Notes under the pieces: model-generated
Database searches by the model: none
What the model saw: the letters and a program-made list of their open reading frames with translations, nothing else
Told to the model about the DNA's origin: nothing
Part shown: positions 1 through 64,000 of the stretch, in pieces
How the letters are laid out: each line of letters starts with the position of its first letter
How positions within the stretch are numbered: the first letter of the stretch is position 1
Translations under genes and position numbers: made by a program
Assembly: GCA_036387335.1 (NCBI GenBank)
Contig: DASVTZ010000014.1
Location: 1-64,000 of the forward strand
DNA: 64,000 nt
Reading direction: 5' to 3'
Origin: Longimicrobium sp.
GTDB taxonomy: Bacteria > Gemmatimonadota > Gemmatimonadetes > Longimicrobiales > Longimicrobiaceae

Positions 1-1444
1 CCACATCCCCGGTGCCGCGATAAACTAAATCCACCCACCTGAGCCGGGTGGCATCTCACAAGCATCCCAAGGATGCACGCATTCAGGTACGAGTTTGAGA
101 GCCTGGAGAACCGGGGTGTTTCCCTCCGACGGGGCTACTATGACCTTTTCTGCCCCCAGAGCATCTCTGCCCAATCGATCCAGCAGTCATCGCTCGCTTC
201 GAACCGTAGTCGTAGCCCTTGGCTCCACGAATTCTGTGTCACTTGCACGTGTCGGGTAATTGCGGGCGCAACTTGGGTTCCTCTGTCTCAACCGGGACGG
301 TACGCTCGCTTAATCGGCGCAGCGCTAGCGTCGTGTAGGCGTACTTCCGGTTTCGCCGTGGTCGTAGTTGACGCCGGAAGGTTCGCTATAAGTCTCCTCA
401 TATACTTCAGTCAGTGCCGCCTCACATCGTGGACAGTATTCAAAGTGCGGGGACGAGTTCCGTGGTCCCACGTTCCAGCAGCGACTTCCATCTGCCCGCG
501 AACCAACCCTCAGCGCTATGCGTTGCGGCGGGAAAGCATGGGAAATGTGCCGGGTTCGACCCGGACCGCCAGATCCCCGACATGTTGCATGCCGTGCGCG
601 AGTGTCCGCCGCCAGTGATGAGCGGTCAGACCGTGTTTCTTCTGCAAGTTACTTCGCCGCAGGTTCGCTTCTCGGAACAGAATTAGCTCCACAATTTCAG
701 GAAAACACTCCGCAATAAAGCAAAGCCGTTTTACGAGCGAAGGTGCCGCCGTGCGGCTTCGAAGAACTCCCCCTGACAAAAATGTGAGGTGATTTCGCGA
801 TCTTTGGCTGCCCCTAGACCTCGGGAGTGCCGTTGGTTCACGAGGATCCGCACTTTCGTGAGGACAGGAGGTCAGCTGCTGAAAATTGCCAATTCATGTG
901 CGCCGTTTACGCTCAGGAGCTAAAGTCACTTTCCGGGGTGTTGCGTCCTAATACTCGAGCATACACGCGTGCGCCCGCACATTCACCCGTTCATTGGACA
1001 TAAACCGGAAGTCCGTGGGTATTTTTTCATGGCGCCCCCGTGCAATTTGTCGTGAGTGTCCAACGCAGCAGGCAAATGCTCGGGTCGCAGAGGGAGTGCT
1101 CTGCAAGGACGTGCAGCTCGTTCTGATGACTTGCGGTCCACGGCGACTCCGATGGGGCGTAGCAGGCGGGATTGTACAACTTCAGCATTCCAGGATGCGC
1201 GGCGAAGTAGGCCCGCGGAGTCGGTTCGCTGCGAACCGCACGTGGGTTTGAACAATTGGTATCCTCGGTGATTTTGAACAATGAACAGCGAGCCTAGAAA
1301 TCTATTAGTTTTCAAATAGCGCGTTTAAGGTCATCTGAACAGAATGCATACTACGCAAACCTCGCGAACGTCATGAAGACGTTGGATACGATCAGGAGCA
1401 GGATGGTCGTCATCGTTTCTGTGTGCATCTTCTTAGATCGTCGT
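1..1444. other. low-GC stretch without a recognisable gene
   Basis: This stretch is visibly poorer in G+C than the rest of the window and lacks the strong third-position GC bias of the real genes. The longest open frames (for example 73-618 plus) have mixed, Cys- and Arg-rich composition, no recognisable motif and no good ribosome binding site, so I do not call them. No tRNA, rRNA or terminator was recognised. It may be decayed foreign DNA or a long regulatory region; nothing in it decides between these. Confidence 0.5.
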
Positions 1445-2398
1445 TCAACCCTCGCCCGCGCTGCGCCTGCCGGAGCGGCGGGGCGCGAAGTCGAAGAGCT
1501 CGCTGCGCGCGTAGTGGCCGCTGACGTCCAGCGTCATGGACTCCTCGCGGATGCGGCCGAGGTCGAGCTCCGCCACGATCAGTCGGGGCTCGTCGTAGAC
1601 CGGCTCCGCGATGTAGCGGCCGTCGGGGCCGATGATGGAGCTCCCGCCGCGCAGCACCCACGCGTCCGGCGACGCGATGCGGCCGGGGTGTGGCTCCAGT
1701 TCGGGCGGCAGGGCGGATGCGCGCATCAGCCCGCCCACGGCTAGGACGAAGCAGCGCCCCTCGAAGGCGTACTGTCGGCTGGCCACCTGGTGCATCTCGT
1801 GCGCGGTCGGCCACACGGCCACGTGCACGTCCTCGCCCGAGTCGTGCATCGCCTGGCGAGCGAGCGGCATCCAGTGCTCCCAGCAGATCAGTCCGCCGAC
1901 GCGCGCGGCGGGGGTGTCGACGGCGCGGAGCCCTTCGGCGTCGCCGGGGCCCCACACCAGGCGCTCGGTGTAGGTGGGCACCAGCTTGCGATGGTGGTTC
2001 AGCAGCCGCCCGTCGGGCGCGAAGGTGAGGAGCGAGTTGAAGAGCGTACCGCGGCCGGGACCCGCCTCCACGCGCTCACTCACGCCCACCACCATCGTGC
2101 TCCCAGCATCCCGCGCGATGGCGGCGAGCGAGTCGGCGGCGGGGCCGGGGATCGCGACGCTGTCCCGCGCCATCCGCGCGAATACGGCCTTGGTGGGCGC
2201 GTGGTCCCAGAGCGCGGCGTCGCGGCACACGTCCAGCCACGCCGGATAGCCAGGGAGCCACGTCTCCGGAAAGGCGACGAGCTGCGCGCCGCGCTCCGCC
2301 GCCTCTCGCGCCAGCTCGGCCGTGCGCTGGAGCCCGGCTGCCAGGTCAGGCGCGACCTCGGCCTGCGCGATGGCGACGGTCAGGTTGGGTGATGTCAT
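1445..2398 (-). CDS. carbon-nitrogen hydrolase, nitrilase type
   Basis: A 317-residue protein of the nitrilase superfamily, which hydrolyses nitriles or amides to acids through a Glu-Lys-Cys triad. All three residues are visible: Glu45 in FPETW, Lys138 in HRKLVPT and Cys172 in CWEHWMP. The LVPTYTER and CWEHWMPL sequences are typical of true aliphatic/aryl nitrilases and cyanide dihydratases (branch 1) rather than amidases or NAD synthetase. The frame stays open to 2467 and an ATG at 2425 is also possible; I chose 2398 because the nitrilase domain begins directly there (SPNLTVAIAQ). Neither start has a clear Shine-Dalgarno. It is divergent from the flavoprotein gene at 2587. Substrate cannot be read from sequence. 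Confidence 0.88.
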   Translation of the reverse strand: MTSPNLTVAIAQAEVAPDLAAGLQRTAELAREAAERGAQLVAFPETWLPGYPAWLDVCRDAALWDHAPTKAVFARMARDSVAIPGPAADSLAAIARDAGSTMVVGVSERVEAGPGRGTLFNSLLTFAPDGRLLNHHRKLVPTYTERLVWGPGDAEGLRAVDTPAARVGGLICWEHWMPLARQAMHDSGEDVHVAVWPTAHEMHQVASRQYAFEGRCFVLAVGGLMRASALPPELEPHPGRIASPDAWVLRGGSSIIGPDGRYIAEPVYDEPRLIVAELDLGRIREESMTLDVSGHYARSELFDFAPRRSGRRSAGEG

Positions 2399-2486
2399 CG
2401 CCGACGTGTGTGCGAGGATATCCATGCGTCCGCCGATTCGGGTAGCTCTCCGGCGGTGCGGGCGCAAGGTGCGACGGCACGATGGG

Positions 2487-2510
2487 TCTCACGCGGAGGC
2501 GCGGAGACGC
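2487..2510 (+). repeat. dispersed CACGCGGAG-type repeat (family C)
   Basis: A GA-rich element reading TCTCACGCGGAGGCGCGGAG and on. The same 24 bases occur in inverted orientation at 12996-13025, and looser relatives lie at 11813, 26507 and 45441. This copy sits between the divergent nitrilase and flavoprotein genes. Confidence 0.6.
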
Positions 2511-2586
2511 GGCACGATCCACGAGCAGGTTGACGTTCGTATCACCGTGATAAGATCCTGATTGCCCGTTCCTGGAGATTCGCTCG

Positions 2587-4128
2587 ATGAACACCGCCGA
2601 TTCCGCCGCGCCGCGCATCCTGCCACTCGCCGAAGCGCCCGTGGGGGAGCACGACCGGCGCCTGCTGGAGACGGTGCATCCATCCTCGTGGAGCAACCCC
2701 ACTCCGAAGTCGAGCTATCACCTGGTGGTGCTCGGCGCGGGGACGGCGGGGCTGGTGACGGCGGCCATCGGCGCGGCGCTGGGGGCGCGCGTGGCGCTGG
2801 TGGAGCGCGGGCTGATGGGCGGCGATTGCCTGAACGTGGGGTGCGTCCCCTCCAAGGCGCTGATCCGCGCTGCCCGCGGGTGGAAGGCGGCCGCCGACGC
2901 CGCGGAGCGCTTCGGCGGTCCGCCCTCCGCCGGCGACGGTGACTTTGCCGCTGCGATGGAGCGCATGCGCCGCATCCGCGCCGACCTGAGTCCGGTGGAT
3001 GGCGCGCGCCGCTTCCGCGATGAGTTGGGGGTCGACGTCTTTCTCGGTGAGGGGCGCTTCGTGTCCGGGGATGCGCTGGAGGTGGGAGGCGCGCGACTTC
3101 GCTTCCGCCGCGCGGTGGTTGCCACCGGAGGGCGCCCCGCCGTCCCGCGCATCGCTGGGCTGGCGGAGGTGGGCTACCTGACGAACGAGACGATCTTCTC
3201 GCTGACGGAGCGCCCGGAGCACCTCGTCGTCATCGGAGGCGGGCCGATCGGGTGCGAGCTGGCGCAGGCGTTCGTTCGCCTTGGCAGCCGCGTCACCGTA
3301 CTGGACGACAAGGACCAGATCCTCCCCCACGACGACCCCGACGCCGCGGCCATCGTCGCGGACGCGCTCCGCCGCGACGGTGTGGAGATCGTGCTGGGAG
3401 TAAAGGTGGAGCGGGTGGCGCGCGACGGTGCGACGGTCAACGTGCGCTGGACGCGGGGCGGAGCGGCCGCGAGCATCGACGCCAGCCACCTCCTGATCGC
3501 CGCCGGCCGCGCGCCGAATGTGGAACACATGGGGCTGGAAGCCGCGGGCGTGGAGTGGAACGAGCACGGCGTGACGGTGGACGAGCATATGCGCACCACC
3601 AGCGCGCGCATCTACGCCATCGGAGACGTGGCGTCGAAGTATCGCTTCACCCACGCCGCCGATGCCCAGGCGCGCATGGTGGTGCGGAACGCCCTCTTCT
3701 TCGGCCGCGGCAAGGCGTCCGACCTGGTGATCCCCTGGTGCACCTACACCTCGCCCGAAGTGGCGCACGTGGGCATCACCGCGGGCGAGGCGAAGGAACA
3801 GGGCGACGAGACCATCACCATCCCGATGCGCGAGGTGGACCGCGCGCGCCTCGATGGCGAGGAGGACGGCTTCCTTCGCGTGCACCTGAAGGCCGGCACG
3901 GACCGCATCCTCGGCGCCACCCTCGTCGCTTCCCACGCCGGCGACCTCATCAGCCAGATCACCCAAGCGATGACCGCCGGCATCGGGCTGGGCAAAGTGG
4001 GCCAGACGATCTTCCCCTATCCCACGCAGGCCGAGGTCATCCGCAAAGCCGCCGACGCCTGGAGCCGCACCCGCCTCACGCCCGCCGCCAGGAAGGCGTT
4101 CAGCCTCTTCTTCCGCGCGCTGCGTTAG
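2587..4128 (+). CDS. FAD/NAD(P)-dependent disulfide oxidoreductase, mercuric reductase-like
   Basis: A 513-residue class I pyridine nucleotide-disulfide oxidoreductase. It has an FAD Rossmann motif (VVLGAGTAG, about residue 45), the redox-active pair Cys81-Cys86 in GGDCLNVGCVPSK, an NAD(P) motif (VVIGGGPIGCELA, about residue 215), the second FAD motif (YAIGDVA) and a dimerisation domain. Such enzymes are often annotated mercuric reductase, but the N-terminal HMA domain and the C-terminal vicinal cysteines of MerA are absent, and the usual catalytic His near the C-terminus is replaced in FPYPTQAE. It could instead reduce a small disulfide or a quinone. The first 40 residues are extra to the fold. 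A broken second copy of its last third lies at 6389-6785. Confidence 0.85.
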   Translation: MNTADSAAPRILPLAEAPVGEHDRRLLETVHPSSWSNPTPKSSYHLVVLGAGTAGLVTAAIGAALGARVALVERGLMGGDCLNVGCVPSKALIRAARGWKAAADAAERFGGPPSAGDGDFAAAMERMRRIRADLSPVDGARRFRDELGVDVFLGEGRFVSGDALEVGGARLRFRRAVVATGGRPAVPRIAGLAEVGYLTNETIFSLTERPEHLVVIGGGPIGCELAQAFVRLGSRVTVLDDKDQILPHDDPDAAAIVADALRRDGVEIVLGVKVERVARDGATVNVRWTRGGAAASIDASHLLIAAGRAPNVEHMGLEAAGVEWNEHGVTVDEHMRTTSARIYAIGDVASKYRFTHAADAQARMVVRNALFFGRGKASDLVIPWCTYTSPEVAHVGITAGEAKEQGDETITIPMREVDRARLDGEEDGFLRVHLKAGTDRILGATLVASHAGDLISQITQAMTAGIGLGKVGQTIFPYPTQAEVIRKAADAWSRTRLTPAARKAFSLFFRALR

Positions 4129-4274
4129 ATATGATTCCCATCCTACAAGGCACGACCCTCCCATACGGTTTGTTCGCTTAACGGGCGGGGGAACTCCACG
4201 TGAGCGCCTGATTGCGGCAGGGGAGTGAACAGAACAAAGTCAGCCGCGGACTAGCGTGTCCACGGCTGCCTTCT

Positions 4275-6212
4275 TCATCCGCTCACCTCAGTTCCACCGG
4301 ACGATTTCGCAGGAGCGCGGTAGGCTTGTCGCGGATCGTTGGGTTTGCCTGGGATCGTGTACTCCAATTCTCCGTCCCGGATCATCTGTGCCAGATACTT
4401 CTCTACGACGTACGCTTGCTCGCGCTGCAGAAGCCGGGCGAGGGATTCCGATCCAAACGGGCGCTCGCTGCAGATGCGGTAGATGAGTGCACGCAATTCG
4501 GGTTGCGGCGTTCTCCGTTTCAGTGTGCGTATCACTGCGCGCAGTTCTGGCGACAACTCCTCAGATTGATTTCCGAACTCCCCTGATTCAAATGACAACT
4601 CCCCTGATTGCGTTACGAACTCCCCGGATTTGATTTCGAACTCCCCGGATTCTGCAGCGCTGAATTCTCTTGCATCCGCAGCGTCGGCAATTCGCGTTAC
4701 AGATGCGCGACGGCTCGGATTCAGGAGGCGGTCTGTCGCGGTGTAGTAAGTTGCGGAGCCTCGATCGTGCTGGCGGAGAAATCCAAGCTGACGAAGGCGG
4801 CGCAGCCGCATGCTTGCTTCCAGCGTGTCTACACCGGTCAGCTCACGGTAGATCGCATTTGAAATCCGTCCCGCCTCCCGTAGATGAACGAGCGCCTTGG
4901 CTTCATCGGTTGATAGGTTGGAGTCGGAGAAATTCGACAACCAGGCGAGATCTGTCTCGCTGAGCAGATGGTGAAAGAACAGCGTGGCGGTGAACTGATC
5001 CCGTTCGCGATCCGACTCGAAGGTAGGTGGAGCGAGGTTCGTCTGGCGCATCAGCTCACGCATCACCCGAACGCCGCTCCCCTTCGTTTCAGCGAAGAGG
5101 GTTTCGTGCAGGATCGCGGCGATGGCAGGGTTGCGAGTCTGCGACCCGGGCTCACCGAGTTGGTCCTCAGGTTTGAGCGAGTGCCCCGGATTGCGGATCT
5201 CCACACGGTTGGAGTAGCGGATGATCTGCGTCGCCCCGTGGGTGCGGTAGGTGCGATGCATTAGCGCGTTGACGACGGCCTCGCGTACCACGCGGTCTGG
5301 AATCCGAGGCAGGTCCCGACGCTGCAGTTCGCCCTCTGGAAGGCGAAACTGCTTGGGCATGTCGTCCATGATCGCGGCCTCTCCCCGTCGGATGAGACGC
5401 ATCAGCGGATCGCGCATATCCAGCGTCTCGAACCGAGTTTCAGGATCCGTGATCCACTCGCGGCCGGGAACGCGGATATAATCGAGGCGCATCATCGGGA
5501 AGGTGCGCCTGAGCGTTGCGCGAGTCCCGAACAGCAGGACACCGGCGACGGTGGCCACCATCCTGCTCTCATGGCGCACAAGGCAGCCCAGGCCACGGAG
5601 CAGCTCAGCATCTGACCAGCGCAACTCCTCCGCGGACGCATTTGCACGCGCACGCTCACGCCGGTACTCCGCAATCGCGTCGGTGTCCAAGTCCGTCAAC
5701 TCCACATCCGGAATGGGAGTCAGGTCGTAAGTCTGATGCTGACGGCCATGATAGAAGACAAGAAGGTCATCCTCGGTACACTTCTGATCCGACGACCCGA
5801 TGCGGCGGTACGCGCCCCGAGGGAGGCCTTGTGCCGAGAAGTGGATGGGTTTGTCTCCTGCCGGAACTTCTGGGACGAACACACCGACCAGAACCTCACC
5901 GTCTACAACTTCCGACCACATCTCAGGGCGCACGATGCGATTGAACATCGACGCACATTGGGATGCAAGGTCAGCCTGCACCTTGTCTGGATCAGCGATG
6001 CCGACGGCACGGTACTCACGGTCGAAAAGGTCAGGTGTACGCTCGACGCCCAAGAGCAGGTATCCACCGCCAAGACCGGGCTCGTTTGACAGAGCACACA
6101 CCGTCTGGAGCGTTGACTTCCCCGCTTGAGAGGAGGTCTTCGCCTCGACGCGCGGGTGCTCATCCAATTCATTGAGCTGCCGAAGCAGATCTGCGCAGGT
6201 TGGGTGCGTCAC
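4275..6212 (-). CDS. AlbA_2 / GHKL ATPase-domain protein (RecG-like transcriptional regulator type)
   Basis: A 645-residue protein. The N-terminus is an AlbA_2 (Schlafen-related) putative DNA-binding domain (VEAKTSSQAGKSTLQT and GGGYLLLGVE). The middle carries a GHKL-type ATPase segment (VVREAVVNALMHRTY, then IRNPG and TKGSGVRVM). The C-terminal half has winged-helix-like stretches split by five heptapeptide repeats of the type SGEFxxx. It starts with GTG at 6212; no strong Shine-Dalgarno is visible. The gene has lower GC and more varied codons than its neighbours and lies between an intact flavoprotein gene and a broken piece of a second copy, which suggests acquisition by transfer. Members of this family are common in accessory regions; the function is poorly defined. 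Confidence 0.82.
   Translation of the reverse strand: MTHPTCADLLRQLNELDEHPRVEAKTSSQAGKSTLQTVCALSNEPGLGGGYLLLGVERTPDLFDREYRAVGIADPDKVQADLASQCASMFNRIVRPEMWSEVVDGEVLVGVFVPEVPAGDKPIHFSAQGLPRGAYRRIGSSDQKCTEDDLLVFYHGRQHQTYDLTPIPDVELTDLDTDAIAEYRRERARANASAEELRWSDAELLRGLGCLVRHESRMVATVAGVLLFGTRATLRRTFPMMRLDYIRVPGREWITDPETRFETLDMRDPLMRLIRRGEAAIMDDMPKQFRLPEGELQRRDLPRIPDRVVREAVVNALMHRTYRTHGATQIIRYSNRVEIRNPGHSLKPEDQLGEPGSQTRNPAIAAILHETLFAETKGSGVRVMRELMRQTNLAPPTFESDRERDQFTATLFFHHLLSETDLAWLSNFSDSNLSTDEAKALVHLREAGRISNAIYRELTGVDTLEASMRLRRLRQLGFLRQHDRGSATYYTATDRLLNPSRRASVTRIADAADAREFSAAESGEFEIKSGEFVTQSGELSFESGEFGNQSEELSPELRAVIRTLKRRTPQPELRALIYRICSERPFGSESLARLLQREQAYVVEKYLAQMIRDGELEYTIPGKPNDPRQAYRAPAKSSGGTEVSG
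4545..4649 (-). repeat. five tandem 21-bp units coding heptapeptides
   Basis: Five consecutive 21-base units inside the AlbA_2 gene encode SGEFEIK, SGEFVTQ, SGELSFE, SGEFGNQ and SEELSPE. Unit boundaries on the plus strand are 4545, 4566, 4587, 4608 and 4629. The units keep the SGE core but vary at the last three residues, as expected of an old tandem expansion under selection for frame. Confidence 0.8.
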
Positions 6213-6247
6213 TTCAGTTCGCTACAGAGGGGATTTAGACCCGATGT

Positions 6248-6259
6248 CTTATTAATAAG
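6248..6259. promoter_or_regulatory. 12-bp perfect palindrome upstream of the AlbA_2 gene
   Basis: CTTATTAATAAG is a perfect palindrome whose near edge is 36 bases upstream of the GTG start at 6212. Its position suits an operator or a promoter element in an AT-richer upstream region. A regulatory role is inference only. Confidence 0.3.
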
Positions 6260-6388
6260 GAGTGCAGCCGGATCACGCACCCTACCACCCCTGCACTTGG
6301 CGCACCCTGCGCGACTTGGTAGAGGGTCTCTGTGCAGGCGCTCAACACAATGGTGGGGTAACCTCCGTTAAGGGCCGCCAGTTTGGTT

Positions 6389-6785
6389 ATCCCCTGCACC
6401 TGCACCGCGCCGGAGGTGGCGCACATGGGCATCACTGCGGATAAGGCGAAGGAGCAGGGCGCCGAGACAATCACCATCCCCATGCGCGAGGTGGACCGCG
6501 CGCGCCTCGACGGCGAGGAAGACGGCTTCCTTCGCGTGCACCTTTAAGGCCGGCACGGACCGCATCCTCGGCGCCACCCTCGTCGCCGCCCCCGCAGGCG
6601 ACCTCATCAGCCAGATCACCCAGGCGATGACCGCCGGAATCGGGCTGGGCAAAGTGGGCGCGACCATCTTCCCCTATCCCACGCAGGCCGAGGTCATCCG
6701 CAAAGCCGCCGACGCCTGGAGCCGCACCCGCCTCACGCCCGCCGCCAGGAAGGCGTTCAGCCTCTTCTTCCGCGCGCTGGGCTGA
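6389..6785 (+). pseudogene. truncated, frameshifted second copy of the flavoprotein 3' end
   Basis: This segment matches 3735-4128 closely at the DNA level, covering the dimerisation domain to the stop codon. Compared with the intact copy it lacks three bases near 6396, has scattered substitutions (mostly third-position), and has one extra base at about 6543 (CACCTTTAAGG against CACCTGAAGG), which creates a stop. The 5' two thirds of the gene is absent. It is not expected to make protein. The divergence is too high for a fresh duplication, so it is either an old tandem paralogue or a piece from a related strain. Confidence 0.85.
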
Positions 6786-6893
6786 GGGATCCTTCCGTTC
6801 GCCCACCGACCGGGTCAGCCGCCCCATGCATCGCATCCGCCGGATGGGTATCGTCGGGGCAATCCGATGACTTCTCCAACACGGGAGGATGCC

Positions 6894-7358
6894 ATGACCC
6901 CCTTCGAATTTTCGGCCTCGGCACTGATCGATGCGGCGCCCGATGACGTGTACGCGCTGATCGCCGATTACCACGAGGGCCACACCCGCATCATCCCGCG
7001 GCCGCCGTTCGTGTCGCTGGAGGTGGAGGAGGGCGGCACGGGCAGCGGAACCGTGATCCGCGTCGGGATCAGGATGCTGGGCAAGGTGGTGCACGATCGC
7101 GCCGTCGTGAGCGAGCCCGAACCGGGGCGCGTGCTGGTCGAGACGAACGACAACGGGTACGCGACCTCGTTCACCGTGGAGCCGCGCGCGGACGGGCGGC
7201 AGTCCCACGTCACCATCGCCACGAAGATGCCGCCGCGCGGGGGCATCGGCGGAGCGCTGGAGCGTTGGCTCATGCCGCGCCTCCTGCGTCCGATGTACAT
7301 CCGCGAGCTGGCGCTGCTGGACGCGGTGGCATCCTCGAGGTCGGCCGTGGCCGCATAG
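6894..7358 (+). CDS. SRPBCC-family (START/polyketide cyclase fold) protein
   Basis: A 154-residue single-domain protein with the typical SRPBCC opening (EFSASALIDAAPDDVYALIADY) and a C-terminal long helix. Proteins of this fold bind hydrophobic ligands in a deep cavity; no specific ligand can be predicted. The frame is open from an ATG at 6867, but a GGGAGG at 6883-6888 is five to six bases from the ATG at 6894, which decides the start. It is a lone gene following the flavoprotein remnant and convergent with the glycosyltransferase gene, 15 bases away. Confidence 0.75.
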   Translation: MTPFEFSASALIDAAPDDVYALIADYHEGHTRIIPRPPFVSLEVEEGGTGSGTVIRVGIRMLGKVVHDRAVVSEPEPGRVLVETNDNGYATSFTVEPRADGRQSHVTIATKMPPRGGIGGALERWLMPRLLRPMYIRELALLDAVASSRSAVAA

Positions 7359-7373
7359 ACGCCCGGCACTTCC

Positions 7374-8483
7374 CTACCTGACGTATTCCCGCCGCACGCT
7401 CTCGGCCACCGTGCGGGCGGAAAACGGCCGGCCCAGTGCGGTCGCGGCGGCGGAGAGGCGCGGGAGAAGGCCGGGCTCGGAGAAGACGCGGGCGAAGGCG
7501 GCGGTCATCTCGCCCCGGCTGCGGCCGGCGAGCGCGGCGCCGCTCCGCTCCAGGGCGCGCGTGTTCCCCTCCTCCGCGCCGGGGATGGGTCTGGTGAGGA
7601 GGAGGGGGCGGCCGAGCGCGAGCGCCTCGCTCACCGACAGTCCGCCGGCCTTGGTCGCCACCACGTCCGCCGCGGACATCAGCGACGGCAGCCCGCGCAC
7701 GTAGCCGAGCACCCGCAGGCGCTCGGGCTGAAGCCGCAGCGTCTCCAGCCGCGCGCGCGCCACGTCGTTCCTCCCGCACACCGCCACGATGGTCGCCGCC
7801 GGATCGGCCCCGTCGAGCGCGGCGAAGACGGCCTCCTCCACTCCGATCCCCAGCCCGCCGCCGGCCACCAGCGCTACCGGCCGCTCCGGGTGCAGCCCCC
7901 ACTCGGCCCGCGCATCCGCACACCCGGGGACCCGCGCCACCGACGGATCGATGGGAATGCCGGTCACCTCCACTGCCGCCCCGCGCGCCCGAGGCCGCAG
8001 CTCGTCCGCAAGCGCGTCCGTCGCGACGAAGTAGCGCCGCACGCCCGGCTGCACCCAGACGCGGTGCAGGGTGAAGTCGGTGATGGCGAGCGCGAACGGC
8101 GGCCACCCGGGCCGTCCCGCGGCGAGCTGGCAGGGGAGAAAGTGGGCGCACAGGCACGCGCTCCACGGACGCGTCAGTACGAGATCTTGGAAGGCGCGAA
8201 AGAGGATGCGGCGGGCCGCCGGAGCCCAGTGCGCCCGGTCGTGGTCCATCCCGTCGGTGAGGTGGTAGATCCCCTCCCACACCCGCGGCGCGCGCGCGGC
8301 GATCATCTCGAACCCCGCGCCGTACAGCGCGCGCACCCAACGCGGAGCCAGCGTCAGCAGGTCCACGTGCTCCACCCGGAGCGCGGGGTCCAGCTCGGCG
8401 AAGGCGGCTCGCAGCGCCTCCGCGGCGCGCAGGTGCCCGGTGCCGGTGGAGGCGGAAACGATCAGGACTCCGGGTCTCTCCAT
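7374..8483 (-). CDS. MGDG synthase / UgtP-like glycosyltransferase (GT28)
   Basis: A 369-residue protein starting MERPGVLIVSASTGTGH, the glycine-rich N-terminal signature of monogalactosyldiacylglycerol synthases and processive UgtP glucosyltransferases. The second half has the nucleotide-sugar binding region (VALVAGGGLGIGVEEA, CGRNDVARARLE, VVATKAGGLSVSEALALGRPLLL). The likely role is transfer of a sugar from UDP-sugar to diacylglycerol at the inner membrane face. The ATG at 8483 has a good Shine-Dalgarno (GGAGAGCAC before ATG); the open frame upstream is low-complexity. The start is divergent from a small membrane-protein gene, so the two may share a control region. Confidence 0.83.
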   Translation of the reverse strand: MERPGVLIVSASTGTGHLRAAEALRAAFAELDPALRVEHVDLLTLAPRWVRALYGAGFEMIAARAPRVWEGIYHLTDGMDHDRAHWAPAARRILFRAFQDLVLTRPWSACLCAHFLPCQLAAGRPGWPPFALAITDFTLHRVWVQPGVRRYFVATDALADELRPRARGAAVEVTGIPIDPSVARVPGCADARAEWGLHPERPVALVAGGGLGIGVEEAVFAALDGADPAATIVAVCGRNDVARARLETLRLQPERLRVLGYVRGLPSLMSAADVVATKAGGLSVSEALALGRPLLLTRPIPGAEEGNTRALERSGAALAGRSRGEMTAAFARVFSEPGLLPRLSAAATALGRPFSARTVAESVRREYVR

Positions 8484-8592
8484 GTGCTCTCCGCGGCAGT
8501 GGGCACAACTCGTTGGACGGATCGCCGCGGCACGCAGCGTGCCCCCGCGCTGGGTTATTCGCGAAAGACGCCCCCACGCACCGGCACCTCGA

Positions 8593-9048
8593 TTGACGCA
8601 CCTCTGGTTCTTTGGCGCGGTGCTGGCCGCCGCGGCCGCCTTCGCCCTGCTCGAGATCCAGATCGAGGGAGGGGAGGGCGGCTGGGCCTCCAACCTCCCG
8701 ACGTGGCGGATCGAGAACCGCTGGACGAAGCTGTTCTTCAGCGGGCGTCCGCTCACCGGCTACCACCTGTGGGTCCACGCGTGGGTGCTGGTGATGGCGC
8801 ACCTCCCCTTCGCGCTCGGCTTCGCGCCCCCGTCGTTGCGCGGAGAGGCGCGGATCCTCGCCTTTCTGATCTTCTTCTGGATCGCCGAAGACTTCCTCTG
8901 GTTCGTCTTCAACCCCGCGTTCGGCCTGCGCCGCTTCACCCGCGACCACATCTGGTGGCACGCGCCGACGTGGTGGTGGATCGCCCCGCGCGACTACTGG
9001 ATCTTCGCTCCGCTGGGCGCCGCCCTCTACTGGTACGCCACCAGGTAA
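8593..9048 (+). CDS. small integral membrane protein, unknown function
   Basis: About 151 residues with four predicted membrane segments: LTHLWFFGAVLAAAAAFALL, a segment around HAWVLVMAHLPFALGF, AFLIFFWIAEDFLWFVF, and a last one around YWIFAPLGAALYWY. It is rich in Trp and His (the IWWHAPTWWW stretch). The frame is open from an ATG at 8440, but that would overlap the divergent glycosyltransferase start and give a non-membrane Arg-rich N-terminus, so I favour the TTG at 8593. I do not recognise the family. Divergence from the glycolipid synthase gene hints at a membrane lipid context, but this is weak. Confidence 0.6.
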   Translation: MTHLWFFGAVLAAAAAFALLEIQIEGGEGGWASNLPTWRIENRWTKLFFSGRPLTGYHLWVHAWVLVMAHLPFALGFAPPSLRGEARILAFLIFFWIAEDFLWFVFNPAFGLRRFTRDHIWWHAPTWWWIAPRDYWIFAPLGAALYWYATR

Positions 9049-9063
9049 AGGTGCCACGCCCCA

Positions 9064-9121
9064 CGCCCCCTCTCACGATGACAGGAGGGCGCAGCCCTCT
9101 CCTGTTATCGGGAGAGGGGGC
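9064..9121. terminator. nested hairpin between convergent genes
   Basis: An outer stem CCCCCTCTC / GGAGAGGGGG encloses an inner stem AGGAGGGC-GCAG-CCCTCTCCT. It fills the gap between two convergent genes (stops at 9048 and 9152) and so probably ends transcription from both sides. There is no long T tract. The bases that follow resemble those after the hairpins at 32118 and 61050 (repeat family D). Confidence 0.5.
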
Positions 9122-9151
9122 AGTCGAGTGTAACGAGACGGGGGTGAGGGC

Positions 9152-10369
9152 CTACACCAGCGCCGTCTCGATCTGCGCCGCCGCGGTCATCGTGCGGTGC
9201 ACGGGGCAGCGGTCGGCGATCTCGCGCAGTCGCTCGCGCTGATCCGGAGTGAGCGGGCCCTCCAGGATCAGCTCGCGCCGGATGTGGTCCACGCACGGCG
9301 TGCCGGATGCGCATCGAGCCTCGTCCAGCGCGTGCACCTTGCCGTGGCGCATCCGCACCGAGACCTCCTCCAGCGGCCAACCTTTCCGCTCCGCGTACAT
9401 CTTGACCGTCATCCCGGTGCACGCGCCCAGCCCGGCCATCAGGTAGTCGTACGGCGTCGGCCCCGCGTCCGCGCCGCCGACGGCGAGGGGCTCGTCGGCC
9501 ACGAACACGTGCCGCCCGGCCGAGATCGCCGTGCGGAAGCCGGACGAACCCGTCACCGTCAGCACCTCGCCGGCGTCGGGAAGCTCCTCCAGCTTCGGGT
9601 GGGGGAGCTTGGGAAGGTGGCGCGATGCCCACGCCGCGATCGTCCGGCCGGCGTAGCGCGCGTCGTCGCGGTCGCTCAGCAGGTGGTCCGCGCCGTCCAG
9701 CGAGATGAAGCTCCGGCTGCCGCGCGCTCCCTGGAAGATCTTCATCGCGTGCTCCAGCGCCACCACCCGGTCTTCGGCGGAGTGGAGCACGAGGAGCGGA
9801 AGCTCCAGTTGGGCCAGCGCCTCGTCGATGCGGGCGCCGCGCAGGTCGTCCAGGAGCTGCCGCTTGACGACGAAAGGCCGCCCGCCGATGCGCACGGTGG
9901 CCGCTCCATCCGCCTCGATCCGCTCGCGCGATTCTCCGAGAAGCCCCGTCACGAGCCACGGATCGGAGGGCGCGCAGAGCGTCGCGACGGCGCGCAGGGA
10001 GGGGATGCGCCCGGCCGCCACCAGCGCCGCGGCGCCGCCGAGCGAGTGGCCCACGAGGAGCGCGGGCGCCATTCCGCGCGCCGCCAGGAACTCCGCCGCC
10101 GCGACCAGATCGGCCACGGCGGTGGTGAAGTTGGTCTCCGCGAACTCGCCCTCGCTCTCCCCCAGCCCCGTGAAGTCGAAGCGCAGCACCGCCAGCCCCT
10201 CGCCGTTGAGCGCGCGGGCGATGTTGACCACGGCGTTCAGGTTCTTGGAGCAGGTGAAGCAGTGCGCCAGCAGCACGCAGGCGCGCGGCTCCCCGCTCGG
10301 CGGCAGGTCCAGCCGGGCGGAAAGGCGCGCCCCGGATGCGCCTGGAAAGGTCAGCGGGATCGAGTGCAC
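9152..10369 (-). CDS. alpha/beta hydrolase fused to an OsmC-like domain
   Basis: A 405-residue bifunctional protein. Residues about 1-255 are an alpha/beta hydrolase with the nucleophile elbow GHSLGG, an oxyanion-region LAHCFTCSKN, the acid in HSAEDRV and a catalytic His in DGADHLL. Residues about 265-405 are an OsmC/Ohr domain with the conserved cysteines in LGACTGMT and DRCPVHRT; these reduce organic hydroperoxides with dithiols. This fusion is known in many bacteria. The GTG at 10369 is preceded by GGAGACATCCAC; upstream sequence overlaps the MsrB region and is Arg-rich. It lies 62 bases after msrB on the same strand, and both are oxidative-stress repair functions. Confidence 0.87.
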   Translation of the reverse strand: MHSIPLTFPGASGARLSARLDLPPSGEPRACVLLAHCFTCSKNLNAVVNIARALNGEGLAVLRFDFTGLGESEGEFAETNFTTAVADLVAAAEFLAARGMAPALLVGHSLGGAAALVAAGRIPSLRAVATLCAPSDPWLVTGLLGESRERIEADGAATVRIGGRPFVVKRQLLDDLRGARIDEALAQLELPLLVLHSAEDRVVALEHAMKIFQGARGSRSFISLDGADHLLSDRDDARYAGRTIAAWASRHLPKLPHPKLEELPDAGEVLTVTGSSGFRTAISAGRHVFVADEPLAVGGADAGPTPYDYLMAGLGACTGMTVKMYAERKGWPLEEVSVRMRHGKVHALDEARCASGTPCVDHIRRELILEGPLTPDQRERLREIADRCPVHRTMTAAAQIETALV

Positions 10370-10431
10370 GTGGATGTCTCCGTGGAAAAGCAGCGCGCCG
10401 CCCCATCCCGGGAGCGGCGCGCGTGGTGGTG

Positions 10432-10848
10432 TCAGCCTTCCCGCGGCTCGAAGCGGAGCGCCACCCCGTTGTTGCAGTAGCGCTTTCCGGTGGGCGCCGG
10501 CCCGTCGGTGAAGACGTGCCCCTGGTGCCCGCCGCAGCGCGCGCAGTGGTACTCGGTGCGCGGCCAGATCAGCTTGAAGTCGCGCCTCGTCTCCAGGTGG
10601 CCGGGGATGGGGTCGAAGAAGCTCGGCCACCCCGTGCCGCTGTCGAACTTGGTGTCCGACGTGAAGAGCGGAAGCCCGCAGGCCGCGCACACGAAAGTCC
10701 CCGCGCGCTTCTCGTCGTTCAGCGGGCTGGTGAAGGCGCGCTCCGTGCTCTCCTCAAACAGCACGGCGTACTGCTGCGGCGTCAGCTCGCGCCGCCACTC
10801 GTCGTGCGGCTTCTCCAGCGGGGTGAAGTCCTGCGTCGCTTCAGACAT
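10432..10848 (-). CDS. msrB: peptide-methionine (R)-S-oxide reductase
   Basis: A 138-residue MsrB that reduces methionine-R-sulfoxide in proteins. Visible are the two zinc-binding CxxC pairs (CAACG and CARCGG), the GWPSF substrate-binding motif in GTGWPSFFDPI, and the catalytic Cys in KRYCNNGVALRF. Length fits the family. The ATG at 10848 is set by GGAGG four bases upstream. It precedes the hydrolase-OsmC gene on the same strand, consistent with a small oxidative-stress operon. Confidence 0.95.
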   Translation of the reverse strand: MSEATQDFTPLEKPHDEWRRELTPQQYAVLFEESTERAFTSPLNDEKRAGTFVCAACGLPLFTSDTKFDSGTGWPSFFDPIPGHLETRRDFKLIWPRTEYHCARCGGHQGHVFTDGPAPTGKRYCNNGVALRFEPREG

Positions 10849-11003
10849 CCTGCCTCCAATCGTTCGTCGTGTAGCGCCGGCCCGGGCCGGCTCCCTCCTC
10901 GTTGTACCCCCCCCGGGCCCCGCGGGTCGCCGCCAGCGCACGAACGGTTCCGTGGCGCATCTTCTGCACTGGCGCGCGTCCGGCACTCAACCGGGAAAGG
11001 GGA

Positions 11004-11798
11004 ATGAGGAAGGATGAAGCGGGGCGCGGCGTCGCGTGGGGAGGGCTCGCCGGGATCGCGGTGGTTGCGGCGGCGTGGGTGGCGGATTCCTTTCGCCGGT
11101 CGCGGCGCGAGAGGGTCACGCACCGCATCCTGGTGGACGTACTCCTCAACGCCCTTACGGCCGATGACGCCATCACCGCGCGCCACAGCCGCCGCGTCGC
11201 GGACCTGAGCTTCGCCCTGGCGCAGCGGTACGGGATGAAGCGCCGCGAGCTGGCGACGCTCCGCGTGGGCGCGCTGCTGCACGACATGGGGAAGATCGAC
11301 GACCGCTTCTTCCACATCGTCCACTCGCGCGACCCGCTCAGCGAGGACGAGCGTACGGAGATGGAGTTCCATCCGCACCTGAGCGCCCGCATCCTGGAGC
11401 CGCTGGAGCCGATCCACCCCGGCATCGCGGAGGTCGTCGCATCGCACCACGAGTGCTGGGACGGCAGCGGCTACCCCCGCGGCTGCGGTGGCGAAGAGAT
11501 CCACCTCGGCGCGCGCATCATCGCCATCGCGGACGCGTTCGACGCGATGACGCAGCCGCGCGCGTACAAGGATGGGATGCCGGTGGACGAGGCGTTCGAG
11601 CGGCTGAAGAAGGGCGCCGGACGCCAGTTCGATCCGAGCCTCGTGGAGCTGGTGCACTGCCATCCCGTCCTCGACCAGTGGTGCGAGATCGCGTCCAACG
11701 GCCAGATCGACGAAAAGCGGGAGCAGGAGGAGGCGCTCAACGCCCCGCCTCCCACCCCCGAGAACCCGCCCGAGCTCGACAGCGGCCCTCCGGTCTGA
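11004..11798 (+). CDS. membrane-anchored HD-GYP domain phosphodiesterase
   Basis: A 264-residue protein with one N-terminal membrane segment (about residues 8-28) followed by an HD-GYP domain: HSRRVADLSFALAQ, LLHDMGKID, then HHECWDGSGYPRG and the ADAFDAMT segment. HD-GYP enzymes break down cyclic di-GMP. There is no sensor domain beyond the membrane anchor, and the C-terminus is a Pro/Glu-rich tail. The ATG at 11004 follows AAAGGGGA. It is divergent from msrB. A second HD-GYP protein in the window (39372-40490) has a receiver domain instead. Confidence 0.88.
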   Translation: MRKDEAGRGVAWGGLAGIAVVAAAWVADSFRRSRRERVTHRILVDVLLNALTADDAITARHSRRVADLSFALAQRYGMKRRELATLRVGALLHDMGKIDDRFFHIVHSRDPLSEDERTEMEFHPHLSARILEPLEPIHPGIAEVVASHHECWDGSGYPRGCGGEEIHLGARIIAIADAFDAMTQPRAYKDGMPVDEAFERLKKGAGRQFDPSLVELVHCHPVLDQWCEIASNGQIDEKREQEEALNAPPPTPENPPELDSGPPV

Positions 11799-11812
11799 TA
11801 GGCCCAGAAAAG

Positions 11813-11838
11813 CCTCACACAGAGAGCACCGAGAGAAC
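11813..11838 (+). repeat. dispersed CACAGAG-type repeat (family C)
   Basis: TCACACAGAGAGCACCGAGA begins 15 bases after the stop codon of the HD-GYP gene. It belongs to a loose GA-rich family also seen at 2487, 12996, 26507 and 45441. Confidence 0.5.
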
Positions 11839-11869
11839 TACAAGCCGCGAATAGGGCGTCCAGCGGAGC

Positions 11870-12466
11870 TCATCCGCGCGTGGGGCGGCCCTCCGCCATG
11901 AGCGCCCGTTCGATGCGGCGGTCCGGCGCCACCCAGATCAGCGCCACCACGGAGTACATCACCCCCGCCATCCACGGGCGCATAAGCGCGACGGGAATCG
12001 CGGCGACGTAGATGAGCAGCGACAGCATCCCCTTGACGTCGTGGCTCAGAACGTCCCTGAGAATCGACTCGGCGGGCTGCGTCGCGACGATGATCCGCTG
12101 CAGGATCGTGTACGCGACCGCCGCCATCAGGAGCACCACGCCGTACGCCGCGGTGGGCACGGGCGCGAAGTGGTTCTCGCCCATCCACCCGGTCACGAAC
12201 GGCACCAGCGACAGCCAGAAGAGCAGGTGCAGGTTCGCCCACAGGACCTGGCCGTCGATCCGGTGGGTGGCGTAGAGCATATGGTGATGGTTGTTCCAGT
12301 AGATGCCGACGTACACGAAGCTCAGCAGGTAGCTCAGCGCCACCGGCGCGAGGGGGCGGAGCGCCGCCAGCTCCGGGCTATGCGGCGCTTTGAACTCCAG
12401 CACCATGATGGTGATGATGATCGCGAGCACGCCGTCGCTGAACGCTTCCAGACGTCCCGATTCCAT
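11870..12466 (-). CDS. TMEM175-family (DUF1211) potassium channel-like membrane protein
   Basis: A 198-residue protein with six predicted membrane helices. The first helix carries the family signature RxxxFSDGV (RLEAFSDGVLAIIITI) and helix 2 is followed by the typical YWNNHHHML segment. Bacterial TMEM175 proteins form tetrameric leak channels for potassium. Length matches the bacterial family. It starts at an ATG at 12466 without a clear Shine-Dalgarno, 24 bases after the small gene at 12491, so the two are probably cotranscribed. Confidence 0.88.
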   Translation of the reverse strand: MESGRLEAFSDGVLAIIITIMVLEFKAPHSPELAALRPLAPVALSYLLSFVYVGIYWNNHHHMLYATHRIDGQVLWANLHLLFWLSLVPFVTGWMGENHFAPVPTAAYGVVLLMAAVAYTILQRIIVATQPAESILRDVLSHDVKGMLSLLIYVAAIPVALMRPWMAGVMYSVVALIWVAPDRRIERALMAEGRPTRG

Positions 12467-12490
12467 GATCGTCGATCGAGAGAGGAAAGG

Positions 12491-12937
12491 CTAATTACCT
12501 TCCAGCGCCATCATCACCAGCACCGGACCCTGCGCATCGATGCGGACGGGCGCGGTCGCCAGCGCCTCCGCCAGCAGCGGCGCGATCCAGGGCTGATCGG
12601 GGCGAAGGATGACGAGCCCGGCCCGCTCCAGCGCCGCCCCGTGCTCGCCCAGCACGCGCAGCGCCGCAAAGAACCGCCCCCGCAGTCGCCCGAAGTGCGC
12701 CGCGTCCGTGCTCCGATCGCGGAAGCGCTCCGCCAGCCACAGGTCCTGAGCCGCCAGCGCGAGCACCTGGAAGCGAGCCGCCTCGTCCGCCCCCTCGCGG
12801 ACAGGCACCCTCTCCAGCACACCCGCGTCCCGCAGCCGCTCCTCCAGCGCATCCGCCGTCACCCCATCGAGCCCCAGGTAGTGCTCCAGCGCCGCCGCCA
12901 CCTCCCCCGCCTCCCAGACCGAATCATCCCCAGACAT
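12491..12937 (-). CDS. hypothetical protein, 148 aa
   Basis: A soluble, Ala/Leu/Arg-rich, mostly helical protein beginning MSGDDSVWEAGEVAAALEHY. No membrane segment, signal peptide or known motif is visible. Codon bias fits the neighbours, and the frame is clean from ATG 12937 to TAA 12491. It sits between the P450 gene and the TMEM175 gene on the same strand. I do not recognise a family. Confidence 0.6.
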   Translation of the reverse strand: MSGDDSVWEAGEVAAALEHYLGLDGVTADALEERLRDAGVLERVPVREGADEAARFQVLALAAQDLWLAERFRDRSTDAAHFGRLRGRFFAALRVLGEHGAALERAGLVILRPDQPWIAPLLAEALATAPVRIDAQGPVLVMMALEGN

Positions 12938-12995
12938 CGCAACCGCGCGTTGTAAGTTCCCGCCATCGAACGGAGCACGCTTTCCTCTGCGCCAC

Positions 12996-13025
12996 CTCTC
13001 TGCGTCTCCGCGCCTCCGCGTGAGA
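12996..13025 (-). repeat. dispersed CACGCGGAG-type repeat (family C)
   Basis: On the minus strand this reads TCTCACGCGGAGGCGCGGAG and continues GACGCAGAGAG, identical over 24 bases to the copy at 2487-2510. It begins five bases after the P450 stop codon, in the direction of transcription. Confidence 0.65.
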
Positions 13026-13029
13026 CCCT

Positions 13030-14397
13030 TTACGATCCCGACTCGCGCAACGCACCCCGCGGCTCCAGCCTCATCCTCAACCCCTTCGCGCGCAGCGTGA
13101 TCAGCGGCTCCGGCCTGGGCCCCACGCCCGGCACCGGCCGCAGCCTCCACCGCTGACCCAGCGTCGCCAGGGCAAGGATCCCTTCCATCCACGCGAACCC
13201 TTCGCCGATGCACTTCCGCGGCCCCCCGCCGAACGGGAAGTACGCGAACCGTGGAAGCGCCGCCTCCGCCTCGGGCGTCCACCGCTCCGGCCGGAACTCC
13301 AGCGGCGCATCCCAGAAGCGCGGGTCGCGTTGCGCGAGCCACGGGCTGACCAGCACCACCGACCCCCGCCGGATGCGGAACCCGCCGAGCTCGAAGTCTT
13401 CCTTCGGCTCCCGCCCGATCAGGTACGCCGGCGGAAAGAGCCGCATCGACTCCGCGAACACCCCGCGCGTGTACGGGAGCGCGGCTGCGTCCTCCGCGCC
13501 GGGCGTGCGGCCGCCGAGCACCGAGTCGATCTCGGCGTGGAAGCGCGCCTCGGCCTCCGGATTGGCGCCCAGCAGGTGCCACGTCCAGGACAGCGCGTTG
13601 GCCGTCGTCTCGTGCCCGGCCAGGAATAGCGTCAGCGTCTCGTCGCGAAGCTGCTCGTCGGTCATCCCGCCGCCGTCCCCCTCCTCGTCGCGCGCGGCGA
13701 GCAGCAGCCCCAGAAGGTCCGGCCGGTCCACCCCGCTCCTCCGCCGCTCCTCCACGATGCGCAGGATGGTGGAGTCCAGCCGCTCGCGCGCGCGGTGGAA
13801 GCGGAGCGTGCCGGGGACGGGGAGCCGGTCCAGGAGCGGGGCCAGCGGGTTGCTCAGGGGCGTGAAGAGGCCGAGCGCATCGGTCAGCGCCCGGCCGATC
13901 TCGTCCGCTTCCTCCTCCACCGCCGCCCCGAACAGCGTGCGCCCGGCGATGGCGAGCGTCATCCGGTTCATCTCGCGGCCGACGTCCACCGTGGCGCCGG
14001 CCGTCCACCCCTCCGCCGTCCGCGCGGAAAGGGCGGCGATCTCCCCCGCCAGCGCCGCGATCCGCTCGCGGTGAAAGGCAGGCTGCGCCAGCCGCCTCTG
14101 CCGCAGGTGGAAGTCGCCCTCGCTGGTCAGCAGCCCGTTGCCCAGCAGCACGCGGGCACGCTGAAGCGCCCGGCTCTTGATGAAGAGCCGGTGCCTCGTC
14201 ACCAGCACGTCGCGCACACCCTCGGGGTCCGCGACGAGATAGAAGGGGATCGCGCCGACGCGCCAGCGTACCACGTCGCCGTAGCGGCGGTGCATCCGCT
14301 CCAGCATCCCCAGCACGTCGCGCCGCAGCGCGAGGATGGAGCGTACGGGCGCGCCTCCCCGCGGGCCGGGCGGGTGCGGGGCTTCCGCGGAGCTCAC
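13030..14397 (-). CDS. cytochrome P450
   Basis: A 455-residue P450 monooxygenase. Diagnostic motifs are the I-helix oxygen-activation motif AGHETT, the K-helix ExxR in ESMRLFPP, the PERW region and the haem-binding loop FGGGPRKCIGEGFA with the thiolate Cys. There is no N-terminal membrane anchor, so it is a soluble bacterial form; closest in style to the CYP102/CYP4-like fatty-acid hydroxylases, but the substrate cannot be fixed. The start is a GTG eight bases after the signal peptidase stop codon, with no separate promoter visible, so the two are cotranscribed. No ferredoxin or reductase gene is adjacent. Confidence 0.93.
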   Translation of the reverse strand: MSSAEAPHPPGPRGGAPVRSILALRRDVLGMLERMHRRYGDVVRWRVGAIPFYLVADPEGVRDVLVTRHRLFIKSRALQRARVLLGNGLLTSEGDFHLRQRRLAQPAFHRERIAALAGEIAALSARTAEGWTAGATVDVGREMNRMTLAIAGRTLFGAAVEEEADEIGRALTDALGLFTPLSNPLAPLLDRLPVPGTLRFHRARERLDSTILRIVEERRRSGVDRPDLLGLLLAARDEEGDGGGMTDEQLRDETLTLFLAGHETTANALSWTWHLLGANPEAEARFHAEIDSVLGGRTPGAEDAAALPYTRGVFAESMRLFPPAYLIGREPKEDFELGGFRIRRGSVVLVSPWLAQRDPRFWDAPLEFRPERWTPEAEAALPRFAYFPFGGGPRKCIGEGFAWMEGILALATLGQRWRLRPVPGVGPRPEPLITLRAKGLRMRLEPRGALRESGS

Positions 14398-14404
14398 GCC
14401 CGGG

Positions 14405-15148
14405 CTAGTTGCCGCTGGCGGTGCGGATCAGGTTCCCGATCCGTCCCCAGCGCACCTCCGTCACGAACGGCAGCGCGTCCGGCGAAGTCTTGTCGTACGA
14501 GTAGTACAGGAACATCGGCTTCCCGCGGATCACCTCGCGCGGAATGAAGCCTTTGAAGCGCGAGTCCAGCGAGTGGTCGCGGTTGTCGCCCATCAGGAAG
14601 TAGTGCCCGGGTGGGACCACCAGCGGCCCCCAGTTGTTGCGCGTCGGCTGGTAGCTGCGCGGGTCGGCGCCGGGTGCCAGCGCCCGCCGGTGCCAGGTGG
14701 GCGCCTCCGGCTCCTGCACCTCGAGCGGCTCGTCGGGCGCCTGCTCGTAGATGGCGTACGGCTCGTTCAACCGCTTGCCGTTGCGGAACATCACCTTGTC
14801 CTTCATCTGGATCGTGTCGCCCGGCGTGCCGATCACCCGCTTCACCACGTCGATGATGGGGTTGTTGTACGTCGGGCGGAAGACCACGATCTCCCCCGGC
14901 CGCGGGTCGCGGATGGCGGGGAGCGCCACGTCCACCAGGGGAAGGTGCGCGCCGAAGATGGCGTTGTTGGCCATCAGGTAGTCGCCCACCAGGAGCGTGC
15001 GCTCCATGCTCTCGGACGGAATGGAGTACGCCTGCACCAGGAAGGTGCGGATGAAGAGGAACAGGACGACGGCGATGCCGACCGACTTGACCCACTCCAG
15101 CGTCTCGTTCTTGGCGGAGGCCTTGGCGGGGGTGCGGCGCTTGGCCAC
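14405..15148 (-). CDS. lepB: signal peptidase I
   Basis: A roughly 247-residue type I signal peptidase, which removes signal peptides from exported proteins. It has one N-terminal membrane anchor (VGIAVVLFLFIRTFLVQAY), the catalytic Ser in IPSESMERTL, the catalytic Lys in VVKRVIGTPGD and box E (MGDNRDHSLDSR). I chose the GTG at 15148 (AKRRTPAKASAKNETLEW) because the region upstream is low-complexity Pro/Ser/Ala, but an in-frame ATG at 15277 remains possible. It lies directly upstream of the P450 gene. Confidence 0.9.
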   Translation of the reverse strand: MAKRRTPAKASAKNETLEWVKSVGIAVVLFLFIRTFLVQAYSIPSESMERTLLVGDYLMANNAIFGAHLPLVDVALPAIRDPRPGEIVVFRPTYNNPIIDVVKRVIGTPGDTIQMKDKVMFRNGKRLNEPYAIYEQAPDEPLEVQEPEAPTWHRRALAPGADPRSYQPTRNNWGPLVVPPGHYFLMGDNRDHSLDSRFKGFIPREVIRGKPMFLYYSYDKTSPDALPFVTEVRWGRIGNLIRTASGN

Positions 15149-15620
15149 TCCCGCGGCGCTCCGGGTGTTGGGGGAAGCCACGAATCCGGATGCGGTTGAA
15201 GGACGCGCCCCGCAGTCCCACCCCCGGGGCGTCGGGGCAGCAGAAGTATCGGGGGCGGGGGAGGATAGCACAACCATCCGCCCCGTCTGCGGGGATACGC
15301 CGCCGCATTCTGAAAGTTTCCTCCTGTCCGGCGACGGCACTTGCTGGTACGGGAAAGATGTGTATCCATCAACGCAACTTTGTACTCGTGATCCTTTCTG
15401 CTTTGAGAGGATCGTGTGACAACCACCCGCCTATCCTAGAGCTGGGGAAGGCCCGGCGCACTGGACTGGGATGCGACACTCTCGGCCAGTCATGGCACTT
15501 CCAGAAAACGATAACGTGCTTACCCCGTTGCGCAAAGTGAACGAGGTGTTTATACTCGGGTCCACCCCCCTGCGCCACTAGATTCCCCCGCCGGACCAGC
15601 GGTAACCCCGGAGAACCCCG
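15149..15620. other. intergenic region between divergent lepB and sigma-factor genes
   Basis: About 470 bases, AT-richer than its flanks. Apart from the promoter at 15528-15556 I see no gene. On the minus strand an AGGAGG at 15320-15325 precedes an ATG at 15308, but the frame it opens is not that of lepB and is Arg/Pro-rich. Confidence 0.5.
15528..15556 (+). promoter_or_regulatory. sigma70-type promoter for the ECF sigma gene
   Basis: TTGCGC, a 17-base spacer and TATACT, followed 65 bases later by the ATG of the sigma factor gene. The -10 hexamer matches the consensus at five of six positions. Confidence 0.55.
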
Positions 15621-16328
15621 ATGCAGACGGACCGCCTCCACCTCGACGAGCCCACCCCCCTTCCACAAAGAGCCGCTCTTCACCTGATCGAAGACGCTCC
15701 CCTGCAGTTCGGCGGCGAGGCCAGAACCGGCCCCGCCGACGAGCAACTGATGGCGCACTATGGCAGGACGGGGTGCGAGATGACCTTCCAGATCCTCCAT
15801 ACGCGCTGGCGCTCGCGCATCCGCGGCTACTTCTTCAAGCGGATCAACGACCGCACCCGTGCGGACGACCTGACGCAGATCGTCTTCATGCGCGTGCACA
15901 ACAACCGCGAGCGCTACGATCCCGGTAAGCCATTCTCAGTCTGGATTCACGCCATCGCCGGGAACCTCACCATCAACGAGGGGCGCACCGAGTCGCGCCG
16001 CCGCGTGCATACGATGACGGACCTGGAGGGCGATCCCTCCGTGGTGCAGGCGCTCACCGAAGGACAGTCCGTGGAGGTGCGGCCGGACGACTTCACCTAC
16101 CGGCGCCAGATCCGCGCGCAGGTCGAGCGCGAGCTGGGGCAGATGGACGTCATCTTCGCCGAGCCGTTCCGCCTCCATGAGCTCGAGGGGCACCCCTACG
16201 AGGAGATCTCCGAGGCGCTCAGCGTACCCGTGGGAACGGTGAAGAGCCGGATGCACCGCGCCCGCACGCAGCTCCGCGAGCGCCTCGGCCACCTGCGCGC
16301 CGAGATGATGGACGCGTCGCCCCTGTAG
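15621..16328 (+). CDS. ECF-type RNA polymerase sigma factor
   Basis: A 235-residue sigma-70 family protein. Region 2 is seen in RADDLTQIVFMRVHNN and GKPFSVWIHAIAGNL; region 4 in HPYEEISEALSVPVGTVKSRMHRAR, the helix-turn-helix that reads the -35 element. The first 45 residues are an extra, poorly structured N-terminus. The ATG follows CCGGAGAACCCCG. No anti-sigma gene is adjacent, which leaves its regulation open. The next gene downstream encodes an exported lipoprotein with a peptidase-like motif and could be part of its regulon, but there are 168 AT-rich bases between them. Confidence 0.88.
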   Translation: MQTDRLHLDEPTPLPQRAALHLIEDAPLQFGGEARTGPADEQLMAHYGRTGCEMTFQILHTRWRSRIRGYFFKRINDRTRADDLTQIVFMRVHNNRERYDPGKPFSVWIHAIAGNLTINEGRTESRRRVHTMTDLEGDPSVVQALTEGQSVEVRPDDFTYRRQIRAQVERELGQMDVIFAEPFRLHELEGHPYEEISEALSVPVGTVKSRMHRARTQLRERLGHLRAEMMDASPL

Positions 16329-16496
16329 CATTCGGCGGCGTGAGAGAACGCTTTTCAGCCAAATAAAAACGTGCTATGTTTCTAAGTGTGCGGTACGCTC
16401 CGGCGTGCCGCGCGTCCGTACATCCCCTATCCGCCAGTCTCCTCCGAGCCGGTTCGCGCCCGCGTGCGGCTCTCCCACCCGCAGCAGCGACCCAGC

Positions 16497-18368
16497 ATGA
16501 AGCCCGTGGTCCGCAGCCCGCTCCTCCTCGCCCTCGTCCTTGCCGTGCAGGCCGGCTGCCAGAACCCCGCCGGCGGCGACAAGAAGCCCCCCGTGGTGCA
16601 GACGCCCTCCATCAGCGGGGCCGTCCTCACGGCCGGCGGCGTCGGCAGCCTCACGGGTGCCCACCTGGACCAGCTGCCTGCGAGCATCACGGTCGATGGC
16701 GCCGCGGTCACCTGGACGTCGCGCACCGCCACCGAAGCGCGCTTCGCCATGCCCGCCGCCCGCCCCTGCGAGGTCGACGGCCGCCCGATCGAGATACAGG
16801 CGGGCACGCTGAGCCACACGGGTGCCCTGAAAGTCGCCACCACGATCGACCTCCAGGTGGGCGAGAGCCGCGTGCTCACCCGCGAGCAGCTCGCCACCCT
16901 CTGCCTGCAGCTCCCCGCCGGCACTAACCGCTACGTCTTCACAGCGCTGAACCCGAGCCTCGTGTACAGCCCGGCGGCGGACACGCTCTTCACCGTGCAC
17001 GGCTGGACTGGCGCGGGCGGGTCCGCGGCGAGCGTCTCGCCCACGGTGTCACCCCGCCTGGCGGCGACGGCCACCGCGTCCCGCCTCGAGCAGCACGCCG
17101 CGCTACACACCCGCGAGTACCCGCGCCTGCGGAGCTCGGCCGGCCCCATCACCTACTCCGAAAGTCCGCCTTCGTTCGACCCGCGTTACGCCACCGCCAC
17201 CGCTGGCGACACGGTGATCTGGGCGGATCTCTGGAACGACCCCTACGGCTGCGACAAGCCGCGCGACCAGGTACCCACCTTCCCAGTCGTCGTCGCCGCG
17301 ACATCGGCTTCCGGGAAGACGGTGCTGGCCTTCGACGCCCGCAGCAAACACAGCGCCGGCTGGCGTTCCATCGAGACCCGCAATCGCCTCACCCGCGCCG
17401 CGGACATGATGGAGCGCTGGGCACTCCCCGCCGCCCGCGAGATCATGGGCTCCGACTTCCAGCCTCCGAAAGGTGCCGGAGGCAGGTGGTGGCACGTCTT
17501 CCGGAGCGACATCCCGGCCTGGACGTCTGATGGTCGAGTCGGTGCGCCCGTCTCGATCTGCCCCAACGCTTCGGAACTGATCGCGACCATCTCTCACGAC
17601 CTTCCACCGGAGCATGACTCGCAGATGGAATATCTCGCGGGTCTCCTGATCCACGAATATGGACACAGCGCGGATTACGTATATGAAGTTCGGCGCTGGG
17701 GCACTTTCGGTGAGCATTTTTCCAGTTGGGCCGCGCACGAGGCTTGGGCGCAGACCTTCCAGGAAACCGCGGCCAGGCTCGCCAGCAATCAGCCCACCGC
17801 CGCGCGATACAGCGGCCTCGTCACCGGGGTGCCGTACGCCGACTTTTACCTGACCGGGTATGGCGAGAGCCCCCTGCAGACGCCCTGGGGAATTCTGGCT
17901 GGCGACCGGGGGGGATTTTACGATCAGGGTACACGTTTTCTGATGTTCCTTCGCGAGCAGTGGGGGGATGCTACTCTCGGAAGCTCCAGGGAGCGTTACT
18001 ATGCTCGCGTGCTGGCGATCCCCCGATACGGTGTATCGGACATGACTGCCCTGGTCGGGATGGATGCTACGACGGCCCTCGATCGCTGGAGTTTGGCGGA
18101 GGCGATCGACGACATCGTGGACCCCGCAGTGGTGGCTGCACGCGGCCTCCCGCAGATCCAGACGTGGGTGCCGCAGGATAACGGGCCACTCTCGACCACG
18201 GCCATCTCCAAAACCGCCAACACCGCGCGCCGGCTGGTGGTGGGGCGCGGCAACTACGCAGCCGTCTACGCCTGGGACTACAATGCGGACGCAGGGAAGG
18301 GTGTCTCGCTCACGTTCGGAGGGTTCGGTTCGGCACCATTTATCGCCCGCATTACCCGGGTCAAGTAG
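16497..18368 (+). CDS. exported lipoprotein with gluzincin-like HEYGH motif
   Basis: A 623-residue protein with a lipoprotein-type signal (LLLALVLAVQAGC; the -3 position is not ideal). Residues about 35-120 look like an IPT/TIG-type beta domain. In the C-terminal half, HEYGH at residues 386-390 (LLIHEYGHSADYVYE) matches the zinc-binding HExxH of gluzincins, and a Glu in AAHEAWAQTFQE about 30 residues later could be the third ligand. It is therefore probably a zinc metallopeptidase of unassigned family at the cell surface. The frame opens at 16386, but the ATG at 16497 begins the signal peptide. A strong terminator follows. Confidence 0.7.
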   Translation: MKPVVRSPLLLALVLAVQAGCQNPAGGDKKPPVVQTPSISGAVLTAGGVGSLTGAHLDQLPASITVDGAAVTWTSRTATEARFAMPAARPCEVDGRPIEIQAGTLSHTGALKVATTIDLQVGESRVLTREQLATLCLQLPAGTNRYVFTALNPSLVYSPAADTLFTVHGWTGAGGSAASVSPTVSPRLAATATASRLEQHAALHTREYPRLRSSAGPITYSESPPSFDPRYATATAGDTVIWADLWNDPYGCDKPRDQVPTFPVVVAATSASGKTVLAFDARSKHSAGWRSIETRNRLTRAADMMERWALPAAREIMGSDFQPPKGAGGRWWHVFRSDIPAWTSDGRVGAPVSICPNASELIATISHDLPPEHDSQMEYLAGLLIHEYGHSADYVYEVRRWGTFGEHFSSWAAHEAWAQTFQETAARLASNQPTAARYSGLVTGVPYADFYLTGYGESPLQTPWGILAGDRGGFYDQGTRFLMFLREQWGDATLGSSRERYYARVLAIPRYGVSDMTALVGMDATTALDRWSLAEAIDDIVDPAVVAARGLPQIQTWVPQDNGPLSTTAISKTANTARRLVVGRGNYAAVYAWDYNADAGKGVSLTFGGFGSAPFIARITRVK

Positions 18369-18375
18369 GGAATCT

Positions 18376-18415
18376 GAAGAAGGCCAGCCCGTTCGGCTGG
18401 CCTTCTTAATTTTTC
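18376..18415 (+). terminator. rho-independent terminator
   Basis: A perfect 13-bp stem, AAGAAGGCCAGCC paired with GGCTGGCCTTCTT, with a five-base loop and then AATTTTT. It starts eight bases after the stop at 18368. The stem is symmetric enough to work from both sides. Confidence 0.9.
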
Positions 18416-18461
18416 TGCCTGATACGCAGCGAAGGGTACACCCTGGAGGGCGCCCCCTCTG

Positions 18462-18968
18462 CTATTCCGCTCCGGCGTTCCGCGTAGAATCATGAGCAAG
18501 TCGTGCCGCCTCAATACGGCGCCTGGCCTGAATGCGGACGAGGCGACGGATCGAGTCTGTCTGCACTTTCACAGACGGAGAACCGTGGGCGTTGGCTCGT
18601 TGTGCTTGCCTGGTGGAGCCGCCTCCCGCCAGCCGCGCTGCCTTCGTCTCTGCCGGATGCGAGGCCGCCCAATCCTCCAGCCATCGATGAAGGGCCGGCA
18701 TCACGGAATCGCGTGCATGTTTGTCTCGCGAGACGCGCAACACCGCTTGTTTGGTTCTCACGCTGACTTCGGGGACACTGATCAGGTTCTCCTCGTAGAG
18801 CATCTGGTCGATAGCAGCGGCTGCCAGGGCGGGAGCCAGGAGCGGTCGCTCGGCGCGCGCCGTGTCCTTGCCGCTCCACCCCCGGCTTACCTCTCGCGCC
18901 CGGCACCCGCCCTGACCCACTGCCAGAGCGGCGATCGCGGACACCATCAGCAAACCTCGCATCGTCAT
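18462..18968 (-). CDS. small lipoprotein, unknown function
   Basis: A 168-residue protein with an N-terminal signal (MTMRGLLMVSAIAALAVGQG then Cys at a possible lipobox). The mature part is highly charged and helical and ends in an Arg/Ala-rich tail. The Shine-Dalgarno GAGGAG overlaps the stop codon of the giant prepilin-like gene, and the ATG at 18968 is 12 bases after that stop, so the two are translationally linked. It may be an accessory factor for export or anchoring of that protein; no family is recognised. Confidence 0.65.
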   Translation of the reverse strand: MTMRGLLMVSAIAALAVGQGGCRAREVSRGWSGKDTARAERPLLAPALAAAAIDQMLYEENLISVPEVSVRTKQAVLRVSRDKHARDSVMPALHRWLEDWAASHPAETKAARLAGGGSTRQAQRANAHGSPSVKVQTDSIRRLVRIQARRRIEAARLAHDSTRNAGAE

Positions 18969-18980
18969 CAGGGGTGCTCC

Positions 18981-21900
18981 TCAGAGTGGTATTTGTGGCC
19001 CGCCGGGACCGCTTGACCCGATGCAGTCCGAGTAGCTGCGGCTACTCGGAATCGAATAGTACGCTGCGCCGACCCGGCCCCGGTCGTCCACCAGGTAGAG
19101 CGTTACTTCCTGCGACGCACACTGCTCCGGAGACAGCTCCAGCACCGTAGAGCGCGACTGGTAGCTTCCTCCTGGTCCATACGTGATGTCCAGGGGCTGC
19201 ACGTACACCTCCCAGAACACGTTCACGATTCGGCCGTCTACGCTCTCACCCGAGCCGGTCAGCCGGTGCGTCCCATCGATCACCTCTGCGGCGATGGCTC
19301 CCGTCGGGGTGGAGGGCGGCGGCACGAGCCGCTCGAAGCCCCTCGTGCAGGTGAAGAAGAGAGGGCCAGTTTCGTTGATGCAGTCGCTGCCTCTCCACTC
19401 GGAGCGGGTGTGGTCGTAGAAGCCGCTCTGCGAGGTGGTCTGGCCGTTCGCATCCAGTACGTAGAGGGTCACCCAGGCCTCATCGGGCACCCAGTGGGGG
19501 CCACCGTCGAAGGCGCCCGTTGCGCTGCCGAGGTTCGCGTTGAGCACGAGTGGGTGCTGCGCCAGATCAGGTGACTGGGGCCACCCTCCCGCGCTGCTCC
19601 CCTCGGTTGTGAGCACACGCCAGACTCCCCGCTGGACGCTGCCGGACGATTTCTGATCGTTGCTGAAGAAGTTGTAGGCGCTTGGGCCATTTCTGGAGTC
19701 GTACCTGTAGGGTGCGACCTGGTCGCCGTTCCCGCTGTAGGAGAACTTTCGCTCAAACTTGTCGTCCGTTTGCCAGAATTCGACCTGGAACTCGGCCCAG
19801 GCACGCACGATCGGTACGTCTCCCTGGGATTCGTCCAGCAGGACCTCCCAGCGTGCGTTTCCTGACTCCTTGGGGCACTGGTTGTCCCAGGGGACGTCCC
19901 AGCAAAAGTCCCTCGGATCGAACCACCACCCGCGGTAGCGCCACTTCAGCCGAGCGCGGGTCATCTTCAGTACCCTCACATTCTGGCAATTCTCCCTGCT
20001 CATCCGGCCGTCCTCGTCTACCACTCTCAGGCAGACGTGGAAGACCCCTGCCGTGTCATATGCGCGGCGGACGCTCGAAGTGCTCAACTCATCAGTCGCC
20101 ACACCGGTACTCCCGGGCACGAACCGGTTGCCGTCCCAGCGCATTCCGTCCACATCCCAACTCCAGATGTACTTCGTAATCGCGCGGCCGATTGGACTCG
20201 ACGAGTCTTTCCCGTCCAGGATAAACCACTTGCGCACGTACACAGAGCCTGGCGTGTTCCATTTGGCGAGGGGTGTCGCATCTGTGATTCGATTGCGAAA
20301 GCTGTCCTGCGCTTGATACATATCTGCATCCCCATCATAGACTCTCACCTTCGCGAGGAGCGCGGTGGCCCAAGCGGCTCTGAGTGAGGTCACGAACGTG
20401 TGGTTCTTCCTTGCCTCAACGATCGCGCATCTAGGATTGGGCGTTCCCGCCACCAGCGCCCCGTTTTCAGGGGTAACCGTGAGGCAGAGAGTTCGAGTGG
20501 CGTTGCTCTGATTGCTCGTCAGATAGTTGATCGTCTTAACCTCTCCCTCGATCCAGAGCATATCCGGAGGGGTGGGCGGCACACGCAGCGTCGGGTTCGC
20601 CAGTTGGAGACCAGCGGTGACGGTGAACGTCTGCGCGGCGGTGAGGCTCGCGGCCTGATCCACGGCGGTGACGGTCACCTGATTGGTCCAGAGGTGCTCG
20701 GCAGCCGCAACGACGGAAACCGCCTGCGTCACTCCCGCGGCGCCGAAGGGGGTGCCGATCTCCACGCACGACGCTGGGGATGGGGACGGGGAGACGACGC
20801 TGCCGGCGGCGGCCGATCCGGCGCTGACCACCGTGGTGAAGCAGTAGCTCACGGCCACGTTGCTCTGGCTGGTCAGGACGGCAGACCCGCTCCCGCTCTG
20901 GCCCGGGAGGAGGGTCTGCGACGGGAACGCGGAGAGGAGGGGCGCCGCGCGGATGATCCGCGGCGTGACCCGGAAGCCGCCGGACGCGATGAGCGATGCA
21001 TCACCCGTGTCCTCCACCCGGATCGCGAGGTCGGAGGGGACGCCGCCGTACGCGTTCGCAGGGATCCCGTAGGTGAACGACGCGGCGGCCGAGCCGTATG
21101 CCGGGATCGTCAGGCTCGCCGGGTCGGCGGGGTCGGGGACGGCGGCGGGGTTGGACGAGCTCACCGGGGCGGAGAACGTCCGCGGTGCGTTGGCGCAGTT
21201 CTCGATCGTGTAGGTGACGGTCGCGACCGTGCCGGGCGCCTGTGGTTGTGCGGGTACCCCGCTAGGTCCCGCGAGCGTCGGGGCGCACAGGTCGAGCGCC
21301 GTGGTCACCGCGAAGCTGGACGGCGTGCCGAGGGCCGCGTCGCTCGCCTGGAGCGTGGGGCGGCTGCGCGTGAGGTGGACGGAGCGGTCCTTCATGCGGT
21401 ACGGCAGGGAGACGCTTCGCATTTCGAACGGCGCAAACGACTCCGTCCGCGACGCGCCGGCAGGGAGCACGTCCGTGTCCCCGTCCGTCGCGAGCGTGAT
21501 ATCGCGCTGCGCGTTGGTGCAGTTCTGGAGCTGCCAGATCACGTTGAAGGCGGCGCCAGGTCGCTCGGTCCGGTCGGCGGGCGCGCCGACGACGCTGGGG
21601 GCGCAGACCTCGAGCTTCGTGCGCACGACGAAGTCGGCGATGTTGCTGGATGGCGGCACGTACTGCGGATCCACGTCCGCGACGAAGAGCCTGCCGCGGC
21701 TCTCGGTGCCGGCCAGCGAGGGGCGCTTGAGCCGATACGTCACCTGCACGCGGTGCGAGCCACCGCGCGGGATCGACACCGCCGCGCCCGTGCCCTGTGC
21801 GCTCACGACCTGGAGGTCGGCGGTGGCTTCAGCGCGGATGTTGAAGTCGCGTCGCGCGTTGGAGCTGTTGACCACGGACCATTCCGAGGTGAACTGCTCG

Positions 21901-23117
21901 TCCTGGCCGGCGCCGCGCGCGGCGGGTGCGGCGATCGACGGCATTCCCGGGACGAACCGGGCCGTGACGCGGAAGCACTGGCGCGCCGGCGGCAGCGTTC
22001 TGGCCTCGGCATCGGAGAACGACATGCAGGCGTCGCGAGACTCGAAGCCGTCCGTCGCGGGATCAAGGACGTATTCCAAGTCGGTCGTGCGGGGAACGCC
22101 GCGGGCATAGGGATGGCTCCCCAGCTCGGCGGAGGGGGCGCGGGAGAGCCCCGCCTGCTCGGTCGCCGCGAGCACCATCATCCGCCGCATGTTGGTGTGG
22201 CTCGTAGAGGTCCAGCGCACCGGGATTCCGTCTCCGGGCGTGACCGTCACATCCGCGGGATCGGAGAGCTCCAGCGGACCCAGCACCAGCTCCGTGGCGA
22301 CGCTGAAGAAGCCGTTCAGCGCAGGGCACGGGTCGTCGTTCGCTTCCAGTGGCAGGACCGACACCTGGCCGGCTTCGGCGTTGGGATCGAGCTGGAAGCT
22401 GGCGGTGACCGTCTGAGACCCGCCCGCGGGCACCGTCACGGTCGCGGGTCCCGTGGCCATCGGGATCACCGACGCGTTGCTGGAGGAGAATGCGAGTGAG
22501 AAGCTGCGGGAGCTCGTGCCCGGATTCGTCAGCGTGAACACGCCCGTGCCCGGCTGCCCCGGCCGCAGGTTCTGGTCAGCCGGGGACGCGAGGGTGGGTG
22601 TCGGGTCGCACACGGGAGCGGACGGCGGCGTGCTCACCGCAGTGTCCACGGGGGTGCTGGGCACTGGCGTGGTGATGGCGACCTCGGAGGCGCCGACGTT
22701 CTCCGTTGTGTTCGGATCGTCCTCGCCCGCCCAGCACTGGACGCGGTTGAGCGCGTTCGAGACATAGGGCGAGTAGTCAACCGAGCAGCGCTGCCCGGTC
22801 TTCACGTGCCGCACGCGCAGGTACGCGCGCCGGCCGCCGCCCTCGAGGCGACCCTCCTCCACCACCACGCCGGGAGAGCGGCGGAAGCCCTGGCCGTCGA
22901 GCTGCTCCAGGGTTCCGAGCGAGCCGGTCCGCTGGCGGAGGACCTGCTGCTGGTTGACGAAGTGCACCAGGTCCTGGCGCATCTCGGCTTCGGCGGCGCG
23001 GGCACGGTACAGGCCCGTGGCGGCGTAACCGGCGCCGGCCACGATACCGAGAACCACCAGCACCATCAGGATCTCCACTCCGGTGAATCCGCGGGTGTTG
23101 CGCGTTGTGGGTCGCAT
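18981..23117 (-). CDS. giant type IV prepilin-like surface protein with Ig/PKD-like domains
   Basis: A 1378-residue protein that begins like a type IV prepilin: a short basic leader, the cleavage point after Gly10 (NTRG/FTGVE), Glu at +5 and a hydrophobic helix (ILMVLVVLGIVAGAGYAA). The following 100 residues resemble a pilin head (MRQDLVHFVNQQQVLRQ and a CSVDYSP segment). The rest is a chain of about seven beta-rich repeats with the pattern of Ig-like fibre modules, each marked by CAP/GP openings and 'QNCTNAQR'-type strands, then a PKD-like domain at about residues 950-1050 (SWDVDG and AYDTAGVFHVCLRVVDEDG) and a Cys-containing C-terminus. Ordinary pilins are 120-200 residues. The frame opens at 23312, but the ATG at 23117 gives the classic leader. 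A PilT-type ATPase gene lies 2.3 kb away, divergent. Confidence 0.8.
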   Translation of the reverse strand: MRPTTRNTRGFTGVEILMVLVVLGIVAGAGYAATGLYRARAAEAEMRQDLVHFVNQQQVLRQRTGSLGTLEQLDGQGFRRSPGVVVEEGRLEGGGRRAYLRVRHVKTGQRCSVDYSPYVSNALNRVQCWAGEDDPNTTENVGASEVAITTPVPSTPVDTAVSTPPSAPVCDPTPTLASPADQNLRPGQPGTGVFTLTNPGTSSRSFSLAFSSSNASVIPMATGPATVTVPAGGSQTVTASFQLDPNAEAGQVSVLPLEANDDPCPALNGFFSVATELVLGPLELSDPADVTVTPGDGIPVRWTSTSHTNMRRMMVLAATEQAGLSRAPSAELGSHPYARGVPRTTDLEYVLDPATDGFESRDACMSFSDAEARTLPPARQCFRVTARFVPGMPSIAAPAARGAGQDEQFTSEWSVVNSSNARRDFNIRAEATADLQVVSAQGTGAAVSIPRGGSHRVQVTYRLKRPSLAGTESRGRLFVADVDPQYVPPSSNIADFVVRTKLEVCAPSVVGAPADRTERPGAAFNVIWQLQNCTNAQRDITLATDGDTDVLPAGASRTESFAPFEMRSVSLPYRMKDRSVHLTRSRPTLQASDAALGTPSSFAVTTALDLCAPTLAGPSGVPAQPQAPGTVATVTYTIENCANAPRTFSAPVSSSNPAAVPDPADPASLTIPAYGSAAASFTYGIPANAYGGVPSDLAIRVEDTGDASLIASGGFRVTPRIIRAAPLLSAFPSQTLLPGQSGSGSAVLTSQSNVAVSYCFTTVVSAGSAAAGSVVSPSPSPASCVEIGTPFGAAGVTQAVSVVAAAEHLWTNQVTVTAVDQAASLTAAQTFTVTAGLQLANPTLRVPPTPPDMLWIEGEVKTINYLTSNQSNATRTLCLTVTPENGALVAGTPNPRCAIVEARKNHTFVTSLRAAWATALLAKVRVYDGDADMYQAQDSFRNRITDATPLAKWNTPGSVYVRKWFILDGKDSSSPIGRAITKYIWSWDVDGMRWDGNRFVPGSTGVATDELSTSSVRRAYDTAGVFHVCLRVVDEDGRMSRENCQNVRVLKMTRARLKWRYRGWWFDPRDFCWDVPWDNQCPKESGNARWEVLLDESQGDVPIVRAWAEFQVEFWQTDDKFERKFSYSGNGDQVAPYRYDSRNGPSAYNFFSNDQKSSGSVQRGVWRVLTTEGSSAGGWPQSPDLAQHPLVLNANLGSATGAFDGGPHWVPDEAWVTLYVLDANGQTTSQSGFYDHTRSEWRGSDCINETGPLFFTCTRGFERLVPPPSTPTGAIAAEVIDGTHRLTGSGESVDGRIVNVFWEVYVQPLDITYGPGGSYQSRSTVLELSPEQCASQEVTLYLVDDRGRVGAAYYSIPSSRSYSDCIGSSGPGGPQIPL

Positions 23118-23134
23118 GGGAAGGGATGGGCGGA

Positions 23135-23162
23135 GGTATAGTTGCGTTTGCTGGTGCCGCAA
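23135..23162 (-). promoter_or_regulatory. possible sigma70 promoter for the prepilin-like gene
   Basis: On the minus strand TTGCGG, a 16-base spacer and TATACC lie just upstream of the ATG at 23117, giving a short leader. No Shine-Dalgarno is evident between them, so the call is tentative. Confidence 0.35.
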
Positions 23163-23170
23163 CTGTAAAT

Positions 23171-23192
23171 ACCCCGTTAAGCAAAACGGGGT
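23171..23192 (-). terminator. hairpin after the M23 peptidase gene
   Basis: An 8-bp stem ACCCCGTT / AACGGGGT with a six-base loop, followed on the minus strand by TATTTA. It lies between the M23 gene stop (23323) and the prepilin start, and could end the upstream operon. Confidence 0.45.
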
Positions 23193-23322
23193 TCTCCGTT
23201 CATTGGAGGTCGAGGCGGGAGGGAATGCATCAGGCACTGAGAACCCGATCTCCGTGCCTCCATTTGCGCGCACACCGGCCCCCCTGCATCTCCGTGCCAT
23301 CGCGTGAGACAATCCGCTTGCC

Positions 23323-24006
23323 TCAGAGGCGCAGGGGACCGTCTGGAGGGAGAAGGCGGATCGGATCGACGCTATGGTACCCGTCCGCGCGCCGAACGTA
23401 CGCCTCGTAGTGGAGATGCGGGCCGGTGGTGCGCCCGGTCCCCCCGACGCGGCCGATCAGCTGGCCGCGCCGCACGCGATCGCCCGGGCGCACGGAGAGG
23501 GCGGAGAGGTGGGCGTATCGCGTGAGAAAGGTGTCGCCGTGGCGGAGGTCCACGCCGATGCCGTAAGTGGGCGAGCGAAAGGTGGCGAGCACCACGCCGT
23601 CCGCCGTGGCGGAGACGGGCGCGCCATGCGGGGCCGCGATGTCCAGCCCCCAGTGCGGCAGGACGCGGCGCACCACCGGATGGTACCGGCGCGGCGCGTA
23701 GGCGCTGGTGATGGTTCCCGCGGCCAGCGGCGCCGCATCGGGGACAAAGACTCGCACCGAGTCCACACGGGCGGCGATGCGCGCCTCACGGCTGCGGAGC
23801 TCCTCGTAGCGCGCCAGGAGCGGACTTGGGCGTTGCGCGTTCGGCGGTAGTCCAACCCGCGCCTCCACCCGCGAGATGCGCCGTTCCAGGCTGTCCAGCC
23901 GCAGCGCCAGGCCCGCGTGGGTCGAGGGCGGTGCGGCACGCAGGAGACCCGCGCCGCACGCCGCCAACACGAGCGCACCCGCCAGCGCCGCACGTGCGGG
24001 GATCAT
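23323..24006 (-). CDS. M23-family peptidase (LytM type), lipoprotein
   Basis: A 227-residue protein with a lipobox (LVLAAC) near the N-terminus, a short coiled-coil region (LALRLDSLERRISRVEARV) and a C-terminal LytM domain. The zinc ligands are in HWGLDIAAPHG (His-x3-Asp) and HLHYE (HxH), so the peptidase site is complete. These enzymes cut peptidoglycan cross-links. Its ATG overlaps the stop of the upstream lipoprotein gene by four bases (ATGA), so both are made from one message. Confidence 0.9.
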   Translation of the reverse strand: MIPARAALAGALVLAACGAGLLRAAPPSTHAGLALRLDSLERRISRVEARVGLPPNAQRPSPLLARYEELRSREARIAARVDSVRVFVPDAAPLAAGTITSAYAPRRYHPVVRRVLPHWGLDIAAPHGAPVSATADGVVLATFRSPTYGIGVDLRHGDTFLTRYAHLSALSVRPGDRVRRGQLIGRVGGTGRTTGPHLHYEAYVRRADGYHSVDPIRLLPPDGPLRL

Positions 24007-25295
24007 GGGTCGAGCGGCGTGTTGGCCACGCGCGGCGTCGCGACGGGACGCGCGGGTGCGGTGGGGACCGTCGCCACCTCATCGATCGGCTGGAGCGGCG
24101 ACGCCGCGCCGGGGCCACTTCGGTTCTCGAGCACAACCTCCATCCGCGGCTCGCCGCCGTCATCCGAGTACAGGCGCACGCGCGGTCCGCGCACCCCGAG
24201 CTGGCGGGTGAGCGAAAGGATCTGCTCGGCGCCCACTTCCAGCTTCTCTACGCGCGTGGCGAAGAAGCGCCCGTCCGCCTGCCGCGCCACGCGGGACGCG
24301 TAGATCCGCTCCGCCTGCCGCTCGAGCAGCCAAAAACCCGTTCCCGCTGGCATGTCGGCGAGCGGGATGACGACGCCGTGGCCCTCGGGGAAGCGGTACG
24401 TGCCCGAGCGCGGGACGGGCGATGCGGCCAGCCACCCCAGCCGCGCACGGGCCAGCGACGAAAGGGTGCGGCCGTATCCCTCCGGGAAGAAGCACTCGCT
24501 CTCCCCCAGCCCCAGCGTGTGGAGGATCAGGCGCGTGGTCCCCATCACGTCCGGCTGCGCGCCGCGGGGGACGTGGACGGCCAGCACGTGGCCCGCACGC
24601 AGCCGGCGCCCGCCCGAGCGGAGATCCAGCTCCGGGTGCACGATGCGGCTGGCGAATGGCGTGTCCGACTCCACCGTCAGGATCACCAGGTCGATCTCCC
24701 CGTCGTCGTCGCGCGAGGTCGGGATGCCGTCTGGGCCGTCGTTGTCGTAGACGCTCAGGTCGAGCTGGCGCGCCCACGATTCGAGCGCCATCGACGCCAG
24801 GCGCTCCAGCTCGCGCGGCTGGCCCGCGGCGGCGCGCCACTGCGGCGCCACCAGCAGGGGGAGGGTGCGCGTGGTGAAGCGCATCGCCCCGCCCGACTCG
24901 CGCGTGAGCAGGTCGCGCACGGTGCCGCCCTCGTCGCTTCCCTCGCCAAAGAGGCGCGCGGCGAGGGTACGCTCGTCGAAGGTGGGGACGCGGTTGCCGA
25001 TGGAGATCGGGATCACCAGCGCGCCCAGCGGCCCCACGCCGGCGTAGCGCGCGCCGGGGAGCGGCTTCAGCCCGCCCTCGTTGACCAGGCCGACCGGGAG
25101 CGGGGGGCCGGCGGGGACGGGCTGGGCGGCGGCCGCGGGATACGCCCCCCCGGACCCGGGGTATCCATTAACGGAGCTTGCCGGCAGGAACGGACCGTCC
25201 GCCCGGCGCAGCCCGCCGGCCGAGGCGCAGGCGGAAAGGGCGAGGGCGATCGGCGCGATGCGGAGTGCGGTCTGGAGATGGGCGGGACGCGGCAT
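24003..25295 (-). CDS. lipoprotein resembling a degenerate M6 (immune inhibitor A) peptidase domain
   Basis: A 430-residue protein with a good lipobox (LALSAC). The central part follows the order of M6 metallopeptidase domains: a leader NRVPTFDERTLAARLFG, then GTVRDLLTRESGGAMRF, and an aspartate-rich segment DGPDGIPTSRDDDGEIDLVIL. At the place where M6 enzymes have HExxH this protein has LILHTLGLGESE, so the zinc site appears lost. It may bind rather than cut, or be something else of similar topology. The ATG at 25295 follows AGGAAG, and the stop overlaps the M23 start. It is divergent from the pilT-type gene. Confidence 0.6.
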   Translation of the reverse strand: MPRPAHLQTALRIAPIALALSACASAGGLRRADGPFLPASSVNGYPGSGGAYPAAAAQPVPAGPPLPVGLVNEGGLKPLPGARYAGVGPLGALVIPISIGNRVPTFDERTLAARLFGEGSDEGGTVRDLLTRESGGAMRFTTRTLPLLVAPQWRAAAGQPRELERLASMALESWARQLDLSVYDNDGPDGIPTSRDDDGEIDLVILTVESDTPFASRIVHPELDLRSGGRRLRAGHVLAVHVPRGAQPDVMGTTRLILHTLGLGESECFFPEGYGRTLSSLARARLGWLAASPVPRSGTYRFPEGHGVVIPLADMPAGTGFWLLERQAERIYASRVARQADGRFFATRVEKLEVGAEQILSLTRQLGVRGPRVRLYSDDGGEPRMEVVLENRSGPGAASPLQPIDEVATVPTAPARPVATPRVANTPLDP

Positions 25296-25408
25296 GGCTT
25301 CCTGCGTGTGGACGGTGGCGGGCCCGGCGGGCAGGCCGGGCGCATGGCGGCGGGCGATCGAGCCCCCTGCACTCGAGATACCCCGAATCAGAGAACAGGC
25401 TCACGACC

Positions 25409-26497
25409 ATGGAACAGCCCCGCCTCAACCTCCTCCTCCGCACCCTCATCGACCACAAGGGCTCCGACCTCCACCTTTCTCCCGGAATCGAGCCGCGCAT
25501 CCGGGTGGACGGCGAGATGATCCCCCTGCAGATGACGGCGCTGACGGGCGACCACATCCAGGCCGTGGTGCAGGAGGTGATGGACGCACCGCTGCGCGAG
25601 CGCTGGCGCGACACGGAGGACCTCGACTTCGCCTATGAATCGCCGGACCTGGGGCGCTTTCGGGTGAACGTGTACACGGGCCGGCGCGGGGTCGGGGCCG
25701 TGCTCCGCGTGATCCCGGCCGTCATCCCGAGCGCGCAGGACCTCCGCCTTCCCCCGGCCATCACGGCGCTGGCGCGCATCCCCAACGGCTTGGTGCTGGT
25801 GACGGGCCCCACCGGGTCGGGCAAGTCGACCACGCTGGCCGCGCTGGTGGACCTCATCAACCGGCAGCGCGCGGGGCACATCATCACCATCGAAGACCCG
25901 GTCGAGTTCACGCACGAGAGCCGCACCTCCATCGTCACGCACCGCGAGGTGGGGCGTGACGTCCCCTCCTTTCCACGCGCGCTGCGGGCGGCGCTCCGCG
26001 AGGACCCGGACGTGGTGGTGGTGGGCGAGATCCGCGACGTGGAGACGATGCAGCTCGCCCTTTCCGCCGCGGAGACGGGGCACCTGGTATTCGGGACGCT
26101 GCACACCAGCAGCGCCACCAAGACGGCCAACCGCGTGGTCGACATGATGCCACCCGAGCGGCAGCAGCAGGTGCGCACCCAGTTCGCGGACGTGCTGCGC
26201 GCCATCGTCACGCAGCGCCTGGTGAGGAAGCGCGGCGGCGGCCGGCTGGGCGCCTACGAGATCCTCCTCAACACCACGCCCGTGCAGAACAACATCAAGG
26301 AGAACAAGCCATCGCTCATCGAGGGCGCGATGAACGACAGGGCCAGCGGAATGCAGACCCTGGAGCGCGCGCTTGCCCTGATGGTGGTGCAGGGGTGGGT
26401 GGAGGAGGACGAGGCGATGGCCGCCGCCAACAGCCCCGAGAGCCTGCGCACCGAGATCGGCTCCCTGCGCGTTCCAGACCGAGCCCGGCCCTGGTGA
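25409..26497 (+). CDS. pilT: PilT/PilU-type pilus retraction ATPase
   Basis: A 362-residue hexameric secretion-family ATPase. It has the N-terminal PilT domain (DLHLSPGIEPRIRVDG), Walker A GPTGSGKST at residues 133-141, the Asp box (IITIEDPVEF), Walker B (DPDVVVVGEIRD) and the His box (TGHLVFGTLHT). PilT retracts type IV pili by disassembling the fibre. The C-terminus lacks the usual AIRNLIRE motif; it has IKENKPSLIEGAMNDRA instead, which is typical of PilT/PilU relatives. The ATG at 25409 is the start of homology. No pilB, pilC or pilM-Q genes are in the window, so the pilus machinery is elsewhere. Confidence 0.88.
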   Translation: MEQPRLNLLLRTLIDHKGSDLHLSPGIEPRIRVDGEMIPLQMTALTGDHIQAVVQEVMDAPLRERWRDTEDLDFAYESPDLGRFRVNVYTGRRGVGAVLRVIPAVIPSAQDLRLPPAITALARIPNGLVLVTGPTGSGKSTTLAALVDLINRQRAGHIITIEDPVEFTHESRTSIVTHREVGRDVPSFPRALRAALREDPDVVVVGEIRDVETMQLALSAAETGHLVFGTLHTSSATKTANRVVDMMPPERQQQVRTQFADVLRAIVTQRLVRKRGGGRLGAYEILLNTTPVQNNIKENKPSLIEGAMNDRASGMQTLERALALMVVQGWVEEDEAMAAANSPESLRTEIGSLRVPDRARPW

Positions 26498-26506
26498 AGA
26501 AAGCCA

Positions 26507-26590
26507 TCACACGGAGAACACGGAGGGAACCACAGAGCCGCGGAGACCCCTCCTGTTCCTCTCTTCTTGCCCTCTGTGGCTCTGTGTGAG
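26507..26590. repeat. inverted repeat of the CACAGAG family (family C)
   Basis: The left arm TCACACGGAGAACACGGAGG and the right arm CCTCTGTGGCTCTGTGTGAG are imperfect complements separated by about 40 bases. It starts ten bases after the pilT stop codon and so may also serve as its terminator. Confidence 0.6.
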
Positions 26591-26774
26591 ACGTGGTTCT
26601 GGATGCCTCCGCATTGACGAGGCAAAGGGGTTGATCATCGGGTGTTTATTGGTTAAGTTGTACTCCTGCAAACAGTTAAGACGGTTCGCCGGGTGGGTTG
26701 CGGCGCTCCCATGGATTCGCTTCCCGGCGCCGGCCGCACAGTGCGGGCGCCCCGAAACGCGAGATAGATCGGAC

Positions 26775-27608
26775 ATGAACTCGAACCTCCAGGCACTCGG
26801 GGCCGCCGCCATCATCTTCGGCGTCGCCGCATCGCTTCCGAACGATACAAAGAGCGCCGCCCCGCCGGCCGAGCACGCGCAGCCGCCGGTCGCCGCCGCC
26901 GCGTTCCGGCCTGCCGCCCAGGCCGTGCTGAGCGGGGTGGGGATCGAGAAGCCCGCGCCCGTGGAAGAGCTGTCCGAGGCGGAGACCGCGCTGGCAGCGC
27001 TTGCCGGCGACGTCCGCAAGCAGAGCCATCCGGACGCGCTGCGCCTGGCCTTCGAGGCCTACTACAACTACAAGGCGGAGCATCCGAACGAGGTCCGCAA
27101 GCCGTACCTGTACTTCGTGGATTACGGGCTGGACAGCCGCACCAAGCGCGGCTACGTCTTCGACATGGAGGCGCTGCGGGTGGTGGACGGACCGTTCGCC
27201 GTGGCGCACGGCCGCGGGTCCGGCGCCAAGTACGGCGTCCCCACGAAGTTCACGAACCGTGAGGGGAGCGCCACCTCTTCGCTGGGCCTGTTCAAGGCGC
27301 GCGAGGTCTACGCCTTCACCGGGCACGCGAGCGGCCAGGTGTACCGTTCGGTCGGACTGCGCCTGGACGGGGTCTCCGGCCGCTTCAACAGCGCCGCCCG
27401 CCAGCGCCGTGTCGTGGTGCACGGCGCGCCATACGTGAGCGAGAGCGAGGCCGGCCGCAGCGAAGGGTGCCCCGCGATGGACCCGGCGCGCGCCCAGAAG
27501 CTGATCCCCAGGATCGGCAACGGCGGGATGGTCTTCCTCTTCTCGCCGCTCGACAAGACGTGGCTGAAGAGCGACCCGTGGGTGCACCGGGATGCGCTGA
27601 ACGGATGA
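26775..27608 (+). CDS. murein L,D-transpeptidase catalytic-domain protein (YkuD_2 type)
   Basis: A 277-residue protein. After a short hydrophobic N-terminus and an Ala/Pro-rich spacer comes a YkuD_2 domain: YLYFVDYGLDSRTKRGYVFD, HGRGSGAKYG, and the catalytic region RVVVHGAPYVSE with a His followed by SEGCPAMD with the nucleophilic Cys. This family is found in the periplasm and is thought to form 3-3 peptidoglycan cross-links or attach proteins. The ATG at 26775 is preceded by an AT-richer leader. A strong terminator follows at 27616. Not in an operon with the PilT gene, as judged from the inverted repeat between them. Confidence 0.82.
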   Translation: MNSNLQALGAAAIIFGVAASLPNDTKSAAPPAEHAQPPVAAAAFRPAAQAVLSGVGIEKPAPVEELSEAETALAALAGDVRKQSHPDALRLAFEAYYNYKAEHPNEVRKPYLYFVDYGLDSRTKRGYVFDMEALRVVDGPFAVAHGRGSGAKYGVPTKFTNREGSATSSLGLFKAREVYAFTGHASGQVYRSVGLRLDGVSGRFNSAARQRRVVVHGAPYVSESEAGRSEGCPAMDPARAQKLIPRIGNGGMVFLFSPLDKTWLKSDPWVHRDALNG

Positions 27609-27615
27609 TGCTGGT

Positions 27616-27652
27616 GGCGGCTCCGCGCGTGCAAAAGCGTGGAGCCGCTTTG
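27616..27652 (+). terminator. rho-independent terminator
   Basis: GCGGCTCCGCGC pairs with GCGTGGAGCCGC across an eight-base loop, then TTTGA. It lies eight bases after the L,D-transpeptidase stop. Confidence 0.75.
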
Positions 27653-27836
27653 ACATCTTCCCGGGAAAGCAGCAATACCGGACCGGGGGTGTGACACGAA
27701 GCGAAGATGTATCGCCCGTGTCACAAGCAGGGCAGTTAAACTGGACATCGCTGGCAGCATGTTTGCGCGGATCGTATGTTTACCTCCCTCGCGTGCTGCC
27801 TCCCTACGCCGCGCCCCCCTGAAAGGCGATTTCCGC

Positions 27837-29735
27837 ATGGCTCTTGGTGAGATTCGCGAGTTCCTAGATGCGCATACGCCCCGCCTGCGGTCGCTCGAAG
27901 ACCGCACGCGGCGCGAATCCACCACCTCGGACCGAAGCGCCACCCGTGAGGCGCTCATGGAGCTCAGCCTCGCGCTGGAAGAGCTGCGCGTGTCCGAGGA
28001 GGAGCTGCGCGTGCAGAGCGACATGCTCAGCGCCGTGCAGCATGCGCTGGAGACGGAGCGTGCGCGCTACCTGGGCTTCTTCACCCACCTGCCCGACCCG
28101 TGCCTGGTGACCGACGCGGCCGGCGTGGTGCGCGAGGCGAACCGCGCCGCAGGCGAGCTCCTGGGTGCGCGTCCGGAAGCCCTGGCCGGAAAGCCGCTCG
28201 CCGTGTTCGTGGGCGAAGAGGACCGGCGCGACTTCCGCAACCGCATCCTGGAAGGGCTTCCGCAGGACGAGACGGCGGAGTGGGAGGTCAGCCTGCGCCC
28301 GCGCGGCGCCCTTCCCCTGCGCGTGAAGGCGCGGGTGAGTGTGATGCGCGAGGCGCAGGGCCGCGCCGCTCTGATCTGGGTCTTCCGCGGCCTGGCGGAT
28401 TCGCTGGACTCCGCGCGCGACGAGACGACGCTGCTGGAGGCGATGCTGGACGCCCTGGCCACGCCGGCCTGCGCGCTGGACCTGGACGGCACCCTCCTTC
28501 GCTGGAACCGCGCCGCGACCGACGCGCTGGGCTGGGAACCGGAGACGGTGGGCGAAGCCTGCCCCGTGCGCTTCCCCGGCGAGGAGGCGGGGGGCGATGC
28601 CCTTCTGCGCACCCGCGAGCGGCTGGACGGCGTGCCGGCGGAGGTGACGCGCGGCAACGGGCAGACCGTGCGCCTGCGCGCCTCCGTTGCGCCGCTCCTG
28701 GCCGGAGATGCGCGGCGCGGGACGCTCCTCACCTTCGCCGCCGAGACGCCCGAGGCGCGCACCAGCGAGCGCGACGACGCGGAGTCCATCCTCCAGCAGT
28801 GCCGCTCCGCCCTGGCGGGTGAGGCCGCGACCGGCACCGTGTACGAGCGGCTCCGCACTTGGATCGCGTCTGGGCTGCACCTGGGCCACCTGCGCCCGGG
28901 GAGCCGCCTCCCCAGCATCCGCCAGGTGGCGGACGCGGCTGGGGCCGAGCACCGCGCCGTCGCCGCCGCCTATCGCGCCCTCGCCGCAGAGGGGCTGGTG
29001 GAGGTCCGCAACCGGCAGGGCGCATTCGTGGCAGGCGCGTGGGAGCCCGCGGCGCCGCCGCTGGGCGAGACGGCCGATTGGCTGGCCGGCGTGCTGGAGG
29101 GCGCCTCGGGGCTGCGCATCCGCATCCCGCAGCTCGCCGACGTGGTGGGCCGCTGGACGACCTCCACCCGCGTGCGCTGCGCCTGCATGGAGTCGGTTGA
29201 GGACGAGCGCGCCGCGCTCGTGGCGGAGATGGCGGGGCAGTGGGGGATGGAGGCCATCCCGGTGGCGCCGGGCTCCTTCCGTGCCGATGGCCGCGGGGCT
29301 CCGGAGGCGCTGCATGGCGTGGAGCTGATCGTCACCACCGCCTTCCACGCCACCGAGGCGCACGCCGCCGGCCGCGCGCTGGGGATCCCGGTGCTGGTGC
29401 TGGCCGCCGGCCCAGAGATGGTGCAGGCGGCGGAGGAGCGGCTGGCCGAGGGTCCGCTCACCGCCGTGGTAGCCGATGCGGGGTACGCGGCCCGTCTCCG
29501 CTTCCTTCGCGGCTCCGAGCGCCTACGCGTGGTGCTGGCCGACGATGCGGCCGCGATCGCGTCGCTCACCCCGTCCGAGAGTGTGCTGCTGACGCCCGCC
29601 GCGCGGCAGAAGCTGGGAAGCGACTCCCCGCGGATGCTGGTGCCGCTCCCGTCGTTCGTCTCCCGCACGCCGGCGCGCACCATCGCGGCGCTCCTGATCC
29701 AGCACAACATCGCGCCCGCCCGCCGCCGGGGGTGA
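27837..29735 (+). CDS. PAS-domain regulator fused to a GntR-type winged helix
   Basis: A 632-residue protein. Residues about 1-80 are a coiled coil (LELSLALEELRVSEEELRVQ is the core). Two PAS domains follow (YLGFFTHLPDPCLVTDAAG, and a second around LDALATPACALDLDG). A GntR-type winged helix is at about residues 330-400: YERLRTWIASGLHLGHLRPG, SRLPSIRQVADAAGA and VEVRNRQGAFVAG. The last 200 residues form an alpha/beta domain that resembles a periplasmic-binding fold (VRCACMESVEDE, LIVTTAFHATEAHAAGRALG) and probably binds a ligand. There is no kinase or receiver, so it is likely a one-component transcription factor. Start ATG 27837 follows GAAAGG. The PAS plus GntR order is unusual. Confidence 0.78.
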   Translation: MALGEIREFLDAHTPRLRSLEDRTRRESTTSDRSATREALMELSLALEELRVSEEELRVQSDMLSAVQHALETERARYLGFFTHLPDPCLVTDAAGVVREANRAAGELLGARPEALAGKPLAVFVGEEDRRDFRNRILEGLPQDETAEWEVSLRPRGALPLRVKARVSVMREAQGRAALIWVFRGLADSLDSARDETTLLEAMLDALATPACALDLDGTLLRWNRAATDALGWEPETVGEACPVRFPGEEAGGDALLRTRERLDGVPAEVTRGNGQTVRLRASVAPLLAGDARRGTLLTFAAETPEARTSERDDAESILQQCRSALAGEAATGTVYERLRTWIASGLHLGHLRPGSRLPSIRQVADAAGAEHRAVAAAYRALAAEGLVEVRNRQGAFVAGAWEPAAPPLGETADWLAGVLEGASGLRIRIPQLADVVGRWTTSTRVRCACMESVEDERAALVAEMAGQWGMEAIPVAPGSFRADGRGAPEALHGVELIVTTAFHATEAHAAGRALGIPVLVLAAGPEMVQAAEERLAEGPLTAVVADAGYAARLRFLRGSERLRVVLADDAAAIASLTPSESVLLTPAARQKLGSDSPRMLVPLPSFVSRTPARTIAALLIQHNIAPARRRG

Positions 29736-29758
29736 CACCCTGGCCGCTGGTCTGAACG

Positions 29759-29809
29759 CAACGGAGGCGAGGGACCCGCGGCATCCGGGGTTCCTCGCCT
29801 CCGTTCTTT
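29759..29809 (+). terminator. rho-independent terminator
   Basis: A long stem: ACGGAGGCGAGG at 29761 pairs with CCTCGCCTCCGT at about 29793, then TCTTTG. It follows the PAS-GntR gene by 24 bases. Confidence 0.8.
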
Positions 29810-29886
29810 GCGAAGCATCCATGCGGGCGGCGGCTGACGTATTGCTCTCATGGACGGCGGTGATTGTGAAACGCCGGCGTCTAAAA

Positions 29887-30010
29887 CCGGGGGATGAATC
29901 CCCCGGCTGGAACCACGCGAAGCCGGCTGAAGCCGGCTCGTGAAACGCGATATTCGACGGGGAGTCCGCGCAGGCGGACTTTGTGCTGTTGTTGCAGCGA
30001 GTTCACTCGC
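29887..30010. repeat. cluster of short palindromes (repeat family A)
   Basis: Four palindromic units in a row: CCGGGGGATGAATCCCCCGG (29887-29906), AGCCGGCTGAAGCCGGCT (29921-29938), GTCCGCGCAGGCGGAC (29964-29979) and GCGAGTTCACTCGC (29997-30010). The last two, with a spacer containing TTTGTGCTGTTGTTGC, recur in inverted order at 37865-37911 and 44084-44130. The cluster ends just before the esterase start codon. Confidence 0.8.
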
Positions 30011-30029
30011 CAGAACCTCTTCACCGCGA

Positions 30030-30908
30030 ATGCGCCGAAGCTCCGCCCTCCTCCCCGCAATGGCCGCGATCACCGCGCTGGCCACCGCTGGCTGCTCGCC
30101 GAGGCGGGCGGCGGAGTCGCTGCTGCTGGGGAGCCACTTCGTACGCACCGAGGGCGTGGCGTATGGGCCGGAAGCGCGGCACCGGCTGGACGTGTACCGG
30201 CCGAAGGCGGTGCGTGCATCCGCGCCGGTATTGGTGTTCCTCCACGGCGGGCGCTGGAACAGCGGGTCGCGCGGGGACTACCGTCTCCTGGGTGACGCCC
30301 TCACGCGGCGGGGGTGGGTGGCGGTCGTCCCCGATTACCGGCTCGCGCCCGCGGTCCGCTTCCCGGCGTGGGTGGAAGACGGGGCGCGTGCCGTCCGCTG
30401 GGCCCGCGACAATGCCGCGCGCTTCGGGGGAGACAGCACCCGCATCTTCGTGGTGGGGCACTCCGCGGGCGGCCACAGCGCCGCGCTCCTGGCGCTCGAC
30501 GAGCACTTCCTGCGCGACGCCGGGGTTCCCGCGGGGGCGGTGCGGGGCTTCGTCTCGCTCGCCGGGCCCGTCGACACCACCTGGACCGACCCGGACGTGC
30601 AGGCGCTGATGGGCCCGCGCGAGGGCTGGCCCGCCACCTATCCCGCCACCCACGTCGACGGCACCGAACCCCCGCTCCTCCTTCTCCACGGCGGCGGCGA
30701 CCGCACCGTGGCGGTGGAGAACTCCGTGCGGTTGGCCGCGCGCATCCGGAATCGTGGGGGGTGCGCGCGCTCGATCGTGTACCCGGGCGTGGGACACGTG
30801 AAGATCGTGGTCGCGCTCTCCGCGCCCCGCCTGCGGATCGCGCCGGTGCTGGACGACGTCGACGCCTTCGTGCGCGACCCGCGCCGCGGCTGCACCGCGG
30901 CAAGGTAG
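30030..30908 (+). CDS. alpha/beta hydrolase (esterase), probably exported
   Basis: A 292-residue protein with a signal-like N-terminus ending in a Cys (ALATAGC), a weak lipobox. The hydrolase domain has the oxyanion motif FLHGGRW, the nucleophile elbow GHSAGG, the Asp in HGGGDRTVAVE and the catalytic His in YPGVGHVK. It resembles the BD-FAE/HSL-type carboxylesterases. The ATG at 30030 lies 20 bases after the palindrome cluster; an in-frame ATG at 29940 would translate through the repeats and is unlikely. A strong terminator follows. Confidence 0.83.
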   Translation: MRRSSALLPAMAAITALATAGCSPRRAAESLLLGSHFVRTEGVAYGPEARHRLDVYRPKAVRASAPVLVFLHGGRWNSGSRGDYRLLGDALTRRGWVAVVPDYRLAPAVRFPAWVEDGARAVRWARDNAARFGGDSTRIFVVGHSAGGHSAALLALDEHFLRDAGVPAGAVRGFVSLAGPVDTTWTDPDVQALMGPREGWPATYPATHVDGTEPPLLLLHGGGDRTVAVENSVRLAARIRNRGGCARSIVYPGVGHVKIVVALSAPRLRIAPVLDDVDAFVRDPRRGCTAAR

Positions 30909-30936
30909 AGTCTGCTCAGGCGGAGTTCACAGACGG

Positions 30937-30974
30937 AAAGAGGCCCGGGAACCGTTGCGGTCCCCGGGCCTCTT
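30937..30974. terminator. bidirectional terminator between convergent genes
   Basis: AAAGAGGCCCGGGAACC pairs with GGTCCCCGGGCCTCTTT around a GTTGC loop. The T run on one strand and the A run on the other suit termination from both the esterase and the AraC-type gene. Confidence 0.85.
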
Positions 30975-30986
30975 TACGTGCGACGA

Positions 30987-31937
30987 TCAGGAAGCGGCCG
31001 GGCGGGCGGCGCGCTTGCGGGGAGCGCCGCGGCGGCCCCGGGTCCCACGCTCGCCACGTGCGGTGGCCGCGGCACGCTCGGCCTGGAGCGCGGCGCGAGC
31101 CTCCGCGCGGGCTGCCTTGCGGCGCGCCCGGCCATGCTCACGCGTCTCCTCCAGCTCCTTCAGGAACATCTCGGATGCGGTCGCGAAAGCGCCGCGCTTC
31201 CGCAGCTCGGTCAGCAGCACGCCGGTGAACTCCTGCACCGCGCGCCGCAGCGAGCTGTCCGACGCGTAGCCGCAGGTGTACGCCACCGAGAGCACCGTCT
31301 GCGCCTGGTCGTCCAGGAGCTCGCAGGCCAGCAGCACGCGCATCCATGCAAGGATGCGGCGTGGGGGCGGCAGGTCCGCCTGCTCGGCCCATCGAAGCAG
31401 CGTCCGCTCGGAGAGCCGGAGCGCCGCGGCCAGGTCGCGCCCGTGCCCGCCCTCGGCCACCACCTCGGCGGCAGCCATCAGCAGGGCGCGCGCGCGTCCG
31501 GAAAGGTTCGCCGGCAGGGAGCGCTCCAGCAGGCTCTGCAGCGGCCGCCCCTGCGCCGCGCGCAGCCGCCGGGTGATCGCCTCCAGCGTGTCTTCCTCGT
31601 CCAGCGCGATGATCTCCTTCACCCCCCACTCGCCCAGCGTGCGCAGGTCGCGCATCCGCCCGCGCTGCACCTCGAGGGCGGCGATCACCGTCGCGGTGGG
31701 GAACTCCCACAGCAGCGAGCGCAGCTCCGGCGCCAGCTCCGCCTCGGAGCCGTAGGTGCGCCGGTACGGGTCCACCACCACCAGCGCGGCCGGCGGCGAC
31801 TCCTGCAGGGTCGTGCGCAGCACGTCCCAGTCGGAGACGAACTGGGTCTGGAAGCGCTGGCTGCCGATGCGCCGCATCCGCTCCTTGAACACGGAATCCG
31901 GATGCATCACGATCAGCGGCCGAAGAATGGGTTGCAT
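30987..31937 (-). CDS. AraC-type transcription regulator with receiver-like N-terminus (paralogue 1)
   Basis: A 316-residue protein. Residues about 1-125 follow the alternating beta-alpha order of a response-regulator receiver (LIVMHPDSVFKERM, ALVVVDPYR with an Asp at the phosphorylation position, TVIAALEV), but the acidic pocket and the conserved Lys are not clear, so it is probably a pseudo-receiver. Residues about 150-260 contain an AraC-type double helix-turn-helix (LAAALRLSERTLLRWAEQ and CGYASDSSLRRAVQEFTG). The last 60 residues are an Arg/Ala-rich basic tail. The ATG follows GAGGCAGC. The next gene upstream on the same strand is a paralogue. Confidence 0.75.
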   Translation of the reverse strand: MQPILRPLIVMHPDSVFKERMRRIGSQRFQTQFVSDWDVLRTTLQESPPAALVVVDPYRRTYGSEAELAPELRSLLWEFPTATVIAALEVQRGRMRDLRTLGEWGVKEIIALDEEDTLEAITRRLRAAQGRPLQSLLERSLPANLSGRARALLMAAAEVVAEGGHGRDLAAALRLSERTLLRWAEQADLPPPRRILAWMRVLLACELLDDQAQTVLSVAYTCGYASDSSLRRAVQEFTGVLLTELRKRGAFATASEMFLKELEETREHGRARRKAARAEARAALQAERAAATARGERGTRGRRGAPRKRAARPAAS

Positions 31938-32117
31938 GCTGCCTCAGCTCGGCTGGATGAACGTACTCGTGTCGGATCGCGTCATACGTAGAACACACAT
32001 CAAGCTACCGCGTCGATCACGACTTGTCCAGCGTTTCCGCCAAACCTCCGGTGATTGAACCGATTCGCGGCCATACCTAGTTAACGTGTGTTGCGAGTTG
32101 GGTGGACGGAACACAGT

Positions 32118-32170
32118 GCCCCTCCCCGCAGTTTGAGGGAGGGGCAGCGAGGAACAAGCGCGGTGGGGCC
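32118..32170. repeat. C-rich hairpin element (repeat family D)
   Basis: GCCCCTCCC ... GGGAGGGGC forms a hairpin at 32118-32145, followed by GCGAGG-AACAAGCGCGGTGGGGCC. The same hairpin-plus-tail pattern is at 61050-61110 and, more diverged, at 9064-9150. It is located just downstream of the paralogue 2 stop codon. Confidence 0.5.
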
Positions 32171-32174
32171 CGCG

Positions 32175-33074
32175 CTACTTCGTCGCCTCGCGCCGCGCGG
32201 CCTCCGCGGCGGCGCGGGCGCGGCGGTCGGTGGCGGCGCGGCCGCGGCCCGTGACGATGCTTTCCGGCCCCAACTCCTTGAACTCCGCCAATTCCCGGAT
32301 GAAGGCGTGCGTCGCGCGCTCGAACGCCCCCTCGCGCCTCAGGTGTGTGGGGATGGTGCCGAGGAAGTCCTGCATCGCGCGCCGCAGGCTGCTGTCCGAC
32401 GCGTAGCCGCACGCGCACGCCACGCTGAACACGGTGCGCCCCGGGTCGTCGAGCAGCGACGAAGCCAGCAGGATGCGCATCCAGGCCAGGATCCGGCGCG
32501 GCGGGGGGAGGCGAGAGCGCTCTGCCCAGCGCAGCACGGTGCGCTGGGAAAGGTGGAGCGCGCGCGCCAGGTCGCGCCCCTTCCCGCCCATCGACACCAC
32601 CTCGGCGGCCGTCATCAGCAGGGTACGCGACTGGCCAGACACGGTGGCGGGAAGCGAGCGCGCAAGCAGGTTCTGCAGCGGGCGGCCCTGCGCCAGCTGT
32701 AGCCGTCGCAGCATCCCCTCGCCGGTATCGTCCTCGTAGATGGAGATGACGTCCGCCACTCCCCACTCGCCCAGCGTGCGGAGGTCGTGCGAGCAGCCGG
32801 CGCGCACGTCAATCGCGGCCACCACGGTGATGGAGGGGAACTCCCAAAGGAAACCGCGCAGCTCCGGAGTCACCTTCCAGAGGCCGCGCGCGTTCTTGCG
32901 GTAGGGGTCCAGCACCAGGAGGGTGGAAGGCGGCGCCTGGGCGGCTGCCGCGCGAAGCTCGGGCCACGTGGAGACCGATTGGCAACGGAACACCTTTGCA
33001 CTAATCGATTGAACACGTTCCCGGAATGCACCATTTGGGTGCATGATGAGCAGTGTGCGGCGCGGCGGGGGCAT
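32175..33074 (-). CDS. AraC-type transcription regulator with receiver-like N-terminus (paralogue 2)
   Basis: A 299-residue protein with the same architecture as the gene at 30987-31937 and clear identity along its length (LIMHPNGAFRERV, LLVLDPYRKN, LRTLGEWGVADVI, RRILAWMRILLA, CGYASDSSLRRAMQDFLG). The receiver-like part again keeps the Asp-Pro-Tyr at the phosphosite position. The ATG at 33074 is chosen because homology to the paralogue starts there; no Shine-Dalgarno is obvious. It is divergent from a small lipoprotein gene 133 bases away, which it may control. Confidence 0.75.
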   Translation of the reverse strand: MPPPRRTLLIMHPNGAFRERVQSISAKVFRCQSVSTWPELRAAAAQAPPSTLLVLDPYRKNARGLWKVTPELRGFLWEFPSITVVAAIDVRAGCSHDLRTLGEWGVADVISIYEDDTGEGMLRRLQLAQGRPLQNLLARSLPATVSGQSRTLLMTAAEVVSMGGKGRDLARALHLSQRTVLRWAERSRLPPPRRILAWMRILLASSLLDDPGRTVFSVACACGYASDSSLRRAMQDFLGTIPTHLRREGAFERATHAFIRELAEFKELGPESIVTGRGRAATDRRARAAAEAARREATK

Positions 33075-33207
33075 GACGTGTCCGGAATTAACTGGAGCCA
33101 GACGAAAGAAGAATGGGCAGTCGGGCGGCCGTACGCACAAATATACTGTGCCTCACGTGGCCACCGCGCCCTGCCCGTACCAACTCCCTGCACATTGGAA
33201 CCTCAGT

Positions 33208-33498
33208 ATGAAGACCGCCCGCATCCTTCTCGCCGTTATCTCCCTGGCCGCTCTGGCCGCCTGCGGAAACGAATCCATCACCGGCTCCCCGGCGCCCGGG
33301 GCCGTGCGCCACGACACTGCGCCCGCCACGGTCAACGACGACACCACTGGGGACTCGGGCGCTGACGCCATCACGGAAGACACGCCGCCGCCGCCCTGTG
33401 CCGGTACGATCGTAATCACCACCGACGCCAGCGGCAACATCACCTACACGTGCGTGACCACGCCTCCGCGAGGCGGGCAGTACGGCTCGGGGGGCTGA
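33208..33498 (+). CDS. small lipoprotein, unknown function
   Basis: A 96-residue protein with a clear lipoprotein signal (ILLAVISLAALAACGNES, lipobox LAAC). The mature part is Thr/Asp/Pro-rich and low-complexity, with two Cys (PPPPCAGTIVITT and ITYTCVTTP) that could form a disulfide, and a Gly/Arg-rich end. No family is recognised. It is divergent from AraC paralogue 2. A very strong terminator follows. Confidence 0.7.
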   Translation: MKTARILLAVISLAALAACGNESITGSPAPGAVRHDTAPATVNDDTTGDSGADAITEDTPPPPCAGTIVITTDASGNITYTCVTTPPRGGQYGSGG

Positions 33499-33514
33499 GC
33501 CCCGCCATAGTCGT

Positions 33515-33568
33515 CAAAAAAAGAGGAACGGGCGGCGGGGGCGAACCCCGCCGCCCGTTCCTCTTTTT
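33515..33568. terminator. strong bidirectional terminator
   Basis: AAAAAGAGGAACGGGCGGCG pairs with CGCCGCCCGTTCCTCTTTTT in a stem of over 20 bp flanked by A and T runs. It separates the small lipoprotein gene from the convergent gene at 33576. Confidence 0.93.
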
Positions 33569-33575
33569 GCGCTTA

Positions 33576-34865
33576 CTACCGGGCGTTGGCCAGTTCCAGC
33601 GTCCGCACCAGGCTCGCCGCGAACATGTCCGTGTCCGCGCTCGCGGGCGCGGCGGTACCCGTGGCGCGAAGCTCGGTGCGGCGCCCGTTGCGGACCGCGT
33701 CGAGCACCGTCTCGGCGCTGATCATCACCTTGGCCTGGCGCAGTTCGGTCGCCAGGGCCAGCGCCTGTTCGGCCGCCTGCTCCGCGCGGTCCCACTCGCC
33801 CAGCGACGACGCGCCGTGCGCCATCTCCAGCATCGCGGAGGCGAGGACCGGGCGAACCTCCGGCTCCTTCGCCAGCCGGTTCACCTCAACCCACGCCTTG
33901 CGGAACACCTCCCGGTCGCCTACGCCGCCGGCCGCTCGCGCGATGTTCGCCACCGCGCTGACGCCGCGGTCGCGCTGCCCGATGACGTGCGGGCGCAGCG
34001 CCTCGAACACCTCCAGCGCCGGCGCGAAACGGCCCTGCTCCATCCAGAGGTACGCCACGTCGTGCGCGAGGAGGGGAAGGCGCTCGTGGTGCGGGCCGTA
34101 CGCGCGGAACGCCGCACGGGCGTATTCCTCCGCCTGCGCGTGCCGCCCCGTCTCGGTGGCGACCACGAACAGGTCGTGCGCCGCCATGCCCTGCAGCGCG
34201 GGCAGGCCCTTCCGCCGCGCGGCCCGGAGCGCCTTGATGTGCATGCGGTGCGCGACGGGGAAGCTGCCGCGCTTGATGGCCATGTTCCCCAGCGCGATGT
34301 AGGCGCGGGCGTAGGTCTCCCAGTCGCCAACCTGGCGGGAGATCATGATGGCGTGCCGGAACCAGGTCTCGGCACGTGCCATCTCGGCCCGGTCGCGAGC
34401 AACCTGCCCCACCTTGAGCGCCAGCCCCGCGCTGCGCGGCATGGCGAGCGCGGCCGCCTGGGTGAAGGCGAGCGCCGTCGCCCCGTGCTGCTCTTCCTCC
34501 GCCCATTCCCCAATTGCGGTGCACGCAGCGGCCACCGCGTCGCCAGGGGTGTCCTCGGGCGCGGCGAGCAGGCCGCCGATGACGGTGAGCGGCTCGGTGA
34601 TCTCGTGCGGCAGGCGCGCGGCCGCCACTTCGGCGAGGCGCTTGCGGCTCGCTTCGGCCGAGAACAGGGTGGAGCGCTCTCCGGGCTCCGCCGTGGCCCA
34701 GAACATCACGTTGCGGTACGACTGCCAGAGAAGGACCCCCGCCTCGCTGCCGACTTCGCGCAGGATGTCCATCCCTTCCAGCGTCTCCGAACCGCGGATC
34801 AGGGGGGGCGGCGTCCGCCACCGGCGGGGCTCGCGCACGTTGGTCTTGGCGCGGGTGGCTCTCAT
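33576..34865 (-). CDS. helical (TPR-like) repeat protein, unknown function
   Basis: A 429-residue soluble protein made of helical repeats of TPR type: ALKVGQVARDRAEMARAETW, YARAYIALGNMAIKRGSF, AHDLFVVATETGRHAQAEEY and AYLWMEQGRFAPALEVFEAL are successive units. The N-terminal 30 residues are basic. No DNA-binding or catalytic domain is visible. The ATG at 34865 follows AAGGAGA at a seven-base spacing; an ATG eight codons earlier (34889) would put that Shine-Dalgarno inside the gene. Such proteins usually scaffold others. The upstream 200 bases are AT-richer and hold the promoter region. Confidence 0.65.
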   Translation of the reverse strand: MRATRAKTNVREPRRWRTPPPLIRGSETLEGMDILREVGSEAGVLLWQSYRNVMFWATAEPGERSTLFSAEASRKRLAEVAAARLPHEITEPLTVIGGLLAAPEDTPGDAVAAACTAIGEWAEEEQHGATALAFTQAAALAMPRSAGLALKVGQVARDRAEMARAETWFRHAIMISRQVGDWETYARAYIALGNMAIKRGSFPVAHRMHIKALRAARRKGLPALQGMAAHDLFVVATETGRHAQAEEYARAAFRAYGPHHERLPLLAHDVAYLWMEQGRFAPALEVFEALRPHVIGQRDRGVSAVANIARAAGGVGDREVFRKAWVEVNRLAKEPEVRPVLASAMLEMAHGASSLGEWDRAEQAAEQALALATELRQAKVMISAETVLDAVRNGRRTELRATGTAAPASADTDMFAASLVRTLELANAR

Positions 34866-35066
34866 TATACGGTCTCCTTGTGCCTTCATTGGGTGCTCGG
34901 TCTGTAAACTTTCCGTATACGATACGCATCGCGGCTCGCGTGCGCCAGATTTTTAGCACTCGAAGCGTCGATATTCCCGACGACCCGGTTCAGAATCCGA
35001 CGCGTGGTGTACAGTGCGAGTCCGGGCGCACCACGATTGCACATCTCTGGTGCGGCCTGACGGTTA

Positions 35067-37373
35067 TCAGTACCCGCCAGGGTCTACACCGTTTCCTTCC
35101 CCCTCCGCCGCGAACGCCGCGGCGGTTCCTGGGCGTCCATCAGGGGACAGGACGATCTGGCCGTCCCGCGCGTCCACCCGTGCGACGCCGCCGAGCTCCA
35201 GCATCCCGAAGAGGAGCTCGTCCCCCAGCGGACGGAGGATCCGCTCCTCGATCAGGCGGGCCAGCGGGCGGGCGCCGTTGGCCGGGTCCAGCCCGTGCTC
35301 GGCCAGCCACGCCCGCGCCGCCGGGGTCAGCTCCAGCTCCACCCCCCGCGCGGCGAGCCGCGCGCCCACTTCCGCCACCATCCGCTCCACGATCCGCTCC
35401 ATTACCTCCAGCCCCAGCGGCGCGAAGGCGATGCGGGCGTCCAGCCGGTTGCGGAACTCGGGCGAGAAGGTCCGCTCGAACGCCCGCGCGTCGTCGTTCG
35501 GGGCCGCATCGGCGCCGGAGAAGCCGGGGCGGCGGCGCGAGAGTTCTTCCGCCCCCACGTTGCTCGTCATCACCAGCACCACGTTCCTGAAGTCGGCCTG
35601 CTTCCCGTTGTTGTCGGTCAGGCGGCCGTAGTCCATCACCTGCAGCAGGAGGTTGAAGACGTCCGGGTGCGCCTTCTCCACCTCGTCCAGCAGCACCACC
35701 GCGTGCGGGGTGCGCCGCACCGCCTCGGTGAGCAGCCCCGCCTGGTCGAACCCCACGTACCCCGGCGGCGCGCCGATCAGCCGCGATACGGTGTGGCGCT
35801 CCATGTACTCGCTCATGTCGAAGCGGATCAGCTCGATCCCCATCACCTCGGCGAGGGAGCGTGCCACTTCCGTCTTTCCGACGCCGGTGGGGCCGGTGAA
35901 GAGGAAGGAGCCGATCGGCTTGCGCGGGTCGCGGAGCCCGGCGCGCGACAGCTTGATGGCGGCGGCGAGCTGCCCGATCGCGCTGTCCTGCCCGAAGACG
36001 CGAGCCTTGAGCTCCGACTCCAGCGTACGCAGCCGCTCGCGGTCGCTGCCGGCGACGGTGCGGGGCGGGATCTGCGCCATGGTCGCCAGGATGCGCTCCA
36101 CCGTTTCGGCATCCACGTCCGCCGGCTCGGTGCTGCCCTCGGGGGCGGCGAGCCTGGCTTCGGCGCCCGCCTCGTCCATCAGGTCGATGGCCTTGTCCGG
36201 CAGGCGGCGGTCGTGCAGGTAGCGGGCGCTCAGCTCGGCGGCGGCGCGCAGGGCGGCGTCGGCGTAGCGCACGTTGTGGAACTCCTCGTAGCGCCCCCGC
36301 AGCCCTTCCAGGATGCGGACCGTGTCCTCCGTGCCAGGCTCCGGGACGTCGATCTTCTGGAAGCGGCGGGCGAGCGCCCGGTCGCGCTCGAAGTGTGTCC
36401 TCAGCTCCTCGTGCGTGGTGGAGCCGATGCAGCGCAGCCCGGCCGCGAGGGCGGGCTTGAGGAGGTTGGATGCGTCCATGCTCCCGCCGCTGGTGCTACC
36501 CGCGCCTACCAGGGTGTGGATCTCGTCCACGAAGAGGATAGCGCCGGGGCGGGCTTCCAGCTCCTTGAGCACCGCCTTGAGCCGCTCCTCGAAGTCGCCG
36601 CGGTAGCGGGTGCCGGCCAGGAGCGCCCCCATGTCCAGCGCAAAGATCTCGGCGCCTCGCAGTGGGGCGGGGACTTCGCCGCTGTGGATGCGGAGCGCCA
36701 GTCCCTCGGCGAGCGCCGTCTTCCCGACGCCCGGGTCGCCGACGAAGAGCGGGTTGTTCTTGCGGCGGCGGGCCAGCACGTGGATGGCCCGCCCCAGCTC
36801 GCGCTCGCGGCCGATCAGCGGATCGACTCTCCCCTCCGCCGCCTGCCGGTTTAGGTTGACGGCGAAGCGGGCCAGCGCGTCGCCCTCGTCGCGGGCATCC
36901 TCGTTTTCCTCGTGGGCAGGCCCCGCGGGGACGGCTTCCGGGGAGGCGGAGGCGCGGCGCATCAGCTCCATGCGGTCCGCGCCAGCTTCCTGGAGAAAGT
37001 GAGCGGCGAAGGAGTCTTCCTCGTCCCACATCGCGACCAGGACGTGGGCGCCGGTCACTTCTTCACGGCCCGAGCGCAGCGCCTGGAGCGCCGCCTGCTG
37101 CACCGCACGGTGGAATCCGAGCGTGGGCGTGCTGTTGTCGACCGGCACGCCGGTGCCGCTGCGGACCTCCTCGTCCAGGAAGCGCTCCAGCCTGCGGCGG
37201 AGGCGGTCCGGGCGGGCGCCGGCGGCTTCGACGGCGGAGGCGGTGGCGTCGTCGTGGAGGAGCGCGAAGAGGAGGTGCTCCAGCCCGGCGTAGGCGTGCC
37301 CCCGGCGGGCCGCTTCCAGCACGGCCAGGTGGAGGCTTACCTCCAGCTCGGGGCGCAGCGCGGGGGTGGACAT
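35067..37373 (-). CDS. clpA: ATP-dependent Clp protease ATP-binding subunit ClpA
   Basis: A 768-residue AAA+ unfoldase that feeds substrates to ClpP. The N-terminal Clp repeat domain (residues about 1-150) is followed by D1 with Walker A GDPGVGKTAL and Walker B ILFVDEIHTLVGAG, and D2 with Walker A GPTGVGKTEV and VVLLDEVEKAHPDV. No long middle coiled coil is present, which separates ClpA from ClpB and ClpC. The start codon at 37373 is preceded by GGAG inside the end of clpS, giving tight coupling to its adaptor. The ClpP-docking loop (IGL/F type) could not be placed with certainty. Confidence 0.95.
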   Translation of the reverse strand: MSTPALRPELEVSLHLAVLEAARRGHAYAGLEHLLFALLHDDATASAVEAAGARPDRLRRRLERFLDEEVRSGTGVPVDNSTPTLGFHRAVQQAALQALRSGREEVTGAHVLVAMWDEEDSFAAHFLQEAGADRMELMRRASASPEAVPAGPAHEENEDARDEGDALARFAVNLNRQAAEGRVDPLIGRERELGRAIHVLARRRKNNPLFVGDPGVGKTALAEGLALRIHSGEVPAPLRGAEIFALDMGALLAGTRYRGDFEERLKAVLKELEARPGAILFVDEIHTLVGAGSTSGGSMDASNLLKPALAAGLRCIGSTTHEELRTHFERDRALARRFQKIDVPEPGTEDTVRILEGLRGRYEEFHNVRYADAALRAAAELSARYLHDRRLPDKAIDLMDEAGAEARLAAPEGSTEPADVDAETVERILATMAQIPPRTVAGSDRERLRTLESELKARVFGQDSAIGQLAAAIKLSRAGLRDPRKPIGSFLFTGPTGVGKTEVARSLAEVMGIELIRFDMSEYMERHTVSRLIGAPPGYVGFDQAGLLTEAVRRTPHAVVLLDEVEKAHPDVFNLLLQVMDYGRLTDNNGKQADFRNVVLVMTSNVGAEELSRRRPGFSGADAAPNDDARAFERTFSPEFRNRLDARIAFAPLGLEVMERIVERMVAEVGARLAARGVELELTPAARAWLAEHGLDPANGARPLARLIEERILRPLGDELLFGMLELGGVARVDARDGQIVLSPDGRPGTAAAFAAEGEGNGVDPGGY

Positions 37374-37376
37374 CGG

Positions 37377-37721
37377 CTACTCCGGCTCCACGCTCAGCAG
37401 CAGGGGGTAGCCCTGCGCCTTCGCTTCGGCGGCGACCCGCTCCACCCGCGTCTCCGCCTCGTCGCGCGTGTAGCTTCCCGCCACTCCGTGCCCCGCGTGG
37501 TGCACCTGCAGCATGATCTGCGTCGCCTCGGTCGTCGTCTTCTCGAAGAAGCGTACGAGTACCTCCACCACGAACTCCATGGAAGTGTAGTCGTCGTTGT
37601 GGAGGAGGACCCGGAAGAGGCGCGGGGTGCGCGTGGCGGGGCGCTCGCGAACCGCGATCCCCTCTTCACGCTCCGGCCGCACGGCGGGCCCGCGCTCCGG
37701 TGGCTTCTTCGGCTCGGTCAT
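37377..37721 (-). CDS. clpS: ClpS adaptor protein
   Basis: A 114-residue adaptor that binds the N-domain of ClpA and delivers N-degron substrates. The core is typical: RVLLHNDDYTSMEFVVEVL, the MLQVHHAGHGVAG helix with the His used for N-end residue binding, and EAETRVERVAAEA. The ATG at 37721 gives a standard disordered N-terminus; an ATG at 37766 has AGGAG immediately adjacent, which is too close. The stop codon is three bases before the clpA start. Confidence 0.94.
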   Translation of the reverse strand: MTEPKKPPERGPAVRPEREEGIAVRERPATRTPRLFRVLLHNDDYTSMEFVVEVLVRFFEKTTTEATQIMLQVHHAGHGVAGSYTRDEAETRVERVAAEAKAQGYPLLLSVEPE

Positions 37722-37864
37722 CTCTCGCGAATCGGCGGCTCTCCACTTCCCGGCGTGCACTTCCATCTCCTGTTACATACCTGCAACGTCCGGACCGTAC
37801 ATTTCTGTGCTACGGTATCAGCGGGCGGAGTGGATTCATGGCGGGTGTGGAGGCTTGCTTCGGG

Positions 37865-37911
37865 GCGAGTGAACTCGCGGCAACAAAAGCACAAAGTCCG
37901 CCTGCGCGGAC
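37865..37911. repeat. dispersed palindromic repeat (family A)
   Basis: GCGAGTGAACTCGC (37865-37878), a spacer GGCAACAAAAGCACAAA, and GTCCGCCTGCGCGGAC (37896-37911). This is the same element as 44084-44130 and the inverse of 29964-30010. It lies upstream of clpS, between clpS and the histidine-kinase-like gene. Confidence 0.8.
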
Positions 37912-37993
37912 TCGCGGTCCGGGATCTTGGCGGGGGCACGGGTATTTGACTTCGCGACGATCGTTGCAGATCGCACGGCGGCGGCGTGGGGAG

Positions 37994-39256
37994 CTACCGT
38001 TCGTTGTGCGCTGGCGGGCGGTCGCCGTTGCCCGCGACTCCGAGGCCCCCGGAGTCGGTGACGAACGCCGCCTCGGGCTTGCGCTCCAGAAGGCCGATGC
38101 GGGCGCTCAGGTCGCGCAGGCGGTCGCTGGCGTCGCGGATCTGCTGGACGGAGCGGGCGAGCTCGGGCTGGCCGTCGGCGGCGCCGGAGGCTTCCATCAG
38201 GTGCACGGTTCCGGCGACGACGGCGAGCGGGTTGTTGAGCTCGTGCCGCACCGCGCGGATCAGCGCCGCCACGGGGACGGTGGACGGCTCGCGCTGCACC
38301 TCCTCCGTCTCGGCCAGCAGGGCAGCGAGCACACCGGGCTCGGCGGCGTCGGGAAAGGTGTCCAGGCGCAGGCGCTTGATGCGGCCACCCGCTACCGTCG
38401 CCGAGATCTGGAGCCGCGAGACGCCGCCGGGGGAGGCCAGGGCGCGCACAACGCGGTCGCGGTCGCCGGCGGCTACCTGCTGCGCCCAGCTTTCCACGGT
38501 CGCGCCCCACTCCTCGCCGGGGAGGCCTGCCAGCGTCTCGACGCCGGCGCCCCAGTGGATGCGGCCGGTCGCCAGCTCGACGCGGAGGAGGGCGAGCCCG
38601 CTGCCCGCAGCGACGGCGTCGTAGGTGCGGCGCCAGGCGGCGGTCTCGCGGTCGCGGCGCCAGGCGTCCACGGGAACACGGCGGGCGCGCGCCTCCGCGA
38701 AGGCGAGCGCGCCGGCCAGCGCGGAGCCCGCGAACTCCGTCACCAGGGCGAGCGTGGCGCGGTCGTCTTCGCTGAAGGGACGCGCGCCGGCCGGGCGGAG
38801 CACGAGCAGCACGCCCACGGCGCCCGAGGGGGCGGGGAGCGCCGCCGCCAGGGCGGGACCGGCGCCCAGCTCCTGCTCGCCCGGGTAGGCGTGCGGCTCC
38901 TGCGACAGGTCCGCCGACTCCAGCATCATCCCGGAGCGCAGCGCCGTGCCGCAGAAGCTTTCTTCGCTGGGGAGGAGCTCGCCTTCGAAGGAGGCGAGGA
39001 AGCCCGAGCCGACGCGGAATGCCAGCAGTCCACCGGGCTCGGCGGTCACCGTGGTGGCGGATGCGTGGAGGAGCACGCCGATTTCGTCCGCGAAGGTGCG
39101 GAGGAGCCGGGCGAGCTCAGCAGGGCGTGCGACGCACTCCGAGATTCGGTGGAGGACCGCCAGGACGCGCTCCGATGGAGCGCCCGCGGGTATGGAGAAC
39201 GCATCCGTCCCCGCGGGGACGGGGGTGGATGCCGCTCCCCGGGTGGGGTTGGGCAT
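37994..39256 (-). CDS. GAF/PAS histidine-kinase-like protein lacking the ATPase domain
   Basis: A 420-residue protein. The N-terminal half is a GAF domain (ISECVARPAELARLL, EESFCGTALRSG, GAVGVLLVLRPAGARPFSEDD). A PAS-like region follows (LALLRVELATGRIHWGAGVE). The C-terminal part has a HisKA-type H-box, ALIRAVRHELNNPLAVVAGT, and its helical hairpin. The protein ends about 70 residues later, so the HATPase_c domain is missing; it could take phosphate from another kinase or act through heterodimers. It is 115 bases downstream of the HD-GYP response-regulator gene on the same strand, and the two probably work together. The ATG at 39256 is favoured over a GTG at 39310. Confidence 0.75.
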   Translation of the reverse strand: MPNPTRGAASTPVPAGTDAFSIPAGAPSERVLAVLHRISECVARPAELARLLRTFADEIGVLLHASATTVTAEPGGLLAFRVGSGFLASFEGELLPSEESFCGTALRSGMMLESADLSQEPHAYPGEQELGAGPALAAALPAPSGAVGVLLVLRPAGARPFSEDDRATLALVTEFAGSALAGALAFAEARARRVPVDAWRRDRETAAWRRTYDAVAAGSGLALLRVELATGRIHWGAGVETLAGLPGEEWGATVESWAQQVAAGDRDRVVRALASPGGVSRLQISATVAGGRIKRLRLDTFPDAAEPGVLAALLAETEEVQREPSTVPVAALIRAVRHELNNPLAVVAGTVHLMEASGAADGQPELARSVQQIRDASDRLRDLSARIGLLERKPEAAFVTDSGGLGVAGNGDRPPAHNER

Positions 39257-39371
39257 GATTTCGCGGTGTTCACGTTCGGCGGCTGGCCTATCTCCCGGAG
39301 GGGGAGACACCCGGCTCTGCGACCCCGCCTCGCGGCGGGTGAGCTATTGTCGTGTGAAACCTATGTGCAAA

Positions 39372-40490
39372 CTATAGGCTCGCCGCCCCGGATCGCGCAA
39401 GCTTTACGTGTGCGCCCACCCTTTCCAGCAGCACGCGGACGTATCGCGTCTCCGCCGGCGCGGGGAGCCCGGCGTCCAGCGCGGAGCGGAATGCGGCCAC
39501 CACGTCGGGGTCGAACTGGCTGCCGGAGCAGCGCTCCAGCTCGTCGCGCGCCTCCTCCGTAGCCCGCGCGCCGCGGTACGGGCGGGTGGTGACCATCGCG
39601 TCGAAGGAGTCGACCACGGCCAGCACGCGCCCCGCCAACGAGATCTCCGAGCCCGCCAGCCCGAACGGGTATCCGCGCCCGTCCCAGCGCTCGTGGTGGT
39701 GCAGCACGCCCGGCGCTGCGGAGCGGAGGAAGGCGCTGCGCTCCACGATGGCGGCCCCGATCAGCGGATGGCGCCGCATCACCGACGTCTCCTCCTCCGT
39801 CAGCACGCCCGGCTTGCGCAGGATGTGGTCCGGCACGCCGATCTTGCCGATGTCGTGCAGGAGCCCGCAGACCACCAGGTCGCGCAGCTCGTCCTCGCCC
39901 AGCCCCAGCGCGGAGCCGGCGGCCACGGCGTAGACGGTGACGCGCTCCAGGTGGCCGCCCGTGTACGCATCGCGCGCCTCCACCGCGTTGGCGATGGTGA
40001 GGAGGCCGTCCAGGAAGAGGTTCTCCAGCTGCTGCGCCTGCTCGGCGACGCGTGCCTCCAGGCCGCGCTGGTAGGCGCGGTTCTCCAGCAGCAGGCGCCG
40101 GTGCTCCAGCGCGCGGCGGGCGGAGAGGACCACCTCGTCCACGTTGAACGGCTTCAGCAGGTAGTCGTCCGCCTGCAGGCGCAGCGCTTCGACGGCCTGC
40201 TCCATCGTCCCCGCGCCGGTGAGGAGGAGGAAGGCGGCGGTGTCGTCCAGCGCCTTGACGCGGCGGAGGAGCTCCAGGCCGTCCATCTCCGGCATCATCA
40301 GGTCGGCCAGGACGATGTCCGCGCCTTCCGCGATGAAGTGCTCCAGCGCCACGCGGCCGTTCTCGGCGGTGGAGATGACGAAGTCGCCGCCCGCGAAAAT
40401 GTCGGCGAGGACGCGGCGGATGCCGGGCTCGTCGTCCACGATCAGCAGACGGGGCGGGCCGGCCGGCGGGGGAAACAGCTCCAGCGGCAT
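39372..40490 (-). CDS. response regulator with HD-GYP output domain
   Basis: A 372-residue RpfG-type response regulator. The receiver (residues about 12-130) has LLIVDDEPGIRRVL, the phosphorylated Asp in IVLADLMMPEMDG, the Thr in LLLTGAG and the Lys in YLLKPFN. A linker helix leads into the HD-GYP domain: GGHLERVTVYA, LLHDIGKIGVPDHIL, HHERWDGRGYPFGL and SFDAMVTTRPYRGA. It degrades cyclic di-GMP when phosphorylated. The ATG at 40490 gives a short Pro-rich leader before the receiver. It is followed by the GAF/HisKA-like gene. Confidence 0.93.
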   Translation of the reverse strand: MPLELFPPPAGPPRLLIVDDEPGIRRVLADIFAGGDFVISTAENGRVALEHFIAEGADIVLADLMMPEMDGLELLRRVKALDDTAAFLLLTGAGTMEQAVEALRLQADDYLLKPFNVDEVVLSARRALEHRRLLLENRAYQRGLEARVAEQAQQLENLFLDGLLTIANAVEARDAYTGGHLERVTVYAVAAGSALGLGEDELRDLVVCGLLHDIGKIGVPDHILRKPGVLTEEETSVMRRHPLIGAAIVERSAFLRSAAPGVLHHHERWDGRGYPFGLAGSEISLAGRVLAVVDSFDAMVTTRPYRGARATEEARDELERCSGSQFDPDVVAAFRSALDAGLPAPAETRYVRVLLERVGAHVKLARSGAASL

Positions 40491-40593
40491 GTCTTGAAGG
40501 AGCGGGGGAGAGGGGGGTGCGCTGGCGAATGTAGCACACGCGCCAGCGCCCACCAAGTGTCTTCGCGCGGGGCGTGCGGCGGCCCCGCGCTCG

Positions 40594-41421
40594 CTACGGA
40601 AGAAGCCCTTCGCGCAGCCCCGTGAAGCCGAGCACCAGCAGCGCGATGATCACCACCCAGATGCAGGCGTAAAGCACCGCCACGATGCGCCTCTGCTCCA
40701 GGATCTTGGGGAAGAGGATCGGCTTGCCGGCGAACTTGCCGCGCGGCTTGTTGGGGAAGAAGAAGGTCTTGTACGTCTCGATGGTGGCCACCGAATACCC
40801 GGCGCCCGCCACCGCGATGTAGATCCAGTTCGTGGTGAAGAACGACATGATGATGGCCCAGGTGAGCGCCACCATGGGGCTGCGAAAGAACTTGAAGGTC
40901 TCGAAGCCTTCCACCGGCGCATCCTTCCACGCCCCGCCGAACGCCGTCAGCCATCCGCCGATGGAGCCCACGGTAATGAGCACCAGCCATGGGTTGGCGT
41001 CCGGGTACGTCTTCATCAGCCAGTTGGCGAGGTACAGCAGCACCGCCAGGAGCACCAGGATGGCGGCGAAGACGGACCAGCGAACCGCGCGGCTCTGGAT
41101 GGGCTTCCCCATGACGCCGAACTGCATGGGGATGAAGTACTTGGACTGGTCTTCCTCGCGCAGGAAGCTCTTCCACAGCTCCAGCGTGAGCCGTTCGGCC
41201 GCGTACACCAGGCCGAAGAAGACGGAGAGGTGGCTGGGCAGGATGAGGTTCAGCTCGACGATGAGCGCCAGGATGACCGCCGCGACCGTCGCCACGATGA
41301 TGCTGCGCGAGTACTTGGGAAAGGTGAAGCCCTCGTGCGGGGCATCCTTGTACATCCCCCAGGACGAGGTGTGCGCGCCCGCGAGGAGCCCGATGAGAAT
41401 GGCAGGTACCAGTGTGTTCAT
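40594..41421 (-). CDS. integral membrane protein with an internal duplication
   Basis: A 275-residue protein with about six or seven membrane segments (LVPAILIGLLAGA, IIVATVAAVILALIVELNLI, VFAAILVLLAVLLYLANWL, WLVLITVGSIGGWLTAF, and others). The first and second halves share a motif: MYKDAPHEGFTFPKYSRS near residue 25 and WKDAPVEGFETFKFFRSP near residue 170, each after a glycine-rich turn and before a membrane helix. This indicates an internal duplication with inverted or parallel halves. It is 17 bases downstream of the Gfo/Idh/MocA gene and is the last gene of that operon. I do not recognise the family; a transport or membrane-anchor role is inference. Confidence 0.65.
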   Translation of the reverse strand: MNTLVPAILIGLLAGAHTSSWGMYKDAPHEGFTFPKYSRSIIVATVAAVILALIVELNLILPSHLSVFFGLVYAAERLTLELWKSFLREEDQSKYFIPMQFGVMGKPIQSRAVRWSVFAAILVLLAVLLYLANWLMKTYPDANPWLVLITVGSIGGWLTAFGGAWKDAPVEGFETFKFFRSPMVALTWAIIMSFFTTNWIYIAVAGAGYSVATIETYKTFFFPNKPRGKFAGKPILFPKILEQRRIVAVLYACIWVVIIALLVLGFTGLREGLLP

Positions 41422-41438
41422 TGGATTGGAAAAGTGGG

Positions 41439-42389
41439 TCAGCGGTCCATGGAGGCGTACACGGACTCGAGCAGCTCCATGTCGCGCCGCGCGGCGTCGA
41501 AGGTGAAGCGCGGCTCGCGGTTCTCGCGCAGGGCGGGGATGAAGTCACGCCACATCGCGGCGTAGCCCGGGATGTCGGCGAGCCCGGGGACGGCTACGCG
41601 GCGGCGGCGTCCGCGCACGGCCAGAAAGACGCCGTTGGTCTCGAAGGTGGCCGTGCCCTCCGTGCCGTACAGCGCGGAAAGGCGCAGCCCCTTGAGCGGC
41701 GAGCCGATCTCCCAGGAGTAGGCGAGCGTCCCCACCGCGCCGCCCTCGTACTCGAAGACGGCGAGGGTGGTGAGGTCGGGCTCGCCGGTGTTGCCGCCGG
41801 GGCGGTAGCCGGTGGCGCGGCGCACGGGGAGCCCCAGGTTGGCCATGAAGTTGATCCAGTGGATCCCGCCCTCGAAGAGCGCGCCGCCGCCCGCAAGCGA
41901 CATGTCGCCGCGCCAGTTGGCGACCGTCTGCTCCTTGAGCGCGTTGATGGTCAGCAGCCGCGGCTCGCCCACGTCGCCGCGCTCGATGACGCCGCGCAGC
42001 GCCTCGGCCATCGGCTTGTAGAAGTAGTTCTCCGCCACCATCACCCGCCGGCCCGCCGCGTCACGCGCCGTCCGCACGGTGTCGAAGTCGGAGGCGTGCA
42101 GAAAGGGCGGCTTCTCGACCACGACGTGCTTCCCCGCGGCGAGGGCGGCCAGCGTCAGCTCCAGGTGCGACGTGGGCGGCGTGGCGACGACGACGACCTC
42201 CACGCGCGGGTCGGCGATGGCGGCCTCGTACGAGCCGAACGCGCCCGCGCCGCCCGCCTTGCGCGCGTACTCCTCCGCCTTGGCCAGCTTGCGCGAGGCG
42301 TAGAAGAGGGTCACCCCCTCCATCCCCTTGAGCCGCTTGGTGTGGATGCGGGTGGCGAAGCCGCATCCCAGGAAGGCGATCCCCGTCAT
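41439..42389 (-). CDS. Gfo/Idh/MocA family oxidoreductase
   Basis: A 316-residue NAD(P)-dependent oxidoreductase. The N-terminal Rossmann motif is IAFLGCGFATRIH, and the family signature VVEKPPFLHA carries the catalytic Lys (EKP). The C-terminal domain is present (NWRGDMSLAGGGALFEGGIHWI, with the His of the GGxxxDxGxH region). These enzymes oxidise or reduce sugars, inositol or related compounds. The ATG at 42389 overlaps the stop of the GMC oxidoreductase gene by four bases, and the membrane protein gene follows 17 bases on. Confidence 0.88.
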   Translation of the reverse strand: MTGIAFLGCGFATRIHTKRLKGMEGVTLFYASRKLAKAEEYARKAGGAGAFGSYEAAIADPRVEVVVVATPPTSHLELTLAALAAGKHVVVEKPPFLHASDFDTVRTARDAAGRRVMVAENYFYKPMAEALRGVIERGDVGEPRLLTINALKEQTVANWRGDMSLAGGGALFEGGIHWINFMANLGLPVRRATGYRPGGNTGEPDLTTLAVFEYEGGAVGTLAYSWEIGSPLKGLRLSALYGTEGTATFETNGVFLAVRGRRRRVAVPGLADIPGYAAMWRDFIPALRENREPRFTFDAARRDMELLESVYASMDR

Positions 42390-43972
42390 CCGGCGGCCTC
42401 GGCGTGCGCGGGGCTCGCGTGCGCGGCCATCGTGCGCCCCACCCGCAGCGCGTTTGCGGCGATGGTGAGGCTCGGGTTCACCCCGGCGGAGGTGGGGAAG
42501 CAGCTTCCATCCGTCACGTACAGGTTCTCCAGGCCGCGGAAGCGGCAGTCGCGGTCGAGCGGGGCGGTGCGCTCGTCGTCGCCCATGCGCACGGTGCCCA
42601 CGGCGTGCGAAAAGGTGCTCACCTTCCACGTCGCGGTCCCCCACGCACCGGCGCGGCGCAGGATCTTCTTGGCGCGTCTCACCAGGGCGGCGCGGGCGGC
42701 GAGGTCGCGCGGCGAGTAGAGCGAGGTGACGCTCATGCGCGGGAGTCCGAAGCGGTCGATTGCGCCCGGGTCGATGCGGACGCCGTTCTCCGCCCGCGGC
42801 TGGTCCTCGGCGATGGAGAGGAGCCCCGTCATGTGCTCCACCAGCGGCGTCGCCATCCGCGCGATCAGCTTCGGCAGACCGACTTCGAGCATGGCGGCGG
42901 GCGGTCCCATCACCTGCTGCATGTTGCCGAGCTTGCCTGGAGGCGCGTCCTTTTCATCCACCCCAAAATAGAAGTCGTGGATGGCGAGCTGCTTGTGGTG
43001 CTCGTTGCCGGGATTCGGGTTGCGCGGAAAGACGCCGTACGTCATCGCGTTGCAGTGGCGCATCAGGTAGCGTCCCACCGCGTGCCCGGCCGGGTTCATC
43101 CGCTCCAGCCCCGACGCCAGCAGGAGGTGCGGCGTGGCGAGCGCCCCCGCGGCGACCACGAAGCTATCCGCGCGCAGCACCAGCGGCTCCCCCGTGGCGC
43201 GATTGCGACACTCGACGGCGGCGACGCGGCCCCCTTCGGCCACCAGGCGCACGGCCAGGGTGTCGGTGAAGAGCTGCATCCCGCGCATCACCAGCTCGGG
43301 CACCATGCGCGTGGCGATGTCGTTCTTGGCCCCGATGGCGCAGGCGAAGGCATCGCAGGTGGTGCAGCGCCGGCACCCCGTCTCCGCCGCGTAGTTGATG
43401 GCGAGCGGGATGGGGAACGGGTGCAGCCCCAGCGACCGCGCCGCCGCCTCGATGCGCCGCGACGGGGCCGCGAGCGGAGAAGGCGGAAACGGATACGGTG
43501 CGCTGCGAGGGGGCTCGGTGGGGTCCGTGCCCGCGGCGCCGGCCACGCCCAGCAGGCGCTCGGCCTGCGTGTAGAACGGCTCCAGCGCGTCGTACGCAAA
43601 GGGCCACGCGGCCCCCGAGTCGCCCACGATCTCCGGCGCGGGCTCGAAGTCTCCCTGGCGGAAGCGGAACGACGAGCCGCCGTAGTACACCGAGGGTCCG
43701 CCGACGCAGGTGCACAGGTTCTGCTCGGCCCAGCGGCGCCCTTGGAGAACGCGGAAGGCGCTGTCCGGCGCGTAGGCGGGGGTGCGGACGAAGGCGCCCT
43801 CGCCCGCCCAGTTCTGCGGCCCGCGCTCCACCCATCCGCCGCGCTCCACCATCGCCACCCTCAACCCGGCCGCCACCAGCTCCCACGCCGCCATCGCGCC
43901 GCCGAAGCCGCTGCCGATCACCACGGCGTCGAGTTCCAGGAGTGGGGAGGACGGTGGCACAGGCAGAAACAT
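42386..43972 (-). CDS. GMC-family oxidoreductase
   Basis: A 528-residue FAD-dependent enzyme. The N-terminal dinucleotide motif is VVIGSGFGGAMAAWELV, the ring-binding segment VAMVERGGW follows, and near the C-terminus is the GMC_oxred_C signature with active-site His residues (STFSHAVGTVRMG) and the FAD end motif (NLYVTDGSCFPTSAGVNPSLTI is split across two segments). A cysteine cluster (CRRCTTCDAFAC) in the middle is a marked feature of the choline-dehydrogenase-like, non-fungal branch. Start ATG 43972 begins just before the FAD fold. First gene of a three-gene operon with Gfo/Idh/MocA and membrane protein. Confidence 0.9.
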   Translation of the reverse strand: MFLPVPPSSPLLELDAVVIGSGFGGAMAAWELVAAGLRVAMVERGGWVERGPQNWAGEGAFVRTPAYAPDSAFRVLQGRRWAEQNLCTCVGGPSVYYGGSSFRFRQGDFEPAPEIVGDSGAAWPFAYDALEPFYTQAERLLGVAGAAGTDPTEPPRSAPYPFPPSPLAAPSRRIEAAARSLGLHPFPIPLAINYAAETGCRRCTTCDAFACAIGAKNDIATRMVPELVMRGMQLFTDTLAVRLVAEGGRVAAVECRNRATGEPLVLRADSFVVAAGALATPHLLLASGLERMNPAGHAVGRYLMRHCNAMTYGVFPRNPNPGNEHHKQLAIHDFYFGVDEKDAPPGKLGNMQQVMGPPAAMLEVGLPKLIARMATPLVEHMTGLLSIAEDQPRAENGVRIDPGAIDRFGLPRMSVTSLYSPRDLAARAALVRRAKKILRRAGAWGTATWKVSTFSHAVGTVRMGDDERTAPLDRDCRFRGLENLYVTDGSCFPTSAGVNPSLTIAANALRVGRTMAAHASPAHAEAAG

Positions 43973-44083
43973 CAGGAAAGCGAATTCGCGCGGGAAGCCG
44001 CGTAAACTGCGGCGAAGCGGCGTCCGGCGCCAGTGGTGGGGGTGATTAGGGTATGGCCCTGGTTTGGCCCTGGTTGGGCCCTG

Positions 44084-44130
44084 GCGAGTGAACTCGCGGC
44101 AACAACGGCACAAAGTCCGCCTGCGCGGAC
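44084..44130. repeat. dispersed palindromic repeat (family A)
   Basis: GCGAGTGAACTCGC (44084-44097), spacer GGCAACAACGGCACAAA, and GTCCGCCTGCGCGGAC (44115-44130). It is almost identical to 37865-37911, differing only in the spacer. Confidence 0.82.
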
Positions 44131-44193
44131 TCGCGGTCGAGACCCCGCCCGTGCCTGCCGCCGCCCCGCACCCGCCGCAGCGCACCGACGCCG

Positions 44194-44303
44194 GTAGGGG
44201 CAGACCTGCGTGTCTGCCCGCCCTCGCCCCCGCCCCAATCCATGCGCCTCCGCACCACCGACCCACGGCAGGGGCAGCCCCACGTGGCTGCCCGTGCCCT
44301 GCC
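44194..44303. repeat. two GTAGGGGC-type hairpins (family B)
   Basis: GTAGGGGCAGACCTGCGTGT followed by CTGCCC forms the first hairpin (44194-44219). The second, from 44267, pairs GGCAGGGGCAGCC with GGCTGCCCGTGCCCTGCC. The matching units in the opposite direction are at 56665-56831. Confidence 0.7.
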
Positions 44304-44501
44304 ATTCGATGATCCTTGCTCCGCCGCCGCGGACCCGCCGTCCGCTGCTACGATGATTGTCTCCGCGATCCGCAAAAACCCCGCAAACCATTCGCTCGCC
44401 ACCAGTTCCGCAGATCGCGGGCTCCGCCACAGCGGTCCGAAGTGTGCATCGGGGGTGCCGCCCACGCAGCATCGGTTCACCGGCGACAGGAGAGCGCAAC
44501 A

Positions 44502-45341
44502 ATGGCACAGAACGACAACGCGGGCAGCGGGAGCACGGGCGGGCTCGGAAGCACGGGCGGCGGGCTCGGCGGGAGCACCGGTGGCGTGGGCGGCGGGCTC
44601 GGCGGAAGCACGGGCAGCGGGCTCGGGAGTGAGGGCGCCGTGACCGGCACCGGGAGCACGGGAAGCGGGTACGGGTCGCAGCCGGGCACGGCGGGCGGCT
44701 TCGACGACGATTTCGGCGCGCACGAGACGCACGTCTATCGCGGCGACTTCGAGGCGCGCACCGACCGCCCGGAGACGCACACGTACGAGCAGGCGCGCAC
44801 CGGCTACCAGATGGGCCACGAGGCGGCCGCGCAGCCCACATACCAGAACCGCGAGTACCAGGAAGTCGAGGTTGAGCTCGAGAAGACCCACGAGACCAGC
44901 CGCTTCGCCGAGGTGCGCGAGTACGTGCGCAGCGGCTTCGAGTGGAAGCGCGTGCTGGGCGGGCTGGCGCTGGCGGGCGGCGCGTACTGGGCCGGCAAGA
45001 AGGCGCTGGAGGCGGTCTCCGAGGGCAAGGAAGAGGAGACCCACTACCGCCGCCACTACGAGTCGCACCCGGCGCGGACGACGGTGGCGTACCCGCAGGC
45101 GCGCACCTACTACGTCGTGGGCTACACCGCCGCGCGCAACCCCGCATACACCGGCCGGAGCTTCGACGAGGTGGAGCCGGAGATCCGCCGCGGCTTCACG
45201 GGGAGCCGCGCGGGGACGTACGAGTCCATGCGCGACTTCTGCCGCTACGGCTACGAGCGCGGCACCGGGCGCGCGGGTGGCACTGGCGGGACTGCCGGCA
45301 CGGGCGGGACGGGCGGGACGGGCGGCATCGGGACAGCCTGA
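44502..45341 (+). CDS. Gly-rich protein with two copies of a charged domain
   Basis: A 279-residue protein. Residues about 1-70 are a Gly/Ser/Thr low-complexity segment. Two similar domains follow: one around YEQARTGYQMGHEAA and AEVREYVRSGFEW, the other around YPQARTYYVVGYTAA and ESMRDFCRYGYERG. Between them lies a hydrophobic stretch (VLGGLALAGGAYWAG) that could be a membrane segment or a glycine-zipper helix. The C-terminus is again Gly/Thr-rich. The ATG at 44502 follows AGGAGAG. I do not recognise the family; a stress or envelope role is a guess. Confidence 0.7.
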   Translation: MAQNDNAGSGSTGGLGSTGGGLGGSTGGVGGGLGGSTGSGLGSEGAVTGTGSTGSGYGSQPGTAGGFDDDFGAHETHVYRGDFEARTDRPETHTYEQARTGYQMGHEAAAQPTYQNREYQEVEVELEKTHETSRFAEVREYVRSGFEWKRVLGGLALAGGAYWAGKKALEAVSEGKEEETHYRRHYESHPARTTVAYPQARTYYVVGYTAARNPAYTGRSFDEVEPEIRRGFTGSRAGTYESMRDFCRYGYERGTGRAGGTGGTAGTGGTGGTGGIGTA

Positions 45342-45364
45342 CCGTCCTGACGCTGCCATGACCG

Positions 45365-45396
45365 AAGCCCCGGCGCTGGTTCAGCGCCGGGGCTTT
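45365..45396 (+). terminator. rho-independent terminator
   Basis: AAGCCCCGGCGCTG pairs with CAGCGCCGGGGCTT around a short loop, then T. It lies 23 bases after the stop of the Gly-rich protein gene. Confidence 0.85.
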
Positions 45397-45440
45397 GTCG
45401 TGGGCACATGCATGATCTCGCGCGAACGCCGGGGACGCGG

Positions 45441-45467
45441 TTTCACACAGAGACGCAGAGGAACGGG
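45441..45467 (+). repeat. dispersed CACAGAG-type repeat (family C)
   Basis: TTTCACACAGAGACGCAGAG followed by GAACGGG, downstream of the Gly-rich gene terminator. Same family as 2487, 11813, 12996 and 26507. Confidence 0.5.
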
Positions 45468-45513
45468 AAAGGCTACAGAGAACGTCCTTCTCGATTTCAC
45501 CACTGCCGACGCG

Positions 45514-46536
45514 TTACACACGTAAGAGTGGGGTGGCGAGTGCCTGGGCGCTCGCGGGATCGATCCGGCTCACCGGCGCGAACCCCGTGGTCTTCTTGAA
45601 GCTCATCCGGTGCACGAATCCCTTCATCGAATCCGATGGATCGACCGCGTCGAAGTTCAGCCGCTCCAGCGCCTCGCGCGGAAACGCGACAGACAGGATC
45701 GGCTGCTCGCGTACGTGGCCGCAGGTGGTGTCGAGTACGTCCGCGACCGCGGTGACGATGACGCCGTCGAGCGGGAGCAGCGCGAACACCTCTCGCGCAA
45801 TCCGGAGCACGCACCCGCATACGTAGTCCTGATACAGCTCGTTGAACCTGCCCCCGGGCATCTTCTTCACCGACAAACGCCCGCTCTGTAGAAGGGTTCG
45901 CTCTTCACGGGGAATCACTTCATCCGTGTTGACGTGAATCTCGGCCTCCGGAGGGCCGCTCTCGTGGAAGCCGAAGACGATTCTGCTTCCCAGCGCATCG
46001 ATCTCCTCGAACACGCCCGACTGCTCCAACGCGGCGAGCCATGCTTCGGCCTCTCCGGCGAGAATCGCGTGCGCGAGCTGCTGCGACTCGGCCCACTCGG
46101 CGCGCTGTTTCTCGTACTCTTTGAGCGCCGCCCGGTGGTCCTCTGTGTCCTGCTCGGCCGCACGAACAATCGCGGCGCGGAGCTCCTCCTGCTTGCGGTC
46201 GATTCTGCCCAGGAGCCGGTCCAATAGCCCTGGCCGGAACGCTTCCAGCGCCGCTTCCGCCTCGGCCGCACGCATGCGAGCCGGGAGGGGTTCGGGCGGC
46301 GGGGGCGCGTCCGCGATCCTGCGCCAGTCCCAGACCGGCCCGCAATCGCGCTGCATCGAGCGAAGCACGTCGACGTAGTTGGCGTGCTCCTGCGCCTCGT
46401 ACTCCGCCTGTTCCAGCGCCGCCATGCGTTCGTACTGCTTATGCTGGCGCTCGAGCTCGCGCTGGCGCCTCACCGCGGCTCGCTCGGCGCGGCGAGATGC
46501 CGCACCCATCGCCCTGATCGTGCCTCTCCAACCCAT
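45514..46536 (-). CDS. coiled-coil protein, unknown function
   Basis: A 340-residue protein. The first 90 residues are a highly charged helix, probably coiled coil (RAERAAVRRQRELERQHKQY, AALEQAEYEAQEHANY). A second coiled coil runs about residues 125-160 (RKQEELRAAIVRAAEQDTED). The last 150 residues form a globular alpha/beta domain (GVFEEIDALGSRIVFGFHES, LLPLDGVIVTAVADVLDT, ILSVAFPREALERLNF). No catalytic motif is recognised. It starts seven bases after the DUF4236 gene stop on the same strand, so the two are cotranscribed and may interact. Confidence 0.68.
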   Translation of the reverse strand: MGWRGTIRAMGAASRRAERAAVRRQRELERQHKQYERMAALEQAEYEAQEHANYVDVLRSMQRDCGPVWDWRRIADAPPPPEPLPARMRAAEAEAALEAFRPGLLDRLLGRIDRKQEELRAAIVRAAEQDTEDHRAALKEYEKQRAEWAESQQLAHAILAGEAEAWLAALEQSGVFEEIDALGSRIVFGFHESGPPEAEIHVNTDEVIPREERTLLQSGRLSVKKMPGGRFNELYQDYVCGCVLRIAREVFALLPLDGVIVTAVADVLDTTCGHVREQPILSVAFPREALERLNFDAVDPSDSMKGFVHRMSFKKTTGFAPVSRIDPASAQALATPLLRV

Positions 46537-46543
46537 CGTGCCT

Positions 46544-47269
46544 CTAGTTGCAGTAGGAATGGTCGACGTAGCGCTTCCGCCCGCTGGCGCTGTAGGTGTA
46601 GCATCCGCCGCGGGGGCCGGTGTAGTATCCGCGCGACTCGGCGGAAGAGCGGCGTGTGCCTCCGGACGAGAGCGAACGTGCCTTCGGCGTGCTTCGGGTG
46701 CGTTCGGGCGCCGGGTACGAGCGCACCGCATCACTGGCGCGGTACACGTATCCGTCGGGATTCCCCGCGTAGTCGTACAGCGGAGCCCACCCGTTCTCAT
46801 CCTTGGGCCCGAGGCGAACGGCGGTGCCGCGGGGGAGGGTGCGAAGCGCCGCGCCATGCTTGTTCGGCTCGCTGCGCACGTTGAGCGGTTCGTGGATGTA
46901 AAGCTCGTCCGTGGCTGGCGCAGGGGGCGCGCTCGTTTCGTAACCCGTGAGCGGTAGCGGACTGGGCGGTGAGGAGGGCGGACCGCTTCCGATGCACGTG
47001 CCCAGGATCACCAGCACGAAGAAGCCGCCGAGACACCCCACGCAGCCATTGCCGGCACGCCCGCTGGAGTCCATAGATCCCGAGCCGCCGTCCATCCGGG
47101 CGCGGTAGCTGAGCCCCGAGCCGGGAACGCCGGTGTTCAGGTATGTGCCGCGTCTGCCGCTGTTGATGCTGGCCCCCCGCCCGCCGATGGTCGTGCTGAC
47201 GCCGGAGCGCCCGACGTTCACACGCACGCCTGGTAGAATCTTGATGCTCTTCCGGAAACGAAACCCCAT
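46544..47269 (-). CDS. DUF4236 protein with SH3-like domain
   Basis: A 241-residue protein. The N-terminus is the DUF4236 signature (MGFRFRKSIKILPGVRVNVG and SVSTTIGG-like GVSTTIGGRG), usually found in proteins near phage or mobile-element genes. A membrane segment follows (CVGCLGGFFVLVILGTCIG), then an SH3_3-type domain (LYIHEPLNVRSEPNKHGAAL, LPRGTAVRLG, and YVYRASDAV) and a Cys/Tyr-rich C-terminus (GGCYTYSASGRKRYVDHSYC). The ATG at 47269 follows GGAG. It is upstream of the coiled-coil gene in one transcription unit. Confidence 0.78.
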   Translation of the reverse strand: MGFRFRKSIKILPGVRVNVGRSGVSTTIGGRGASINSGRRGTYLNTGVPGSGLSYRARMDGGSGSMDSSGRAGNGCVGCLGGFFVLVILGTCIGSGPPSSPPSPLPLTGYETSAPPAPATDELYIHEPLNVRSEPNKHGAALRTLPRGTAVRLGPKDENGWAPLYDYAGNPDGYVYRASDAVRSYPAPERTRSTPKARSLSSGGTRRSSAESRGYYTGPRGGCYTYSASGRKRYVDHSYCN

Positions 47270-47421
47270 ATTGATCTCCAGCAGAATTATTGAGCTCGCC
47301 CGTCGAAGTGGGTACCGCCTTTGTAGCGTTGTCGGACACCTCTCAGGGCTTTCACAGGCCGCGAGCCCAGCTAACGCGGCGCGTACGCCGTAGCTTACCT
47401 CCCACATAGAACCTCGCCAAG

Positions 47422-50103
47422 ATGCTTGCCAGGTACGCCGTGTTTGTGCTCTTCGCCTGCGCCGCCGCGTCATCCGACCTGGCTGGCCAGCCGTCACGTG
47501 CGCTGATGCCGATCGAGTTCGAGAACTCGGCGGAGTTCGGGTGGCTGCGGAAGGAGGTGCTGGCGAGGCGCACGCTGGACGAGCTGACGGGGCCGGCCAC
47601 CTGGCGCTTCACGGGGACGGGAACGCTGAGCTTCCCCACCCAGCCGAGTCTCGCTGGCGATCGCGTGATGCGCGTGGAGATGCAGATGTTCCGCGACGCG
47701 CCGGCGCCGACGCGCAACCGCCTGCCGAGCGTCAACCTGCGGCGCGCGTTCGAGGGCGAGGACTGGCGCGGCTACAACCGGCTCTCCATCTGGTTTCGCA
47801 CGGAGACGAGCGGCTTTCCGACCATCCCGATGCAGATCGTGCTGCACAACGACGGCGCGGAAAAGGTGCCCGACCGGTACGGCCGCGAGGGCATCCACTA
47901 CGTCACGCTCGCGCCCAACGGGTGGCAGCAGGTCGTGTGGGAGATCGAGCCGCTGCCGCGCGATCGCGTGACGGCCGTCGAGATCGGCTACTGGGCCAAC
48001 AAGATGCTCGCGGCGCCCGGCGACCGCGTCGCGTTCGAGATTGGACGCATCGAGCTCCAGCGCGTCGCTCCGGACCACCACACGGGGTGGAGCGTCGCGC
48101 CAGGGCGGATCTCGTTCAGCCACACCGGCTACGCGGCGGGCTTCTCGAAGACGGCGGTCGCGAGCGATCTGGCGGCCTCGGCTTTCGAGCTGGTGCGCGT
48201 GGATGGCCGCGCCCTCGGCGAGGTGGTGCTGCGAGGGCCGGTGCAGCGGGTGAGCAGCCGTCTCGGCTCGTTCCAGCAGATGGACTTCTCGGAGGTGAAT
48301 GCGCCCGGGCGCTACGTCCTCCGCGCCGGCGGCCAGACGACGCGGCCGTTTCGCATCGGCGCGGACGTGTGGGAGGGGACGGTGTGGAAGGCGCTCAACT
48401 TCTTCTACGGAAACCGCTGTGGCTTCGACGTGCCCGGCTCGCACGGCGTCGACCACCTGGACTGGTTCGCGACGCATGGCGGCCAGCGCATCGTGACGAG
48501 CGGCGGGTGGCACGATGCGGGCGACCTGTCGCAGGGGGTGATCAACACCGGCGAGGGGACGTACGCGCTCTTCGCCCTGGCCGAGCGGCTCCGCGCGCGC
48601 GGCGGGGACCCGGCGCTCGTGGCGCGGGTGCTGGAGGAAGCGAAGTGGGGGCTGGACTGGGTGCTGCGCGTGCGCTTCCCCGGCGGCTATCGCGTGGCCT
48701 TCGGGAGCCACAACCTGTGGACCAACAACGTGGTGGGCGACGAGGACGACCGCACCGTCGTCGCAAAGAACAACCCGAACGCCAACTACATCTCCGCGGC
48801 GGCGGGCGCGATCGCGTATCGCGTGCTCAAGGACAGCGACCCCGAGCTGGCCGCGCGCAGCCTGCGCATCGCCGAGGACGACTGGAGCCACGCCATCGTC
48901 GGCGTGGAAGGGCCGTCGACCTGGCACACGCCCGCCTTCGCCGCGACCCGCATGGAGCTCGCGGGGATCGGCGTCACCGCGTCGCTCGAGCTCTTCCGCG
49001 CAACGGGGGACCGCAAGTACGCCGACAAGGCGGTGGAGCTCGCGCGCGTCATCGTCGATTCGCAGCAGAAGCGCCCGGTCGGCGGCGCCTTTCCGCTCGC
49101 CGGGTTCTTTTATACGGGCCCGGACCGCGACACGCTCTTCCACCAGTTCCATCGCGGCAACGACCAGGCGCCGGTCGTTGCGCTGGCGCAGCTCACGGAG
49201 GCGCTGCCGGACCACCCGGACTGGATGAAGTGGTACTCCACGGTCGCCCTGCACGCTGAGTATCAGAAGCGCACCGCGTCCACGACCGCGCCGTACGGTG
49301 TTCTCCCCGCCTACGTCTACCGCCTGGGCGACGAGGCGAAGGAGGTGCCGGACTCGGGCGCGCTGCACGGGGGCAGTCGCGAGGCGTACCGTGCGCAGGT
49401 GAGCGCGGGGATGCCGATGGGCGACGGCTGGTTCCTGCGCGCGTTCCCGGTCTGGTTCGCGCGCCGCGGCAACTACGGCATCCTCCTCTCACAGGCGAAG
49501 GCGCTCTCCGCCGCGTCACGGCTCCGCGGCGACAGCGCGGGGATGGACCTGGCCCAGCGGCAGCTTCAGTGGGTCGTCGGGCGCAACCCCTTCGTCCAGA
49601 GCACGATGTACGGCGAGGGGTACGACTGGGCGCAGCAGTACAGCGTGTCGTCGGGCGACTTCGTCGGCTCGCTCCCGGTCGGGATGCAGAGCCGCGGCGT
49701 CACAGATCTGCCCTACTGGCCGGCGCAGAACATGTACGTGTACAAGGAGGTCTGGGTCCATCCCGTCAGCCGCTGGCTCTGGATGATGGAGGACCTGCTG
49801 GCCACCCCCGCGCCCGCCGCCTCCGCCGACTTTCAGGTCACCGCCACCACCGCCCGCAACGGCGACATCGCCATCCGCCTGACCACCCGCGACCCCGCCG
49901 TCCGCACAGTCGCCCTGCGCGTCGAGAACCTGCGCATCGAGCGGCCGTTGCGTACGGTGCAACAGCGCGGTCGCGGGCCCGCCATCGTCGAGTGGAAGGC
50001 GCGGCGGATCATCGCCGACGCCCCATGGTTCGCCATCGCCGTCCCCGATGGCGACCTGGCGCGGCGCCGCGAGGTGTTCGAGCTCGTGGGGAGCCGGCCC
50101 TGA
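47422..50103 (+). CDS. exported glycoside hydrolase family 9 enzyme with N-terminal Ig-like domain
   Basis: An 893-residue protein with a signal peptide (MLARYAVFVLFACAAASSDL). An N-terminal carbohydrate-binding-like beta domain (residues about 30-200) is followed by a CelD_N Ig-like domain (FSHTGYAAGFSKTAVASDL) and a GH9 (alpha/alpha)6 barrel. The catalytic pair is in SGGWHDAGD (Asp365 and Asp368). A conserved YKEVWVHPVSRWLWMMEDL segment near the end probably carries the acid Glu. GH9 enzymes cut cellulose, xyloglucan or other beta-glucans. There is no dockerin or sorting tail; the C-terminal 80 residues form an extra beta domain. Confidence 0.88.
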   Translation: MLARYAVFVLFACAAASSDLAGQPSRALMPIEFENSAEFGWLRKEVLARRTLDELTGPATWRFTGTGTLSFPTQPSLAGDRVMRVEMQMFRDAPAPTRNRLPSVNLRRAFEGEDWRGYNRLSIWFRTETSGFPTIPMQIVLHNDGAEKVPDRYGREGIHYVTLAPNGWQQVVWEIEPLPRDRVTAVEIGYWANKMLAAPGDRVAFEIGRIELQRVAPDHHTGWSVAPGRISFSHTGYAAGFSKTAVASDLAASAFELVRVDGRALGEVVLRGPVQRVSSRLGSFQQMDFSEVNAPGRYVLRAGGQTTRPFRIGADVWEGTVWKALNFFYGNRCGFDVPGSHGVDHLDWFATHGGQRIVTSGGWHDAGDLSQGVINTGEGTYALFALAERLRARGGDPALVARVLEEAKWGLDWVLRVRFPGGYRVAFGSHNLWTNNVVGDEDDRTVVAKNNPNANYISAAAGAIAYRVLKDSDPELAARSLRIAEDDWSHAIVGVEGPSTWHTPAFAATRMELAGIGVTASLELFRATGDRKYADKAVELARVIVDSQQKRPVGGAFPLAGFFYTGPDRDTLFHQFHRGNDQAPVVALAQLTEALPDHPDWMKWYSTVALHAEYQKRTASTTAPYGVLPAYVYRLGDEAKEVPDSGALHGGSREAYRAQVSAGMPMGDGWFLRAFPVWFARRGNYGILLSQAKALSAASRLRGDSAGMDLAQRQLQWVVGRNPFVQSTMYGEGYDWAQQYSVSSGDFVGSLPVGMQSRGVTDLPYWPAQNMYVYKEVWVHPVSRWLWMMEDLLATPAPAASADFQVTATTARNGDIAIRLTTRDPAVRTVALRVENLRIERPLRTVQQRGRGPAIVEWKARRIIADAPWFAIAVPDGDLARRREVFELVGSRP

Positions 50104-50243
50104 TCCCCTCGGTCTCTGGGGGGCATCTCACTACGATCCTATCCGAAGTCGTGGCAGCATGTGACTTCGGAGGAGGTGCCAGGTTGGACCATTCCTCGTC
50201 CGGGGAAACGCTCGTGCGAAGCGCCGAACCGAACCAACGACAG

Positions 50244-50277
50244 AACCCCGCCACCGGCGTGCATCCGTGGCGGGGTC
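50244..50277 (+). terminator. hairpin downstream of the GH9 gene
   Basis: AACCCCGCCAC pairs with GTGGCGGGGTC around a 12-base loop. It lacks a T tract, so termination is uncertain; it is 140 bases after the GH9 stop and directly before the HSDR_N remnant. Confidence 0.4.
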
Positions 50278-50322
50278 ATGTCACTTGGCGAGACGGAGCG
50301 CCCACTCGCTGCTGAAGGAAGG

Positions 50323-50425
50323 TATCCGAGCTCCTGCACTCTCGTCGTGAACGCCGCGAACAGGGGCCGCGTCCATGTCACACCCGAACAACTGACGCTC
50401 TGTCTCGGTAGTCACGAGCCCGGTT
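50323..50425 (-). pseudogene. deletion remnant of an HSDR_N-domain gene
   Basis: Two short segments match the intact gene at 51609-52748. 50323-50376 resembles its 3' end (the FTARVQELG codons; 51609-51670), and 50390-50425 resembles 51897-51930 (the VVTTETERQ codons). About 225 bases between them in the intact copy are missing here, so this is a piece of a second copy that has lost most of its length. It has no start and cannot make a protein of that family. Confidence 0.7.
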
Positions 50426-50465
50426 CCGCTACTGCGTCTCGTTGCACCTCTTCCGACGCGCGATC

Positions 50466-50918
50466 TCAGTGCCGAGCCGTGTCCTTGGCCGCCGAGGCGG
50501 GAAGCGGCTCGATCGGCTCGCTCCATACCTTTCGGTTGCCGGTAGACCCGTCTTCGGAGTATTCCGCGACGCCGTCGACGCGCCGGGCCCCGGCGGCACG
50601 CGCCGCGTTGACCGCCATCACGATGTCGTATCCGGTCACGTCGGGGGAGCTGAGCACCCGCACCACGCGCGTTCCTGGCCTTTGCGCATAGCGCCTCGCG
50701 AAGATGGTGTCGAGCTCCGCCACGCTCAGGTTCCGGGCGGCGTCCACTCCGTACTTCCCTTTGCCGAAGGCCCGAATGGTCACCACGTTCTCAGAGGGTG
50801 ACGCCGCGGGCAGGCCCGAACCGGAGGCCGAGATCTCCTGCTGGCGCGAGTCGCACGCCGCCGCAGTCGCGACCAGCGCCACGGCCAGGGCGCGCATCGT
50901 CTTCCATGAAGCGGTCAT
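50466..50918 (-). CDS. small lipoprotein with an ExbD/TolR-like domain
   Basis: A 150-residue protein with a lipoprotein-type signal (ALAVALVATAAACDSR). The mature part has the pattern of the periplasmic domain of ExbD/TolR: VVTIRAFGKGKYGVDAARNL, then a helix (SVAELDTIFARRYAQRPG), a central strand (TRVVRVLSSPDVTGYDIVMA) and the end AARAAGARRVDGVAE. ExbD normally has a membrane helix; here it is replaced by a lipid anchor. The ATG at 50918 follows GGAGGGTAGG and overlaps the stop of the upstream gene (ATGA). Confidence 0.6.
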   Translation of the reverse strand: MTASWKTMRALAVALVATAAACDSRQQEISASGSGLPAASPSENVVTIRAFGKGKYGVDAARNLSVAELDTIFARRYAQRPGTRVVRVLSSPDVTGYDIVMAVNAARAAGARRVDGVAEYSEDGSTGNRKVWSEPIEPLPASAAKDTARH

Positions 50919-51400
50919 CCTACCCTCCGATCATTGTGGAGCTTCGTGGATGGATTGCCGCGGAACGCGAGTGCGCGGCTCGAATGGGCGTTGAAATCCC
51001 ACGTCATCAGCACCTTCCGGTCGCAGTCGAGAACCGCGACCTGCCCGGACGACGGGCTGAATCGCACCCGGCCCGGGTTCGCCGCGATGAGCGCGCCCAC
51101 CCTGACGACGTCGCCCCGCACGATGCTGGTGTTCATCCGCTCGGTGAGCACCGCCGACAACAGCCCACACCCGTAGTGGAAGCTCTGGCACGACCCATAC
51201 TGCACGTCGGGGTGACACGAGTTGAAAGAGTTGCAGTCCGCGTACATGTACGAGATCCACCATCCGGCATTGCCGAAGACGTGCGCGCTTCCGTCTTCGT
51301 TATCATAGCACCGGCCGCACTTTTCTTCCGCGCTCGCCGCCGGTGCAGTGGCAAGCAGTGCCAGCACTGACGCGACTCCCAGAATTCGTTTCACGACCAT
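50915..51400 (-). CDS. Cys-rich secreted protein, unknown function
   Basis: A 161-residue protein with a signal peptide (VVKRILGVASVLALLATAPA, then ASA before EEKC). The mature part has eight Cys in the first 80 residues (KCGRC, DCNSFNSC, GSCQSFHYGCG), suggesting disulfide bonds in the periplasm or outside. The second half is beta-like (GDVVRVGALIAANPGRV, GQVAVLDCDRKVLMTWDF). The ATG at 51400 is chosen because GGAGG lies six bases upstream. It is translationally coupled to the ExbD-like lipoprotein gene. No family recognised. Confidence 0.65.
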   Translation of the reverse strand: MVVKRILGVASVLALLATAPAASAEEKCGRCYDNEDGSAHVFGNAGWWISYMYADCNSFNSCHPDVQYGSCQSFHYGCGLLSAVLTERMNTSIVRGDVVRVGALIAANPGRVRFSPSSGQVAVLDCDRKVLMTWDFNAHSSRALAFRGNPSTKLHNDRRVG

Positions 51401-51608
51401 CCCAATCCTCCTCATTAAGGTGTGAGAGCACTCGCCTGAACCAGTGGTGGAAAATCGCCGCATATTTGGTGCCGTTTTACTCCTGTTGTTGGTCAGCAAC
51501 ACAACCACGCCACCTGTGCGCAGCGGGGCTTGACTGCTGGGCGCATCGGAGCGCGCGCGCCGGCGCATCGCATCTCCACGCGTCTTCGGCAGCAGTCCAC
51601 CGTCAGGT

Positions 51609-52748
51609 TCACCCGAGCTCCTGCACCCTCGCCGTGAACGCCGCGAGGAGCGGTGCGTCGATGTCGGAGAGTGTGTCCGTGTTGACCCACCCCGCGCCTT
51701 CGGGGGTGACGAACTCGAAGCGGTAGCGCGCGCCGCGATTGCCTTCGGTGAAGTTGAACAGCTTCCCCTTGCGCTCCTGGCGGTAGAACACGCAGAACAC
51801 CGTTTTGTGATCAACCGAGCGAATGTGCGAGAGCTTCTGATAAAGATCTTCCTGGCGCTCGATCAGGAAGGGAAGGCGAGCGCGGACGTACTCGATCACC
51901 TGGCGCTCCGTCTCGGTGGTCACGACTCCGCTCTCCAGGGCGGGTGCCGGCTCCGGCGCGGTTTCCGCGGGCGCGGGCGGCACCGGTGACTCGGCGGGAA
52001 TCCGCACCAGGTCGCTGCGATCCGCGAAGCCGACGCGCTCCAGGATCTTGCGGTCGAGCATGGTGTCCGCCGCCTCGCGCACGAGCAGCGCGTGCTCCTC
52101 CACCATGCGCGAGGTGCGGCGGCCTTCGATGGACGCGACGTCCATCATCACGCGCACGAACCGCTCGTCGGGGCTCGCGAGCACGCGCTGCAGCGCATCG
52201 GCGTAGGCGGCCACGTGCATCTTCCGGCGCGCATCCGCCCCCACGTTCGCGGGGTCGAAGGTGCCCTTGCGCAGCCGCATCAGGGCGTCGAGCGCGTTGG
52301 CGTCCACCTGGTCGCGCGCGGCTTCGGTCAGGTCGACGACCGCGAACGGCTCGTCGTCCATCATGTTCTCGGCGCTCGTGTCCGTGAACAGCTGGAACGT
52401 GAGCCCGTCCGTCAGGATGCCGAGCTTCACGGAGGGCACCGCGTTGAAGTAGCCCTTCAGCTCGCCCCGGTTCGCCTCCACCAGCGCGCCGACCTTCTTC
52501 GACTCGACGGCGATCACGGGCGTCTTGTCCTGACAGATGGCGAAGTCCACCCGGTTCTTGAACTTGTCCGAGAACGACGCGTGCGCCTCGGGCACCACCT
52601 CGTCGGGGTCGAGCGGGTCGTAGCCGAGCAGCTGGAAGAACGGGAGAACGAGGTACTGGTTGGTCGCCGCCTCGGTCTGCGCGCGCCCCGCGCGCTCCAC
52701 CGCGAGCTGCGCGTGGGATACGAACCGGCTGCGGAATTCGTTGCTCAT
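51609..52748 (-). CDS. HSDR_N (type I restriction enzyme R N-terminal) domain protein
   Basis: A 379-residue protein. The N-terminal half resembles the nuclease-like N-terminal domain of HsdR proteins, with a PD-(D/E)xK core in KNRVDFAICQ and VIAVESKKVG (Asp, then Glu-x-Lys). The C-terminal half (LDRKILERVGFADRSDLVRI, SHIRSVDHKTVFCVFYRQ) is separate. No helicase, HsdM or HsdS gene is nearby, so this is an orphan; such proteins are widespread and of unknown role. ATG 52748 or 52775 are both possible; neither has a Shine-Dalgarno. A decayed fragment of a second copy is at 50323-50425. Confidence 0.78.
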   Translation of the reverse strand: MSNEFRSRFVSHAQLAVERAGRAQTEAATNQYLVLPFFQLLGYDPLDPDEVVPEAHASFSDKFKNRVDFAICQDKTPVIAVESKKVGALVEANRGELKGYFNAVPSVKLGILTDGLTFQLFTDTSAENMMDDEPFAVVDLTEAARDQVDANALDALMRLRKGTFDPANVGADARRKMHVAAYADALQRVLASPDERFVRVMMDVASIEGRRTSRMVEEHALLVREAADTMLDRKILERVGFADRSDLVRIPAESPVPPAPAETAPEPAPALESGVVTTETERQVIEYVRARLPFLIERQEDLYQKLSHIRSVDHKTVFCVFYRQERKGKLFNFTEGNRGARYRFEFVTPEGAGWVNTDTLSDIDAPLLAAFTARVQELG

Positions 52749-53008
52749 GATGGCGAGGGCTGGAAGGATGGGCATGCAGCTTTCGACTTCCTCGATTCAC
52801 GCGTTGATGACTCGCATGTCGAGAAAGCGGCGCTCCATCCAGTAGTCGGCCCGATCCCGGCGGATTCCTAGGTTGCCGATCTAGTTCGGCATCTGCGGGG
52901 TATCTCTTCCTGGAGACGCAGCGGGTGGACCGTTCCTCGCAGCAGAAGAGGAGCAGGCTTCGCCTTCGCGCCGAGTCCGAAAGCCGTTCCGATTCCGAAG
53001 GAGATCCG

Positions 53009-53215
53009 ATGAGCATTCAGGAACTCGAAGCAGAGGCGTTGAAGCTTCCCGAGGGCGAGCGCGCGAAGCTCGTGGCTCGCCTCCTCGCGAGCATGAGGCG
53101 TGAGGCAATCGAAGCCGCCGAAGACCCGATAATGCGGCTCGGAAACTCGCCCGTGTCAACGGGAGTATCGGACGGAGCCGCACAACACGACCGCTATCTG
53201 TACGGCTCGGCCTAG
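53009..53215 (+). CDS. antitoxin of a PIN-type toxin-antitoxin pair
   Basis: A 68-residue protein beginning MSIQELEAEALKLPEGERAK, the pattern of small putative addiction-module component proteins. It has a helical N-terminal part that probably binds DNA or dimerises, and a C-terminal tail that would wrap the toxin. The ATG is preceded by AAGGAGA. The toxin gene starts three bases after the stop codon. Pairing is by position and size; the type of antitoxin is inference. Confidence 0.75.
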   Translation: MSIQELEAEALKLPEGERAKLVARLLASMRREAIEAAEDPIMRLGNSPVSTGVSDGAAQHDRYLYGSA

Positions 53216-53218
53216 CGT

Positions 53219-53638
53219 ATGGCCGAGGTATTCCTCGATACGGGTTATCTCGTTGCTCTCGAATCGGACAACGACCAGCATCACGCCGCCGCCATCGAGC
53301 ACTGGCGACGGTTTGCGCGTAGTCGTCCTCAATTGCTGACGACGAGCTTCGTTCTGGATGAGGTGGTAACCTATTTCGTCAGCCGCGGACGCCACGCGAA
53401 AGCGGTGGAGATTGGCGATTGGCTGCTGGCGAGTCCATCCGTGCGCCTGGTGCACGTGGACGAGGAGATCTTTCGAGCCGCCTTCGAGTACTTGAGGCAG
53501 CGACCGGACAAGCGCTTTTCGCTGACCGACTGCGCGTCTTTTGTCCTGATGGAACGTCTCGGGATCCAGGACGCGCTCGCATTCGATGGTCACTTCGAGC
53601 AGGCGGGCTTCTCCAGGATCTCAGACGCGCGCCGCTGA
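53219..53638 (+). CDS. PIN-domain ribonuclease toxin (VapC-like)
   Basis: A 139-residue PIN domain. The acidic metal-binding residues are in FLDTGYLVAL (Asp), SFVLDEVVTYF (Asp-Glu), SLTDCASFVLM (Thr-Asp) and ALAFDGHFEQAGF (Asp). PIN toxins cut RNA in a metal-dependent manner and are held inactive by the partner antitoxin. The start is three bases after the antitoxin stop. A strong terminator follows. Confidence 0.88.
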   Translation: MAEVFLDTGYLVALESDNDQHHAAAIEHWRRFARSRPQLLTTSFVLDEVVTYFVSRGRHAKAVEIGDWLLASPSVRLVHVDEEIFRAAFEYLRQRPDKRFSLTDCASFVLMERLGIQDALAFDGHFEQAGFSRISDARR

Positions 53639-53663
53639 GGGCCCGGCGTTGCGGACAAACACG

Positions 53664-53693
53664 AAAAGCCCCGACGCCAGGTCGGGGCTTTTT
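53664..53693. terminator. bidirectional terminator
   Basis: AAAAGCCCCGAC pairs with GTCGGGGCTTTT around GCCAG, with extra T residues. It separates the toxin gene from the convergent M14 peptidase gene. Confidence 0.9.
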
Positions 53694-53734
53694 CAGATCG
53701 GGTCCTGCTCACAAGGGCAGTAGCCCTTCCATCG

Positions 53735-56518
<2,784 letters not shown>

Positions 56519-56664
56519 GGAATCCTCGGTCTGGCCGCGGGGGGCGCGGCGGGGGTTGCAGCCTGTTGAACGGATGTAGCGTCAGAATCGACCCGCCTCG
56601 CCGCGAAGTCAAGACGGGGGCCCGAAAGTGGGGTTGCGCGGCCGGCAGGGTGTGGGGTGGAGGC

Positions 56665-56831
56665 GGGCACGGGCAGCCACGTGGGGCGGCCCCTACGAGG
56701 TTGGTGCCATAGGCGGAGGTTGGGGGGGCGGCAAGGGCGGGCAGACACGCAGGTCTGCCCCTACCGGTTCCGGGGTTCGGGGCGGGCGGCGGGGTGGCGG
56801 CGGGGGCGGGCGCGATGAATCGCGCCCCTAC
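56665..56831. repeat. three CCCCTAC-ending hairpins (family B)
   Basis: Three hairpin units in a row: 56665-56696 (around GGCAGCCACGTGGGGCGGCC), 56738-56764 (GGGCAGACACGCAGGTCTGC) and 56808-56831 (GGGCGCGATGAATCGCGCCC), each followed by CCTAC or CTAC. The stems differ but the end is shared. The last unit overlaps the stop codon of the ECF42 gene. The region from 56519 to 56664 holds no gene. Confidence 0.75.
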
Positions 56832-58078
56832 AGCTCGGCGAGGCGGCGTGCGAGGAAGCGGCGCTCGGGTTCCTGGAGGGCGAGGGAGAGGGCGCGCTCG
56901 TAGCCGGCGCGGGCCTCGGCGGAGCGGCCCAGGCGGCGGCACAGATCGGCGCGCGCGGAATGAGCCAGGTGATACGCGGCCAGCTCGCCGCGGGCCAACA
57001 GCTCGTCGACGAGGGCGAGTCCCGCGGCGGGGCCGTCGCGCATGGCCACGGCGACGGCGCGGTTCAGCTTCACGACGGGCGAGGGATCGGCGCGGGCGAG
57101 CACGTCGTAGAGGCCCACGATCTGGGGCCAGTCCGTGGCTTCGGGGGTCGGCGCTTCGGCGTGCACGGCCGCGATCGCCGCCTGCAGCGTGTAGGGGCCG
57201 AAGCGGCGCGACGAAAGTGCGCGCTCCACAAGCGCCACGCCTTCCTCGATCAGCCCGCGGTCCCAGAGGGAGCGGTCCTGATCGGCCAGCAGCACCAACT
57301 CGCCCGTGGCGGAGGCGCGCGCGGGGCGCCGCGACTCGTGCAGCAGCATGAGCGCGAGGAGGCCCATCGCCTCCGGCTCGGGGAGCAGCTCCACCAGCAG
57401 GCGCCCCAGGCGGATCGCCTCGCCCGACAGCGAAGCGCGGGTCAACGATTCGCCGGAGGAGGCGGAGTATCCCTCGGTAAAGACCAGGTAGACGACGTGC
57501 AGCACGGCGTCCAGGCGCGCAGGCAGATCCGCGCGCGATGGCACCTGGTACGGGATGCGCGCGTCGCGGATCTTGGCCTTCGCGCGCACGATGCGCTGCG
57601 CGAGCGTGGGCGCGCCCGTGAGGAAAGCGCGCGCGATCTCCTCCGTGGTGAGGCCGCAGACCTCGCGCAGCGTGAGCGCGATCTGCGCGTCGGGCGAGAG
57701 GGCGGGGTGGCAGCAGGTGAAGACGAGGCGCAGGCGGTCGTCCTCCACGCCGTCGTCCTCCCACGCCGCCGCGTCTGTGGGTGCGACTTCCAGCTGGTCC
57801 GCGAGTTGGGCCAGCTTCGCGTCGAAGCGTGCGCGGCGGCGGATGGCGTCGATGGCCTTGAAGCGCCCCGCCGACACCAGCCACGCCCGCGGATTGGCGG
57901 GGACGCCGTCGCGCGGCCAGCGCTCCAGGGCGGCGGTGAAGGCGTCGTGCAGGGCTTCTTCGGCGCGGTCGAAATCGCCCAGCAGGCGGATCAGTGTGGC
58001 GAGGACGCGGCGCGAATCGGTGCGGTAGACGGCGTCCACCACCTCCCGCACCCGCTCGGCCGCGTCCCCGGCCGGCAC
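56828..58078 (-). CDS. ECF42-type RNA polymerase sigma factor with C-terminal extension
   Basis: A 416-residue sigma factor. The N-terminal sigma2 and sigma4 regions ([40 protein letters not shown]) are followed by a long helical extension with DUF6596/TPR character ([51 protein letters not shown]). This layout defines the ECF42 group, which in known cases pairs with a YciI/DGPF protein instead of an anti-sigma factor. Here the DGPF gene is directly upstream, with a gap of two bases. It starts with GTG at 58078. Confidence 0.92.
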
Positions 58079-58080
58079 CG

Positions 58081-58440
58081 CTACTGCTGCGCTCCGAAGT
58101 CCACCACCGGCCGCACCTCCACGCTCCCGGTGCGCGCCGACGGGATCTTTGCGGCCACCTGGATGGCGTCGTTCAAGTCGCGCGCCTCGATCAGGTAGAA
58201 CCCGCCGAGCTGCTCCCGCGTCTCGGCGAACGGCCCGTCGGTGGTGGAGATCCTGCCGTTGCGGATGCGCACGGTGGTAGCGGTCTGCACCGGGTGCAGC
58301 GCCTCGCCGGCGATCATGTGGCCGCTCGCCACGATCCCCTCGGTGAACGACATATACTCGCCCATGAACGCATCCTGCTCCTCCTTGGGCATCGCTTCGA
58401 TCATCTTCTCGTCGTCGTAGATCAGGCAGAGGTACTTCAT
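58081..58440 (-). CDS. YciI family (DGPF domain) protein
   Basis: A 119-residue protein with the DGPF signature [20 protein letters not shown]. YciI proteins have a dimeric ferredoxin-like fold. In ECF42 systems they are coexpressed with the sigma factor and are thought to act with it. The ATG at 58440 follows GGAGG and the stop is two bases before the sigma factor start. Confidence 0.92.
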
Positions 58441-58525
58441 CGGGGCCTCCATGGTGTGGTGGGAAAAACCGTGAGCACCCTGTAGTCGCTCGGGGACCGC
58501 CGAAATCGACATCGCGCCCGCGTGA

Positions 58526-58963
58526 TCAGCCGAGGCGCTTGAAGAAGCGCTTCCCCGTGTCGTCGAAGCCCATCCGTCTGTAGAACACGTGCGCCTCCGT
58601 CCGCTGGTTCCCGGCGGTCAGGTGGAGGGTGCCGGCGCCGTGGGTGCGCGCCCATTCTTCCACGGTGCGCACCAGGGCCGCGCCCGCACCCTTGCCGCGG
58701 TGCGCGGGGTCGACCACGAGCGCCAGGATGCGCGCAAAGGGATCGTCGTAGACCAGCGTCCAGCCGATCATCGCCGCCACCATTCCGATCACCTCACCCT
58801 CGGCCTCCGCCACCCACGCAGCGTAGCCATCCAGCGCGGAGATCCGCTCCATCCGCACGCGCATGGCGTCTGGCTCCGTCGGGTAGCTGAGGTGGGACAT
58901 CAGCGCGGCGAGGGCGGCGGTGTCCTCGGGCGCGGCGGGGCGGACGTGGGTTGTGCGCTGCAT
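58526..58963 (-). CDS. GNAT-family N-acetyltransferase
   Basis: A 145-residue GNAT domain. The acetyl-CoA binding motif A is ILALVVDPAHRGKGAGAALV and motif B is THGAGTLHLTAGNQRTEAHV, followed by FYRRMGFDDTGKRFFKRL. Its substrate is unknown. The ATG at 58963 follows GGAGG four bases upstream. It lies 85 bases upstream of the YciI gene on the same strand and could be part of the same transcription unit. Confidence 0.9.
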   Translation of the reverse strand: MQRTTHVRPAAPEDTAALAALMSHLSYPTEPDAMRVRMERISALDGYAAWVAEAEGEVIGMVAAMIGWTLVYDDPFARILALVVDPAHRGKGAGAALVRTVEEWARTHGAGTLHLTAGNQRTEAHVFYRRMGFDDTGKRFFKRLG

Positions 58964-59064
58964 CAGGCCTCCAGTGCGAGGGATCAGTCGGGTAAAAGGT
59001 ACGATGCTTGCCCGGACTCCGCCTCCCCGACGCGGATGGAAACCCACGCGAGGCAGGAGGAACG

Positions 59065-59334
59065 ATGAGCAAGAGCATGGAAGGGAGCGAGGAACAGAAG
59101 CAGAAGCTTGCGCGCGAGGCGAAGAAGGAGGGAAAGAGCGCGAGTGAGGTGGGCGCCAGCACCGGTGCGAGCAAGCAGCAGGCGCGTGCCGACAAGGACG
59201 ACTCGCACCAGAAGCGCCTCGACCAGAAGCACGAGGGCAAGCCGGACGACGTCAGCCATACGCAAAATGAGGAAGCCCGCCCCGGCTCGCGCGACAACGA
59301 CACGGTGGATAAGGAGCGGCATCCGCGGCTGTAA
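59065..59334 (+). CDS. small highly charged protein
   Basis: An 89-residue, almost entirely hydrophilic protein (MSKSMEGSEEQKQKLAREAK, then EGKSASEVGASTGASKQQAR). It resembles small DUF-type stress proteins that are intrinsically disordered; there is no hydrophobic core. The ATG follows AGGAGG. It is divergent from the acetyltransferase gene. I assign no function. Confidence 0.7.
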   Translation: MSKSMEGSEEQKQKLAREAKKEGKSASEVGASTGASKQQARADKDDSHQKRLDQKHEGKPDDVSHTQNEEARPGSRDNDTVDKERHPRL

Positions 59335-59336
59335 CG

Positions 59337-59667
59337 GAAGTGCGTGAGTGCGTTAGTGCGTTAGTGCGTTAGTGCGGGAACGGGGCCCGGCGGCAGCAGG
59401 CACTTTGTCATCCTGAGCAAAGCGCCTCACCGCCCACGACCCGTCACCGGCCTCTGGCGCGAAGCGAAGGATCTACTGCGCGTACCGAGGGGCCGGCCTC
59501 GTTGCACCGGCCCCTTGTCGCGCCGGCTAGATCCTTCGCTTGCCGCCTGGAGTTCGGGGATGCGCCCCGTGGATCTGTGCGGGGCGGCTCGCTCAGGATG
59601 ACAAAAAAGGGGGCCGCCGTGTCCCATCGCACTCACGCACTCACGCACTCACGCACTCACGCACTTC
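59337..59667. repeat. large nested inverted repeat with 8-bp tandem repeats
   Basis: Outer arms GAAGTGCGTGAGTGCG (59337-59352) and CGCACTCACGCACTTC (59652-59667) are perfect complements. Inside them lie 8-base tandem repeats (GTGCGTTA on the left; CACGCACT on the right). Next are TTGTCATCCTGAGC (59405-59418) with GCTCAGGATGACAA (59591-59604), then AGCGAAGGATCTA (59463-59475) with TAGATCCTTCGCT (59528-59540), and a central GC-rich stem near 59489-59516. The element fills the whole gap between two convergent genes. Confidence 0.9.
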
Positions 59668-59673
59668 TGTCCC

Positions 59674-60825
59674 CTACCTCCCGGCCACACGCGAATCCCG
59701 ATACTCCTGCTCCGCCACGTGAAGCGCATCCCAGGCCCGCTGCGAGCGGGGATCGAGGACGCTTCGCGGGGCGCGCTTGGTGGGCCACGGGAGGCGCGGG
59801 TCGTCCGTGGTGCCGGGGTAGAGGCCGACAGTGGAGGCGACGATCGCACGGGCGACGGTGGCGCGAACGCTCCGGTCCATGCGGCCCAGCACGGCGAGCG
59901 TGCGGAGCGGTCCCTGCACGAACGCGTCGGAGAGGAAGGTGGCGTACTCGTCGCGAAGCGTCCCCGGGCCGATGTCGTCGAGGCGGGCGAACAGGCCGGC
60001 GAGCGCCTCGTCATCGCCATCCTTGACGCCGCGGAAGAGTAGGACGCTCGCCACCCGCGGCCATCCCGGTCCGCTCCCGCCGAACGCGGTGGAGAAGAGC
60101 TCCGCATCGAGGCGCTCCAGGAGGGTGCCGGTCTCCTCCCGCTCCAGCGAGACGACCACGGGATCGCGCGGCGGCGGGGTGCCGGCGGGCCGCGTGGAGG
60201 TCGTGGTGCGCCTACGGGCCGCCGGCGTCGCTTCCAGGTCCGCGCCGCCGACGACTACGATCTCCGTTCCCACCTGCACGTTGTGGTACAGGCGCAGCGC
60301 ATCGGCATCGGAGAGGCGGATGCAGCCGTGCGACACGCGCTGGCCCAGGAGCTCCGGCTTGTCGGTGCCGTGGATGGCGAGCCCCTGGCCCAGGTACACC
60401 GCCGCCGCCCCCAGCCCGCGCGGAAAGCGGCGCCTGGGGCTGTTCTCGGGCGGCACGGGGAGGTCGTGCTCCAGGAAGTACCAGTCGGGCGCGATCCAGT
60501 CCGGCTCGCGCGCCTTGTAGACGACGTGGAAGGTTCCGTTGGGCGTGTGGAAGTTCCACGCGTCGCGGTCGGACTCCAGGCGCAGCCCGGTGCCCGTGCC
60601 CACCGGCGCGGACCAGAGAACGCGGCTCCCCTTCGTGAAGAGCAGGCGGTTGCTGTCGAGGTCGATCACCACCACGTGCCGCCCCCGCGCCACCGCCTCG
60701 GATCGCACGCGCACGCCACTCCCCGCCGCCCTGCGCGGCGCCTGCGCCTCGGAGGGAAGCGCATCAGCCAGCGCGAGCGCCAGCAGCAGCGCCGCCGCGA
60801 TTCTCGTCCAGGTCGTGCTTCGCAT
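59674..60825 (-). CDS. L,D-transpeptidase (YkuD domain), exported
   Basis: A 383-residue protein with an N-terminal signal (IAAALLLALALADALPSEAQ). The YkuD domain has VVIDLDSNRLLFTKGSRVLW and the catalytic HGTDKPELLGQRVSHGCIRL, with His and Cys of the HxxxxSHGCxR motif. The remaining 170 residues are a helical region with no known motif. YkuD enzymes form 3-3 cross-links in peptidoglycan or attach lipoproteins to it. This differs in fold type from the YkuD_2 protein at 26775. The ATG at 60825 begins the signal peptide. Confidence 0.88.
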   Translation of the reverse strand: MRSTTWTRIAAALLLALALADALPSEAQAPRRAAGSGVRVRSEAVARGRHVVVIDLDSNRLLFTKGSRVLWSAPVGTGTGLRLESDRDAWNFHTPNGTFHVVYKAREPDWIAPDWYFLEHDLPVPPENSPRRRFPRGLGAAAVYLGQGLAIHGTDKPELLGQRVSHGCIRLSDADALRLYHNVQVGTEIVVVGGADLEATPAARRRTTTSTRPAGTPPPRDPVVVSLEREETGTLLERLDAELFSTAFGGSGPGWPRVASVLLFRGVKDGDDEALAGLFARLDDIGPGTLRDEYATFLSDAFVQGPLRTLAVLGRMDRSVRATVARAIVASTVGLYPGTTDDPRLPWPTKRAPRSVLDPRSQRAWDALHVAEQEYRDSRVAGR

Positions 60826-60958
60826 GGTGTCCAGCGGTACGGCGGATCGTGGTCCGCGCGATGGGCGCGCGGTGCCCGGGTGGGGCGCAATGGGGGTACA
60901 CTGGCGGGCGGGGGGAGTTTCGCGGGGGCCCCACCCCCAGCGTCGCTCCGCGACGCAT

Positions 60959-61078
60959 CCCCCTCCCCCGAAACTGCCCGGGGGAGGGGGAAAGACGGCC
61001 GCAGGTCTGCCCTACGAGATCTGTGCGTGATGCGGGGATTTACGCGTGCGCCCCTCCCCCGAGGTTGGGGGAGGGGCA
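60959..61078. repeat. C-rich hairpin pair (family D)
   Basis: CCCCCTCCCCCG pairs with CGGGGGAGGGGG (60959-60990), and GCCCCTCCCCC pairs with GGGGGAGGGGC (61050-61077). The tail GCGCGGTGACGAGGCGGGGA that follows the second hairpin is similar to the sequences after the hairpins at 32118 and 9064. Located downstream of the DUF5916 gene. Confidence 0.6.
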
Positions 61079-61110
61079 GCGCGGTGACGAGGCGGGGAGG
61101 GGGCCTGCGT

Positions 61111-63807
61111 TCAGCGCCCCAGCCAGTACGTCGCCTTTACAAGGAAAACGTTGCGCGCGGGGACTTCGAAGAGCCCGGATGCGTCGCGGCCTACGTCGAA
61201 GTCGCCGAAGCCTTCCTGGCCGCTCCGCTCCTGCTGCCACACGAAGAAGAGCGTGGAGCCCGGCCGGTACTCCCAGCGCAGCACCGCGTTGCCGCGCAGG
61301 TTGCGGAAGTTGTAGTCTGGCCGGCCGACCTGGAAGCAGTTGGCCGCGCCCGCGGCGCCGTCCGGATCGATGGTGTAGCGCTGCGGATTGGCCGCCGCGG
61401 TGCCGCACGCGGTGTTCAGCGCGATGGTGCCCGCGTCGGCGCCGTACTCCGTGAAGTCGTAGCTGTTCGGCGCCGCGAGCTCCTTGAAGCCGTCGTACTC
61501 GCCCGCGGAGAGGAAGGGGCGGGCGTAGAGCTGCAGCGAGAGGCGCGGGGTAAAGGTCCAGTCCAGGCGCGTACTCAGGGCGACCGTCGTCTGCTCCAGC
61601 GTGGCGAAGACGAAGCGGCGGCCGTACGTCGCCGTCGCCAGCGCGTCCGACTGGGTGCGGACGTACTGCGCGTCGGTGCGGCCGGACTCCCACACGGGGC
61701 CCACGCTCACCTGCACGCTGGTCGAGGGGCGCGCGGATACGGAGGCGGCCAGGTAGCGGAAGTAGCCGCCCGCGTCGTCGGTAGACGTGTAGCCGTCCAG
61801 GTACAGCGACGCGCGTTTACGGGGGTCCGTTCCCGCGCCGCCGGAGAAGGCGAGCGATGAGGGGGTGCCGGCCAGCGGGCCGCCGCGCGTCAGGCGGTCG
61901 CTGGTCACGTGCGGCGCGTACTCCACCGTGGCCGTGGCGCTCCACAGGTTCTTGAAGGTGCCGTTTCCGCGCAGGGCGTAGGTGCTCCCCGTCTGGTCGC
62001 CGCCGAAGTTCCACGACTGCGTGGTGAAGGCGCGCACGAACCACTCGCGGAAGACGGCACCCGGCTTCCCCCGGCGGTAGCCGTAGAGCGCCGCCAGGGA
62101 GCGGCTGTCGGCGCGGCTCTGGAAGCCCAGATCGTTGGTCTCGAAGCCGGGGCTGACCTGCTGCATCCAGAGCGAGCCGCGCCAGTCGCCGCCCTTGCGC
62201 AGCGCCGCGCCCATCGCGTAGCCCTCCAGCGAGGTGCGCGTTGGGTCGTATTCCAGGTAGTCGGCGTCGGGGCGGAGGAAGTAGCGGGCGCTGGAGCGCT
62301 GCGTGGCGGCGATGGCGTCCGCGCTGCCGGCCACGCGCGAGCCGGACGCGAAGCCGCTCACCGACCACATGCGGCTCGGGCCCCACGAGTGCTCGCCGTC
62401 CACGCCGGCCACGTACGCGTCGGAGCGCAGCATGGGCTCGAAGACGGAATCGCTCTGGCTGCGATGGGTGGCGGTGGCGATCGCGCCCAGCACCGTGCGC
62501 CCGCCGTTCAGGTCGCGGCGCACGCGGCCGACGAGGTAGTTGCTGAGCGGTTCGACCGCCTCATCGCGCGTGACGCCATCCGACACCAGCACGCGCCCGC
62601 GCTCTCCCGCCGTCACCGCGTCCAGCACGCCGACCGACCAGCCGCCGGCCGTCTTTCCGCTCAGCTTGGCGGCGCCCAGGATGGTGGTGCTCTGCGGCGC
62701 GTCGAAGTACTGGTACGACCCGCCGAGCTGCCGCTGCGGCGCACGCCCGATGCGGCGCGTGTAAAAGAACTGCGGCGCGGTCAGGCTGATGTGCGACAGG
62801 AGGCTGCCGAAGCGGAAGATGTCGGTGCCCTCGCTGAAGAAGGGGCGCCGCTCGGGAAGCTGCGTCTCGAAGGCGCTCAGGTTCACGAACGCGGGGTCCA
62901 CCTCCACCTGCCCGAAGTCGGGGTTGATGGCCGCGCTGAGCGTGAGGCCGGACGGTAGCCCCCAGCGCACGTCCGCGCCGACCGATGCATCCGCGTCTGA
63001 CGAGCGGTAGAAGGGATTCCCCGGCTGATCGGGTGCGCGGGTGAGGCGGGCGACGGTGTACGGCTGCAATTCCAGGCGGCTCGGCGCGCGGATGCCCTGC
63101 AGCCCCTTGAGCCGCCCGAAGCGCGACACGAAGCCGTTGTCGTTGCGGTTCCACGGCGACCAGGCGAAGCGCGTGTCGAAGCGCGCCACGTCGCGCGTGA
63201 GCTGCAATCCCCACTCGCGGCCGCCCGCCGGCTCGCTGCGCCCGAAGCGAAGCTGCGACAGCGGGATGCGGAACTCCGCCGTCCACCCGGCCGAGTCCAC
63301 CTGCGTCGCCACCTCCCACACGGCGTCCCAGCCGGAGTCCTCGTTGGCGTCGTTGAAGAGGTAGACGTCGCGCTTCACCCCGCGCGGGTTCACGCTGAAG
63401 GCGAAGGCGGTGCGGCCGTCGGCGTAGCTGTCGATCATCACCTGCGCCCAGTCCGAGTACAGCCCGCCCGCGTCGCGCCGGGCGAGCTGAGCGGCGATCG
63501 AGTCGGGTCGCGGATCGGCCATGCGCATCCCCACGTACAGCGCATCGTCCGCGTACAGCACCCGCGCCTCGGTGGCGAAGCGGGCGGGCGCGCCGGCGTT
63601 GGGATAGCTCTCGGTGAAGCCGCCCGCCACCTCCGCCGCGGCCCACGGCGCATCGTCCAGCCGCCCGTCGATGCGCACCGCGCCCGCGGCACGCGCTGCC
63701 TGGAGAACGGGCCTGGGGCGCGTGTTGGATGCGGCGGGCGCCGCCGGCGTCTGCGCGGCGAGCAGCGAAGGAGCGAGCAGAAAGGCGAGCAGCGATCGAC
63801 GAATCAT
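61111..63807 (-). CDS. DUF5916 protein with N-terminal CBM9-like domain, exported
   Basis: An 898-residue protein with a signal peptide (LLAFLLAPSLLAAQTPAAP). An N-terminal domain of CBM9 type (VRIDGRLDDAPWAAAEVAGG, VLYADDALYVGMRMAD) is followed by a long DUF5916 region that is beta-rich and probably forms an outer membrane barrel (QFFYTRRIGRAPQRQLGG, FVFATLEQTTVALSTRLDW) and ends in ATYWLGR. Such proteins are common in Bacteroidota and Gemmatimonadota; the cargo is unknown. The ATG at 63807 lies upstream of the signal; an in-frame start at 63846 would add 13 residues. Divergent from the LysR gene. Confidence 0.85.
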   Translation of the reverse strand: MIRRSLLAFLLAPSLLAAQTPAAPAASNTRPRPVLQAARAAGAVRIDGRLDDAPWAAAEVAGGFTESYPNAGAPARFATEARVLYADDALYVGMRMADPRPDSIAAQLARRDAGGLYSDWAQVMIDSYADGRTAFAFSVNPRGVKRDVYLFNDANEDSGWDAVWEVATQVDSAGWTAEFRIPLSQLRFGRSEPAGGREWGLQLTRDVARFDTRFAWSPWNRNDNGFVSRFGRLKGLQGIRAPSRLELQPYTVARLTRAPDQPGNPFYRSSDADASVGADVRWGLPSGLTLSAAINPDFGQVEVDPAFVNLSAFETQLPERRPFFSEGTDIFRFGSLLSHISLTAPQFFYTRRIGRAPQRQLGGSYQYFDAPQSTTILGAAKLSGKTAGGWSVGVLDAVTAGERGRVLVSDGVTRDEAVEPLSNYLVGRVRRDLNGGRTVLGAIATATHRSQSDSVFEPMLRSDAYVAGVDGEHSWGPSRMWSVSGFASGSRVAGSADAIAATQRSSARYFLRPDADYLEYDPTRTSLEGYAMGAALRKGGDWRGSLWMQQVSPGFETNDLGFQSRADSRSLAALYGYRRGKPGAVFREWFVRAFTTQSWNFGGDQTGSTYALRGNGTFKNLWSATATVEYAPHVTSDRLTRGGPLAGTPSSLAFSGGAGTDPRKRASLYLDGYTSTDDAGGYFRYLAASVSARPSTSVQVSVGPVWESGRTDAQYVRTQSDALATATYGRRFVFATLEQTTVALSTRLDWTFTPRLSLQLYARPFLSAGEYDGFKELAAPNSYDFTEYGADAGTIALNTACGTAAANPQRYTIDPDGAAGAANCFQVGRPDYNFRNLRGNAVLRWEYRPGSTLFFVWQQERSGQEGFGDFDVGRDASGLFEVPARNVFLVKATYWLGR

Positions 63808-63901
63808 TTGGAAAGGCGGGTCGGGGAGTGGACGTAACGTGTGCAAGGATGTTAAATGTTTAGCATAGATACGTCCAATACCGCTAACGTGTGTTCCTGA
63901 T

Positions 63902-64000
63902 ATGATTCACGTATCATCCTCGCCCGAGCCGCGCCTTCTCGATTCGGTGGAGCTGCGCCACCTTCGCTACTTCGTCGCCGTGGCGGAGGAGCTGCACTTC
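63902..64000 (+). CDS. LysR-family transcription regulator, 5' end only
   Basis: Thirty-three codons to the window edge, ending ELRHLRYFVAVAEELHF, the start of a LysR winged helix-turn-helix. The rest lies outside. It is divergent from the DUF5916 gene, the usual arrangement for a LysR regulator and its target. An ATGAT / ATCAT inverted repeat at 63902-63917 covers the start codon, and TAACGTGTG occurs twice (63837-63845 and 63882-63890) in the shared upstream region. Confidence 0.75.
   Translation, partial: MIHVSSSPEPRLLDSVELRHLRYFVAVAEELHF

Follow-up and report, generated by a model that had tools for sequence, protein, structure and literature searches.

What is a protein of 1378 residues that begins like a type IV prepilin and continues as a long chain of beta domains? 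Such a protein is encoded in the 64-kb stretch of Longimicrobium DNA analysed here (the window). A reading made from the letters alone, hereafter the sequence-only reading, had suggested that it could be a tip adhesin or minor pilin projecting a long fibre, or a fusion displaying a surface receptor, and had ranked it as the best candidate in the window for an undescribed system. We examined the frame, the domains, the relatives and the neighbours of this gene; the features are collected in Table 1.

Table 1. Coordinates of the giant prepilin gene, its domains and its neighbours in the window
Feature	Position	Strand	Basis
Giant modular prepilin gene, 1378 aa	18981..23117, stop included	minus	ORF; eight homologous genes; dN/dS 0.21
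Prepilin leader, residues 1-10, Gly last	23088..23117	minus	residue 11 aligns to mature residue 1 of solved pilins
Alpha-1 helix with Glu at mature position 5, residues 11-64	22926..23087	minus	model helix 13-64; conserved
Four-stranded pilin beta sheet, residues 84-130, invariant Cys 111 and Cys 128	22728..22868	minus	alignment; model
Disordered Pro/Thr-rich linker, residues 131-172	22602..22727	minus	pLDDT <50 over 131-168; least conserved part
D1-D7, seven related Ig-like modules, residues 173-948	20274..22601	minus	model; Foldseek; motif; FixG_C
PKD-like domain, residues 949-1050	19968..20273	minus	PKD_4 E 6.8e-4, under Pfam cut-off; model
CTD, conserved end domain, residues 1051-1262 (~210 residues)	19332..19967	minus	dN/dS 0.11; 53-65% identity in distant homologues; many invariant Trp/Cys/Arg/Asp
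D8, last beta module, residues 1263-1378	18984..19331	minus	model
Small lipoprotein-like gene, 168 aa	18462..18968	minus	Cys past hydrophobic stretch invariant in all homologues
M23 (LytM-type) peptidase	23323..24006	minus	PF01551 E 7e-30; HxxxD and HxH kept; at 8 homologous loci
M6-peptidase-like, lipoprotein-like protein	24003..25295	minus	profile finds true M6 peptidases; without HEXXH
PilT-family ATPase, cassette clade	25409..26497	plus, divergent from M6-like gene	TIGR01420 423 bits; clade support 100/99
Convergent lipoprotein-like protein	16386..18368	plus	IHEY[GA]H zincin motif; no Pfam family

Reading frame and start of the giant prepilin gene

In the ORF listing of the window, the gene opens with an ATG at 23117 and closes with a stop at 18981. 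The sequence-only reading had given its extent as 18462-23117 without stating the strand; the giant prepilin does lie there, but the span holds two minus-strand genes, one of them the 168-aa lipoprotein-like gene. When the gene was compared with its relative at locus L044 (88%), the changes at the three codon positions numbered 107, 83 and 287, third positions thus accounting for 287 of 477, and dN/dS was 0.21 for the whole gene and 0.23 for residues 1-64. The third-position excess and these ratios show that this is no chance ORF and that both frame and leader are genuine. Because residues 1-64 are conserved at the codon level and all nine family members have a prepilin leader, translation beginning past the hydrophobic helix, which the sequence-only reading had named as the result that would speak against it, is excluded. 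Plus-strand ORFs of up to 699 aa also lie across this span; they were ruled out, as the substitutions fit the minus-strand frame.

No strong Shine-Dalgarno sequence precedes the ATG in the window; two homologues carry a purine-rich GGA sequence at this place. Upstream of the pilin, on the minus strand at 23140-23180, lies an element (GGGGTAT..GCAAACG..ATACCTCC) that is partly conserved in L044 and L042, occurs as a single copy in the genome and is perhaps the pilin promoter region. The pilin is also preceded by a hairpin-like repeat (ACCCCGTT..AACGGGGT), which matched no Rfam family and is only partly kept in the closest relative. Elsewhere in the window, a c-di-GMP-I riboswitch (Rfam RF01051, 41.1 bits, over the gathering threshold) was found on the minus strand at 39275-39355, between an HD-type response-regulator-like ORF (39372-40556, minus) and a sensor/kinase-like ORF (37994-39310, minus).

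The N terminus is a prepilin leader followed by a pilin module

The leader reads MRPTTRNTRG followed by FTGVEILMVLVVLGIVAGAGY, the mature part beginning FTGVE with Phe at +1 and Glu at +5. It has the classic form of a prepilin leader, although both Pfam N_methyl and NCBIfam IV_pilin_GFxxxE matched just under their cut-offs. A pilin-module profile made from nine sequences matched pilins of solved structure, namely 'geopilin domain 1' of Geobacter (2.6e-10) and Thermus-type PilA (5.2e-8), as well as further PilA chains and GspG. In the alignment with solved pilins, query residue 11 coincides with residue 1 of the mature chains, and the cut is therefore predicted after Gly10. Over about 110 residues, the module also resembles the 125-137 aa PilA-like pilins of the same order. 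This alignment, together with the codon conservation of the leader, bears out the prepilin-like start that had been read from the letters alone.

An Ig-like stalk carries a conserved end domain

We modelled the N-terminal 900 residues with AlphaFold2 using nine sequences (mean pLDDT 79). The model consists of a helix to residue 64, a four-strand head to about residue 130, a disordered linker and then, up to residue 900, Ig-like beta domains one after another. Modules D1-D7 share the motif PG...N.SNA.R, and Pfam FixG_C, which has an Ig-like fold, matches all nine family members. The chain of Ig/PKD-like modules that the sequence-only reading had described was thus reproduced by the model and the FixG_C matches, with PKD_4 contributing a match below its cut-off. 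Foldseek returned only generic tandem beta-sandwiches or Ig/FN3 arrays (axonemal Ig arrays, titin, an RTX-adhesin extender, complement and GhpA of Aureispira); their TM-scores were low, and we rejected them as kin.

The CTD matched no Pfam family and no PDB relative, and it is poorly modelled (pLDDT mostly 30-50). Among 395 genomes of the phylum, it was not found outside one Gemmatimonadota family (8 genome hits, 2 weak). A search of a genome contig collection with the whole protein gave no match, and a search of the same collection with the CTD alignment gave matches in the MAGs AVDCRST_MAG68 and RYN_364, both Gemmatimonadetes.

Taken together, the protein combines a class III leader with Gly-1, a hydrophobic helix and Glu5 (the latter in eight of nine members), a normal pilin fold seen both in the matches to solved pilins and in the modelled helix and four-strand sheet, and non-pilus Ig/PKD modules beyond a disordered linker. 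These features place it among the modular type IV pilins, a category already described.

The pilin module and the CTD are conserved while the stalk varies

Of 21 genomes from a single Gemmatimonadota family, 8 encode giant pilins, nine in all, with two copies in G006. All nine start with a prepilin leader, and L039 has Gln in place of Glu5. Relative to L044, dN/dS is lowest in the pilin module (0.12) and in the CTD, and the linker and stalk are the least constrained. The more distant homologues (L039-L041, L046 and L047) are 53-61% identical to the window protein in the CTD, 24-39% in D1-D4 and 31-55% in D5-D7. Stalk length varies, since L040 and L041 have two or three Ig modules fewer. It also looks as if the distal part can be exchanged, because the G004 giant pilin keeps the pilin module (82% identical to that of the window) while its later modules diverge (19-57%). 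A 2830-aa frame in G015:C75 (L043) was rejected as a giant pilin, as it overlaps a secretion ATPase.

The giant pilin travels with a small set of neighbours

That the giant pilin is part of a conserved cassette had been overlooked in the sequence-only reading, which had mentioned a small lipoprotein downstream and a PilT-type gene nearby. By tBLASTn of the neighbours and gene calls, we recovered a recurrent gene order of pilT (divergent), M6-like, M23, giant pilin and lipoprotein. The lipoprotein-like gene is indeed present; it starts 12 nt downstream of the pilin in the window, and the two genes overlap in L039 and L047. In G001, a second small-lipoprotein-like fragment (44% over 43 aa; L047 5-133) follows the cassette about 7 kb further downstream. 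The M6-like gene overlaps the start of the M23 gene by ATGA in the window. Its profile recovers ordinary M6 peptidases with HELGH (Pfam PF05547); the HEXXH zinc-binding motif is absent from the aligned cassette homologues, and the Pfam M6 model matched none of the seven cassette members. Full-length M6-like genes are restricted to genomes with a giant pilin (profile search; G005 from tBLASTn of the neighbours).

A HEY[GA]H protein joins the cassette at five loci (the window, L039, L044, L045 and L046), even where the other flanks differ; the copies beside the four other cassettes are 50-89% identical to that of the window. At the orthologous site in G004 (L122, G004:C280, 3867-5339), a sigma-factor gene and an M23 gene stand about 97 bp apart. 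This site is without the giant pilin, the lipoprotein and the HEYGH protein, and the G004 giant pilin is found close to a DUF5916 gene on a different contig (L042). The arrangement reflects relocation, loss or a MAG artefact.

The cassette PilT belongs to a clade of its own

The nearby PilT-type gene was confirmed (423 bits for TIGR01420 against a cut-off of 319.1), with the Walker A motif, catalytic Glu and His box present; the cassette copies of L039 and L047 fall slightly under this cut-off. It is one of four PilT-family genes over the cut-off in this genome. We placed 51 PilTs from the 13 genomes searched in a tree, where those of giant-pilin loci or genomes, nine in number, form one clade (support 100/99). 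Seven of them sit in the cassette. The other two are G014_C326, where the contig ends past the M6-like gene, and G004_C280, where the M6-like and M23 genes are present and the pilin is elsewhere; because these two rows were unlabelled, a label test on the tree counted three changes. The clade has no member in the giant-pilin-free genomes G002, G003, G008 and G016, and G017 is without a full PilT. Shared ancestry may lie behind part of this co-occurrence. In G015, the cassette pilT is split over two frames (L041 4041-5549), by a frameshift or a sequencing error.

A minor pilin with a long reach is the favoured reading

The cassette holds no PilB, PilC, PilD, secretin or minor-pilin partner. The genome encodes the prepilin peptidase PilD, several extension-type ATPases and six secretins, and also has T2SS-like clusters with pseudopilins. 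Since the extension ATPase, platform, peptidase and secretin are missing from the cassette and the genome supplies extension-type ATPases, the peptidase and secretins, we favour, with a probability of roughly 0.6, a modular type IV minor pilin that displays a long Ig stalk and a binding head and is retracted by a dedicated PilT. The minor pilin projecting a long fibre of the sequence-only reading is the best-supported account.

We infer the following steps. The leader would be removed by the cell's prepilin peptidase, and the protein would be built into a type IVa pilus by its alpha-1 helix and its small pilin head, most probably at the tip or close to it. Seven Ig-like modules and the PKD domain would make up an extended stalk whose length we put at very roughly 30-40 nm (about 4 nm per module), pushing the CTD outward as a putative binding head; against this role of the CTD stand its low pLDDT and its lack of a known binding fold. 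Extension must rely on the housekeeping pilus machine, given what the cassette lacks, and the divergent PilT paralogue probably drives retraction of pili bearing the giant pilin, although its position next door is no proof of such a role. The M23 enzyme may make room in the peptidoglycan for so bulky a protein to pass, and both lipoproteins may serve as envelope partners. More tentatively, the giant pilin, private PilT, pseudo-M6 lipoprotein, wall hydrolase and small lipoprotein could make up a five-gene accessory unit, a retractable arm of long reach that connects to the general type IV pilus machine; strains would exchange its distal part and retain the pilin module and PilT.

Foremost among the rivals is an envelope tether or periplasmic scaffold, in which the helix keeps the processed protein in the inner membrane, the Ig chain passes through a wall gap made by M23 and the CTD meets outer-membrane lipoproteins. 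The constant neighbours, a cell-wall enzyme and two partners of lipoprotein type, and a cassette free of other pilus structural genes would suit such a tether; a plain anchor, however, would not need the pilin head and Glu5 that are kept, the constancy of the PilT clade suggests filament dynamics, and the estimated chain length exceeds the periplasm. We consider it doubtful.

Within the minor-pilin reading, the giant pilin is probably at the pilus tip. In tip complexes of minor pilins, the capping subunit is one without Glu5 (PMC10191384), and modular pilins are predicted to be tip-exposed, with a flexible linker that would permit shaft positions (PMC8179133); both views, and the Gln5 homologue L039, favour the tip. 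A protein distributed along the shaft, giving bristles instead of a single tip arm, is also allowed by the Glu5 of eight members and by such a linker, but the Gln5 homologue and the large size of the protein speak against it, which makes it unlikely. A tip subunit of a type II secretion pseudopilus, pushing substrate, would be in keeping with the T2SS-like clusters of the genome and a weak match of the GspH model to the leader; type II secretion is without PilT, whereas the cassette has one, and the best matches of the module are PilA-type pilins, so that this reading has very little in its favour. Least credible is a secreted or membrane Ig protein that truly begins past the helix, for the missing strong Shine-Dalgarno and the sub-cut-off N_methyl match that would fit it are set against the codon-level conservation of residues 1-64 and the leaders of all homologues, two of them with GGA ahead of the ATG.

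Relation to known modular pilins

Modular pilins comprise more than 1,200 members in 264 architectures, as counted in a 2021 survey limited to InterPro-defined domains, in which the most extreme multi-domain case was an 860-residue protein of Candidatus Falkowbacteria (PMC8179133). This pilin likewise carries many repeated modules; it differs in being shorter, in having IPR013211 repeats and in that no cassette was reported for it in the survey (PMC8179133). PilB (vWA) and PilC (lectin) of Streptococcus sanguinis share with the giant pilin a class III leader, a small pilin module, a short linker and grafted functional modules (PMC8179133). Compared with S. sanguinis PilB (~50 kDa), the giant pilin has 1378 residues, seven Ig modules, a PKD domain, a new CTD, a diderm host with secretins and its own PilT cassette. 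CofB of ETEC and GspK also bear extra domains on a pilin module and have a proposed tip position (PMC8179133), but they are far smaller and carry other extra domains. The tip adhesin PilY1/PilC1 is, like the giant pilin as read here, a large modular protein on type IVa pili, but it is not a pilin, and its beta-propeller (PF05567) is absent from the giant pilin; a PF05567 search of six genomes gave no match, with the search controls likewise silent.

The giant pilin is thus a longer variant of the modular pilins with a new end domain, and its distinctive part is the dedicated cassette. The suggestion of an undescribed system is partly borne out: the protein falls in a known category, but in the papers searched we found no description of the five-gene cassette and its separate PilT clade. 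In the literature searched, no paper dealt with giant pilins or a giant-pilin cassette, and the pili of Gemmatimonadota were almost unstudied. Collectively, these findings extend modular pilins to nearly 1400 residues and tie one pilin, unusually, to its own clade of retraction ATPases. They offer a testable case for the presence of several PilT paralogues in many genomes, in which a motor may serve a particular cargo pilin and not a separate pilus.
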